DNA from: Haliotis asinina
Lineage: Eukaryota; Mollusca; Gastropoda; Lepetellida; Haliotidae
DNA: 64,000 nucleotides
Reading direction: 5' to 3'
NCBI RefSeq assembly: GCF_037392515.1
Contig: NC_090280.1
Span: forward strand, 20,460,618-20,524,617
Below the pieces are notes generated by a model, which did not search any database, was not told where the DNA came from, and was given only the letters and a program-made list of their open reading frames with translations. This document shows, piece after piece, positions 1 to 64,000 of the stretch; the stretch's first letter is position 1, and the number at the start of each line of letters is the position of its first letter. A program made the translations under genes and the position numbers.

Positions 1-98
1 AATTCAACAAATATGTAAATGAACTGCAATAGCCTTACTAGATACCTGAGGAGGCAAGGGGAGATGAATCTGTTCCCCTTCACAGATCTATTCTAGTG

Positions 99-262
99 AG
101 TGAGTGAGTGAGTGAGTTTAGCTTTACCAACATTCCAGCAAATTCAAAGCATATGACACAAGAAGCGGGCTTCCCACATTGAACCCATGTGGGGAACTGA
201 GCCCTTTTTATCGGTGTCACTAGCAAAAACTTTTAACTAGTAGGCTATTCAACTGCCCCTGT
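99..262 (-). repeat. tRNA-derived SINE, family A
   Basis: This is one copy of the commonest repeat here, seen in reverse complement. The element's own strand begins with a tRNA-like head (box A like TAGCCTAGTGG, box B like GGTTCGATTCC). It runs through a body with CAATATTCCAGCAATATCAC in complement and ends in (ACTC)n. The (GAGT)n run at 99-117 is that tail. The copy is old and diverged. Confidence 0.8.
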
Positions 263-351
263 AGTTGTCTAGAACAATGACAGTCTTTACAACCATCTTA
301 ACCTGGAACTACACAGACATACACACAGTAAGGCTGTAACTGGATACTGAC

Positions 352-3300
352 CATCTTCATCTTTGTGTCGGAGGGCGCCTGACAGTTCGGGCAGTTGGAC
401 CGGAACTCCATGACCTTGAAACATATAGGTAGTAACCATGGTGACGGAAATAAAGGTCATATTATGACATGCATGTTTTATCTAAGCTCAAAATTGAGTA
501 AGACATGGAAGGACTCCTTTCTAACATCAACTGACCTCATCATTGCTGACAGCTTCCCCATTTTTGGCAATATCTGGCGTCTCTTCTGTCTCCTCCTGAA
601 AATAGTAAGTATAGTTTTACAATGCTTTTAGCAATATTCCAGCATTATCGTAATGGACACCAGAAATGGGCCTCACACACTGCACGTACATGGGGAATCG
701 AACCTGTGTTAAGATGACCAAATACTTTATCCACTTGGCTACCCCTCCGCCCTGAAAATAGTCATCGAGTCTAGGGTTGAACGTATTAACATTGACCATT
801 GGGTCTAATATGTTCTAGGTGCAGATAAGTTAAAAATATATTCACCTGAGCATTAAAAGAGGCACAATAAGTGATTGAGTGAGAGTACCGATTTATGCCG
901 TTTTTAGCAGGTAGGGGCACACCAGAACTGGGCCTCAAACATTGTATCCATGAGGGGAATGGACCCTAGGTGTTCAGCGTGATCAGTTAATGCTTTAACC
1001 AGTAGGTTACCCCATTGTGCATGAATAATGCATGGAAATGGTTACACTAGCATGTATTGTTAATCACACATGGAAATGTTCTGAACTGGACCAGAATATA
1101 AGCAAACACACACTAGAAGTCACCTAAAATGCCACTTCAATCTTGCAAATCCATTATTCTCCACTTATTTCTCATGGTATGTTTTATTTAAATAATCATG
1201 GCAAAAGTCATTGACTTAATTGGTCACAACGAATGAGAGTGACCTCCCTTGAACATGCTAATGAAAACAATGCAATCCCGAAAGTATCTAATGCTGTATT
1301 TAGTAATACTTCAGCTTTGTCACAACGTCTTTACAGAGTAGTCAGCTGTAACATGTTGCATAGATCACAGCAGCATGTAATAATATCATGATATGAATTG
1401 AGGTTTGACAGCAAACAGCTTTACTTCCCCCCTCCCACAATGACCAGGGATGGCAACAGGAAAATTGGTTTTCAGCTGAAAACTTGATATTGTGTCATCG
1501 AATGGCAGTTCAGACGACTCACAAAATTGATCAGTTTGAAACATAATCAGCGGAAATCCGCAGATCAGCAGATTAGCACATCATTGTATCCAAATTGCGT
1601 TGATTGATGCTCATGTTGTTGATCACTTAAAACTGACCTTAAAATTTACAAACCGCTGCCATATAGCTGGAATATTGCTGAGAGCAGGGTTATACAATAA
1701 ATACACAAACATATCCACTGCTGTGCTACATACCTCGTTCAGTCCGAGGTGTTCATTCTGCTCTTTAGATCTGGTGTAGTGAGTGACGGTCATCTCTTTA
1801 TCACGCTTTGGCGCATGCGTGCTTCATGTTAAAGACAGTACAAGGATGGAGGTGAGTTAAAATGTTGACATTTCTTTTGTTTTCTTTTTAATTCCTATGG
1901 AAGGTTAATATTTGTATGTGGTTATTTCACTTCTATAGCGACCTTCATGCAGGTGTATGGCTATCTGTCCTTGTCCATGCTACAACAGTATTATAGACAA
2001 AGACAGCATGACGACAGCATGACGACACAGGACACGGGAAATGTACCCATGTGAGGAATCAAACCTGAATCTTCGGCGTGACAAGCACACGTTTTAACTA
2101 CTAAGTGACCCATGAAGATCCGGGTTAGAATTGGTCTTTAGTAATCCATTTTTGTCGTAAGAGGGGATTGACAGGATCAGGTCAGGCTTGCTGACCTGTG
2201 GAAACACCATGGCATATCGCAAGCATATTGATGCATGTTCATGATGTTGATGAACAGATTGTCTGGTCCAGACTCAATTGTTTACAGACCACTGCCAAAT
2301 AGTAGGGATGTTGTTAAATATGGGTATAAACCACAGACAAACCTAATGAAGGTATAAATATTTCAGGAAGGATATGGATTTTCAACGAAGCTGTTTCCTG
2401 ATGGGTCATCTACAACCTGAAACACAAACACACATTTATACAAACTGTATTTTTTTGGTGCACCTTTAGGAAACAGCACCAAAACTTCTCTGGACGAGGT
2501 TAGGATGACTCCACTCAATGAAATACATTAACCAGGCCTTTCAATCCCACAACCCTTTATTCTCACCATTCTCCCCACCGATAACCAGTGAGGTCTTAAC
2601 AATCCTCTCTGCTACTCCAAAACACATTGGTGTTACATACAACCTACCAGTTTAAAAGGTTCCTTCATTTCCCGTAGCTTTTCCAGTTTTTCCACAAAAG
2701 CATCAATCTGTGCCGCTATATCAGGATATTGGATCTGAAGAACACATGACATCAAATTTACCACAAACATGACAGTATGATAGTTTGGTTGGCTTTCCTA
2801 TCTGTTCAGTCACATGAGCCAAATAGCATGTCGTCTGTGAATTTTAGCTTTCATTTCAACAAATCCTAGTACACTTCCCATCTCTACTGCATGCTGCTTT
2901 CAACAATTTTCCACCAAAATCATGGCAGGGGATATCAGGCTTCAGACAGTGTATTCTTGTGGGGAATAGAACCAGGTCTTCATTGTGACAAGCGAATGTT
3001 TTAACCACTAAGCTGCCTACAGCCCTTTTAAGAAAAGTGTGTTGAGAAATTTTAAATGCATCCAAACTGATATGAGGAAAGTTCAGGAGAGTGATTATGG
3101 TTTTGCACCACTTAAAGCAATATTCCAGCAAAATATCACGTTGGGGGTCTGAGCGAGTGAGTATGGTTTTATGCCGTTTTTAACAATATGCCAGTAATAT
3201 CACAATGGGAACACCAGAAATGGGCTTCACACTTTGTACCCATGTGGAGAATCAAACTGTTTCAACCACTTGGCGATATCACTGCCTTGAGGAATGGTCA

Positions 3301-6300
3301 GCATACCCGACGTAGAACTTGATCCTGGTTCAGACCTTCCACTGCCCTTTGTATGATGCCTTCGACTGTTGTCAACACTGGAACAATCATCACGTAACAT
3401 CCTCAGCTCACATGGGTATTTACTCGATGTTTCAATCCTCAAACTGATAGTTTTGTGAAAGAGGGCAACACCATGTCCACTTGTATTACTATTAGCAATA
3501 TTCCAAGCAATATCATGGCAGGAGACAGCAAAAATGAGCTTCACACATGTGGGGAATCGAAACTGGGTTTTCGGTGTGACAGGCTAATGCTTTAACTTCT
3601 GGACTACCTCTGGACTACCCCCCGAACCCAACAATGACAGGGTGGTGAATAGTTTGATGTAAAAACCAACAGTCATACTTACCTCCCTTATTTGGCGGTG
3701 ACTCAAACTCAAGCTCTGGAATTGACACAGTGGCAAAATTTGTCTGCACTACTTGCCTATTTAAATCCTAGAAAAAAAAAAAATGAAATATTGTCTATGA
3801 AACTACTGACTCAGTTAAATTTTAGCGAATCAACTTGACCACAATACTTAAATCTGGAGATGTAGTTAGTCATATCTTGAATATAATGGATATGGTGTTA
3901 TCTATTTGCAGAAACTATACAGTATGGTCATGGTTTAATACATAACATGGACGACTGACTGTTACCGGGGTACAAATCAAATCTGTATATATATCATTAT
4001 TGATATTTTTAATATTAAATATGAAATGATAAACACAATCAATTTGAGACATCTGACAGACAAAACATGGAATGGTACGTGTTGTTAAATCAGAAGTTAA
4101 GTATTGTAGCATTTCAGAGCAAAACAAACAAAATAATCATCATGTCACGTATCACTGCCTGAAAACTCACAAAGCACTTTTGGAATAGTGTATCATTTCA
4201 TTACGTTTGTCAATGCAATAACTGGTTCCATAAACAAGGTCAGGAAGGGTGGGGAAAGGGGATGGGGGTTAGGTTCAGAGGAGATGGAGACAGTGTTGTT
4301 GGCAAGAGAGGGGTTGATGAGAGAGAGATTTGGGTCAGTGGGGTTGGTGTGGGGTTAGGGTATAGGAGCTTGGTAAGATTGAGAGGGATGAAGAGAGTGG
4401 GGTCAGGGTTGAGGGAGTTGGTATAAGCGTTGGAGAGAGTGGGGTTAGGGGAGTTAATGAGAATGTTGGAGAGAGTGATGTTAGGCAGTGAGTTGGTGGG
4501 AGGGTTGGAGTGAGTGCGGTTATGGTCAGGTGAGTTGGTGAGAGGGTTGGAGAGAGTGTGGTTAGGGTCAGGTGAGTTGGTGAGAGGGTTGGAGTGAGTG
4601 TGGTTAGGGTCAGGTGAGTTGGTGAGAGGGTTGGAGAGAGTGATGTTAGGCAGTGAGTTGGTGAGAGGGTTGGAGTGAGTGTGGTTAGGGTCAGGTGAGT
4701 TGGTGAGAGAGTTGGAGAGAGTGATGTTAGGCAGTGAGTTGGTGAGAGGGTTGGAGTGAGTGTGGTTAGGTTCAGGTGAGTTGGTGAGAGGGTTGGAGTG
4801 AGTGTGGTGAGGGTCAGGTGAGTTGGTGAGAGGGTTGGAGTGAGTGTGGTGAGGGTCAGGTGAGTTGGTGAGAGAGTTGGAGAGAGTGATGTTAGGCAGT
4901 GAGTTGGTGGGAGGGTTGGAGTGAGTGCGGTTATGGTCAGGGGAGTTGGTGGGAGGGTTGGAGAGAGTGTGGTTAGGGTCAGGTGAGTTGGTGAGAGGGT
5001 TGGAGAAAGTGATGTTAGGCAGTGAGTTGGTGAGAGGGTTGGAGTGAGTGTGGTTAGGGTCAGGTGAGTTGGTGAGAGGGTTGGAGAGAGTGTGGTTAGG
5101 GTCAGGTGAGTTGGTGAGAGGGTTGGAGAGAGTGATGTTAGGCAGTGAGTTGGTGGGAGGGTTGGAGTGAGTGCGGTTATGGTCAGGGGAGTTGGTGAGA
5201 GGGTTGGAGAGAGTGATGTTAGGCAGTGAGTTGGTGAGAGGATTGGAGTGAGTGTGGTGAGGGTCAGGTGAGTTGGTGAGAGGGTTGGAGAGAGTGTGGT
5301 TAGGGTCAGGTGAGTTGGTGAGAGAGTTGGAGGGAGTGATGTTGGGCAGTGAGTTGGTGGGAGGGTTGGAGTGAGTGTGGTTAGGGTCAGGTGAGAGAGT
5401 TGGAGAGAGTGATGTTAGGCAGTGAGTTGGTGGGAGGGTTGGAGTGAGTGTGGTTAGGGTCAGGTGAGTTGGTGAGAGGGTTGGAGAGAGTGATGTTAGG
5501 CAGTGAGTTGGTGAGAGGGTTGGAGTGAGTGTGGTTATGGTCAGGGGAGTTGGTGAGAGGGTTGGAGAGAGTGATGTTAGGCAGTGAGTTGGTGAGAGGG
5601 TTGGAGTGAGTGTGGTTAGGGTCAGGTGAGTTGGTGAGAGGGTTGGAGTGAGTGTGGTTAGGGTCGGGGGAGTTGGTGAGCAAGTTGAGAGGGTGGGGTT
5701 AGGGACGGGAATTGGTGGAGTAGGGTTAGATGAGATGTGGGTTGGATGTTAGATGTAGGTTGGTGAGATGTGGGCTGGAATCCAAAAGACTGATCCTTCA
5801 AACAAACTTAATTGCATTACACAAGGAAAGCAATGACAGGCTGAGTAAGGTAACTGTTCCACTCACTTCTTTGTGTTTGATAAGGACCTCATAACGCACT
5901 CCTCTGTCTTGTATCCTTCCACCAGGCTGTAGTTCCGCATTCCGATAACCACAGTGATCACAGGTGAATGAAGACACAATCACTTCTCGGAAAAATGGAA
6001 TCCTTGTTAAAAATAATCTTGTAGTGCCCTGAAAATAAAACAATAATGAACAGGTGAGAACAGGTGAAAAATACCTGCTTATTTCAACATGGCTGATCAA
6101 ATGAATTTTTTGAAAGGTGTTCAGAAGCCAAACAAAAATGAATATGTGACAAGCATTTACTTGATGAAGGAGCAAGAATAAAATCTGAAACATTATGTAA
6201 AGTTGTATTCCACAACTTCTAAAATGCCAATCAAACAGATCATATGTAGGGAATTATGATACTCCACTGACATCGACCTCTTTGGCAAAAAAAGATCAAA

Positions 6301-6515
6301 ATTATTTATACTGTAATCAAATTGCCTTTGATTGAAGAGGAACACTAAATATTATTGCCTTTTCTTCCATAAACTGCTTCCTGAGTACTGACCTGGTCCT
6401 CACAGTTGACACAAAAGCTCTCGATCTCTGTAATCTCTGGGGTGCTTTCATCACAAGTGATGTCTCGGAATAGTGGTGCACCCTCAATGGTGGATTCCTG
6501 CTGCTCGTCTGCCAT
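352..6515 (-). CDS. ZPR1: ZPR1 zinc finger protein, first 259 residues (nine exons; 3' part outside window)
   Basis: Coding exons in order on the minus strand are 6393-6515, 5867-6028, 3683-3767, 3307-3377, 2648-2734, 2376-2416, 1734-1818, 536-595 and 352-414. Together they give 259 residues in one frame. The start is the ATG at 6515 (MADEQQESTIEGAPLF); it is preceded by an acceptor-like TTGTCTTGCAG, so an untranslated first exon further right is likely. The first zinc finger has Cys35/Cys38 and Cys64/Cys67, followed by the family stretch RIPFFREVIVSSF. The alpha-helical hairpin contains LTTVEG, and DDPSGNSFVENPHAP is almost identical to the animal family. The last exon opens the second zinc finger with NCPNC (Cys246/Cys249). 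The human protein has about 460 residues, so roughly 200 lie beyond the left edge. In other animals ZPR1 binds eEF1A and acts with SMN. The introns carry many SINEs and a 1.5-kb minisatellite. Identification is secure; the untranslated ends are not visible. Confidence 0.95.
613..752 (-). repeat. SINE family A copy in a ZPR1 intron
   Basis: Body and tRNA-like head are both visible, including GGGGAATCGAACCTG (box B in complement). The (GAGT)n tail is missing. Confidence 0.8.
871..1019 (-). repeat. SINE family A copy in a ZPR1 intron
   Basis: Nearly full length but diverged, with a short GAGT tail, the body, and the box-A end TAGGTTACCCCA. Confidence 0.75.
1600..1700 (+). repeat. SINE family B, 3' fragment
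   Basis: Shows the family-B body (TTGATGCTCATG...GTTGATCACT, then CCGCTGCCATATAGCTGGAA). Family B shares its last 40 bases or so with family A but has a different, non-tRNA-like head. Confidence 0.7.
2027..2113 (-). repeat. SINE family A fragment inside the U12-type intron
   Basis: The head half only, with the box-B complement GGAATCAAACCTGAATC and CTTCGGCGTGACAAGC. Confidence 0.7.
2114..2338 (+). repeat. SINE family B copy inside the U12-type intron
   Basis: Runs from the head (GAAGATCCGGGTTAGAATTG) through GTCTGGTCCAGACTCAATTG to a decayed tail. It directly abuts the fragment before it. Confidence 0.75.
2895..3023 (-). repeat. SINE family A copy in a ZPR1 intron
   Basis: Diverged body and head. 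GTGACAAGCGAATG and TTTTAACCACTAAGCTGCC mark the tRNA-like end. Confidence 0.7.
3151..3284 (-). repeat. SINE family A copy beside ZPR1 exon 4
   Basis: Short GAGT tail, then the body (ATATGCCAGTAATATCACAA) and a shortened head. It ends about 20 bp from the exon's 5' splice site at 3306. Confidence 0.75.
3484..3622 (-). repeat. SINE family A copy in a ZPR1 intron
   Basis: Body, GGGGAATCGAAACTGGG (box B in complement) and a head with a small internal duplication (CTGGACTACC twice). Confidence 0.75.
4230..5720. repeat. 1.5-kb minisatellite in ZPR1 intron 2 (39- and 42-bp units)
   Basis: About 30 tandem units on a G-rich strand. Two unit types recur: a 42-bp one beginning GTGGTTAGGGTCAGGTGAGT and a 39-bp one beginning GATGTTAGGCAGTGAGTTGG. 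They alternate irregularly and share GTTGGTGAGAGGGTTGGAG. Both lengths are multiples of three, so long reading frames cross the array on the minus strand; these are not genes. The array ends near 4230 and 5720 in looser GGTTGG-rich sequence. Confidence 0.9.
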
Positions 6516-9500
6516 ACTGGTATTCTTGCTGCAAGACAATTCTACATTAACCAGCCATAAACTGTTTGTAAAGAAAAAATTGACTGAACCATCACAAGGG
6601 TGAGTGAGTATGGTTTTACTTGAGAAGTACAAGTGTTGACAAAGTTTACCTGGCTGTCCTTTTCTCTGCTTCCCTCCCACGTAATAAACAGTGAAGTGAA
6701 TTTCTAACTGATGAAAAAGAGTTTGGGTACAGGTTTTTCATGAACATCTTGCCCCGTAATATTTATCAACTACCTTTCTAAACGGTACAGTTACAGAATA
6801 CTGGATACCTTGTGTGACGTCACACGAACCCTAATGCAAACACTAAGTCTTACCCGATTGTACACCTTACCCTAACCCTAACCAAATGTAAACTTAGTCT
6901 AATCTGACTCTCATTTCAACGGGGGAAAACTGAAAAATATTTAACAGAAGTCGTAAAGGGCCCAAACTGTAAAATATGAATGAAAGTCAAGATACTGGGA
7001 CTTGTAACGCTGAAAACTGTGATCAAGTTATGTGTTATCAATAACCGGGACTTCGCACCGTACAATAGGATCCTTGGGTTATAGCTAAAACGGCACCACA
7101 GCAGAACGGCACCAAAATCGTTTGGTGAAAATGACACCAAATTGGCGAAAACGGCTATTGATCAAAGGGCTAAAACGTCACCATATATCAAACATTGTTA
7201 TATTGACTTTATTATTATGTTGACTTTATTGTTTAATTGTTTGTAATGTTTAGATGTTTATTTCTCAAGTTATCAAGCAATCTTTTGGGTTGTTTGGTGG
7301 TCCTGAAAAGGACCTTTGAGATAAGAGTTTATTAAACTCAATGGATGGGCCCATGAATTGCCGCATATCTCGTCAGGAGTTCGGACAAGGAAAGATCGCC
7401 ATCCTTGAACTGGTTCCACAGTGAGAAAACCTCATCATGCCTTGCCGATGACGTTTACAATCCAATAACGTCTACTTACCTAATATATATGTTTTTATTT
7501 CACAAAGTCTATTAACGAAACACTAAATGTTTATCCAAAGTTCACAATACAATAAAGTCATCATATCAATGTTCATCCTTTTTAAAATTGTATATGGTGA
7601 CGTTTTCGCCATAACATTTGTAGCCGTTTTCGCTAAGGGAAAGTTCCGTTCTGTCCAAACAGTGACGTTTTCGCCAGGTGCCGTTTTGCTGTGGTGACGT
7701 TTTAGCCCGGATCCTAGGCATGCAGGAACACGACGTTTAGCTTGCTGAACTACCGGATCCTGGATGAAGCGTTTCATGCCCCTGTGAGTCAAGATCCTGT
7801 CATTGTTACACCCATAGACTTAGATGATTCTATGAACGATTAGGTTAACGAATTTGTAAACAATTCAAACAATAAAAAGATAACAAGGTGAAAGCAGACG
7901 ACCTGCATGTCACACTTCGAGAAAAATCTCTAAAGAAACTAGTCTCATCATTTGACAATCAACTCATGGATGTCTTCGTGAGCTTATGGTTCAGTCAGTG
8001 TGATATTCTAACTTCGCCTTGTCATGAACAGATTGTTATAAATTATATTTCAAAACGTTTTACCTCTTTCAACAGGTCAGGGATATATGTATCAATATAT
8101 TTCCCAAACACGTGCACATGCAATAACACCGGAAGTTTTTGTAATGCGTGAAAGCATTCGGCATTAATCGTACATTTACGATTATTCGTTGATAAACTCG
8201 TACTCTGATACAGAGCCGACATCATTAAATGTGAAACGTTTAGAATTCGGAAATACCGCTGTATGGAGCTGACAATTACGTGAACTCTACTACAGAGCGT
8301 CCGAGTAAGTCAGCGCAGGAGTCATTATTTTAGGCATAATATTGTCAATGTGGGGAGCACTGTCCCGAGGCTGAGTAGTTCCGATTGTTATGAAGCAACG
8401 ACATCTAAGCCGGTTCCCGGCTTCCCGTGCGCATTTCAATTTGCTTTTGCTGTGATATGAGATATTACAGACGAGACCCGGTGTGTATTGGCGATTTACT
8501 TATGAAAAATGCAAACTCTTAAAATGATCTGATTTACTAGTTTTTGGTAAGAATTTCACCCGTACCCACAATAAAGTTTAACGACGAGGAATTATTTCTT
8601 TTAGTGGCATTTTCACGCAGATCTACTTTTTTTATGATTATGTTATGGGATATTTATATAGCATGCTCAAGGTGTAGTCCAGCATATAACTAGACGACTT
8701 CGCACTATACCAAGGTGTGCTCGACGTCTCGATGTAGGCTTTGGCTGGAATACGAGTTTATTCATATGAACTAGCTCAAGGTGCTGGTATGTTTTCCCCT
8801 GGATCATTGGATGTCAATCTCGCCCATCCTATTATCAATCTCAACTCCCTGGGGATAACACAACTCTTGCTGCTTCTATGTGCAGTGAGGTAATGTGACT
8901 TTCTCATCCTTACGAGATACCCAGTCACAGCTCAGTGGACTTGGACATATAGTCACAGTACTTTGTCCGCTTTTACTGCACATTGCTACATCCTCACATT
9001 TAGGTGTGCTTGCACTTATTTATTCGTGTGGACGCATTTCACAAAGCTTGTAAACCCAAGATCTTGTAACTTTTCTTGTAGCATTCATACCTCCTGTCAG
9101 TAATACTGACATACAGCAATCCTAGAGCTATGAGAGCTGTGTGAAACAGGACCCTGTTCATTTACCATTGGAAAAGGCGCCTAACTCGGAGCTTGTGTTT
9201 GAATCCTTCATGGGCCTCCAATGGTGGAGCCTGAAGGGGTGGATCAGGCGGTTCGAAACGCACACACCCAACAGCCCTACCCTCTACACCTTTTTGAAAA
9301 TGACTTATGATCACATTGAAGTTTTTTCTTGCATTGACGGAGCCAGTGTAGGGGTTCGTGGGGTTCGAAATTCCTGGATCCACCAATGGACTCAGCCTCC
9401 AAAAGAACTAAAATGGTTACTTCACTAAGAAAGTGTGATCCCAAATATGTAACGCTGTATTTGACCAGTTCTAAATGGCATCGTGTATTCATACTTCCAC

Positions 9501-9887
9501 GGATTGTCTAGAAGTCAGTGATTTGATCCCAGGCCAGGGCAGGTTAAGTAGAGCGATGGTTCTTCTTGTTACCTTGCCTTGAAATTGATAATCATCCACA
9601 TAAACAGGATATGAAACTACCCTAAATATACCGGATAAAATATGGGTATCTGCAAAGTTTGAAATTTGGGATCATGATCTATTTATTCATTGACCGAATG
9701 ATAAAATATCAATCAAAAAATACAAATATCCCTAACTTATTTTGTCCAGTATAGATATTGAAGATAGTCAGCAAAAATTAAGATATTACTTCTGAAATTT
9801 AATAAAAATATTTATTGTTTTGATATACTCTGAAAAGTCTGGACTAGCTGACTAATAAGATATACACGTCTGTTACACTAATGAAGG
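6516..9887. other. Upstream region of ZPR1; no host coding exon seen
   Basis: This holds a fragment of SINE tail near 6600 and a stretch with CCCTAACCCTAACC near 6870. It also holds the long-TIR element at 7066-7716 and unique AT-rich sequence. The ZPR1 promoter and any untranslated first exon should lie here, possibly in the more CpG-containing stretch 8230-8480, but I cannot place them. Small open frames at 9141-9428 and elsewhere show no recognisable family. Confidence 0.5.
7066..7716. mobile_element. Non-autonomous DNA element with roughly 125-bp terminal inverted repeats
   Basis: The left arm (7066-7187) and right arm (7589-7716) are inverted copies with gaps. Both start TAGGATCC, continue with GCTAAAACGGCACCACAGCA (GTCACC for GGCACC on the right), repeat the theme GGCGAAAACG, and finish near AAACGTCACCATATA. 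The middle, about 400 bp, is AT-rich and has no transposase. The flanking TA on each side could be the target duplication. I do not recognise the superfamily. Confidence 0.8.
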
Positions 9888-10137
9888 TGAGTGAGTGAAC
9901 TGTTTTACGACGCTTTTAGCAATATTCCAGCAATATCACGGTGGGGAACATCAGAAAATGGGTTGTTTGAGTGGCATTTTAGAAGTTGAGGTGTACAAAT
10001 AGGACAAATTGTATGGATAACAACTTCTTTATTGCGTGGTTGTCCTATCAGAAAATGGGCTCCATACATAGTACCCATGTGGAAAATCAAACCAGTCTTT
10101 GGCGTGATGTTAACCACCAGGCTGCCCAACTGCTCCC
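9888..10137 (-). repeat. SINE family A copy interrupted by an 84-bp insertion
   Basis: The tail and body run from 9888 to 9962, then a foreign 84-bp sequence intervenes, and the SINE resumes at 10047 through its head to 10137. Confidence 0.85.
9963..10046. mobile_element. 84-bp insertion with 13-bp target-site duplication
   Basis: The insert is flanked by perfect copies of ATCAGAAAATGGG (9950-9962 and 10047-10059). Its sequence (TTGTTTGAGTGGCATTTTAG ... AACTTCTTTATTGCGTGGTT) recurs with few changes at about 45365-45450. Two copies plus a duplicated target mark it as mobile DNA, probably a very short retroposed element. The source family is not recognised. Confidence 0.8.
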
Positions 10138-13100
10138 ACAAACGAAGGAACCGTTACTATGGTTCCCAGCACCTGAGGTACTATGTATGTTATGGTCCGC
10201 CACCATTTGTATTCTTTGAAAAAGATCAAGTACAGGAAATTGTCAGTAGAAATGTTTATTTAGATAATAGTTCTTACAACCTGGATCAAACTTCATAAGG
10301 TCAATTTACAACTGATATGAAGTAAACATGGCGTACATATAACCTTACAAGTTTCTGTCAGACACCACTCATCGTGACAGTTATGATCATCATAATATAA
10401 ATTCAAATAATGCTTGACTTCCAACACAGAAAGGCTTTTCATGGCACACCTAACAAACATAAGTTGTAAGGTAAGCATTATATGTCGGGCAGGACATATG
10501 TAAACTGTTTTCCAAACTCAAAGTCACACTGGTAACATCTGTCTTACAGTTCAAACTAATGTTTACAATGCTGGGGGCAGACCCATTTGCTTTCTTGGAG
10601 GGACAGAAATAGGCTTTTGAACGAACAGATTGATTAGAAATATCCCCTAAATTAGTCATTTGTTGGTAGTGAGGAAAAAATAAAAAGTCTGTTGTAAAAA
10701 TCCACCCATTTGTCAATTCTTTTGAAACAAAATAGCAATGATTAAATGACAGATCAATGTTCCTCTGTCAATGTACACTATGTTGAGCACAATCGGGATG
10801 AAAGAAGTTTTGTAAGAAACAGTTCCCACCAACATGCAAATCCAACAAACCCTCGCTTACAGAAACATAATGGTGGACATGTATAACATTTTCTATTGAT
10901 TTTGCACAGAGAATAAACTGATTTAAGAAAATCATCTTCAAATAGCTAAACATAAGGGACCAATCATAATTTATGGCCAGGGAGAGTGGTGATTTTTATG
11001 GAATCGCATGTACAATGTGCATGTGAAGTTAGTGACTCCCCTGCTTGTTGTGTACAAAATCAGTGAACCAGAAATGGGTTTCATACATTGTACTTATATG
11101 GGAATCAAACCTGGATCTTCAGCATGACAAGTGGACGCTTTAAAATTAGGTCCCCTTCCATCCCAATCAATGAATATATATATATGAGGCATAGCAGCAG
11201 TGATTGTTGTGGAGAGTTATGGTCTGCCAGTACATACCAGTTGTATGAGACAAGAACAAGGTAAAATCAAAATGTTTCCAGTTTCAGTGATTTAAAAATC
11301 TCAAACCCCCTACCCCGAAGTTGTGCTGAGCCTTTCCATACTTCATGCATCAAAGACAAAATTGTTATGCTTCTCTAAAGACAAAGCCACATTAGCTTAA
11401 ACATGTCAACAATCTACTATAATCTCAAAGCATGTTTCACTGACAGCTGCAAATCACTGTTTTCATGGTGAGAAACAAAACAGCGGCCTGGCTGCCTAAA
11501 TTTGAACATGCTCAAATTGGGAACATCTATTTTGTGGGTTTTCATGAAAGTACACTGTATGTTCTTGTCATAATTTCCTAAAAGGGCTTGACAATCCTGT
11601 AAACAGATTCTAACACATGCAACAACCTGACAAAAATGGAATGAGCTACATATTACGTAAAACCTATGTACATAAGGGCAATGTTGCAGAACCTAACATA
11701 CTCTCACAAGTGTTCCATGCTTCACAATTCAGTTACATCAACTTGGGATTATATCATGTATCAGGGACTTGTCTCAGACTCCTAATTGCTTGCCAGGGTA
11801 AACAAATTTGAGGGAAATAATAAAAATGCCATTTCATTAATTGGAAGTAGATGTATACTGAGAGACACAAATAAAAAAATCACAGGATATTCAAGCGTTC
11901 CTACAATATTTTCCAGTTTTCATCATCAGCTTTGAAAAGCGCTGGAAATCTGAGAATTAACAAAGGGGCACTGTCCTAGGTATTTGTTTCCCTCAATATA
12001 TATGCAAGTCCAGATATCTGTGCCAGTCAAAGCTCCTTTCAACATAACTACATCTTCCTCTATTGTCACTGTGATGACATACACATTAGGACAACACAAT
12101 AAAGCCGCTGTGCAAAGTGTTGTTTTTATAACACAGAAAGGGTTTGGCATGATCATGTTTTTTTGCATATTTTACTGATGCAGAGAGCATATGCAGTTAT
12201 ATAACCTCACAAGCTTCAATTAAACCATTGCATTCCCCTTACCAGGTTCCGTCTTATGCTGATATACATGTCCCATCAAAACATAATATCAGTTTCAACA
12301 ATACCATGAAATGAAAATCTTTAAATTCCGACTTGGAAATTTACACTTAAATTAGCAAATGACGATATACAGTGATAGATCATCTTAATTTCCAGAAACA
12401 AAATCAAAAAGAGATATCAAAACGCAGGCATATCTGATTCTAAAAGCACCCTCAGCTGATAAACTAATTCCACATGTTCTCACACCAGTAATTTCTGTTC
12501 TTTGTAGACCTGGTGCTGAATATCGACCTCTGGGCGAGTCCAGACAAATCCCTGTACCATGAACATGTGTATGAACACAGTACACAGTCAAGTCAGTGTT
12601 TGAAATTCAGCTTTGAAGTCAATGGGCCCTAGTCAGACGGGTGTGGAAAAAATAAACGCCTACCCTTACACAAGACAAACAGAATTGCCAGCTTCAGTTG
12701 CCTCAGACAACCATAAACTGAAAGACATTTGATCGAATCTTTAATAGTTCAAACCAGTACTAAATACAGCTATGCAACGGCATAAATAAATATCAACCAA
12801 TATGACCAATCTAACTGATGCTGCAAACTGGTTTTCTCTTTTGAATCATTTTTCTTTCCGGTCTGATTGGGTTTCCTAAACACCATGTAGCCAATTATGT
12901 AACTTGTAACAAATCAGCACAGAAATGTATGGCTTCTGACCGCCCCTTGAGTGATTCATTCCATTTCCATAATCGGAAAAGCCAAAGAAATACTGATTTT
13001 GTTTGTTGTTTAATGCCACATTCAGCCATATACAAGCAATCGGGCAAAAGTCTGTAAATAACTGAGTCTGGACACATCAGTACAGATTCAGGAATATCAA

Positions 13101-13827
13101 AATTAACTCGGTAAAATACCAATCTTGGAATGACAGCAGACTTTACCAAGACATCATCTTTTAAGAGTTATTGTGTAAACGACTATCAACAAAAATCAAA
13201 GAGATCAATCATAGCCAACCTTGTATCACTTTGTTACTGGAAGAAGCAGTTTTGAGGAAAACCGAAAAAGGTCCAAACAAGTGAACATTTTACACCACAG
13301 GTGGGTGCTGTCATATTTAACAAAATCGGCACTTAGATCCCATAAATGAAGACGTAACTCTGTGTATTTTAAGTGTTAATTAAAAGTTTATTTGATCACA
13401 ATAGTTAATGTAGATATCAATGACACAATTTTTCATATCAATAATAATTATATTTAAATAATATTTCCAATTATTCATCATATTAGCCTGTATGTACTTC
13501 CATGACTTTGCTGTACGATTTAGATCCCCAAATTCAAATACGTAATCAGTAAACCCCCTAGACCCATGGACCCCACTCAATTCCAAACACTGTAACAGTT
13601 TTGGTGTGACCCTAATTATCATGGTACACCATGATGTTTCATCCTCTATCTTCATGTCACACAAAAAGCTATTTTCCTAACAAGCATGAATATGTGTTCC
13701 AGTTATGTCCACCCTGAGGAGTAAATGCACATGAATACAGTACTGTCCTTCACACATCACACATTCAGCTGATGACTAACACACTTCATGTTTATTAGTA
13801 GTTGTCATCCAAACAGTATCTACAATG
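10138..13827 (-). other. Sequence 3' of TOMM40; possible long 3' untranslated region
   Basis: Some 3.7 kb with no recognisable coding exon on either strand and few repeats. It contains only a MITE-like fragment near 10957-11030 and a family-A SINE fragment at 11062-11156. AATAAA in minus orientation occurs near 10256 and could be a distal poly(A) signal. The low repeat content fits transcribed 3' sequence, but this is inference. Confidence 0.35.
11062..11156 (-). repeat. SINE family A fragment
   Basis: Body and head remnants (ACCAGAAATGGGTTTCATAC, GGAATCAAACCTGGATC). Confidence 0.65.
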
Positions 13828-16800
13828 TCAACCCACGATGAGGCCAATGCCAAACCTAAACTGTGCCTTCACGTGGTTGGCATAGCCACTCAGAGCAAAT
13901 GTGAACGGGAAAGGCAGAAGTTTTTTCTCCATAACTGCTCCTATACACCAGTTTGTGTCGAACTGACCTGAAACATTAAAAACATTGTTGCAGTCGAAGA
14001 TGAGAGGTTGGTGCATCAGCAATGATGCATATCATCACAGAATGATGTTCTTTATGTCACTCACTGGATTGTCTGGTCCAGACCTGACTGATGACTGATG
14101 CTTCACAATGAGAGGTGACAAATGGCTGGTGGAACAGCACAAATAAAGGTACACCTGAGCACAGCCTGGTGAGACATCTCCAGGTTGTCAGGTGCCGTTT
14201 CATCAGCTGTTTGTCACCCCTTGTGTGAAGTGTGAAAATAGCACAATATTATATGATAGTTTCTTAAACAACTTCTTCTGTGATCGATTAGAAAAAACAT
14301 CAGATTACAAATCCTGTGGGGTTTAACTCTACCCTATAACCACAAACAGGAGAGCTAACATTCTCATGCAATAACCAAATTCATCCCTACCATGTGTATA
14401 TGTTCCAGGCAGTGTGTGAAATCAGGGATTTCATGTAATCCATACAGTCCACAATTCCATGTCAGTAAATGTGAAAGCAATATCGCTGTATGAATGTCAT
14501 CAAGTTAGGTGACAGAAATGTCAACAATGACTCACTGCCTAAGACTTGATAGTTATTATAGCATCTGTGAAAAAAACTATATTCACTTTTCAAAACACAG
14601 CTTGCCTCAGATGCTTTGACCTGCCCATTTATTCAGTGGGTTTAGCTACATTGCTGACAACTCAAACCATTTCTGCACAATCGTTGTTCTATACAGAGAG
14701 ACAATTTTCAATAGATGCGACATTACATTACAAGTGACACACAACATTATGGAGTGACAGAGTTCAGTTTTATGCCACACTCTGCAATATTCCAGCAATA
14801 TGGTGGCAATGTGTTGTTTGGAACAGACAATCAAGTAATCAACTGCATTAGCATCAGTCTTATTGGGATACAATGGCATGTATCAACAAAGTCAGCCTGC
14901 TTGAATTAGTCATCTCCTATGGCAAGCATGGGAGTAAGCTCTACGCTACGCTCGAAATAAATAAATGTTCAAGTCTTTTTTTCCAATCTGGATCAACATC
15001 ACATCAGAATAACCTACTCATGCTTAAAATAGCAAGTGAGCATTGAGCAATATTTCATCCATTATTGCTGTGAAATCTGGACAGGGCAAATTCAATCAGT
15101 GAAAGCATGAGCAACAAACCATCGAACACTTACCTCTAAACAGAACATTTGCATTAGGTATTTCTATTTGGTATCCTACAGTAGCCACACTTTCTTGCAT
15201 CCTTAAACTGGTCTCTAACTCAGCTCCTATTTGTAGAGTTTCATTAATTTTCTGGTAGTAGCAAGCATGCAGATTTCCTGCTAGTGGACTGACGTTTGCA
15301 CTTAATGCCCATTGGTCACCTGAAAAAAAACAACAACAAAGTTTCATTGGTCACCTGTAAAGCAACATAGCATCATTGGTCACCTGTAAAACACAGCATC
15401 ACTGATCACTTGTAAAACAACACAGTATCATTGGTCACCTGTAAAACACAACATCACTGATCACTTGTAAAACAACACAGTATCATTGGTCACCTGTAAA
15501 ACACAACATCACTGATCACTTGTAAAACAACACAGTATCATTGGTCACCTGTAAAAACTGTATCATTGGTCACCTGCAAAACAACATGGTATAATTGGGC
15601 ACCAGTATCATTGGCCCATACTGGCTTTCAGGGAAACTTGTCTTCTGAAATCAGTCTGCAGTATTCAAGCTTCACCAAAACAGATGATACAGATTGAATC
15701 AAGGCTGATAAAAACAACCAATGATTTGAAATATCATCAGTGGGAACGATCACTGGCAATTATTTAGTTGAATAAATTTAATTCTCACTCAGCTATTGAA
15801 TAATAAAATAAGTAGGTTACGTCTTCATTAATGGATTGCTTCTAAATTTCATTCAGGATATGTATGTGGTAACTGATCCAGTGAACTGCTTTGTTAAACA
15901 TTTTCTAAGATATACTTTTCCAATATTTATTGACAATTGATAACTTATCTCTGTGACTGATGTGATTTTGTGCCCAAGTTGGAAAGTTTATTTTCTATGT
16001 CAGTAGCATGCCACAACTTAGACAAAGACTAGTCTAAATAGTCTTAACAAAAATACCTCATGATTTCTAAAGTCTCACACCAACAGACAGTAAACAGTGC
16101 AGACTGTAGGAAAATGAGAGCAATGATCTTCATGGCCAAGAATTTATGGTCTAGACATAACCTCAGAGAGAAATTCTATTAACAGGATTTGCATACATGT
16201 GTTTTTCCACTTTTCAAATATCTGAATAACTGATCATACCGAGACAAGCAGATAGTGTCATCAACTTACGTGACAGAAATGTCAGTAGTGACTAACTGCC
16301 TAAGACTTGACCCTTTATATAGCATCCATCAAAAAAGCTAAGTTAAGACTTATTAATCCGATCCGATATATCCGATCATCTGCTTTATCTGACGCATTTG
16401 TTGGTAACAAATTGAATAAACGTAATTTAGTCTCATGTATTTAGTCCGACAGCCTTGTCAATCCAACACTTGTACAACAGACAATGTCGGATTAACAAGA
16501 ACTGACTGTATATTTACTGTTCAAAACACTGTTTGCCTCAGATGATTTGACTAGTATATTCTAAAAATCGTTTATTCCAAGTCATGTAACACACAGGAGC
16601 CTGGTCGTGTCAGTCGTTCAGTGAGAGTTGTTCTAGTAAGCGAGTCATCCTGTTCTCAATTCTGTTTCTTAATCAATCCTGAACCAATATCAATAATGAT
16701 TCATTTTCAACTGACCCGTGAGTCTGGCAGCTAGTGACAATATGGAGATCTCCTTCCCAGGAACCTGCTGGCCATATTGGTAGAGCAGCTCGGCACCCAG

Positions 16801-19800
16801 GTCCAACCGTGAGCTCACCCTCTGAAGGTACTGACCCACACATATCCCTGAAAAAAAAAAGACAGTCACTTCAGCAAAATAAACTACAAAAATGTAGTTT
16901 CAGAGTAAAACCATCTTATATTATACATATCCTGACTGATATTTAATTGCCTCTTTCTCACTGTCTCAAAATATAGGGAACGCTTCCTGTGTTCAGCCAG
17001 AACCCAAAAACATAACGCCCAAGCATGCCTCCGCCTGAACAGACCCTTTCTCTTACAAACGCACAAGAACCATGTAACCAAAAAGTTTCAACAAAAAGAA
17101 CGTTCGCTCAAAATCTTGTTCATATTGACAACAAAGGTTATTCATGTCAATACAAACCCATTCCGCCTCCATAACCTTCACAAAAATGGAAATCTAACTA
17201 CAAGCAGTCTTGATCGCATGTACATGTTCAAATTGTTCACACCTCATGCCAAAGACCAGGGTGCAATTTCCTACATGGATACAATGTATGAAGCCCATTT
17301 CTGGTGTCCCCACCATGATATTGCTGAAATATTGCTAAAACTTAATTCACTCAATCTGGCAGGACTAACATGGTCGACAGCTATGAAGACTTGATAGTTA
17401 TTATAGCATCTGTGAAAAAAACTATATTCACTTTTCAAAACACAGCTTGCCTCAGATGCATTGATTATTCATGTTCTATTTATTGATCAGTATCATTTTG
17501 AACTGGCAACAAGACAACAATCTACTGAAAATGTGAGAAGCTTTATACAATACAGACACAGTCTTCAGTGCACTGACTGTCATGGGCCCATGTTAAAGTA
17601 TGGGAGATATATAGCCTTTAAGGGTGGTCTTTGGTACGAGATCCTCTGTACACTCCTAAAGCCAGGTCACAGTCAGTTGAAGTTAAGCAAAGTTGGGTGC
17701 AGGAGTCCTTGGATGGGTGCCGTATTTGGCAGCATGACTCCTGATAGGTTGCAAGACTTCAGTCCTGCCCTTCAGCAAAGCACATGTGATATGTGTTGTC
17801 TCAAATTGGGCAAGTGAATATGTTAAAAAATTGCCTCTGTTCACCCAAGAGAAAATGAGTACCCAGTTTGAAAAGTAATTTGACTATAACCTTCTCACAT
17901 CTTACACAGGTTGGGCTATCTGGGGTTATCAGCTGGTAATGACTTTGTGATGCACTATATATTATTATGGGTAATCATTAGTGCTAGGATTGCAAAGGTA
18001 TAGGTTATATCATGGGAGTTACAATGATCTCAGTTCTACAATAGGGAATGTACTACCACCGACTGATATGGTTATATCATAAAGGGAGATATACACACCA
18101 CATCAAACCCATTGTTTTTTCTTTATGATCTGATGATACAGTTTTTAAGTTATTTATTATTCAGAAACAGACATGTCCTCAAGAGCGAAACAGACAATCT
18201 ACAATGACTGGCTGAATTAGGCTTGACATCTTCCTCTTGCACCTACAAACAGTCTGTATTCAAACAAAATAAACACAATTTGTTTGTTGTGATGCAAACA
18301 TGATAAGTTTCTTGTTATATGGTTAAATGCTTTGTTCATTATACTAAGCTGGAAGCCTAAATCACTGTTGTCAAGAAGTTGGACAGGGGTGCTTAATACT
18401 TACTACAATAAAGAATTCAAAGGGAAAAATTCATGTCACATATCTTGAAATCTAGGATAAGCAATGCACTCATCTGAAACATTTAACTGGTCAAGTAATG
18501 AGTGACTGAGAGTTTAGGTATATTCCAGCAATATCACAGCAGGGTACACCAGAAATAGGCTTCAAACATTGTACCCATGTGGGGAATCAAACCTGGGTCT
18601 TCAGCATGACAAGCAAAAACCTCAACCACTTGGCTACCACACTGCCCCAGTCTGAATGACAACACAAAGACACCTGAACATTCAACAAGTTGGTTGAGAT
18701 CACAATTCCGTCATCATAAAAGAGAGTTATTCTTTAATTGTAAACCAAAAGTTACTGTGTTCTGTAATCTGATTGGTTGAAAAACATGATCAAATGGTAT
18801 TAGATTCCCGGAAACTGCAAGACTATTCACTGCGTATTGACATGTAAACAATTGTTTTGTTGTGTCATCAACAGTGGTGATGTCATTCAAATCATATTGT
18901 GATGTAAAGTTAGAATGACGTCATTTTTGTTTACAATGTCGATCAACATCATGTGTTTGCCAATTTCCGGGTGTTATTGAGTATTTGAAGCACGCCGTCG
19001 GTTCCATATGCATTCCCGTGCTTCAAATACTCAATAACACCTGGAAATTGGCTAACACATTTTGTTTATCTCCATAATAGCTAAATAAAGTTATTTTCAA
19101 AGATTTAACTTGACATTTATCATTAAGAAAAAGATCTCCATTAGAGAAATTACATGTAACTTCATAAATGTCCTCAAGAGCGAAACAGACAATCAACAAT
19201 GACTGGCTGAATTAGGCTTGACATCTTCCTCTTGCATCTACAAACAGTCTGTATTCAAGTAATTAAATACAATTTGTTCATCATGATGCTTTTGTGAGAA
19301 CATATCTTTTTCAAATTTACTAAATCTTTAATTTGACTTGAGTCGCAGAACATTATTAAAAATTCAAACCTCCCCTACATCAGATTATTACAGTCAGTGA
19401 AAAATTGAAATGTTACGTTCAAATATTACGTGTGGTGGACAAATAAAAAATGAATTACACTCACTGTTGCGTGAAGCTTTGATGTGTGGAAATTACAGGT
19501 GTTTCTTAAAAAAGGTTCCACTGAATTCTGGTCATTGGTCAAACACTGGGTAACTCAAATCTTGAGTACCTACACAAGTCACTCCAACTGCACATGTAAG
19601 TTACATGAGGTTGTATGGATATCCTAGTGGTTAAAGCGTTACCTCATTACGCTGAATACCAAGGTTTAATTCCACATGGGTACAATGTGTGTCGCCCATT
19701 TCTGGCGTTCCCCTGCCATGATGTTGCTAGGATACTGCTAAAATCAGCACAAAACAAAACAAACTCATAGACAAAAACGTAGTGTCTTATCATACTAAGT

Positions 19801-22800
19801 CACTATTTATTCAATATGGTTGATCTGTTAATTAATAGTGTGAGCAAGTTTAGTTTTACACCACTGTTTGCAATATTCCAGCAAAATCGGATACCCGACA
19901 AAAGCTTCATGCACTGTACCCATTATCAATAAAGCCATACATACAGTGTTGAGCTCAACACCACAGGGCCATGCTCTAAGCCAATATAGCATGGATATTA
20001 TCAGCCTGAATAATCCATGTAGTCTGTGATGCTAGAAATTTAATATTCATGACTCACATCACCAGGCAGAAACACCTCTTTTCCGAGTGAACACAGGCAG
20101 TTTTGAACACACTCATTTGTCCAAGTAGAGACCATGTGTGCTTCATTGTGGGGCAGACCCGTGAAGGTCCCTGGGTAGAATAGGCCTTCAGCAACTAATG
20201 CTTGGCATTTAAGGCGACTATGCTTGTTGTATGAGGGGACTAATGGGATCGTGTGGTCAAGCTTGCTGACTTGGTTGACACATGTCATTGGTTCCCAATT
20301 GTGCAGATCAATGCTCATGCTGTTGATCACTGGACTGTCTGGTCCAGGCTCGATCATTTACAGACCACCGCCATAAAGCTGGAATATTGCTGAGTGCTAC
20401 ATAAACCTCACTCACTTACTCGCTGTGGGGCAGGATTGAACTAATAGAAACATTGCTTAACCTCGCCTGATTTGTGACCTCCACCAGATATGTCATAAAT
20501 GTCAGAGGATTATACCAGCTTTACACAAACTAAAAGGTCCAAGAAACCAGCAACGTTCTTGTTAATTGAACTGCCACAGAATAGTTTGGAGGGATAGACT
20601 TCATGCAAGATCCATCCATTTGTTGACACGTTATACTCAGAAAAAGTGACAGAGTATGGTGTGAGGTCGCTTCTAGCAATATTCCAGCAAAACCACAGCA
20701 GGTGACACCACACTGGGCCCATGCAGGGAATCGAACCCAGACCACCAGCATACTGAGCTAACATCTTGACCACTAGGTTACCCCATCGCTCCCAGTATTT
20801 CCACTACCTGATGGCAGCTTGTAAACAATCAAGTTACAGCCAGACTTAACAGTGATTTGTTGCCTTTTCCAAGGCAATGCCGGGTCCACTCAGCTTGTAC
20901 AAGGAAGTGAGTTTTGGTTTATGCCAATATTATTTTTAACAATATTCCAGCAATATCACAGCAGCGGCACGCTAGAAATATGCATCACATGTTGTACCCA
21001 TGTGGGGAATCGACCAAGGGCTTTAGTGTGACAAGCGAATGCCTTAACCAATAGGTTACCCAACAGGCTCTTGGAACAGAAGTGGGCTTCATATTGGGGA
21101 ACCTAAGTCTTGTATGACCTATAGTATCCCAGAGACGGGATCACATACAAACCTGATTCATTTACTGGATCGATGTTCCCTAATGTCAGCGATGATGTGA
21201 AATCTGAACCTTTGTAGTCTGTAGTTAGTTGTGAAGCTACACATTTATTATTTTGTATCTGAAACAGATAAGACAAATGCTTGTTTGTAACTTTTCTTTT
21301 GATGTTTACTGAGAAATATTTTATCTCTGTAGCAACAGTCTATCAGCAATTAAGTCTGGTTTCACTATGAAGCAATATATGGTGAGCCACATGCAACGTC
21401 TAAGGGTGCATATATAAATAAGTTTGAATGAGACAGTTTAGGAGGTTACAGAAAACAGATGAAACGATGGCAGCTACCATTTCAAATCAGGTGTTAGGCA
21501 ACCCACAAACTCTCATTCAAAACAAAGGACATCTATGCCTCCCTGGTATAAGTGCCGAGATGTCATTCTGAAAGCGTTGCATATGGTAGCTCTATAGTAG
21601 GATGGAAATTAGTAGTTCGACCATAAAAGTAGTAGTCAACTAAACAATTCAAATCATGATTGACTCTGAAAAAGATTAGATGATCCAAATAAAAAATGAA
21701 GCCATAATTTCACAATCTTCAAAGGCAAATTGCCTTAGCATCAGCTACTTGTCAGCATTTAGTACCTTTTATTGTTTTGCTTTTTTAGGGAAAATGTATT
21801 TAATTCACTAACATAAATGTTTTTGTCTACATATACAAATTTTAATGAATTGTCTTCAAATTTTGTAAAATTTCTAGTGCAATCACATTGGCATAGTGAC
21901 TACAAAAAAAAGGTAGAAACTGGCATTGGAAATACTGATGTCATCAAGTTAGGTGACAGAAATGTCAACAATGACTCACTGCCTAAGACTTGATAGTTAT
22001 TATAGCATCTGTGAAAAAAACTATATTCACTTTTCAAAACACAGCTTGCCTCAGATGCATTGACCTTGCGGTCACATTTCTTTGTAATGGTAGTGACTAT
22101 CAGAACATCAACACACGTTAACCATGGATACCAGTTTTGCACACTTAAAGTGTCCCCGATGTTTCGTTCGAAGTCTGGGACCTCTGAAATCTTTATCAAC
22201 ATCAGGTTCATGTTGAGATCTTTATCTTCCATGAGTCCACTAACCTATATCAAAACCACTCCCCCCTCCGAATGGTTTAGTTAAAAAATTAAACTGAATT
22301 GAACAGTATTCCAGTTACTTCATTGTTAGATCTGCGAAACATTTCAGTAACATTTATTCAACACTTTAGGTGAGTCATTGAGTTCAGTTTACATCACACT
22401 CAGCATTATTCCAGCTAAATGGTGGCTGTAAAGATTCAAGTCTGGACCAGACAATTCTGTGATCAATAGCATAAGCATTTATCAGCACAATTGAACTAAT
22501 GACATTTGTCAACCAAGCCAGTGAGTCTCACTACATGATCCAGATAGTCGCTTCAAGCGACAAACATGGGCTACTGAAGGCCAGTATTCTAACCCAGACC
22601 TTCACGGGTCTCACCATTTCAAACACTGGAAATGTACTCCACTTTGTTATATCAAATTATGATATAACTGTCCTTTTGTAAAATATGGATGTCATCAATT
22701 TAGGTGACAGAAATGTCAATAATGAAAGTTATAGCATCTTTGAAAGAAACTATATTCACTTTTCAAAATGCAGCTTGCCTCAGATGTACTGCACAATTCC

Positions 22801-25800
22801 TAGTTATGTCAGGTTAATTGTGGAGGAAGTGTCTGAAGTGATGCAGGATTTAGATGTCTATCATGAACATATGAGGATGGAACTTATGACCTATCAAACC
22901 AAAAAAACAAAACCGGTACTAACTGGGATTCAAACCAACAATTACAAGTACCTGGCTTGGGGTGAAACAGTACCTTCATACCACGGTATGGTCGATATTG
23001 TGGTACAAAGCCTGCGGTTCAGTCCATTGGCCAGTCGGTTGGGCATATGAGATATGGTAACACAGAAAACTGACAAGAGCCAAACCGATAAAACATAAAA
23101 TTTGATATTATGAAAGACCAAAACTGCCTTCTTATGACTGAATAGAAATGATGGCAAGAAAACCAAAAATATGGATATTTTTTACTACATAATGGCATAC
23201 CAAAACCAAAGGCAAAATACTGTGGTTCTGCAATTACTGTGGTACAACATTTTACCGCTATTTCTGACATGCCAAAGTGTAACTGCAGCTTGGTAAACTG
23301 CTTCCTGAGGAAATGTGACATGACCTCCTCAGTCAAGATCTGCTGGGTCTTTTCGCATGTCTCTAGTTAGAAATATTGGAAGCATAAAGTTCCCCATCAT
23401 AACACTCAAATAATTCTATTACTAGGCAGAAGCACTTAAAAGTATTTGAATGTCATTTGGAACTGATACACATGAAAGGTGAGAATTTGGGATGTGGAAC
23501 TTTTTTTTATAATGAAGGAACATAACACCTGACGAAGGAGTAGGAACAAATTAATTCACACCTTTAGAAGCAGGATCTTTTGCATTTCATTGATAACAAA
23601 ACAGTTATTAGGCCTACCAAAGAAACTTTCAACTGGACAGAAAAACACAGAAGAGATAACATCAATCATGGAAATAGCAACATGAACATCTTCCTTCGCT
23701 ACTGAAACAGTGAAACAGCAACGAAAGACTAAAGACACTGCAACATTTTTTTGTCAGTGAACTCTGACCTCCACTGCGCATTAAGATCTGCGCTTCTTAC
23801 ATTTTCCAAGCAACCTTGAATCACCTTGAGTAGAAAAAGTATTGAATATGTCATAATAATTGCCATCAATCATTTCATACAAATGGAAAGTAAACTAAAT
23901 AAGTATGAACACAAGTATGATGAAGATAAATGCCAAAATAAGTCAACAGAAATACTTCTATAAAGAGAATGTAACTCTTGTCCAAGTTGGAAAATGACAA
24001 CATGAGGTAGACTTCTTCCATGTGTGCATACACAGTATTAAGTTGCAGGCTCTTTGTATTGATCCAGTTTTAGAGACTTACTGTTGCCATTTTCACTATT
24101 TCACTTGCGAAAGATCATATGTTCATAATATTAAGATGCCCAGGGTTCAGAAACAAATTTAAAATATATATTCCCAATATTTAGGCAATGACAAAGACAT
24201 CTTATTCAGTTTAAAGACATAACAATAGCCAGCCAGTAAAGGTCTTCACCGAATAAAGTAATTTTGAAACATTGAAACAGGAAATCTCATTCATTATGAG
24301 CATAGGCTAAAATAGGCAAACACTTGGTATGTTCTTCGCTTTTGGTGATCCTATTTATAATACATCAAATCAATGCAATGTTACGTAGAGTGTCTACAGG
24401 ACCATAGTAAACTACATCACGCGTATTATATCATTATGCCCTCTTGGATATGTTATTATACAATCACTGAGGGACCAATTTATTAAAAAATTACCTCAGC
24501 ACTCTGATTGTCTGTGGCTAGACGATCATGTAATCCAAGAAATAAAAATCTTATTTCAGATTATACATTTCTAGAAAAACATAAAACCAAAATCATCAAT
24601 CAGCTGGTCAAATTATCCTTCACTTTGAGTGTTACTGGGAGTTAGGTAAAATCACTTTGTGTAATGGACCAAGTGTTACAGCCCTTGCTTACTGGAGGAC
24701 ACATAAATGGAAAGTAGAGCTGGGTTCATTAAAAAGTCAGAATTAAAACCATGACATACTACTTTCCAAGGGAGGTAACTGCTTACCTGTGCTACAACTT
24801 TGGCTCGTATTCGATCTGATAGTGCATGAATTATGTTTGCATTGAGGTTGCCACTTGCATCTATGTCGCCAATTATCAGAGGAAATGCCTGAAACATGAA
24901 TTACATGTAAAACAAATGTTGTTAACAAGGAAAGAAAATCAAGAGAGTTGACGCCAACCACACATCAACATTAAATAGCCATGTTTGGTTACAAAATGTA
25001 TGGCTGGTTTAGTTCCTTGGTTTGTTGTTTAACATTGCACTCACAATATTCCAGCGATATGCCAGAACTAAGTTTTGACCACACAATCCAGTGATCAACA
25101 CCATGAGCATCGCTCAACAAAACTGTGACACAACTGTGATATGATGATGTGTCAACAAGTCTAGGTTGCTGCAGGTCGATTCCAGCCCAATCTTCATGGG
25201 TGCTGAAAATATTAATCCCTTCTGCTGAATAATAAACAATTGGTCACTGGTCAACACTGATTTACCTGTCAACATAACTACTATGCCTATCTGTGCCATG
25301 CATGACACATAATTGATACTTTTATTAATGATAAGTTTATAAGAAAATGAGAAACTAAAACATACAGTGTCATCAAGTTAGGTGACAGAAATGTCAACAA
25401 TGACTCACTGCCTAAGACTTGATAATTATTATAGCATCTGTGAAAAAAACTATATTCATTTTTCAAAATACAGCTTGCCTCAGATGCTTGGACAATATGT
25501 TCTATTTAGTCTTCACTTTCAACGCCTGTAAATATCTTAAGTCTTGACCACACAATCCAGTGATTGACATTACAAGCATTGATATGTTCAATTAAACTGC
25601 CTTGATGGGTACAATGCGGTAAGCCATTTCTGATGTACCCTGCCGTAACACTGCTGCAATATTGCTGAATGTGGCATAAAAACATACACACTCACCTCAA
25701 GAATGTAGCCCCTTTGTCCCACTTAAAAATAAACCCTGGCTGATCATTGTTCTAAACTTGCCTCTGCAGGACCTAGCTGCTTTGTTCCAACATATGTGCA

Positions 25801-28406
25801 GCCAAATCTGTATGCCGAGGGTTGGAACGTGGAGAGGGAGAGGGTGTGGCTTATTTGGAAATGACTGCTCAGACCCTTAGAGATGATAAGTTTCCCACCT
25901 TCAAAGATTTGTGGAAACAGATCTGAAAAAAAGAACAAAGATGGATGTAATAGTCTTTTGAAGACGTCAACTTGTTGTAGCTTAGGGTTTATCGTCAACA
26001 TTCAAACCGTGAATCCAGGGGCTGACCACATGAGTTCTATGGAGAGGTTCATTATTACAACTGATTGCTGATCCAAAACTGCATATTGTGAGCTATGATC
26101 AGCGCTGTGAGCGAGTTTAGTTTTATGCCACACGTAGCAATAATCCAGCTATATGGCAGCAGTCTGTAAAGAATAGAGTCTGGACCAGACAATCCAGTGA
26201 TCAACAACATCGATCTGCGCAACTGGGAACCGATGATATGTGTCAACAAAGTCAGCGAGCCTGACCACCTGATCCCGTTAGTCGCCTCTTACGACATGTA
26301 TAGTCACCTTTTATGGCAAGCATGGGTTGCTGAAGGCCTATTCTACCCCGGGACCTTCATGGGTCGATCAGCACTGTGAATAATAAATAATTTATGATAT
26401 ATCTAATAATGATAAATTTACAAGAAATTGAGAAAATGAAACAGAAATCATATGTTATCAAATTAGGTGACAGAAATGTCAACCTTGACTCACTGCCTAA
26501 GAGTTGATAGTTATTATAGCATCTGTGAAAAAAACCATATGCACTATTCAAAACACAGCTTGCCTCAGACGCTTTGTTCTTTTATGTTATATTCAGTCTT
26601 TATGTTCACAGACAGTATATTATCAAGTAATAACCCATCAATCCAGTGACTGATACAGGAGCACTAACATGAATATTTGCGGACATTTTGTGAAGCAGAA
26701 AGTCTAAGGGCACATGCAGCTATAAAGTATCATGCATGTTACAGTCCTACTGTCCCTGAAACAAAATTACAAAATGTTTTGCCATAAACAAGCGTGCTGG
26801 TCTTGACTACAGTTTCCTTGTGAAAGTATGCCCAACTGAAGAGAACTAATACACCAAGTAATGTTTGAATGCACAATTGCTTTTGTTCACCTTGTGATAT
26901 TGTGACACTTAACCTTTTCCTAAGATCATTTGGAAGAAGTTATCAGAAGAATGAACTTTACCCACACATAACTGTGGACGTTAAAAACATCACCTGCACA
27001 ACAGTCAATATCTAGCCAAACCATAACATGTTTAAAACAGTTTCTCAGCATGGAAAACTTCAGACAAGATAGTCGTCTTGCGAATCGGAGACCCAATCCT
27101 CTATCGTTTGTCAGAGGACTTGAATGATTGTTGATAATAATCAAAATACATACATTTTTAATGTAACCACCAATTTCAAGGGATTAGCCCTTGTTTTTTT
27201 AATCAAATTGATGTTGTTTTTTCTTTTAACTACAACTGTCATGCAATGAAAGACTTGCATGCAAGATCAAATATTTATCATTATGTCTAATCATGATAGA
27301 TGTACCATTGAATACACTGGTTCCAATAATACAACTGCAGTGATGAATCTAAAAACATAAACACAATGCACAGGACTTCATGCTGTTGAGTTTGTTCGTG
27401 AGTATGCAAATTTTTTGTGAATATAATGTATTCATCAACTTTAATGATGAGTTTACTTCATTCAACTTAAACCAAAACAACCAAATACTGATTAATCGAA
27501 AATATTTTTTTCAACAATTGATAATACCTTTTCATCGTTCTTTCAAGAAAATTTTTGATCATCAGAACACCACTTCCATGGTGCTAGACCACTGAAATGC
27601 TGAAGTTGAACAAGGACCCTGAGCTAACCAGCTTCTGCTTAATACCTTTATGAAGAGGACGGGTATCCATGGTAACTAGAAGTATGATGAGTACTAGGGT
27701 TGCACAGTATTAACTGATATATGTAAACTGGACAAGAGAAAATAGAATCCTTAAAAATGGGTTAGGATTAAACCACCAACCTTTACTCTCCACCCACCAC
27801 GTAAATGGAGGCAGTTGTTGAACAAATGATGACAAACACGGTGCATGTGTGTCCAAACTTACAAATAATACAATCTAAGTGTGCAGCATTTTCATGGACC
27901 AGTTCAGAGAATGTGACGAAATTGGGAAAAAATACGTAAATCAAAATGACAAATATCAATAGTTTAATCAGTTATGAAGGATGCTGACTGGGTGGAATAA
28001 TTACCATTTCAATGGTGAAATAACAAAACTGGTTTTGCGTCAACCAGGGGTTGCATTAAGTTCTAAAAGCAGGATCAGAAACAAATAAAATGACTAAGTC
28101 AGAGTGATCTCCCTTCACTAGCAGACTCCACGTGCATGCTGAATCGCTGGGGAAAACCGCCTTAACCTTCTACAGATAGAGACGATGGCACCAAACGGTT
28201 ATGTATTCACTACCTTTACACTTTTTATGTAAATCTTCAAACGTCCCCGGGCCGTTGTCACCCCCTAGAGGAGATGATACAGGCTCCGAAGTTGCAGAAG
28301 ACGAAGTCGAAGGTTGTTCGGGTGCCGGTGGTGGGGGCACGATGTCGGGAGATGGCACATTCACAGCCGCAGCTGGTCGCGGACCAGCCGCCAATACACT
28401 ACCCAT
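13828..28406 (-). CDS. TOMM40: TOM40, mitochondrial import channel (seven exons, complete)
   Basis: Coding exons are 28214-28406, 25762-25922, 24787-24888, 21153-21258, 16716-16847, 15134-15319 and 13828-13967, giving 339 residues (human 361). The start MGSVLAAGPRPAAA matches the family's MGNVLAA start. A Pro/Ser-rich tail (residues 1-50) precedes GTFEDLHKKCKDLFPQIFEG, and the Porin_3 beta-barrel fills the rest. Family landmarks are GLSSHFQISHT, YVGTKQLGPAEAFPLIIGD, DYKGSDFTSSLTLGN, YGQQVPGKE, LHACYYQKINETLQIG, VGYQIEIPNANVLF and the final QFRFGIGLIVG. TOM40 forms the outer-membrane pore of the TOM complex, through which nearly all nuclear-encoded mitochondrial precursors pass. One intron has a GC donor. 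All six introns carry a shared local repeat. No breaks are seen and the copy looks functional. Confidence 0.97.
14496..14620 (+). repeat. TOMM40-intron repeat, copy 1 (intron 6)
   Basis: A roughly 120-bp unit: GTCATCAAGTTAGGTGACAG, then AATGACTCACTGCCTAAGAC, CTGTGAAAAAAACTATATTC and AGCTTGCCTCAGATGC. This copy is complete. Confidence 0.9.
15323..15610. repeat. Tandem array derived from the 3' splice site of TOMM40 exon 6
   Basis: About nine units follow the exon edge, each about 27-30 bp. They read ATTGGTCACCTGTAAAACAA or the variant ACTGATCACTTGTAAAACAA. On the TOMM40 strand six units carry ACAGGTGACCAATG (one CAGG variant), repeating the real junction CAG/GTGACCAATGGGC. Spacing is not regular enough, and there are no unique spacers, for any other kind of array. 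Confidence 0.85.
16257..16551 (+). repeat. TOMM40-intron repeat, copy 2 (intron 5), interrupted
   Basis: The most diverged copy. Its first part is 16257-16335 and its end lies near 16508-16551, with about 165 bp of other sequence between. Confidence 0.75.
17276..17350 (+). repeat. SINE family A, 3' part
   Basis: GGATACAATGTATGAAGCCC, the body, and ATTGCTAAAACTTAATTCAC. Confidence 0.7.
17387..17464 (+). repeat. TOMM40-intron repeat, copy 3 (intron 4), 3' two thirds
   Basis: Starts at AGACTTGATAGTTATTATAG and is otherwise almost identical to copy 1. It lacks the first 45 bases or so. Confidence 0.85.
17560..17790 (+). repeat. 5S-rRNA-headed SINE (copy 1)
   Basis: GAAGTTAAGCAAAGTTGGG (17680-17698) and CCTTGGATGGGTGCC (17707-17721) match the 5S rRNA internal promoter (box A region and box C) with the right order and spacing. 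The rest is unlike 5S rRNA, and the 3' side (GCAGCATGACTC ... CAGTCCTGCCC) matches a second copy near 50110-50215. This fits a 5S-derived (SINE3-type) retroposon and not a 5S gene. Outer ends are approximate. Confidence 0.75.
18172..18263 (+). repeat. Direct repeat, left copy
   Basis: ATGTCCTCAAGAGCGAAACA to AGTCTGTATTCAA, about 92 bp. It matches 19168-19259 with about two differences. Confidence 0.85.
18500..18649 (-). repeat. SINE family A copy
   Basis: Nearly full length: GAGTGACTGAGAG tail, body, GGGGAATCAAACCTGGGTC (box B in complement), CTTGGCTACC. Confidence 0.8.
18959..19052. repeat. Long hairpin (36-bp arms, 22-bp loop)
   Basis: Arm 18959-18994 (GCCAATTTCC...TGAAGCACG) and arm 19017-19052 are reverse complements with one mismatch. 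The loop is CCGTCGGTTCCATATGCATT plus two bases. It lies between the two direct repeats and may be part of a fold-back element. Confidence 0.85.
19168..19259 (+). repeat. Direct repeat, right copy
   Basis: Second copy of 18172-18263. Weaker similarity goes on for another 30 bases (ACAATTTGTT..TC/GT.ATGATGC). Confidence 0.85.
19612..19750 (+). repeat. SINE family A copy, forward
   Basis: The tRNA-like head reads forward (TATCCTAGTGGTTAAAGCG ... GGTTTAATTCC), then the body; there is no ACTC tail. Confidence 0.75.
19838..19930 (-). repeat. SINE family A, tail and body fragment
   Basis: GAGCAAGTTTAGTTTTACAC and CAATATTCCAGCAAAATCGG. Confidence 0.65.
20154..20420 (+). repeat. SINE family B, full-length copy
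   Basis: One of the best family-B copies. Head CAGACCCGTGAAGGTCC; middle with TTGGTTGACACATGTCATTG and GTTGATCACTGGACTGTCTG; end with GCTGGAATATTGCTGAGTG and CTCACTCACTTACTC. Confidence 0.85.
20655..20792 (-). repeat. SINE family A copy
   Basis: Body with TAGCAATATTCCAGCAAAAC, box-B complement GGGAATCGAACCCAGACC, CACTAGGTTACCCCA. Confidence 0.75.
20908..21068 (-). repeat. SINE family A copy
   Basis: Body CAATATTCCAGCAATATCAC, then TGTGGGGAATCGACC and CCAATAGGTTACCC. It ends about 85 bp from TOMM40 exon 4 (21153). Confidence 0.75.
21939..22064 (+). repeat. TOMM40-intron repeat, copy 4 (intron 3)
   Basis: Complete and nearly identical to copy 1 by eye. Confidence 0.9.
22370..22612 (-). repeat. 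SINE family B copy, reversed
   Basis: GTGAGTCATTGAGTTCAG tail, CTGGACCAGACAATTCTG, GAAGGCC and CAGACCTTCACGGGTC at the head end. Confidence 0.75.
22690..22787 (+). repeat. TOMM40-intron repeat, copy 5 (intron 3), internally deleted
   Basis: Second copy in the same intron. A block between the ATGTCAATAATGA part and TTATAGCATC is missing. Confidence 0.85.
25016..25120 (-). repeat. SINE family B fragment, reversed
   Basis: CACAATATTCCAGCGATATG, CACACAATCCAGTGATCAAC, CCATGAGCATCGC. Confidence 0.6.
25368..25493 (+). repeat. TOMM40-intron repeat, copy 6 (intron 2, the GC-AG intron)
   Basis: Complete. Similarity to copy 7 continues about 50 bases to the left (AATGATAA...AAGAAA..TGAGAAA). Confidence 0.9.
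26105..26366 (-). repeat. SINE family B, nearly full-length, reversed
   Basis: From GTGAGCGAGTTTAGTTTTA through CTGGACCAGACAATCCAGTG and GCAAGCATGGGTTGCTGAAG to GGGACCTTCATGGGTC. Confidence 0.85.
26453..26576 (+). repeat. TOMM40-intron repeat, copy 7 (intron 1)
   Basis: Complete, with a few substitutions. It shares the left flank with copy 6. Confidence 0.9.
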
Positions 28407-28700
28407 TCCTGATCAGCTGATAATTAACCGATAAGTTCATTAAATTGGTTTCATGAAGCACGAATGATGCTGAGAAAAGTGTAGCTCTCCATGAGATACA
28501 ATCTAACAAATCGCCATGTGCGTGACTGTCGATTCCTGTGATTGGTCAGAGCCTGTCACATGGTGAGTTACGCAGGCGCACATTGTTCGATATAAGGTTT
28601 CTACTTCCGAGGTCATTTTAGGGATTGAAGGTCATTTATAAAGTGGTTCGGGGTCCCATTCATTACGTAATATGAATGGACTGGTAACTTCATTGAAAAT
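28407..28700 (-). promoter_or_regulatory. Presumed TOMM40 promoter
   Basis: Upstream of the start codon are an inverted CCAAT box (ATTGG, 28541-28545) and CGCAGGCGCA (28571-28580), which resembles a site for NRF-1, a regulator of mitochondrial genes in animals. No TATA box is placed. The role is inferred from position and short motifs only. Confidence 0.4.
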
Positions 28701-29346
28701 AAACACCAGAAAGAAAATGAACTGATTTATTACGACTAACAAGCAGAATGTCACTCAAATAATGAGTAATGTTTTTAAAGAGACAGGTTCACTTATATGA
28801 GAACTCATAAAACATGTAAAAAAATTGGAAACATTGCTTTTTTTTACATTGAGTGTATTGATCGAATGGTTTAAGAATATCGAGCTGATACTATTCTCAT
28901 TTTTTAAAAACGAAAGTACGTAATACTCATTAATGACGAGCAAGGAAAAAACTGTTTCTTAAACTTTAACAATAATGTTAAAATATAACCATATATATTG
29001 CTTTAAAATATCGTTTCACTGATGGTGCGACAAAGGATTTCCTTGCAGAACACACATTATATTTCTTCAGATGGTGTTTGCATACCATAAGTACTAATTC
29101 GTTTATAACACTGGCATAGGAAGGGGATAGCGTTAGTAAGGAAAATGCGAAAGAAATTATGTCTTTGACAAGTAATTGTGAAGAATATAGAGAATAGAAA
29201 GCATTTTTCAGAAAGTGACGCACGAAGTGTATGGAGTGAAAAAGCCTCAAGACATTGAGTGTAATGTTGACTTCGCCTTCTCTAATGTCTAATGAGTTCA
29301 ATACACTTTATTCAATATTTGATTCTGTAGATTCCTTAGGTGTTAC
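28701..29346. other. AT-rich intergenic stretch; nothing identified
   Basis: Between the TOMM40 promoter region and a family-B SINE. An open frame at 28978-29301 on the minus strand shows no recognisable family and sits in low-complexity AT-rich sequence. Confidence 0.4.
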
Positions 29347-29612
29347 TAAACCCATGAAGGTCCGGTTAGAATAGGCCTTCAGCAACCCATGCTTGCCATA
29401 AAAGGTGACTATGCGTGTCGTAAGAGGCGACTAACGGGATCGGGTGGGCAGGCTCGCTGACTTGGTTGACACCGTCAAGTCATCGGTTCCCAGTTGCGCA
29501 GATCGCTACTCATGCTGTTGATCACTGGAGTTTCTGGTCCAGACTCGATTCTTTACAGACCGCCGCCATATAGCTGGAATATTGCTGAGTGTGGCATAAA
29601 ACTAAGCTGAAG
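29347..29612 (+). repeat. SINE family B, full-length copy
   Basis: CCCATGAAGGTCCGG head, GTCGTAAGAGGCGACTAACG, GTTGATCACTGGAG, CCGCCATATAGCTGGAATAT and the shared end. Confidence 0.85.
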
Positions 29613-29734
29613 GTGTTATTATTTCATTTTTGGGCGTAAAGCCTATGGTCCAAATATTCTGTGTGGTATTCTACTGAATGAATGCAAAGAGCAATTGGCT
29701 GTCATTTTTTAAAAAATATTTCAAATTTCAGTAG

Positions 29735-31111
29735 ATGCTCAAACTGATAACCATTCTTTGGAAACATTTAGGATTGTCCTTGTGCCAAAAAAAAGCAAAT
29801 CCATCGATCAACAATGATTACAGACCTGTTGCCGTGACTTCTGTTGCCATGAAATGCATTGAACTTTTGATTAAAAAGATATTATTGAATCAAGTAAACC
29901 CACTTTTAAACCACCACAATTTGTATACAGAGCTTGCAGGGGTGTAGAAGATGCAACCATTACACCTTTGAACAGGATTTATCAACATTTAGAAAACTGT
30001 GGTACATGCATGTTGTTTGTTGACTTCAGCTCGGCATTTAACATCATTCAACCTCATGTATTAATGAAGAAACTCTAAGATATGAATGTTTACCAAAACC
30101 TGATCGGATTGATCAAGTCTTTCCTTGTCAGTAGACCGCAGTTTGTCTTTGTAAATGGTACTCTTTCACCCCTCTCATCTCGGGTTTGTATACAGCCACA
30201 GTTGCCCGGGCAAGGCTGCGTTATTTCACCCATTTTATTCATTCTTTACACAAACAATTGTAGATGTACCTCTCAATCTGCATTTACTGTTAATTTGCGG
30301 ATGATGCCGCACTGGTGGGACTAATGAGAGAATCTGAAAAAAATGAAATTAGTGACTTTGTGGAGTGGTGTAATTAAATTTTCTATTTTTATATGTGAAC
30401 AAAACAAACGAAATGATAATTTATTTCAGGAAAGATAAAGTAAATAACTCACCAGTAAACATAAATGACAAGGACATTGAGGTAGTTGAGGAATACAATT
30501 ATCTCGGCACTATTTTAGACTCAAACTTATCACGGAATTCTAACATTTAGCAGTATATACTAAGAATGCAAGCAGCGGTTACATTTACTATGGAGATTAA
30601 AACACTACACGTTAGACCAAACCATTATGGTGCTTTCTTATGGAAGTTTGATCGAGTCAGTTCTAACTGGTAGTTTTCTATGCTGATATGGGAACCCGTC
30701 TGTTCAAAACAAAAACAAACTGCTAAAAATTCTTTATACTTCATCAAAAATAATTGGTCTACCTTTAGAAAGTATCGGCTATTTTTATGAGCAGCAAATT
30801 ATCAGAAAGACAAACAAAATTCTGAGAGACTGGACTCATGTTCGGTTTTCGGAATATTCCATTCTCCCTTCCGGCTGTTGACTGCGTGTGCCGACATTAC
30901 GAACAAGCAGGAAGCGCCGTTCTTTGATACCTTCAAGAATATGTGAAATATATAGGAAAAGGGATTGCATCTAATTTTCGCTGTTCTTTGATGTTGTTGT
31001 TGTGTATAGATGTTTTTCATGTTTATTTTGATGCGACTGAGACCTGGAACTGTGCAATGAAACTTTCCACTATATGGACTATGAAATCTTATCTTATCTT
31101 ATCTTATCTTA
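29735..31111 (+). mobile_element. 5'-truncated LINE with reverse transcriptase remains and (CTTAT)n tail
   Basis: Reverse transcriptase pieces are readable in shifting plus frames. They are NDYRPVAVTSVAMKCIE (fingers/palm), LFVDFSSAFNIIQP (the catalytic A motif with one Asp), GCVISPILFILYTNNC (B motif), an ADDAALVGLM-like motif C region and YNYLGTILDSNLS. About half a dozen frameshifts and stops (for example after 29947, near 30078 and 30372) make it a dead copy. It ends in ATCTTATCTTATCTTATCTT, a tail typical of CR1/Rex-like or jockey-like non-LTR elements. The 5' end is lost, starting about mid reverse transcriptase. It lies outside the genes, in sense with neither neighbour. Confidence 0.88.
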
Positions 31112-31439
31112 ATTATGATAAGAAAGGGAAGAGAAAGTGATAAAGGTTTCAGAGCATAATCACCTCGGCGAAAACCACGAGCAAATAATATATGGAAAGG
31201 AGAATCTGAAATTCGAACCGGCGATGTTAGCTTCCTGAGCACCAAACTTCACACTGACTAATATGACTTGACAACCAGTGTCTTGTGGCTGACATTTAGC
31301 CAAATATGACACAATAGTGGTAATAATATTCAAGTTTTTGGTGGGTTCGACTAAACAGCTTTCAGGGAGTCCTGGGCCTCCTTTCACAAAGGCATCCTTA
31401 GTGCAATGCTATTATATTGCTTCGTGAAAGGATCCCGTG

Positions 31440-31630
31440 TTCATCCGTGAAGATCTGGGTTAAAATTGATCTTCAGTAACCCAAGTATGTCGTATGGGCG
31501 AATAACGGAATCAGGTGGTCAGGCTCGCTGACATGGTTGAAACGTATACCAGTTGCGCAGATCGAATCTCATGCTCCTTATTTACAGACCGCCGGCATAT
31601 AGCTCGAATAGTGTGGCATAACACCCACTC
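31440..31630 (+). repeat. SINE family B copy, degraded
   Basis: GTGAAGATCTGGGTTAAAAT, GGTCAGGCTCGCTGAC, CCGCCGGCATATAGC. Confidence 0.7.
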
Positions 31631-31992
31631 ATTCAGCCTAAATCATGCCCGCTGTGTGACCTGCGTGTAGAAGCTGATAACCATCCTCACCAGACTGACT
31701 GTGACCCGAAACCTTAATGCGTTATTATGTTTAACTATTGAAATGACAACCCAATGACAATGGAATCCAAAATGAGTGGATGAGTAGGCTACAGGATTAC
31801 ACCGTTTTAGCAAGGTTCCTGCAAAATAACGGCGGGGACACCATAAATAGCCAGAATCCAAAATGAGCCAGTTTAAGAACATCAGAAACGGACTTTAAAG
31901 ATTCAGCCACATGAAGAACAAACATGGGCCTTTAATGCGGCAAGCGTTAATTATCTGAAATACCAGCCCACACCGCGCCACTCTTCCGTCTG

Positions 31993-32075
31993 AGTGAGTG
32001 AGTTCAGTTCCACGCCTCTTTTAGCAACATTCCAGCAATATATTACTGCGGGGGACACCAGAAATGGTGCAGACC
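31993..32075 (-). repeat. SINE family A, tail half
   Basis: GAGTGAGTGAGTTCAG, TTTTAGCAACATTCCAGCAA, GGGGGACACCAGAAATGG. It is cut off exactly where a family-B head begins. Confidence 0.7.
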
Positions 32076-32281
32076 TGCGAAGGTCCGGGGTAGAACAGGC
32101 CTTCAGCAACCCATGCATGCCATAAAAGGCGACCATGCTTGTCGACTAACGGGATCGGGTGGTCCCGTGATTGGGTGACACAGTCATGTCATCGGTTCTC
32201 ATTTGCGCGGATGGATGTTCACGCTGTTGATCACTGGATTGTCAGGTCCAGATTCGATTCTTTACTGACCGCCGCCATATA
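32072..32281 (+). repeat. SINE family B copy, joined to a reversed family-B head
   Basis: Runs from GCAGACCTGCGAAGGTCCGG to CCGCCGCCATATAG and switches at 32280 into a reversed head piece (TTATGGCAAGCATGGGTTGC, to about 32345). This is a nested or recombined pair. Confidence 0.75.
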
Positions 32282-32763
32282 GTCACATTTTATGGCAAGC
32301 ATGGGTTGCTAAGGCCTATTCTACCCCGTGCCTTCAGGGGTTAGTTTAACTATGGCCCCGCAAACCATGTATTATATTTTCTCTCGTCAAAGGCGTTTTT
32401 GTGAGAAAATCGTTTTCAACGTCACCTGACACGTTGCCATGGTGGCGTTAAACACAGTAACAGTTCAGTGTTTGACTGTTGTCAAGATGTGATTCTTCAA
32501 GATAATGACATGTTTTGACTGCCTGTTTTGCTGCCAAGTGCATATCTTGTATTCAATCAGCTGTGAAACCTTTGGTGTTATTGCTGTTTCAAATCATTTT
32601 CAAAATCTTCAGGAAAGTGTGATGCTCAACATTATTTTGGGGTCAATCACAAGGTTATATTTTCTTGTTTATTGTAAAGTGTAATGCAAGACCGTAAGAC
32701 CGCACTTATAATGTCAAGTTTAACTTGTAAACCCAGCTGTATTGTTTCTTACTGTTTCAGTTT

Positions 32764-32955
32764 CAGACCCGTGAAGATCTGGACTAGAACTGATCTTCAG
32801 TAACCCATGCGTGTCTCCACCCATAATTATCCAGGTTAGAATTGAGCTTGTTTTCAACAACCCATGCTTTTTGTAAGATGCAGGCTATCAGGATCGGGTG
32901 GCCAGGCTAGTTCAGCTGCCATATAGCTGGAATAGTGCTGAGTGCAGCCTAAAAC
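32764..32955 (+). repeat. SINE family B copy, degraded
   Basis: Two head-like pieces in a row (CAGACCCGTGAAGATCTGG; AGGTTAGAATTGAGC) and a short end CTGCCATATAGCTGGAATAG. Confidence 0.65.
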
Positions 32956-33263
32956 TAAAATCAGTTCCTTGTGTTTACAATTACTGAACATGTGTGGGTG
33001 TGTGCCTGTGTTCATGCATACACAACATCATGATAATATACTATGATACCAGTCAACCAGTGAATATTAATCCCCCCATATGTACAGTAGCAAGCACATC
33101 AATGAGTGAGTGAGTGAGTTTAGTTACTGAGATACAGGTTTGACAGAGAGAGACAGTGCAGGATGGAGTTACCAGCAGCAAATGGTACCTGGCACGAGAA
33201 TATGCAGAATATTCTTGCACCTTGCTGTATACTCCTCAGGGAGCTGATAAAAGTATTTTGAAT

Positions 33264-33420
33264 AAGTGAGTTTAGTCTTACGCGGCTTTTAGCAATATTT
33301 CAGCAATATCATGGCGGTGGACACCAGAAATGGTTTTCACACCTTGTACCCATGTGGGGAATCGAACCTGCATCTTTAGTGTGACAAGTGAATACTTGAA
33401 CCACTAGGCTACCCCACCAT
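33264..33420 (-). repeat. SINE family A, full-length copy
   Basis: A clean copy: AAGTGAGTTTAGTCTTACG, CTTTTAGCAATATTTCAGC, GGAATCGAACCTGCATC, CACTAGGCTACCCCACC. Confidence 0.85.
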
Positions 33421-33885
33421 CTTAGTAATGCACTTTCAGTACACACTGTTCTTTATTGCATTATTTTATATTTTGTTTCTTTTCATATATACATTTCTAG
33501 TTGACAGTTTGACAACAGATGTTCAATGAACAAAGTGATTCAATTAAGCAACAGATGAAATGAAGAAATGGTAATTGTAACAAATGTAATAAATATCTAA
33601 TTTTAAACTGATATTTTGTAATAGTATGATATTGATACAGGAACTGGAAAGTTGGTTTTCTACTGGTGATTTTTTACATGAATGTTTGAAGAGAATCAAT
33701 ATAACAGGTCAAGGGTTTTTAAAATTTTTGCTTGTAAATTTGGATTCTGATATGTTGTCAAAATCCAATTTTCTAGTTCCTGTCAAGGAAACTTGCTACA
33801 GTCTGAAAATATACATGTGAAAAATAAGAGTCCTCCTCCTCCTCCTCCTCATCATCATCATTAGCTCCCTTCAAGCCTTTAAGAG

Positions 33886-34030
33886 TGAGTGGGAGAGTGA
33901 GTGAGTATGGATTTCCTTTGCTTTTATCACAGTGGGTAACACCAGAAATGGGCTTCACAGATTGTACATGTCTCGGGTATTGAACCAGTGTCTTTGGCAT
34001 GATGAGCAAACAGCACAAGGTCACCCCACT
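33886..34030 (-). repeat. SINE family A copy next to the ZNHIT2 3' end
   Basis: GTGAGTGGGAGAGTGAGTGAG tail in part, CACCAGAAATGGGCTTCAC, GGTATTGAACCAGTGTC. It lies 50 bp from the ZNHIT2 stop codon and so is probably in its 3' untranslated region. Confidence 0.75.
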
Positions 34031-34082
34031 GCTCCAGAGTCAATATGAAGCATATCTTCCTGCAAAGTTTATTTTATCACTG

Positions 34083-37000
34083 TTATGATATCTCCTGAAT
34101 CAAAGGCTTGCTTGGCTGAGGACGTTTGCCACCCCATGCAGTCTCGAACTGTTTCTTCGTCTCGTTTACAGATGTGATGGCAGTTCTCTGAAGTTCTGTA
34201 ATCATAGAAACCATGAAGAATCAAGAGGTTTATATCCTGTATAAAAAAACTTGTTCAAATCTAAATATGTTAGATATTTAAATACTTACCTTACCATAGG
34301 TCTATAGCATATTACCTCAAGCTTCGCTTAATAGGAGATCTGACGGAGTTGAATTGCCTTCAATCTAACATGGCAAACTCGCAGTCATGACTGTCAGGAT
34401 GTGGAAGTATCTGGATCTCCCCACTGCGGATGCGCCCAGACTCAACGGAAAACTTCACTTTTGCTTCCCAGTCCGAAGAGTCCGTAGTCTGGAGGAACAT
34501 CCAGCGTTGGGAGGGACTTACCGCCATATGGTAAGGTAAGTATTTAAATATCTAAAATATTTAGATTTTAACAAATGTTTTACATATAGCATATGGATAC
34601 AACAGCTAGGACAGTGGTGAAGGATTCCAGAGGACCGTCAACCAAAGCCAAATCCCACATATGCCTCGGGGCTGTCGGACCACTACAGATTCCCATGACT
34701 GTCAGACTGCCGCAACATGCTCTCGAACCAGACACTGGAACCAGAATCAGAGTAGAAGGTCACGCACTAACCACTGGAGGGCTACGGTATCTTAACTCAT
34801 GCAAGTACAAGACCCCTATAGACCAAGGTAAGAAAAAGCGTACCTACTGGGCGGTTGGACGAGTAAGTTGCTGCGCAACTACTAAAGGTCCAAACGACTG
34901 TAGTCCCTCTACATCCTCTACTGCTAGGTCCCACAAATAGTGACTGGCAAAGACCGTAGAAGATTTCCAAAAACACCCTGTCATGATGTCCAGAACAGAA
35001 CATTTTCTGTGTAGAGCCATCGTTGAAGCTAAAGCTCGAATCTCATGCGGGTTGTTAGTCATTGGGTGAGGAAGACTTTGCGCATCATAGGCCGCTAGGA
35101 TGGTCTGCCTCAACCACAACGCTGTCATATTTCTGGTGACTTCTCCCTTTGTCATCTTAGAAATAGGCAGGAACAACCTTTTCATAGTTCCTTGACGAGG
35201 AGCAGATCTCTTGATGTATAGTCTATGAGCTCATACCGGACACAATAACTGTTCCTCTCTGTCTTACAGTCCGAGGACGGTCGAGAGACGCAGGATGGTA
35301 AATAACCTGTCTGGTTGGCCTGGCAACTGTTTTTTTGCCAGGAAATCCCACAGGCGACCCAAGTGTGCCGCACCCTGGTCATATCTAAAGCATGAATTTC
35401 GTTCACTCTAGCTGCAGTAGCTGATGCCAGCAAAAACACTGTTTTCCTGGTTAAAAGGACAAACGACGTCTTGTCTAAAGGTTCATAAGGGCGACCTCTC
35501 AAGTGTTGCAGTACAATATTCAAGTCCCATGCTGGTGGCTGGAACTTAACCTTCTGATCCTCCAGTTTAAACGCCTTCAGCATCGTGACCAATCGCAAGT
35601 GATCGAGTGGAAGCTCTGTGCGCCCTGGCGATGATCCTTGCCACCTGAGATGACTAGCCCTTCGCTTTCAGCGTCTTTTGCAGATGGTCGAAGTGCACAG
35701 ATGAAATCGCGCTGGGTACGGGTGTAATGTCCGGCTGTGGGGATGACGCAACAACAGATCCCACTCTGGCAGCCGGAATGGATTTCTTCCTGCGAGATGG
35801 TATAATTCTTGAAACCACATCTGTGCTGGCCACCAGGGCGCGACCAAAAGCAGACAAATTGTCTCCGTGATCTTGAGTTTCCCCACCACCGCTGAAATCA
35901 ACACTGGTGGTGGGAAGGCGTAAGCGTCTAGTCCTTCCCATGAAATTGCCAGAGCGTCGGTCGCCCAAGCTGCTGGGTCTGGTATGGGTGACACGTATGC
36001 TGGATGTTGAGTGTTGAACTTCGTGGCAAACAAATCTATCAACGGACATCGGTGATCCTGGCATATGAGTTGGAATATTTCCGGGTGGAGCATCCACGCA
36101 TTGTCTGACACAATCAGAACCTTGGAATGGCACAACAGTGACGTCCAATGAGTTACAGCCCGAATCACCGCTTCCAGCTCTAGGTTGCTGATATGCCAAC
36201 TTGCCTCTGCATCTGACTACAGCCCCATGATGGTTCAGTTGTCTAGATGTACCCCCCATCCCTGGAGCGACGCGTCGACAAACAGTTCGTGGTCTTGTAC
36301 GAACTTGCTCAAACAAACTCTTTCGCAGACGTACGATTCGCTCGTCCACTACCGCAGGTATTTGTGCAGATGTACTGGAAGCAGCAAGCATGTCTTGACA
36401 TCGTCTTGCTGTATATCGCTGCAATGGTCGTAGCATCAGGCGCCCCCTGCGCGTAAGATCTTGTGCTGACGTCAGAAGGCCCAACAGCGACTGCCACTCT
36501 CTGAGGAGTAACGGTTCCGATAGTCCCCCAAACTAAGAGATCTTTCCCCATCGATCAAGAGGGATGCACACTTGATTGTGCTGGATCTGGAACAGTCCTC
36601 CGATGAAAACCAATTCCTGAGTGGGCTGTAAATGTGACTTCTCCCTGTTGATCAACCAACCCAGCTGCTCCAAGAAACGAATGGCAAAGTCCAGTTGTCT
36701 GCGTAGCAGTTGAGGCTCTGTCTCGTTTAGTAGACAATCGTCTATATAAGGGTCAAATTCTATTCGCCTGCGGTGAAGAAAGCGAGTGTTGGGAGTAATT
36801 CTGGTGAATAGCCATGGGGCCGTGGAAATGCCAAATGGCAGGACTCGCCAATCAAAATGGCAACCCTCAAACACAAACCCGAGATATTTCTTGTGAGCCA
36901 GGTAGATCGGGATGTAAAGATAGGCGTCTTGGATGTCCACACTGCATGGCCATGAACCCGGAGTCAGCTTGAGTCGCAACTGTTCCAGGGACACCATCTT

Positions 37001-40000
37001 GAAGTGAGGACTATCCTCCAGATACCCTTCGTTGAAAGCTGTCATATTGTGTATCATTCGAAGCTTGTTGGAATCCTTCTTGGGAATAAGGAAAACCGGC
37101 AAGTAGAACCCTTGTGAGCGGATTGGGTCCTGTACTTCCTCGATCGCATATTTTCTCAGCAGCACTTCAATGCTGTCCCCGAGTACGTCCACGACTCGAG
37201 GTGTGACGTTAACAGTGGAGTTTGACTGATCGGTAGACTGTAGCCTTTTTCCAAAATTCTGGTCACATAAAGATCTTGGAGGATAGGCCAGTTCCTCCAG
37301 ATGATACCTAGTCTCCCGCCTACTGGAGTAGGGAACACTGGCCTGGCTGGAGGCGGGAGGTTCCAGTCGTGACAGGTGGTGCCCTCAACGTCTGGAGTAG
37401 GGACGCTTCCCCCTCCCTCTGCCGGGGATGGTGGGGGCATCCTGGCTTGAATCTGCTGGCTTCCGACGGTCAATTGAAGTGAACCTCAGGCCTCGGCCTC
37501 TAGAGAACACTGTTCTGACTGATTCTCTTGTAGGAATATAGCGCCTCCTGCCTTTATCTTGTGTTGCCGATCTGCCACGAAAAGCCGACGAAAGTGCTTT
37601 GAATGCTGACAAGGATACCTCTGTATTCCGCAGGTCTGCATGTTCCTTATACACTTCGGGTATGGCATCCCCGAGAAGAGAAAGGTGTCCTGATCAACTT
37701 GCACTTGAACTTGCGTCCAGAAACCCTGTTCTGCGCACCACCGTTGTCATCGCTAAGGCCGTCCTAACGTGTCCCAGCAAGTCGTGCAATACCTTGCCCT
37801 GCCACAAAAAGAGAGATGATAAATGCTCCAGTCTAGACTCATTGTGTTCAGTTAGATCTACCGCCGCTGCCGATGTGGCTGACGCGAACGCCAAAATAGA
37901 TTTTAAAATGCAACGTAGCTCGGTATCTATAGCCTGTAACCCAGAGTCCTGCACTTTGTAGGAAGTAGACGACAATCTCTTGATGGCTTCGTCTAGTGCA
38001 GCTCCTGAGTCCGCAAAATCCAAACTATGAATCTTGTACTCCTGTTTCTTGGCCTTTGGCGCCCTGATAGTAGCGTTCAGTGACAACTTCGCGAAATCCT
38101 CATTTAAAGACGAGATGGCATCCGCTACAATAGGATGGGGTGGAATCAATAATTCTGTCTCGATCCTAATTGCTTTATCACTCTCAATTACCGACCCAGG
38201 GGAAGGGCAATCCGGAAGTCTGTCTGCAATCCAGTCATACACGGCCGATAACGGTAGGTATGACCTCTCTTCATCATCTAACTGCGCCGGATCCTCCTCG
38301 TAGTCCGGCGAAAAACATGTCTGCAATGACGGAATTTGCCACGTTGATTCGACGACCATGATGTTGAGCGGCGGTCGCGGCAGACGTCCGACGAACTGCT
38401 CCAAGGGCTTCTGCAACATGACCTCCTAATCTCCGAATGACTTGCTCTCCTCGATGCTACATCCACACTCCCCAACGCTCCGGAAGTTAGTCCTGAAGAC
38501 GTAGTCCTCCATACTCCTTCCCCATGTGATGACTATGCCATGTCTGAAGTGAGTTGCTAGATGCTGTAGATAGAGGCGTTGTATATTCCTGCGACGCGCC
38601 TGGCGCTGGGGTTTGTATCGATAGGGCTCTCAGTATTCTCTGCAGCTCCGGATAGGACAGGGTGTCCGGCCTGGCCACATCCACCCAATCACTCGTCTGA
38701 GTTGTAGGCGCCGGCACCAGCGCCGGTATCGGCATTGGTGTCGGGGGTGGCATGTTCATCTGCGTCAGTGATGCACTTGACCTCAGCGACGGCATCAGCG
38801 CTGTCCTCTGAAACGTTCAACGATGCTGGATCACCGGTGTCTCTAGCTGAGTAGTTGTGTCCAACAAAGCCATGGAAATGTTCATTGTAGGTAGAGTCTC
38901 AGGAGTACCGGGAAGGTACCGGGAAGGGTAGACGATGCCGGAGAACTCGACATTCTCCTTTGTTGTTGTGATCTCCTTTTCTTGACAACAGCCAAGTAAG
39001 TCTTGAAGTCCTGTTTGGACAGCTCAGCATAAGCTGCACACTGCTGTAACAAGGAGCAGGCACCCACAGCACAGTCTGGGCAAAAGGGATGAGGGTCTTT
39101 GCCAGACTTCAGTCCTTTACAAGTCACACAAAAGTGTCGTGTCATACACACAAACTGTAACAAATTGAAAAAATAAAAAACGATAAGAAAAGGGTGGAGA
39201 ACACCACACACCCCTTATCATAAAATGGACTATTCTGCACAATGTGCTACACCAGCTTGCTATAGAAAAGTGAAATCGCTGTCACTCACAGAGAAAAAGA
39301 CACCGACTAAAGTACGCTAAATACTACGATCGTGATTCTGGTGGATTTTATAACTAAAATATCCATAGACATGACCACCAGCCAATACATTACTCCTCCG
39401 TAATACTACAGAGGAGAATTGTGAAAAACATGGAGACACTAAAACAATGCCTCACATGAGGTAGCCGACAAAGTGTACCAAACATAAAATATACCTTAAA
39501 ATCGGCACGAAGATTGGGAAGTATACATACCACACAGAAATGTTCATAAAAGGACAAGAGAAAATCAAATAAAGTGAAACTTTATTAGATCTCCGAAAAA
39601 AAACTACACTTGAAGTAAAAGTGAAGTTTTTCGTGGAGTCCTACTATCCTGACAGTGATTGCGAGGTAGCCATGTTAGATTGAAGGCAACTCAACTCCGT
39701 CAGATCTCCTATTAAGGGAAGCTTGAGGTAATATGATATAGACCTATGGTAAGGTAAGTGAAAAATAAACGAATTACTAGCCAATACAAACCAGCGTCTG
39801 ACTGTTCCAAGGCAATCACCCTGTTCAGAAAAATGACAGGTGTATAAATAATAAACAAAATGGAAATATCCCAGATGGGGGGACACAAGAAATGGGCTTA
39901 ACATATTGTAGCCACAGAGGAAATGAAAACCAGGATCTTCAGTATGACATGGTGGTGGGGTAGCCCAGTTATAAAAGCGTTTGATTGTCACACCGAATAG

Positions 40001-43000
40001 CCGAGGTCGATTCCCCATGTGGGTACAACACATGAAACCCATATCTGGTGTCCCTCTACGGTTATACTGCTGGAATGTTGCTAAAAATAGACATGAAACG
40101 AAAATCACTCACTTACACCCTTAAGAATGACAAGCGAATACTTTCACTACCAGAATCTGGAGTAGTGAGTTAACACAGTGGTCATGTTCCTGGAACAGTT
40201 GAGTAGAGTCCTCTAAAAGAAGAAATATGCTAAGATCCTGAAAAAACTGCCAGACCAGTTTGAAATGTACTTCACCGAGCATCCGCTCATTGTGGAATGA
40301 AAGTGACTGATATTTACTGCTTTGGATATGGTGCTGACAAACTCATGATCAGCATGAAAATATGAATCAAATCATTGATGATGGGAGTGAGTGACTATGG
40401 TTTTATGCTGATAAGAATGTTTGCCTGTAGAGGTGTCCTCATATCCGTTTGTGAGATTTCAGTGAATGAGTATCATAAGGCTACCAAACTGCCCACATCA
40501 TAGTGATACAAAAGGTTTGACTCAAAAGGAAGTAACAAAACCCCTTTTACAGAATGGCACATACTAAAACAGACTACCCAAAAAATAGGAACTGTCCATA
40601 ATTTATGCTAGGGGGTGCAAACCCCCCAGTAAATGTATGTACAAAGTATGTGACAAGCCACCTGCATGTCACGCATAAAATCAATGACCTCCTCCCCATT
40701 CCCATAATTCCTAAGCATGTTTTATATATTTTCATAGATCAAAAACATGTACAAAACTGATGACCCCCACCTACTCAGAACAAATGGGTGATCCCTACCC
40801 CAACCACCAAGTGCTTGCAATACCTTAATTTGCCAGTTGGCCATCAGGACCTGCTGCTGCCTGCAGGTTTTAAGATCTACAGGCCCTGAATGAAATCTGT
40901 AGGCCCAGTTTGTTGCAGTCAAACCAATAAAAACAAAATAGACCATTATGGACACAGTTTCTACAAAATCAGCGAGTCTATGATGCAGAGAGAAGTTTTT
41001 ATTTGTTAAAGACTGGTGTTGACATTCTTCAGTGCAAAGCGCTGAAATAACAGAAACTAATTTATTGTAACATGATGTTAATAAAGGTAGGAAAAACAAG
41101 GGAAAGATTCCAGTTGTGAAAAAAGACAATTTACTAAAGACCACAAGGGCATGCAGATATTTGAAACTGCTGGCCTGATGCAATAACAACCAGCGCTGGG
41201 CCATATTTCAAATGCTGGATCTCCCCAACAACCAACCAAACTTACCCCCCCGCACACACATCATCATCTCCCACCTAGCTGTTAATTAATTAGAAACCTC
41301 CCCAAATTTGCATCAAATTGGCCTGTGCCCACCTTTGCCCCTGCAGTAGACACCTGTGAATCATCCTGTACGAGCAGCCAATCACGTGACATCCTCTACT
41401 TGTCATTCTCTTCTTGGAGCTCCAAGTAATCTGTGATGCAGGGAAGGAGGGGTGGGCATCCATGGCGTGAGGTAGGATAATTATTTAAATATACAATTTA
41501 TAGTTAAAATTTCCAAATTTTTAAACTTATCCTATCTCACATTATGCATTATCCCACAGTTGGCTGGAGGGCCGCAGACACCCCTGACACACTGCACAGG
41601 TGAGGATGCATTCCACAAGGAGGCCAAGAGTAGCACCAACTCCAGATATACTTGTGATGGGTGGCTTTGGAAACCCCTTGGCTTACACAGCACAAAAACT
41701 CTAGGGAGTGGGCACTCCCGAGTAAATGTGGTTTCAGACGCAACTTTTGCTTAGCAAAAGGACACAGTTTGGCAAGGAATTAACACCGCCGCCCCACGAT
41801 TTATCAGGAGACCCCAGTGATCTGGTATGTCCCTGCTTCAAAACTACCCCTCACAGACACATGCAAGATGGCGGTGAAAGGAGGAGTAGCCCGGATGCTC
41901 AACTAGTTTAACGTTTGGTACCAATCTCCCTACTTACCAAGGTGAGAAAGGACCTTCGAAAGCCGTTAGGTAATCGGAATTCAACGCTTCTTTGACGTGA
42001 TTGCTCAGAGAGTAAGCAGAGGTCAATAAGCAGAGTGTCGATCATCTCTGCACGTGCACAAGACTGCCCGCACAATCTATCCAGCCATGGGTATGACAGT
42101 ACACCATGCCCTAGTTCCCTAGGTACATGGCAAGACCAAGAATGCAGAGATGCTTACTTGCGTGGAACTGATATAGAAACAAGAGGTGCACTCCAACACC
42201 CCACACTCCTGAAACCGCTTCCACTCACCCCAGCATGTTGAGTCACTACCCTGTGAATCTGCATGGAACCGAAACCACTCTGAGGAATCGAAGTGGTGAT
42301 TCCACTCGGCACACCCATAAACAAAGTACTACTTGCATCAGAGAATCAAAACATGCCGATGCACTGGAATGAATCGGTTGGGGAATTACAGGAGTATGAT
42401 TGACGCAAGGAAGCGCTTAACCATGCTAGTGAATAAACGAGGCCCCAGAACAGGTTGTCGATTCATCCACCGGAGGTAAGGTGAACACTGTCACATTGCG
42501 AATTGCCGCATTGATTCCAAGAGGTTGAGCAAACGCCACATCATGTTGAAACGCTTCCCCTTGATTCGAAACGCTACCATGCAGAGGATGGGAAAACGAT
42601 TCCCTTTGTCCAAGTCACTCAAACCCTGTGGGATGTCACAATCTCATGTAAACAATCGAAGCACACTGGAAGCGGTAAAAGAATGCCAATCCATATGTGC
42701 TGAATTGACGAGTGATCCGGAATCGCAACAACCGACATCGGGCAGGAAACAACTGGTGGTTGAAAAAGCACTACCATGCGTGGTGGTCACATAACTTCGC
42801 TAGCGTCCCATAAACTTCCCGAAGTCGACAGCCGAAATAACTGCCTGAGATCCTCGCCTATCTCTATCTGACGTCCACCTCTTATCCACACACCGGTACA
42901 GATCAAATTCATCTTCATCTTATCCCATATACAAACTACATGTAGATGACCTCTCACACAAGCCAATACAGTCGACAAAAGCATTGTGCGGATCCGCCGG

Positions 43001-46000
43001 CAAAAAGTTGCAGTTACAGTCACCACAACACGTGCATTTTTTAGAAGTATTCTTCTCTTTAGAAACATCCATCGTCAATTACTAAATCAAGCTATCAATT
43101 CTCTCGGAATACAGTCTGTGGTGACAAGTAGAGGACGTCACATGATCGGCTGCGCATACAGGATGATTGACAGTTTTCTATTGCAGGGGCAGAGGTCGGG
43201 TGGTCAGAGGCCAACACGATTTGATTCAACTTAGCTGACAGCACATTTCCACACTGGGTCGAAGAGAGGAAGAGAGATGCATAACGTGAGATAGGATAAG
43301 TTTAAAAAATTAAATTTCTCAAACCTACCAAACTCCAGCCTCAACTCCGGGATAAGGTCTCGAGCTGCCATGCCATACCGATGTGCCCAACTCAGGAGAA
43401 ACTCGACCTTCTTCTCAGCCATGAACAGACCCTTCTTCACTGGGCGTAGTGGAGCATCCTTGCTTCCAGAGACCTTCAACTCTGTAAAATCCATGTTACA
43501 GGGACTTACACAGTTAATGAGGTAGGTTTAGACAGATTGTTTCAATGTAAAATTGCCAATCAACATGAAGTATGGTAAGATATTTATAGTCAAGCTTATT
43601 TAACTTAAGCTGAATGCATACATGTATCCTTATAACACCCTTATATGTTTATGATGTTGATCTGGATCATCTGGTACAGATTTGCTTATTTACATACCTC
43701 TGCCATTTAGATCAACAATTTAGTTATCCCCATAACAGACTATTTGTGCACTGTAATACCTTGGACGCTGAAGACGAGAATCCTTTTTTTAATGTAAATA
43801 CTTCGAGATCCATTAACAATGGAATGTATCTTAAAATCAAGAAACAGTCAGATAATATATTTGACTGCTTAATTTCTGCATAATGTATTCCAAACAAGAT
43901 CTGGATCCATAGGCAGATACAAAGAGAGGGTGCGCAATCCCCACTTTTGTCCTGAAAGTTTAACAAATTACCATGAAACTTGGGGGGGGTGGGGGGAATG
44001 AAGTGAGCACCCCTCCTGTCTACAGGTTCCACTACACTATATCAGAATCACATGCTCCCTGAGCTCAAACAGACAGAGGCCTGTGACAGTTGTGATTGGA
44101 TGTAACAGCGTGAGATGTAAGTAAACTTATTCTCAGTACTTTTCGTTACACTCCTCTACTGAGTCTAACAAAACTTTACAGGAGGTCGCGTCAGGTAACC
44201 TTTGAGATTGACCAATCAGAACACAGTTTACCAAATTGCAAAAGTGCACATTCGCACATACCTTTTGAACTTTTTATCTCGAAAAGGTTCATAGACGAAC
44301 GATTCCGAATGCTATTTAGCGCACGCTCGCTTCAGGGTGATGCACACATGTACATACAACCATGACAACGGTGAGTAAACAGTCACTGAAAATAGTGTTT
44401 TGGCAATATTCGAGGATGTTATCTTGCAGAAATATTAGCTAGTGGTAACCATGTCAACGGAAACCCAAAATCATATATACTGCAGGTCAAATAACTGTGT
44501 TATATGCGGATTTTTGTGGAGAGATCTGTGTCAGTGACCTGAATATTTTGAAAGTCCCTCCGATCTCTAAATAGTAGCCGTTGTCTGATTGGTTAAACCT
44601 ATTTAGCTGTCTCGCGTTTGGTTGGACGGTCATTGGTCGCTCAAAGGTTACCTGACACGACCCTCTACTAGGTTTTGTTAGACTCAGTGGTGGAGCGTAA
44701 CGAAATACACTGAGACTAAGTTTACTTAGACTGGATGTTTATGTGTTTTAATATCACATCCATCCTGTTATTAACACTGACCACAATTTTAAGTATTTAG
44801 TGCTGTCATTTTTATCACCATGACTTAGACTTATGTGCGCACAGATATTTTCAAGTTGTGGAATGGAGGGTTCATGTGTTCTGTTTCCTCTGCTCAGAAA
44901 AATCCCCAACAAGTTGGACAGGATTTGTGTTTTATTGTAGTTTAAGGGCCAGGCTGTACCCCTATGTACATGGAATGGCTGTTGATAACCTGGATTTTCT
45001 TAAGGGTTACTACAGAAGTCTAGGGGAAAACATTTGGTGTTGTGTAACCTATAGAACCTGATCTACACTGGGTTAAGAAAGCTTTTGCAACATCACGACG
45101 AGCATCATGTTTACCTTTTTGACACGCCTTGTACCCTGCCTTGAGGAGCACTGTCACATCAGAGAGGGCAGACATGACATAGGAGAGAGGGGAGACAACT
45201 CCAGGTCCACTCAGTAGTTGCACCACATCCTCAATGATATCAACGATCATCTCTTGGTTCATATTCCATTTGGATGGATTCTACAGATCACATGAAAATA
45301 TAGTAAATACAGATTCCAAAGATGACTTTATGCAAGGATGACATTCTTAGAGTGACTGGTACCTTGTTTGAGTGGCGTTTTAGAAGTTGAGGCGTACAAA
45401 TAGGACAAATTGTTATGGATAACAACTTCTTTATTGCGTGATTGCGACGTTTCGATATTGACAAGTGTCTACATGCTGGTGAGTGAACGTTTACAAACCA
45501 AGTAAATTTAGCAAGTGGAGAAATTTATCACGCAGTATTTTCACTTTGATCCCAACCTGGCTTATATTACGTTACAAGTTGTGTCATGCAAACTCGTTTT
45601 GGCCATGATTAAAATACATATTTAACTACTATTGGAAAGAAGTTTTGATTTTCTAACTTGATGAAAACAAACCATAATCTCATTAATTCAAATGGACTTA
45701 GTCCGTGACTTCACGATTTTCAAAAACGGCGGCACCCTGTCTGAGAATGAATGCTATTTAAGTTTGTTTTCACCGACTTACAAGGTCAAAATTACTTTCT
45801 ACTGGTCGTAAAATATGTATTTTATTGACGGACACTAGGATTTTGCATGGCGTTGCTTATATCATAATAATTTCACTCTTGGAAGAAAGGTGGAGTCCAG
45901 TATAATATTATTTACGATAACATTGTCACTTCGACCACAATCTGGCATCCAAGGAAGAAAGCGTTATATTCATGCAAAATCCTTTTGGTCCTCAAGGTGT

Positions 46001-49000
46001 AGTAAGCAGTCTTAATTTTATAAACTCGATGAAACTTGAACTCTCTATCATTTTCTATCCTGGAAGTGCGGTAGGGGGCGAACCATCCGATTTAATATAT
46101 ACCACAGGCTTCCACAACGCTCGCTTCGCACACACAAACAACCAGTTTAAGCACAAACTACGGGATCCGGTGCAAATCTGTGCATAGTAACACCATCACC
46201 CGACCCAAGGAGCAATTGACAGTAACACAACAATTCGGCATATCTTTGGTGACGTCGAGAAATCAGCAAAATGACGAACTTCCTACACATTTTCTATACA
46301 ACTAACTGAAAATCCTTCCTTCAGGGCTCTGGCGACAAAGCTACATAACCTGTCTGCGTTTTTGTTTGCGGGTGAGAGAGAAGCAGATGGCTTTTTGGCA
46401 ACTTTCAAGGGCTTGGTATTGATTAAACACAAGTTTTTTCAAAAAAGAATGGTGTTCCGTTTATGACTAACCAGAAATCTTTCGTATAATGTGGTAAAAA
46501 GAGTACCAAAAAATTGAGTTTCGTTGTTCTTTAAAAATAAAGCAATTCAAGAAGAGAAATTAGTACTGCAATAAACAATGGTCACAATAGTATGTTTCAA
46601 TAGACTATCGCTATTGCAAATAGTTGTTTCGGGGAAAGAAACCTTTCAATGTTTCCCACTAGACCAGCGGCCCAGTGAGTAGACGATAATTAGTGGTCGT
46701 GTCTGTTGTCACAGGTCCGAAACAACATACGTAACTTTACTTATCTATCCATACAAAATTCACTTGTCACCAAGACCACTACAAAGTTAACCATTAGTGA
46801 CCCTGATGAATTTTCACTCCCCAAGGACCAGAGGCCTTGCAGAAATTTCATACTCTGTTGTTTCCCCCTCAATATTCACCCCTATCAAATACTCAGTAAA
46901 CACACTTTGACGGTCAGGTCTGCTTTGATGGGTCCTTCGGAAAATTGTTCTTGCATGACACATCCTCAGTTTTAATTCAACTGTAAGGAGCACTGCCACT
47001 TTTATGAGAATAGGCACTTACCTGCTGTATTGAGTGGGTGCACATGTGGAGAGCCTCACAGGTGCTTGTGCAGTTTGACCCCTGACCCAACACTGCACTC
47101 ATGCTCAGTAGATCCTGGCAAATACAAATGATTCCATCCTGACCTTTTTAAGTACTCATTCTGATTACAATATATTGGTTGTAAATCCTGGCCTGGTGGC
47201 TATTTTATAAGCATACCAGTGACTGCCAGGTATCTTTATTGAGGTAGGGCAGCCTGGTGGGGTAGCCTAGTGTTTGTTTGTCATGATGTAGACCCGGTTT
47301 TGATTCCCCAAATGGGTACAATGTATGAAGCCCATTTCTGGTGTCCCGTGCCATGATATTGCTGGAATGTTGCTAAAAGTGGTTTAAAAGCTTACTCACT
47401 CACACTCACTGTTGACAAACTGATGTCCATATGCAGAGGTGAGCTACAGTGCTACTGATAATGCTGAGGGTAGTATTATTTGTACAATACTTTGTGATTT
47501 TTAGAAGACATTAATGCTGAAAATTTTGCTTTCTAAGAGAATTTAAGAGCATCACCAACCAAGGACACTTGAAGGTTGTTATCAGAAATTTAGAAAAAAA
47601 GCATTTTGATATAAATGCAATGGTTTTTATCCTTCCCTATACACAGTGCTTTAGCCTAACAGATAGTACTGGAACAGAGAGATAGGTGAAACAGAGAAGA
47701 CAAAGAGGCTGCATGAGCCAAGGGAGATAACTAAGGGTACACCAGCATGGCTTGCAATCTTGTTTTCAACAGTGTCTCTGTTCCAGTAGTGTCTGGTTAA
47801 AGTTGGGAAGCTAAACCAATGCCAGATAAGGTAAAACATGGATGATTTATTGTACATAAGTGGTCAGTTCCATCAACATAACTATGACTTCCATGTTTTA
47901 ACATAATTACATTTGGAACAAAAGCTGCTGTGACAGCCACTTTGAAAAATGAATTTACACTCCTTTAACAAATTCAGTTAGTAAAAGAAGTTTGAGTTTC
48001 ATATGACAAATGGCACACATTACAAATGGGATATGATCCTAATGACTTATGAGAGAAAATTATCTTCATTTGAGTGTGTGAGCGAGTGAGTAGGGATGGT
48101 TTAGTTGCTTTCAGCAATATTCCAGCAATATCATGGCAAGGGATACCAGAAATAGGCTTCACACCATGGCTCCCAAATGGGGAATCAAACCTGGGTCTTC
48201 AACAAGCCAAGCTGACCCTTGCATCACTAGGTTACCACACAGTCCCTTGAGTACATGATTTCACTGCAAAAATTCCAATACTCCATGCAAATAATTGAGA
48301 CCTTTAGGAAGTAAACCTTGACAAACCTGTGCTGATTCAAGAGGTGATTCAAGATGGTCGCCGTTGTGCAGTCGAGTTATAAATGCATAGGAATAGAGCA
48401 CATTCACCAGACAGAAGCGCAGGTCAGATGATGGCTTGCTTTTCTGGAAATATCAGGCAATATTTTGTAATGTGTGACATGCAAAAACCTGCTGTCATGT
48501 TGCTGGAATATTGCTGAGTGCAGTGTAAAATGGAATGTCACAATTGTTATATTTGGGATTATAGTTTCTCAGTAAAACACAGATGCTGGTATTAATGTTT
48601 GGTTGAGTCCAATTCGGGATTTGAACCCACACTGTCAAACTCAGGCACCCATAATCTGTTTGGGTTCAAATAAAATGATGGAAAAAATAACTCCAAATAG
48701 AGATAAGTGCATAAAACATAAATAAGGAACATTGTCCTGAAACCTCTGTACCCAACAGGCTCAGAAATCTGACATTTTATGATCGATTACGAAAAAATTT
48801 ATTTAGGAAACCATCATGTAAAATTGTGCTATTTTCATGATTCACGCCGAGAGTTGATAAACGGGTGGTGCAACAGCACAGACACACACTTCAGGTGCAA
48901 CTCATCTGTAATCATCAATAGACATAGTCAGACATCTAACCCTCTCAGCCAGAAAAATGGACATTGGACAACTGAAAGTCAAGATCATGGACTCCGTGTA

Positions 49001-52000
49001 GCCCTTTGATAATCGTAAAGTGGCACTGCTCCCACGGCCAAAAACTTTGCTCACACAATGTCATTTAGAAAGTGGTCACACGTAACGTCATGTTTGTGAT
49101 TATGCCTCCTCAGTAAAAACCAGATTCAAGAATCATGGACTTTGTGTAAGCCTCTAGCAAGTTGTCTGACACAGGGATCAGTACATATGCTGCTTCCACT
49201 CGATAATGGGCTCAGTTCCCGATCAAACGAAAGAAGTATAAAATGTAATTCCTAACAAAAGTTGCTTACTTTGAGAAGGATGTTGATATCTGGGATATCA
49301 CGGAGTATCTGTGGCTGATTCTTCCCAGCATGTTCCACTGTACCAACTTCCTCTTCTGTTTCAGATGATGGCTGTGAACAGATGAGTGAGTCAGTGAGTG
49401 AGTGAGTGAGTGAGTGAGTGAGTGAGTGAGTGAGTGAGTGAGTGAGTGAGTGAGTGAGTGAATGAGGTAGAGTCATACTGACTCCATACATTATTGCATG
49501 ACTGACTTTGATTTTTACCCACCATGGTCTTTGACCTTGACCCACCATGGTCTTCCCATAAGCACTGGACTAGAATACCTGGAAACTTTGTGAGGGAAAG
49601 TTCACGATACTATTTAATGACTGACCTTGTCCTTGACCCACCATGGTGTCCACACCTCCACAAGGTTGGCGAGACGTCCATCCTCCAGCATGTGGCTGAA
49701 CTCCTGTTTCTCCTTTTCTGTCAGTCTCCTCCACACATCACCTGCATCAGCATCTGAACACAAGGGACCATTTATAATTAATGGTTGAGGGAGGTGTGAT
49801 GATTAATCAATGCACCACACCCCATAATTTTTAGGCATAAGTTTTAAAATATTTTGATCCGCAAAATATGCTTCCCCCTCCCCTTAAAATCATCACCACC
49901 ACCCCACGCCCCAATCCATACATTATGAATAGTCTTGAAAAACATTTACAATCCCTGGACATTTATAAACTGCCTGTGTCCAGCACAAAGCATGAAGACA
50001 CTTTTACACACGTTAAGCCAAGCTGCCTGTAAAGGGTAACAGTCACATGACATCCCAACAGGTATCCACTCACTGCTGGGTGAACAGAGAACAAACAAAC
50101 AAGGTGCCTCATTGTGGGGCAGGACTGATTAGTCAAGCTGACAAAGAACGTCACCCATCCAAGGTTTCTCCATGACCAAAGTTGCTTAACTTCAACATAC
50201 TTGAGACCTGGCTTCTTTTTACTAAACCACCACAACAACTGTTGTAGACAAATTTCCAGCTCCACTGATTGGACTAAAACCATGGACCGCCTGAAGCAGG
50301 CAAGATTCCAACCACAGGCAATCATGTGTTATACATTCCTGTACTGACCTAGGTCAAGTCCTTCCAATCGTTCTGCCAAGTCTGGATTGTCAGCATCTGT
50401 AAACAAATTGTAAGTTCAAACACTGATCATGGACTGAGTGAATAAGGTTCTTGGACCTTTTAAGCAACACCACAGCAGGAGACAGAGCAAATGACTCCAT
50501 ATGTACCGATGTCGGGAATTAAACCCTGGGTAACAAATACAATAACCAGTAGTTAATGTTTTATTCTGAAGTAAAACATAGTGCATTAATTCTGAAACAC
50601 TAGTTAGAGATGCACCCTCACCTTCCTCATCATCATCACTATCAACATCATCCTCATCCCTTGCCTCCTGCTCTCTCTGTAGAATTTCAAGAATCTTCTC
50701 ACGATCTTCCTTGCTGCACAGATAAAATGAGTGTAAATTAGGATACCATATTTTATTAAGCAGTTTTATTCACATCATCTTTCCATTATCACTACTCCAC
50801 AGCGGGCCTTAATGGAAGTAATAAGTAATTTAAATGGAATTGGAATAATAGACCCCAGTGTGTACTTCAAAATTTTTGATGCCCAGATACAGCCGATATT
50901 ACTGTACGGAGCAGAAATCTGGGGAATGCATAGATTTTATGAAATAGAAAAGGTCCATTTAATAGCCTGCAAACGTTTCTTGAATGTCAGCCCTCAAACA
51001 CCTACTGCTATTGTATATGGCGAATGTGGAAGATATATAAACGCATTGTGTAAAACTTTGAAATATTGGGTAAAGGTTATTCATATGCATGAAGATAGAA
51101 TCCCCTTGAAAGTGTACAAAATGCAAGTGTATTACGATAACTGTGGCTACAAGACATATGCTTCTTACAAAAGAGAAATACATTTTGCACATGGGTTTGG
51201 TTACGTCTGGATGTCCCAGACAGTTGGTGACGCAGCTTTATTTTTAAGTAGATTCAAGACTGTTGCAATCAATATATTTCTTCAATCATGGAACAGTACA
51301 TTGAATAACAGTTCACGATACCATATGTACCGTGAGTTTAAAAGTCTGTTAACTCCAGAAAAATATTTATCATGTATATTGGACAAAAAGTTTCGAAATA
51401 TTTTGACCAAATTCCGATGTGGATTATTAAGGCTAAAGTATAATGAAGGTAGATGGTTGAATGTCGAGGTTGCTGAACGTAGCTGCCCTTTGTGTAATCT
51501 AGGTGTAGAAGACGAGTACCATTTCATCTTTACATGTACTGAATATAACGCACTAAGATTAAAATACTTGCCATGTATATATCAGAAACAACCAAACTAC
51601 TATAAATTTAAGTCTCTGTTATCAACGAACAATGAAACAACTTTAAGAAATTTATGTAAATATATCTATCATGCTTATAAAAGCAGGACAATCAAACTTC
51701 AATAATTTTTCTTCAAACCACAGGTGCGTACATTTTAACCATATATTTACATTTGTGTGTATATATGTTTATATCACAATGTTATATTTATAGTGACAAG
51801 AATCTGTTAATACAATCCACATGTACCATTGATATGTATACCCTGTAATAATTAACTTATATTTGTAACAATTGCGTATATATTGTATATGGGCCTGTGG
51901 CCTACGTACGGAATAAAAATACTTGACTTGACTTGACACTAAAGGCATCAGTAAGCGTAACATAGTAGTGTGTTCTTGTGTCATGTCAAGTAGTGTAGAG

Positions 52001-52924
52001 TGTCATGTTGTGTCGTGCAGTAGAGTGGAGTGGAGAGGAAGGGAGTGCAGCAGAGTGAGCATGACCTGGGGATAAATCATTAGGGGGAGTTTTCACTAGA
52101 AGGTTTTCTAAGGGCAGTTGCTGCTTCTTACCCAGCACTACTGTGTGACAGTTCATCGATGACCCAGTCTTTGTAGAAGGCCTCGGAGCAGCTGCCATGT
52201 TTTTCATGTCGGTAGCAGGCCAGGGAACAATAGGGGATGTTACAGCGGGGACATGTGTACCGAGCCTCCTGGCCAACACAACTGGAAGCACAAATCATGC
52301 ATCAAGTTAAACATGAACAACTCTTGGTTTGCCATCATCCTAAAACAGTTCCCCAAATATTTCAACATACATAGAAAGTGATCTTGTCACTGTGATACTT
52401 GTTTCATGTATAACATGGTCAAAAGCATCTAATACAACAGTGTGACAGTTCCGCATAAGTAATGACACGATGCAAAATGGTACATTTCTCTACTTGGGTT
52501 GTCACTTTGGTACGTTTCTGTATACAGAAACCTACCTGGGGTGCACATCATGGGGTAGTCGTGTCAGCGACCCCTTCAGCACTACTGACTGTACCTGTAT
52601 CAACTTTCATCTATGGTTATGGCAATAACCCCATATTGTTATGACTAATTTTGTACTCTGCATTACTAAATTGGACTTTGTTTGAAAACACCTGGAGGTA
52701 CCAACTGGTAACCCAACGTTTTCGTAACGTTTTCAAATCAGTGATCGGAAAGAACAAATGCCCGCACCAGTTAAACCTTCAAAACTGATTAGAAATTCGT
52801 GGAAGTAGACTTGTTGATTTACTTAACAGTGTGTGAAATCGATAACATACATGGAACAAGCTTTTGAATCAGTGCCAACGAGTTTTGACGCACACTGTTT
52901 ATGCTCGTTGCTGGAGGCTGACAT
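34083..52924 (-). CDS. ZNHIT2: ZNHIT2, zinc finger HIT-domain protein (eleven exons, complete)
   Basis: Coding exons are 52851-52924, 52132-52281, 50622-50713, 50349-50396, 49626-49753, 49270-49371, 48327-48443, 47022-47114, 45115-45280, 43329-43481 and 34083-34195. They encode 411 residues (human 403). The start MSASSNEHKQCASK lies 18 codons before an NH2-terminal zf-HIT module: Cys23/26, Cys35/38 (ARYTCPRCNIPYCSLACYR), Cys43/47, His50/53, Cys56. An acidic linker (DEDDVDSDDDEED) follows, then VWRRLTEKEKQEF and VWTPWW, matching the human LWERLAPAEKAAF and WRPWWW. The C-terminal half has RFCLVNVLYSYA, KKVEFLLSWAHRY and the end AWGGKRPQPSKPLIQEIS. ZNHIT2 binds RUVBL1/2 of the R2TP-HSP90 co-chaperone and helps U5 snRNP assembly in human cells. 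The last intron (9.1 kb) houses retroelement fossils. All splice sites are GT-AG. Confidence 0.96.
34797..35598 (-). pseudogene. DIRS element: tyrosine recombinase region
   Basis: Phage-integrase-like sequence with TAARVNEIHAL (the box-I arginine region) and a C-terminal catalytic part around 34850-35100. This domain in place of a DDE integrase is what assigns the element to DIRS. Fossil, broken. Confidence 0.75.
35654..37192 (-). pseudogene. DIRS element: reverse transcriptase and RNase H region
   Basis: Reverse transcriptase landmarks include FLIPKKDSNKLRMIHNMTAFN, SVDIQDAYLYIPI, LPFGISTAPWLFTRI and the YIDD box in FDPYIDDCLL. A RNase H/connection part follows with SWEGLDAYAFPP, a motif very typical of DIRS elements. 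Fossil. Confidence 0.88.
37694..39211 (-). pseudogene. DIRS element: gag-like region
   Basis: The N-terminal part (around 38882-39211) carries a Cys/His cluster (CVTCKG ... HPFCPDC) common in DIRS ORF1. The later part is Pro-rich and then resembles DIRS gag (around 37694-38795). Fossil, broken. Confidence 0.6.
39766..41394. other. ZNHIT2 intron sequence between two retroelement fossils
   Basis: Contains family-A SINE pieces (39880-40115) and a MITE-like piece near 40570-40800. The remainder is unique. An open frame at 40722-41204 on the minus strand has no recognisable family. Confidence 0.5.
39952..40115 (+). repeat. SINE family A, forward, full-length
   Basis: GGTGGGGTAGCCCAG ... GTCGATTCCCCATGTGGGTA, body, and ACTCACTTACACCC at the end. 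It follows a reversed fragment (39885-39950) of the same family. Confidence 0.8.
41395..43311. mobile_element. Non-coding DIRS-like relic with inverted ends, abutting ZNHIT2 exon 10
   Basis: Inverted ends lie at 41518-41553 and 43276-43311 (shared core GATAGGATAAGTTTAAAAA, with GTGA before it). A third end of the same type (GCGTGAGGTAGGATAATTAT) lies just to the left, at about 41475-41505, pointing the other way. The layout and the run TTATTTAAATAT parallel the internal complementary region of the DIRS element at 34253-39765. About 1.75 kb between the ends is G+C-richer than the surroundings and shows no recognisable protein. It ends 17 bp from the 5' splice site of exon 10. Broken or non-autonomous; class assignment is tentative. 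Confidence 0.6.
44118..44729. mobile_element. MITE-like element with roughly 100-bp inverted repeats
   Basis: Left arm 44118-44215 and right arm about 44632-44729 are reverse complements at most positions. Shared blocks are TAAGTAAACTTA, ACTGAGTCTAACAAAAC, GTCAGGTAACCTTTGAG and GACCAAT. The central 400 bp has no coding sequence. It lies in ZNHIT2 intron 9, upstream of exon 10. The superfamily is not recognised. Confidence 0.8.
45363..46700. other. ZNHIT2 intron 8 interior: second copy of the 84-bp element, otherwise unassigned
   Basis: 45365-45450 matches the insertion at 9963-10046 and continues with GCGACGTTTCGATATTGAC, so the element may be longer than 84 bp. The following 1.2 kb has no conserved coding sequence and no family-A or -B SINE. 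Confidence 0.55.
47248..47410 (+). repeat. SINE family A, forward, full-length
   Basis: GGTGGGGTAGCCTAGTG ... GGTTTTGATTCCCC, the body with GATATTGCTGGAATGTTGCT, and CTTACTCACTCACACTCACT. Confidence 0.85.
48073..48246 (-). repeat. SINE family A, full-length
   Basis: GTGTGAGCGAGTGAG tail, CAGCAATATTCCAGCAATAT, GGGGAATCAAACCTGGGTC, CATCACTAGGTTACCACAC. It ends about 80 bp from exon 7. Confidence 0.85.
49383..49461. repeat. (GAGT)n microsatellite 12 bp upstream of ZNHIT2 exon 6
   Basis: About 19 GAGT units, probably an expanded SINE tail whose body has been lost. On the ZNHIT2 strand it reads (ACTC)n just before the acceptor CTGTTCACAG of the exon at 49270-49371. Confidence 0.9.
49501..49560 (-). 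repeat. Two partial copies of the end of ZNHIT2 exon 5
   Basis: On the minus strand CCATGGTGGGTCAAGG...AAG occurs at the true exon end (49626-49646) and again twice downstream (about 49532-49552 and 49508-49530). The last copy is again followed by GTCAGT, the same donor motif as the real one. Confidence 0.8.
49768..49935. mobile_element. Short MITE-like element
   Basis: Ends GGGACCATTTATAATTAATG and CATTATGAATAGTC are imperfect inverted repeats, with a C-rich middle (CCACCACCCCACG). Related pieces start near 10957, 40570 and 61387 (GGAC.ATTCATAATT-like). Confidence 0.6.
50110..50215 (-). repeat. 5S-rRNA-headed SINE (copy 2)
   Basis: On the minus strand it reads GCCAGGTCTCAAGTATG, TTGAAGTTAAGCAACTTTGG (5S box A region) and AAACCTTGGATGGGTGACG (5S box C), then TCAGCTTGACTAATCAGTCC, which it shares with copy 1 at 17560-17790. 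It lies in ZNHIT2 intron 4. Confidence 0.8.
50426..50540 (-). repeat. SINE family A fragment
   Basis: GACTGAGTGAATAAGGTTC, CACCACAGCAGGAGACAG, CGGGAATTAAACCCTGGG. Confidence 0.6.
50795..51938 (+). mobile_element. 5'-truncated LINE with open C-terminal ORF, antisense in ZNHIT2 intron 2
   Basis: An uninterrupted frame at 50812-51705 (297 residues) encodes the part of a non-LTR retrotransposon ORF2 after the reverse transcriptase catalytic motifs. It has QPILLYGAEIWG (thumb region typical of jockey/CR1-clade elements), ACKRFLNVSPQTP and a zinc-knuckle-like CPLCNLGVEDEYHFIFTC (C-x2-C...H-x4-C). The 3' end is GGAATAAAAATACTTGACTT plus further TTGAC units. The catalytic motifs are missing, so it cannot move by itself, but the undamaged frame points to a recent insertion. 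Confidence 0.88.
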
Positions 52925-53484
52925 CTTGAAGCTTCGCACTGAATATATTGATCGTCTGCTGCCAAAGGCTACGGGGATTTGCTGTCATTGTTTGGGGCAT
53001 TTCTGGGTAAGAATCACATGATACAGTCTGACGTTGAGGCAAGCATTTTGTAAACAGGTACTTAAAATTGTGAGCTCATTATGTATTTTTCAAAATGCAA
53101 AATGTTTGAAAAATAGACGAAAACGAAACTCAAAATAAATTATAAAAAGCAAGATTGTAAACCGGTTAGATGAATCATTTGGCTTCTTTCATGTCATCCT
53201 TTACACGAAAAGATATCTAGTTATGGGTATTTATCATTTGAAAGTTCTTTGACATCAGATTGATAACTTATTGACTAATAATTATATCAACAAGTTGTTG
53301 CTTCGGATCTGCCATACGCCGGAAGAAGATATCGTCCTTCACCCCGTTGCCATGCTACGAGGTTGTGTACCCAAAGCGTGGTAACTTTTCAAACTAAGTT
53401 TTGCCTTCTGGAACATAGCGATAACTGTGTTATCTCCAGTTTATCATAAATTTCAGCACATCTATACAATATTCATCGTCAGAA
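52925..53484. promoter_or_regulatory. Divergent promoter of ZNHIT2 and the Sp17-like gene
   Basis: 560 bp separate the two start codons. It contains GCCGGAAG (53320-53327), an ETS-type site common in housekeeping promoters. It also contains GTTGCCATGCTAC (53346-53358), which carries the left half and spacing of an RFX X-box, the switch of ciliary genes. No TATA box is evident. Function is inferred from position and motifs. Confidence 0.5.
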
Positions 53485-53638
53485 ATGGCCGTTCCGTTTT
53501 CAAACACCAAACTCAGAGTGCCAAAAGGTTTCCAAAATATTTTGGAAGGACTCGCACGAGAAGTGCTTCGAGCTCAGCCAAAGGATGTGTTCGAATTTGG
53601 ATGCCAGTACTTTGAAAGCATGGTCAGAGTGAGAGAAG
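53485..53638 (+). CDS. SPA17: Sp17-like RIIa (dimerisation/docking) domain protein, first exon
   Basis: The exon encodes 51 residues and one base of the next codon, then GTAAGA. MAVPFSNTKLRVPKGFQNIL, then EGLAREVLRAQPKDVFEFGC and QYFESMVRVREG align without gaps to the start of sperm surface protein Sp17 (PFSNTHYRIPQGFGNLLEGL in human). The RIIa fold binds A-kinase anchoring proteins. Sp17 and relatives sit in sperm tails and motile cilia. Human Sp17 has 151 residues, so two thirds of the protein are missing from view; I found no later exon up to 64000. The symbol follows the closest family member, and other RIIa proteins (CABYR, ROPN1) fit less well. Confidence 0.85.
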
Positions 53639-54003
53639 GTAAGATAAATATTTTCAATTTGAAACATACAGGGGATTACCGCACACCTTCAAGACTTCCA
53701 TTTGCCAAATACACGAACAACACTCTGACAATGGCAGTGATTGTGCCTATTGTCTTACCCGTCTAACATTGTCAGTAATAACAACAGGTTGTTTATGTCT
53801 AATCCAACTTGAGACCAAATGTGGATTTATGTTTAGAAGATTTACATTCATAAAAGTGAGCAGAAATATGTTGAAGACCAACTACAATGTTTGTCAGCAT
53901 GATCAGACACGATATTAGTTCATGTGTATTCAGGGTTGGGTTGATGTTTTTGGCATTTTGACTGACTGATTTTGATTCCCTAGCAGTTGCCATTTCGGGA
54001 CAT

Positions 54004-54116
54004 CTGCACTTTATGGGTTCCTACCTTCGGTAGTTAACTCTAACCCAAACCCTAATCCCAAGCTCTAAGCGAACCTAACCCCTAAACCCTACCTTCCAGG
54101 GACCCATAAAGTGCAG
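54004..54116. repeat. Short fold-back element
   Basis: CTGCACTTTATGGGTTCCTA at the left and its imperfect complement (GGGACCCATAAAGTGCAG) at the right, with (CTAACCC)-like sequence between them. Confidence 0.75.
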
Positions 54117-55097
54117 TCTACCAAATATTTCACAGTTCATGTATCAACAGTGCAAGAAAATGTATGATCAACAGTTATGGTTACACAAAATTTCAATTCT
54201 GTAACTCTCTGTAGGAATTGGAATCATACATTTTCCATTTTGGTATCAAAGAAGAGTAATTTCACATGAAAAAGATTGAGTTAGAACTTAGAGACATAAT
54301 AAAGTTTTGTAAATTGTAACATACATTCATTTTGTTTCTATCAATGTACTTTCAAAATGACAAATGGCTTGGGTGCTGGTAATAGATAGTCACACTTTAG
54401 ATAATTGACAATCTAAGTAAGTATTAATAAGAAATAGTAATATCCTGTTTAAAGCTGTGCATTCTCATCATCTAAAGAGTCAAAACAGATTCTGATGCAG
54501 TAGATGAAGTAGTTTCCAAAGTTCACAGACAAGGAGGGTCTGAAACCAAAAGTGTTGAAGGCCTTCATCATGCTTAACAGGCCTTACTTGGCAGGTTAAA
54601 TTTTCATATGTTGTGTTACACCTGTCTAAGCTTGATTTGTGGGTATAAGGAAAATGCAGCAAAAATCATATCTTAAATGCATGATTTTATTTTGTACACT
54701 ATTTGATTATCATATTTACTGATTTAACAAATTAAAAAGGTATGATATCCACTTGTAATTGAAATGTTTGTTTCCCGAAGACATTTTCAGTCATCACTCA
54801 TTCATGTGCACACAAAAAGTGACATCACTTTGTTTCATGGATTACATAGTCGGCTACTATACAACAGCATGTATGGCAGCCCATTGCATTAAGTTTTGAC
54901 ATCTAGGATAGCAGATGACAAGATGTGACAAGGTTAGAGCTAACAGTATCTTTTCCACTTGACACACGGGTTTCTTGTTCAAATCCTTTCGCTTGAGTTT
55001 GATATTATATGGCAGCTCCAAGTCCATTTATCTAAAACTGGATCAGATTCTAAGACTGTCAAACCCATCACTCAGACCCATGTTCATGTATATTGTA

Positions 55098-55282
55098 TAT
55101 TGATGCTCATGCTGTTGATCATTGGATTTTCTGGTCCAGACTCAATTATTTACAGACTGGCACTATACAGCTGGAATATTGCTGGGTCCAGCATAAAACT
55201 CACTCACTCACTCACTCACTCACTCACTCACTCACTCACTCACTCACTCACTCACTCACTCACTCACTCACTCACTCACTCA
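55098..55282 (+). repeat. SINE family B, 3' half, with 20-unit (ACTC)n tail
   Basis: TTGATGCTCATGCTGTTGAT, TTCTGGTCCAGACTCAATTA, ACAGCTGGAATATTGCTGGG, then an unbroken ACTC run at 55198-55282. This shows directly that the microsatellite is the SINE tail. Confidence 0.9.
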
Positions 55283-56429
55283 TGTATGTTAGTCACAATT
55301 AGTATATATCTTTGCATGGGTTTCTGTGTAGTGTGTATTACCTATTGCTAGTACATAATACTGATGAAATTGAAAACAATGTCAACCTTAGCTCACATTT
55401 TGCTACACGATGCAAGTTTCTTGACATCAAGGACTGTGTTCAAAATATAAAAATGTTTGACAGAACTAAATAGTGTTGAGGAAATTGTAAATATTTATGC
55501 TATTTTTTTTTCTTGAACATTTGTGCACCATAGCAAAAGTGATAAATAGCAAAGAAAGATAACTCTACTTTATCATCGTTGCAAAATTTAATAGCTACAT
55601 TTTGAGCAGATATGAAATGAAATCCAAGTTTATCTGCAGTTTGAAACATAAGTGGAAATTATGTAGTACTAGTAGCCTATGGACAAGTAAGATACCATTA
55701 TTTGATTGCCTGAAATGAGAACTGACTTGTCCTGAGCTTCAGGTCAGGTGATGGGATTTTTGAACCCTTGAGTTGGTTTTCTCCGTTTTTGACAGACTAT
55801 TTTCTAAATAGTCCTAGAGACTGTTCAAATGTGGTAATAGTATGGTAGAATGTGCTGTCAAAATGTGCTAAAATAATGTCCAAAATGTAACATTTTTTCT
55901 CCTGCAAAATAATTGTCAATGACACTGTTTCCATTGATTCCCAAAGAATTTGTCAGTTTTTGTTCAGTTGGCAAGTTATAAGTTATAAGCATTGGGAATT
56001 GCTGGTAAAGTCATGACTGATTTGATCTTCCCAACTGATGGTTTATCTATGCAATCAGTTTCCACAGCGTTGGCAGAAAACATCCAAAATATGGAGCATT
56101 GTTGATGTAAGGAATTATTAACAAAGCACCTGCAAGCAGCCTAGCTGGAACATGGTGCTATGTATGTATACATCACAACTGTCTTACTCAGTACTTCTGT
56201 GTGAAAACTGTATCATCAGTAATGTGTTACGCATAATCTATACAGTGAATTCAGTCATTATTCATCAACTTCAATAATGCCAAACAGTTTAAAGAAACGT
56301 ATAGCATTTAAAAAGTTGATGAATAACAACATCTGTATTATTAGCATATTATGATGCGATGTTTCAGTATTCTTTCTTCTACTGCAAGAAAGTACAAGGT
56401 TTTCCAAAGCAAACAGCTAATCCAGTTAC

Positions 56430-57165
56430 AATAGACTGTTCAGGCCCAATCAGTGTGCAAGGCTACGCTTATGTTTGGAAAACTCTGTAGATCGCAATGT
56501 GACATGTACTTTAAGAAGTTATTCACATATCATCTTGGCCAACATCAAAGTGATAGCACAGAGAACTCTAACTGTAGAAAATCTCCACTCTTCAATAGGC
56601 TCCGACTCATTAAGAAATATGATATGCGTGACCTGCTGGACAACTACTTAGATTATTCTGTCATACCATCAAACCTAGCTACGAATCGCTTCATCACTGA
56701 GTGGATAAAGCAAGTGGAGATTAAGTCATTACAGGGACAAAATGTCTATCTGTCAGACAGGTTTTGAGTAGATATTCCTTGATCGGACATGGTGCACTGA
56801 CTATATGGAAACTAGCTATTCATGCTCCCTATAGAATTAGAGACTTATCATCAGTTGCAAACATCGGTGTGAGTAAAATCAAATCTGGTGAATGTAAGTG
56901 TGGAAGAGTAACAAATGACATTGTTAAAAGCACATCCTTATGTTCTGCCCTATCACAATGCACGAACGAAATGAACTGTTTGACAACCTGTGTGGTGTCA
57001 TTATATATCATCTTTTGGAACCTTATTTCATCGTATGGGTATTGCTGCCATGTAAATCATATCTGTGTCCATATCTGATGTTATTCAAGAACTTGTAATC
57101 TTCAGTCGTGGAGGAAATAAAGTCTGTCTATCCATTCTTCTACTGTTTTAATAAAAAGATATAGA
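56430..57165 (+). mobile_element. LINE 3' fragment
   Basis: A frame at 56453-56767 and its continuation in another frame at 56764 onward look like the end of a non-LTR ORF2. The landmarks are LFNRLRLIKKYDMRDLLDNY, TEWIKQ, then GECKCGRVTNDIV followed by a Cys-rich stretch like the terminal zinc knuckle. It ends in GGAGGAAATAAAGTCTG. The frame shifts near 56765 and again near 56930, so it is dead. It is a different family from the LINEs at 29735 and 50795. Confidence 0.65.
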
Positions 57166-57239
57166 TATTGGATTCTAGTGATTGTGATTAGTAAATTGAA
57201 TTCGATTCACCAAATATGTCAGTGAATCGTAACAGCCTT

Positions 57240-58410
57240 GGGAAATAATGTGGTTCATTGTTTGTGAGACAGACTGCAATGCAGGAAGGCTAGGCAGTAG
57301 GGAAAATAATGTGTTTCAGGGATTGTGAGAGAGAGACACAACATTGAAGGGAGGGCTAGGAAGAAAGGAAAATAATGTGCTTCATGGATTGTGAGAAAGA
57401 CACCATTGCATGGAAGGCTAGGCAGAATTAACGGGGAAAATAATGTATTTCAGGGATTGTGAGAGAGAACGTTGCAGGAGGGCTAGGCAGTAGGGAAAAT
57501 AAGTGGTTCTGGGATTGTGAGACAGACTACATTGCAGGAGGGCTAGGCAGGAGGGAAAATAATGTGTTTCAGGGACTGTGAGAGAGAGAGAGAGACAACA
57601 TTGAAGGGAGGGCTAGGAAGAAAGGAAAATAATGTGCTTCATGGATTGTGAGAAAGACACCATTGCATGGAAGGCTAGGCAGAATTAACGGGGAAAATAA
57701 TGTATTTCAGGGATTGTGAGAGAGAACGTTGCAGGAGGGCTAGGCAGTAGGGAAAATAAGTGGTTCTGGGATTGTGAGACAGACTACATTGCAGGAGGGC
57801 TAGGCAGGAGGGAAAATAATGTGTTTCAGGGATTGTGAGAGAGAGAAAGAGACAACATTGAAGGGAGGGCTAGGAAGAAAGGAAAATAATGTGCTTCATG
57901 GATTGTGAGAAAGACACCATTGCATGGAAGGCTAGGCAGAATTAACGGGGAAAATAATGTATTTCAGGGATTGTGAGAGAGAACGTTGCAGGAGGGCTAG
58001 GCAGTAGGGAAAATAAGTGGTTCTGGGATTGTGAGACAGACTACATTGCAGGAGGGCTAGGCAGGAGGGAAAATAATGTGTTTCAGGGACTGTGAGAGAG
58101 AGAGAGACAACATTGAAGGGAGGGCTAGGAAGAAAGGAAAATAATGTGCTTCATGGATTGTGAGAAAGACACCATTGCATGGAAGGCTAGGCAGAATTAA
58201 GGGAAAATAATGCATTTCAGGGATTGTGAGAGAGAACATTGCAGGAGGCCTAGGCAGTAGGGAACACAGTGTCTTTTAGGGATTGTGAGAGAGAACGTTG
58301 CAGGAGGGCTAGGCAGGAGGGAAAATAAGTGGTTCTGGGATTGTGAGAGAGAACATTGCAGGAGGGCTAGGCAGTAGGGAACACAAGGTGTTTCAGGGAT
58401 TGTGAGAAAC
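57240..58410. repeat. Minisatellite with higher-order structure (about 258-bp period)
   Basis: Monomers of about 60 bp share GGATTGTGAGA and GGAGGGCTAGGCAG. Four variants follow one another in fixed order, marked by TAATGTGTTTCAGGG, TAATGTGCTTCATGG, TAATGTATTTCAGGG and TAAGTGGTTCTGGG. The block marked by GCTTCATGGATTGTG recurs at 57370, 57629, 57892 and 58148, so the four-monomer block repeats about four times before a degenerate right end. Confidence 0.9.
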
Positions 58411-58529
58411 TAATGCCTGCCTTGCAGAAGACCCATGCATTGTTAGAACAGATACTCAACTACTTGGTCTTACTGGTTAGGGTGGACAAGCTCAGTCACT
58501 GGATCCCATATCACTGTGCCATGACCACA

Positions 58530-58625
58530 AGCAGTTGCTCAGTATTGATCACTGGATTGTTTGTTCCAGACATGATTATTTACAGGATGTTGTCATGAAG
58601 CTGGAATATTGCTGGGTATGATGTT
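58530..58625 (+). repeat. SINE family B, 3' fragment
   Basis: GTATTGATCACTGGATTGTT, TTCCAGACATGATTATTTAC, AGCTGGAATATTGCTGGG. Confidence 0.7.
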
Positions 58626-59675
58626 TGGCAGCAAACAAATATACAACTAAATTTGTCAGACATGCACAAAATGTTAAGAGCAAATGTTTCACTCTTTTTG
58701 TTTTGGTTATTTTTGGTAACCAGACGGAATAAATGTTTTGAAGTCATCGATTTCTAAGGCTCTAGATGCTATTTAGATATGTGATTTTTCTCAAAATCCA
58801 ATTATCCATCTTTATGTTCTTAGTTTCACAACGTTTGAGGAATTAGGAAATTTTTGTTTTTTACTTACAGATTTGCTGCTGATTTGAAGCAAATATCTGC
58901 ATCTGAAAATTATTTAATTAATACCTGTAGGCATGGTCATTAATGGGGTTTTGTTTCATGATAAAATACATACTCACCTCTTTTTGATGCGTTTTTTAAG
59001 AGGACAATGCTATCTGTCACTTCAGATTAAATTTTTCTTGTTTTGGAAACAGCACACAGGTAAAATATCAGTCACCTTCTTCTTACTGATGTATTTCTAT
59101 TTGAAAATGTCTAAAAACGAACAGGCCAAATGCAAAGGACATGGTTATTCTGAATATCTTTGTTAATGCACTCTGATCTTAAGTGTGGCAACACTTCGTG
59201 GTCATCAGCCTTATGAGACATTTCCACCAGTGTCTGCAATAAGATCAAAGTGGCTCCACATAGTGGTTGTTATTCAGACTCAGTACAGTTTTAGCGCTGT
59301 CAAGTCAAACTATTGATGTTCTAAATTACTGAGCCAAGTGTAGTAACTGGTATTCTACAGGGACCTATTTCTAGTCTGGTCCTGTTGATTGCAACCTAAC
59401 AGGGTTAGTAGGAGAGTCAGCAGAGCAGACCTTGTTAATGAGAGTGGCACAGATTCCACGACCACTCCACAGCCTCTTCATGATGTTTAATGAGAGATAT
59501 GTGGAGAGCTTTGAAATTTCAATTTTCGTAAGACAATTCCAGGTGACCAGTATAAACTGTATTTCACTGGTTTTTAGAGTTGGCAGCTTGAACCAGAAAT
59601 AAATGTTTTTTCATGATTACAATTTCCGTCAGTTTTATGCAGTCCCTGCATTGAGTTTGTGGTATGGCATAAACA

Positions 59676-59775
59676 TCAAGACCTGGTTCAGAAGTAAAAG
59701 CATTGAGACCTGGTTCAGAAGTAAAAGCATTGAGACCTGGTTCAAAAGTAAGAGCATTGAGACCTGGTTCATCAA
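59676..59775. repeat. Small tandem repeat (27-bp unit, about 3.5 copies)
   Basis: CATTGAGACCTGGTTCAGAA plus GTAAAAG repeated. 27 is a multiple of three, which explains open frames on the minus strand. Confidence 0.85.
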
Positions 59776-61013
59776 GGCCTGAGGCTGAGAATTTATGAAT
59801 GTCAACTTGTCTTTGTGATGAGTGCAATATTTCATTTCACCAAATGGAGGAGTAAGACTATTCTCCTAAACATTGGGTTCCTCCAGATGAAGAATTTGAC
59901 GTCAATAAATTTTGAAGTTTTATTTGTATCACTTCTCAATGCTGTTTCAAGATTCCATTAAGTTCAGAAGTAATGTGTCAAGTGCATTGAATTCTTTTGC
60001 ATTTTGATTCAAATTTGCTTTTCTGATATTTTTAGTTGAGTAGTCTCATGACGGACTCCTGTGAACATGAGCAGAACGATAACTGGGAATTATTAGGATT
60101 GGTCTACACTCTGTAATACTGAAGATGTTGTCCAAACGTGACAGTTCTGTGTTATTCATTTTTGCTCTGAATAATTGGGCATTTGCTAAGTTCAAAAATC
60201 ATGTTGTTGCTCCCTTTTTTTTTTTTTAGTGAATAAATAATTTCTTTTACTTTGATAGAAAACTATTTGTACAACACAAACTCTTTGACCAGATGAATTT
60301 TATGTTCCTAATTCAAAAGCCTAAAATTCCTAATTCTTGCAGTGATTACTGTAAGAAGGTAATTGTCATTGATACCTTAAACTTTTGCAGAGTGAAAACA
60401 TCTAGCAAAATATATTGCATTTGCTTTATGTGGACTATGTCTCATGGAGTTAGAATAATTAGTCATGCATTGATGCCTTCGGTTTATCTCAAAAGGTTTG
60501 AGAGTCAAGGGAAGTAACTCTTCGAATCCTGGTGAAATCAATGACAGCTAGTACCTAACAGTGATACAGGGATTGGGAATGAGAACTTTGACAATGGGCC
60601 ATTTTCAGGATCATTAGCCATTTTCTGAATTTAGAATGGGCCATTGCCCTTGTATCAATAGTAAACTTCAAACTTTTTATGGGCCATTTTTCATTCAAAT
60701 GTGCAAAATGCCTTTATCCCAATCCCTGGTGATACTTTTTCTTTTGCTGATAATTTGACATGCAGCATAATCTTTATTTGAAAATAACTGAGATCAGTTA
60801 TAAATAACCAATATCAAAGTGAAAAATAAGGAACATACAAATCTAAGCTCAAAGACTTTAATATTACCTAACTGATGATGACAGAATTAACAATTATAAA
60901 TCATCATGATAACAAACCCATGGAATCTACCTTTAGTTTTGTGAATTTGGTTAATGTTTGAAATAATAATAACTTATAGAAAATCTTTAATGGTAATTAC
61001 TTAAATAGCATAC

Positions 61014-61185
61014 TATGAGTGAGTTAGTGAGTTTAGTTTTACGCCACCTTTAGCAATGATCCAGCAATATCAAGCAGGGGACACCAGAAATGGACTTCAC
61101 ACATTATTGTAACCATGTAACCATGTGAGGAATTGAAACCATGAGAAGCAAGGGCTTCCACTATTAGACTGTCTCTCTGCCCCTA
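61014..61185 (-). repeat. SINE family A, full-length
   Basis: GAGTGAGTTAGTGAGTTTAG, CCAGCAATATCAAGCAGGGG, GGACTTCACACATTATTG and a head with an internal duplication (AACCATGT twice). Confidence 0.8.
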
Positions 61186-62327
61186 ACATACTGAGGCTTA
61201 GAAAACATAGTAAGATTAGAATCAATGCAATGTTCTAAATCATCTGCATATCAAAAGATATTTACATGAACCAAAACATTCAATAATGATATGCGTTCAA
61301 ACAGTGTTGAACAACCATATAAGCTACAACTCAACTAATCATCAATGTAAACAAACCATAATTGGTATTATCCAATAAAACAATAAGGACTCTTCATAAT
61401 TCTAGGGAGAGTGATGATGATTTTAAGAACCGACAGGGGTGTTCTGGGGAGGAGGATGTCATCAATTTTGTACACATGTACTTGGGGTGGGGGGTTGTTA
61501 TTTTCATTTTACATTTTCTCCATTAAAACAAAATCATCTTATTCCCCCTTTCAAGAAACACATCTTTAGGATCTAAGCAATTCAAAATAATAACACATAT
61601 CTCAATTTTGTTCTCCAGTATGACTGGTCCAGACAATCCTGTTGTTGTAGATGGAGGAGCAAATATTGCAAGACATGATTAACTATTTCTTTTCTCTACT
61701 ACAACTTTTCAGGGCTAATTTTTGTTCCCTCATCAAGTCAACATTCACCCGATGAAGGAGCAAGAATTAGCTCTGAAACATCATAAAATGCATTTAAAGA
61801 ATACAAAGAAGTTGTTATCCATAAATGGTGTCATGTATTCATGTTCATCAAGCTTCTAAATCCCTTTCAAGAACTTCAAATGCCAATGTCTTTTAATAAT
61901 TTTTCTCTGTTTTTCACACAATAATCTGCCCATAAATTTTTAAGATAATCTTTAGACTTCCTGGGTAGCAATCAACCAATGTTGAAGAATTTGAACCAAT
62001 TTCAGTCTTCCTCAGAATAATCAACTGACGTGAATTGAAACCAATGGGCATTGTTATGTTATAGATAGCTTGTCTGAACAGACATCAGATGACTGATGAA
62101 ATGCCAGTTTGTTTTCAGTACTGCTGGGTACCTGTCACCTTTGACATTTCTTAATGAGAGGATTATAACTGACTGTTAGATTCAGTAAAGGTCATCAGCA
62201 TACGTCAATAGCTATCTTGGGATATGGTGCCTGGGTTTAGAATATGGTACAAATACACCCTCAAGGTCACACTAAGTCTCTGGTGGGCTGAGTTTGTTAT
62301 TTAGTGCAATGTTCAAGTTATGTGAAG

Positions 62328-62482
62328 ATGCAGTGGGATAGCCTAGTGGTTAAAGTATCCCCTGGTCATACTGAAGACCCTGTTTCGATTCCCACATGTG
62401 TGAAGTCCTTTTCTGGTGTCCCCTCCTTTGGTATTGCTGGAATATTGCTAAAAACATATTTACTCACTCACTCACTCATTCA
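62328..62482 (+). repeat. SINE family A, forward, full-length
   Basis: GCAGTGGGATAGCCTAGTGG (box A), CTGTTTCGATTCCCACATG (box B), GTATTGCTGGAATATTGCTA and the tail ACTCACTCACTCACTC. Confidence 0.87.
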
Positions 62483-62689
62483 AGTTATGTGACAGCGATA
62501 TGGAAATCATTTGGACCAGACAATCCAGTATTCAACATTGTAAGCCATGATAGTAGATGAGATTTGTCAGCATCTTTTGGAGTATGTTTCTATTACATCT
62601 GTGAAACATGGTATGATTGGGCTTCTGGTTATTTTCTTGGCAAACATTTGATTGTTGTCAGAGGTAAGTAGTGGATTGGTATGTCATGG

Positions 62690-62825
62690 TTAATGACTTG
62701 GTTGATGTATGTCATCATATCCCTATGCATATACTGATGCTCACCATGTCAATCACTGGGTAGTCTGGTCTAGGGTTGACAGCTGTCACAAAGCGAGAAT
62801 ATCGCTGAATATGTCATTAAACAAC
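62690..62825 (+). repeat. SINE family B, degraded
   Basis: TGACTTGGTTGATGTATGTC, TATACTGATGCTCACCATG, GGTAGTCTGGTCTAGGGTTG. Confidence 0.6.
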
Positions 62826-64000
62826 CTAAACAAATCATTTCATTTGATGAAAAATGTCAGTGATGTATTAAAGCTAAATGTGTTTAGACTGGACCCATTC
62901 CAGAAAACTAGGACATGAATGATGATCTCCCTGATATGTGATAGATACGGTAACCAGTCTGTGTGTCCGTCCAGATTGTGTCTAAAACTTTCAAAAAACT
63001 TTGCACACAGAAAAATCAACTTTTACTATTTGCTGCTGAGGAATTGTTATTTTGTTTTCATTACAAGTTTGACTGTGACTCGCTTCACTGTAATGTGTCT
63101 TTTTGGACCATATCTCTGAAACTGATAAGTATTCTTCTATGAAAAATATAGAGATAAAGATTATAAGCTTGTGACATGCTAAGGGTTTTACATTTGTATT
63201 TATCCATTTTCTGTTTTATCAGAATTGCAATAACAATCAGATGAGTTTCAGTTCTTGGTGGCTAAGGGGACTCAGTCATTATGTAATGAAACAAATGTTT
63301 TTCTATTGGAAAAATAAAATGTTAAAAAATCAAGACATTTACTATTCCTGTGAATGTAAATAAATTATTTAGAAAGCTAGAACAGAGTTAAGATTTATCT
63401 TATCAACTTTAAAACAAATTGTGATGAATTCCTTCTCCCACACATTGTTTAACTTAGTGTGAAGTCAGGAAACAAAAGACAAAAACATGACAAACTAGAC
63501 ACTCCTGTCCCTGAGTGTATCTTACACAGCTTGGTTATAAATAAATAACTTAGACCTTCTGATCAATACAAGGTGGCATCATATCACAGATTAATCAAAG
63601 TTTTGAAAGCATGATGATCGCTGTGTTCAGTTTACTAAATGTAAATTCAGAACCCATTCACACTTTCAGTACTGCTGCCCTCTGACTAAGGGTTGTAAAT
63701 CTAACGTCTAATTAAAGTCTGTCGGATTTTTTAAAATGATAGACGAAGAACACGAATACAGTTAAGTATTGTTCTTGGTCATGTTGATAGAGTACCAACT
63801 TTGAGAGGTAAAGGTCTGTGTTCTGATCCCTCATCACAAATTATAGTGGTACTTGTAGTTTCCCTTAGGTTCAAGGGAGTGTGATACAAGCAATCGTTAG
63901 TCCAAAGGTGATCATAGATCCCATACTTTAACATAGACTTACAAATGTCTTAATGCTGAGGTTGCTTTGTACAGTGCCTTGATCTGTCTAGAGACAGTTT

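What the first reader, a model, noticed from the sequence alone, without database searches (positions are those of the whole stretch)
13968..28213. All six TOMM40 introns contain the same 120-bp repeat in one orientation
Seven copies (14496, 16257, 17387, 21939, 22690, 25368, 26453) fall in introns 6, 5, 4, 3, 3, 2 and 1. All are on the plus strand, most are nearly identical, and I saw none in the other 50 kb. Random insertion of a dispersed repeat should not give one per intron in a single gene. On the TOMM40 strand each copy contains TTTTTTTCACAG/ATGC, a strong acceptor-like site, and an open frame of about 40 codons. Local duplicative spread, gene conversion or a selected intronic element are all possible.
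Basis: seen in the sequence. Interest (0 to 1): 0.82.

Follow-up and report, generated by a model that had tools for sequence, protein, structure and literature searches.

The report
Seven-copy snoRNA family in TOMM40 introns
The repeated 120-base unit in every intron of this mitochondrial import gene looks like a small RNA gene of a known type that guides chemical editing of ribosomal RNA, copied from intron to intron inside one host gene.

Summary
Seven copies lie in all six TOMM40 introns, on one strand, and a DNA search of the 1.14-Gb genome finds one more, on another contig.

The unit is most likely an H/ACA box small nucleolar RNA gene. On the TOMM40 strand it folds as hairpin, H box (AUAAUA), hairpin, ACA plus 3 nt. 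The eighth copy lies in sense in an intron of ribosomal protein L12. Among five intact copies the 3' guide pocket and ACA do not vary, and stem changes tend to keep pairing. The 3' pocket, 14 nt before ACA, pairs with this genome's own 28S rRNA at CAGGUG[U]CCUAAGGC. Four TOMM40 copies are intact, three broken. Two diverged relatives with other pockets lie in intron 4.

The acceptor-like motif (5 of 7 copies) and open frame look like by-products; the L12 copy lacks both. Xenopus U17 in all six introns of a ribosomal protein gene is a direct precedent. New member of a known kind; expression untested.

The parts
26450..26575 (-). family A H/ACA snoRNA copy, intron 1, boxes and 3' pocket kept, stem pairs 24-35 and 74-115 (alignment columns) broken
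   Evidence: z -1.1; 141.9 bits
25365..25490 (-). family A H/ACA snoRNA copy, intron 2, intact
   Evidence: z -5.0; 151.6 bits
22687..22790 (-). family A copy, intron 3, broken: two internal deletions remove part of the hinge and one arm of the 3' hairpin
   Evidence: z -0.6; 61.5 bits
21936..22061 (-). family A H/ACA snoRNA copy, intron 3, intact
   Evidence: z -3.6; 151.5 bits
19164..19292 (-). family B, diverged H/ACA-like relative, intron 4 (AGAGGA in the hinge, ACA tail, other pockets)
   Evidence: 29.6 bits, E 1e-4; z -2.6
18169..18297 (-). family B, second copy, intron 4
   Evidence: 17.8 bits, E 0.03; E 0.11; z -1.9; 91% identical to the other
17376..17462 (-). family A copy, intron 4, broken: 5' hairpin and hinge only; 79 nt identical to the intact intron 3 copy
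   Evidence: z -1.7; 76 bits
16253..16550 (-). family A copy, intron 5, broken: 5' hairpin split by a dispersed repeat at about 16341-16508
   Evidence: 40 matches scored of 430 candidates; 39 besides itself, in the insert part; 58.9 and 17.7 bits for the two pieces
14492..14617 (-). family A H/ACA snoRNA copy, intron 6, intact
   Evidence: z -4.0; 154 bits
28214..28409 (-). TOMM40 exon 1 (from just before the start codon), host gene
25762..25922 (-). TOMM40 exon 2
24787..24888 (-). TOMM40 exon 3
21153..21258 (-). TOMM40 exon 4
16716..16847 (-). TOMM40 exon 5
15134..15319 (-). TOMM40 exon 6
13828..13967 (-). TOMM40 exon 7 up to the stop codon

Best explanation
The unit is an intron-encoded H/ACA box snoRNA (family A). 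It is spliced out with TOMM40 introns, trimmed to about 125 nt, and assembled with the dyskerin complex (inferred from its class). Its 3' pocket pairs with 28S rRNA at CAGGUG[U]CCUAAGGC and directs pseudouridylation of that U (predicted). The family was found once in RPL12 and seven times in TOMM40, where it spread from intron to intron: introns 1 and 2 by DNA duplication that carried flanks, others with no flank shared. Three TOMM40 copies have decayed. Shown: copy number at DNA-search sensitivity, strand, predicted structure, boxes, conserved 3' pocket, complementarity to the genome's own 28S. Inferred: transcription, processing, the modified base, direction of spread.
For: Genome search: 8 places, 7 in TOMM40 introns and 1 in an RPL12 intron, 8 of 8 in host sense. 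Fold: hairpin-hinge-hairpin-tail with z -4.0, -3.6 and -5.0 in three copies. Variable columns: 0 of 9 in the 3' pocket, 0 of 3 in ACA, 1 of 10 in the 5' pocket, 2 of 6 in the H box (both at free positions of ANANNA), against 3 of 3 in the tail and 5 of 12 in the apical loops. 97.9% of 190 cells paired; 34-48% when partners are slid by 1-3 columns. 19 stem changes break 4 pairs against 9.3 expected at random, 0.0003 of 20,000 placements as low. Right guide CACCUAA starts exactly 14 nt before ACA in five of five intact copies; with the left guide it pairs 5 + 7 nt with 28S, the one match of that pocket in the 760 nt of this genome's rDNA scanned. On recalled 28S stretches 0 of 1000 shuffled pockets match as well at that spacing. 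No recalled 18S or U1, U2, U4, U5, U6 site reached 9 pairs for it.
Against: No RNA data. Best Rfam match is SNORA54 at 27 bits, far below its 60-bit cut-off, and the L12 copy matches no family at E 1 or better. The shuffle test of covariation is not significant, the copies being too alike (34 of 500 shuffles reach the percentage paired, 204 of 500 the double changes, 166 of 500 the score). The intron 1 copy folds poorly (z -1.1). Two of the 7 left-guide pairs use lower-stem bases, so 5 + 5 is the pairing with that stem kept, and one upper-stem pair must open. With spacing left free the hit exceeds the 95% level but not the maximum of 200 shuffles (28.7; 26.4; 33.8). At 13-nt spacing a different 28S site is best (21.7, 12 of 1000 shuffles). 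Five other 9-11-pair sites for this pocket turned up in 3 of the 8 contaminant contigs, whose content is not all rRNA. None of those 8 contigs holds the site core TGTCCTAAGG, but none holds the probe for the neighbouring conserved loop either, so conservation of the site was not really tested. No convincing target for the 5' pocket. The own-genome search takes no RNA model, so distant copies may be missed.
Confidence: 0.92

Rival explanations
1. A non-autonomous mobile element (SINE or MITE) with a taste for this gene, without RNA function of its own.
For: Three copies are truncated, deleted or split, and dispersed repeats abound in the same introns.
Against: 8 places found in 1.14 Gb, 8 of 8 in host sense; the intron 3 and intron 6 copies share nothing detected in 150 nt of flank on either side, bar about 5 bases next to the RNA; the invariant parts are the ACA box and a pocket complementary to 28S.
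Confidence: 0.03
2. It is an snoRNA, but most TOMM40 copies are reverse-transcribed insertions (snoRNA retrogenes), not DNA duplications.
For: The intron 3 and intron 6 copies differ at 3 of 127 columns yet share no detected flank; a study of human families argues that H/ACA copies arise mostly by retrotransposition (PMC8178906, passages).
Against: Introns 1 and 2 share both flanks (scores 68 and 69, 0 of 200 shuffles each), which points to DNA duplication; no A tail is seen by eye beside the RNA ends in the flanks printed (target-site duplications were not tested); 7 of 8 in one gene is not what random retroposition gives. Gene conversion among introns is an alternative.
Confidence: 0.25
3. 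A cis-acting intronic element: a splicing, circular-RNA or exonisation signal selected in TOMM40.
For: At least one element in each intron; acceptor-like motif on the gene strand in 5 of 7 copies.
Against: Also found in RPL12; 3 of 7 copies broken; distance to the 3' splice site varies from 476 to 1428 nt; conserved columns are the snoRNA tail box and pocket; the L12 copy lacks the exact motif.
Confidence: 0.02

Closest known systems
Xenopus laevis U17 (U17XS8) snoRNA
   Same: An H/ACA snoRNA transcribed from all six introns of one protein-coding host gene (PMC7601244, passages read; the original 1994 paper is not held)
   Different: Host there is a ribosomal protein gene; U17 serves 18S processing, not pseudouridylation (abstract); no Rfam U17 match here. 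Here 3 of 7 copies are broken and two relatives with other pockets lie alongside
Clustered snoRNA paralogues formed by intragenic (cis) duplication in vertebrates
   Same: Paralogues in different introns of one host, guide regions kept, some copies with changed guides (PMC2653536, passages)
   Different: In human only 7.3% of H/ACA families keep all expressed members in one host (PMC8178906, passages); the family here is H/ACA and nearly confined to one host
SNORA54 (Rfam RF00430)
   Same: Overall H/ACA architecture, 27 and 25.2 bits to two copies
   Different: Below the 60-bit cut-off; by eye the pockets in the alignment do not correspond

Membership tests
H/ACA box snoRNA | hairpin, single-stranded hinge, hairpin, short tail | tested here: met
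   four intact copies give this fold, z -4.0, -3.6, -5.0, -1.1; the RPL12 copy was not folded alone but keeps most of the pairs
H/ACA box snoRNA | H box ANANNA in the hinge | tested here: met
   AUAAUA in the four intact TOMM40 copies, AUAUCA in RPL12
H/ACA box snoRNA | ACA 3 nt from the 3' end | tested here: inconclusive
   ACA invariant in 5 of 5; the true 3' end needs RNA data
H/ACA box snoRNA | pocket complementary to rRNA or snRNA, target U about 14 nt before the box | tested here: met
   3' pocket: exactly 14 nt, 28S CAGGUG[U]CCUAAGGC. 5' pocket: no target found
H/ACA box snoRNA | intron-encoded in host sense (usual in animals) | tested here: met
   8 of 8 copies
H/ACA box snoRNA | expressed and bound to dyskerin, NOP10, NHP2, GAR1 | not testable with these tools
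   no RNA or binding data
SNORA54 | Rfam gathering score 60 | tested here: not met
   27 and 25.2 bits
small Cajal body RNA (scaRNA) | CAB box (UGAG, recalled) in an apical loop | tested here: not met
   UGAG falls at a stem-pocket border and in a stem, not in a loop, and the second site is absent from RPL12 (with the structure)
U17/snR30 | match to the Rfam family | tested here: not met
   not listed at E up to 5

The most novel reading that the evidence does not exclude
TOMM40 in this animal has become a nursery for modification guides: a 28S guide also housed in RPL12 entered a mitochondrial import gene, was amplified there with turnover, and gave rise to a second guide (family B) with rewritten pockets and a different target, so that ribosome modification and mitochondrial protein import are served by one transcript.
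Probability: 0.2. Interest if true: 0.55.

Novelty: new member of a known kind. Interest (0 to 1): 0.4.

Why it matters
It gives an H/ACA guide family that no Rfam model recognises at its cut-off, with a predicted 28S target and a record of spread, decay and possible change of guide inside one gene. It also shows how a strange-looking intronic repeat can be explained by RNA structure. How guide RNAs gain copies and new targets could be tested here in related species. The arrangement itself is known from Xenopus U17.

Tried and rejected
Dispersed element, coding frame and acceptor-site readings were tested and rejected. No unit reached a Rfam cut-off. Targets for the 5' pocket of family A: none better than shuffled pockets at fixed spacing (603, 601 and 346 of 1000), score 24.8 against a 95% level of 25.1 with free spacing, none in the genome's own 28S stretch. 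Family B 3' pocket: a lead at 28S AAAGCGAA[U]GAUUAGAGG, 8 of 1000 shuffled pockets as good at a 13-nt spacing, but 318 of 1000 at 14 nt and below the 95% level with free spacing (26 against 28.8); I do not claim it. The RF00002 hit is a 56-bit match and the 28S pieces are fragments, not whole rDNA. In the flank test 10 of 56 pairs of flanks had 4 or fewer of 200 shuffles as good (about 1 expected): besides introns 1 and 2 (both sides), the 3' flanks of the broken intron 3 copy and the intron 1 copy align (score 78, 0 of 200), through a stretch that also recurs elsewhere in the gene (pair I1), so I read it as a dispersed repeat; the other 7 are weak. Paper searches: TOMM40 as snoRNA host (2 papers), abalone snoRNA, mollusc snoRNA guides, SNORA65 with RPL12, target letters: nothing relevant in the listings, and these are the only basis for saying that I saw no report.

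Full report
Observation. They lie in all six introns of TOMM40, which runs on the minus strand; the intron limits come from splice-site mapping and the spliced protein matches TOM40 chains, best E 5.6e-111. The stated refutation was hundreds of copies genome-wide. A DNA search of the 1.14-Gb genome with one copy had 8 candidates and all 8 matched: 7 in this gene and 1 on contig C14. A covariance model, run on the window and on 10.9 kb around the C14 copy, lists 11 rows at E up to 5: these 8, the second piece of the split intron 5 copy, and two diverged relatives in intron 4.

What it is. Read on the TOMM40 strand, the unit folds as two hairpins joined by a hinge with AUAAUA and ends in ACA plus 3 nt. 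This is the H/ACA snoRNA architecture. z-scores are -4.0, -3.6 and -5.0 for the copies in introns 6, 3 and 2, -1.1 for intron 1, and -0.6 and -1.7 for the two broken copies folded. The C14 copy lies, in sense, in an intron of ribosomal protein L12 (read; the downstream exon matches chains named L12 at E 2e-26). Ribosomal protein genes are classic snoRNA hosts (recalled).

Constraint. Among five intact copies, variable columns are 0 of 9 in the 3' pocket, 0 of 3 in ACA, 1 of 10 in the 5' pocket, 2 of 6 in the H box (free positions of ANANNA), 5 of 12 in the apical loops and 3 of 3 in the tail; the stems have 16 of 77 in all. 19 stem changes relative to the consensus break 4 pairs; random placement of the same changes breaks 9.3 on average and reaches 4 or fewer in 0.0003 of 20,000 trials. 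Rows share some changes, and the structure was derived from these sequences, so this p is optimistic. The shuffle test of covariation is not significant.

Target. The right guide CACCUAA begins 14 nt before ACA in five of five intact copies. With the left guide it pairs 5 + 7 nt (5 + 5 if the lower stem stays closed; one upper-stem pair must open) with ACGCAGGUG[U]CCUAAGGCGAG. That sequence occurs in this genome's own 28S rRNA downstream of GTTTGACTGGGGCGGTACA, and is the one match of that pocket in the 760 nt scanned. On recalled 28S stretches 0 of 1000 shuffled pockets match as well at that spacing. With free spacing the hit is above the 95% level but below the maximum of 200 shuffles, and at 13-nt spacing another site is best, 12 of 1000. 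The 8 contaminant rDNA contigs hold neither TGTCCTAAGG nor the neighbouring loop probe, and 3 of them show five other sites of 9-11 pairs; they do not settle conservation. I do not recall this U as a pseudouridine in yeast or human. The 5' pocket has no convincing target.

Copies and history. Four copies are intact. The intron 4 copy keeps only the 5' hairpin and hinge, the second intron 3 copy has lost part of the hinge and of the 3' hairpin, and the intron 5 copy is split by a repeat with many other genomic matches. Copies in introns 1 and 2 share both flanks (0 of 200 shuffles each), so DNA duplication is likely. The intact copies of introns 3 and 6 differ at 3 of 127 columns and share no flank detected in 150 nt on either side, bar about 5 bases next to the RNA, which fits gene conversion or retroposition. 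The RPL12 copy differs from the intact TOMM40 copies at 21 to 28 of 127 columns. Direction of movement between the hosts is not shown.

A second family. The model also finds 19166-19292 (29.6 bits, E 1e-4) and 18171-18279 (17.8 bits, E 0.03) in intron 4, same strand; the second is no stronger than the stray piece at 16433-16548 (17.7 bits) and rests mainly on its likeness to the first. They are 91% identical over 122 nt, and a genome search with one finds only these two. Each has a GCAUC...G(A/G)UGC hairpin, a hinge with AGAGGA, a second hairpin and ACA. Apical loop and lower stem resemble family A, the pockets do not. This is most simply a paralogue with a new guide; its folds are weaker (z -1.9, -2.6), no Rfam H/ACA family is listed for it at E up to 2, and its target is only a lead.

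The acceptor-like TTTTTTTCACAG/ATGC, exact in 5 of 7 copies, is the 3' side of the 5' pocket and lower stem. The open frame is broken in all three frames of the RPL12 copy.

Known background. In Xenopus laevis the H/ACA snoRNA U17 is transcribed from all six introns of a ribosomal protein gene (PMC7601244, passages). Cis-duplication of snoRNAs between introns of one host is described for vertebrates (PMC2653536, passages). In human, 7.3% of H/ACA families keep all expressed members in one host (PMC8178906, passages). So the arrangement is known but uncommon for this class.

Verdict. An ordinary class of gene in an uncommon arrangement: new member of a known kind, interest 0.4. On re-checking I lowered the main confidence from 0.93 to 0.92, for the 13-nt and free-spacing target controls.

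Noticed in passing
window 18169-18297 and 19164-19292 (-): Two copies of a diverged H/ACA-like relative in intron 4; a genome-wide DNA search finds only these two.
   Followed up: yes
window 18936-19075: Foldback with 59-nt arms, 88% complementary, 22 nt apart; matches to several microRNA precursor families far below their cut-offs, probably a foldback element.
   Followed up: no
window 15335-15607: 55-bp minisatellite, about five units, just inside the 3' end of intron 5 next to exon 6.
   Followed up: no
window 4481-5589: The 13-mer ACTCACTGCCTAA appears ten times on the minus strand at spacings of 81 to 196 bases, several of them 81 or 123: a likely tandem array outside TOMM40.
   Followed up: no
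window 16341-16508: Dispersed repeat inserted in the intron 5 copy; 39 other genomic places among the 40 scored of 430 candidates.
   Followed up: partly
window introns 1, 4 and 6: Distance from the matched RNA end to the 3' splice site is 527, 528 (broken copy, end uncertain) and 524 nt; intron 2 gives 476, the others 677 to 1428. May be chance.
   Followed up: no
window 27500-27594 (-): Weak match to nematode H/ACA family ceN36-1 (22.4 bits, cut-off 48, E 3.2) in intron 1, probably chance.
   Followed up: no
L028 4810-5016, L029 4880-5144 (own genome C4, C18): Isolated 28S rRNA fragments of 207 and 265 nt around the helix 69 region; a 28S query had 33 matches over the genome. Possibly carried by mobile elements.
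   Followed up: no
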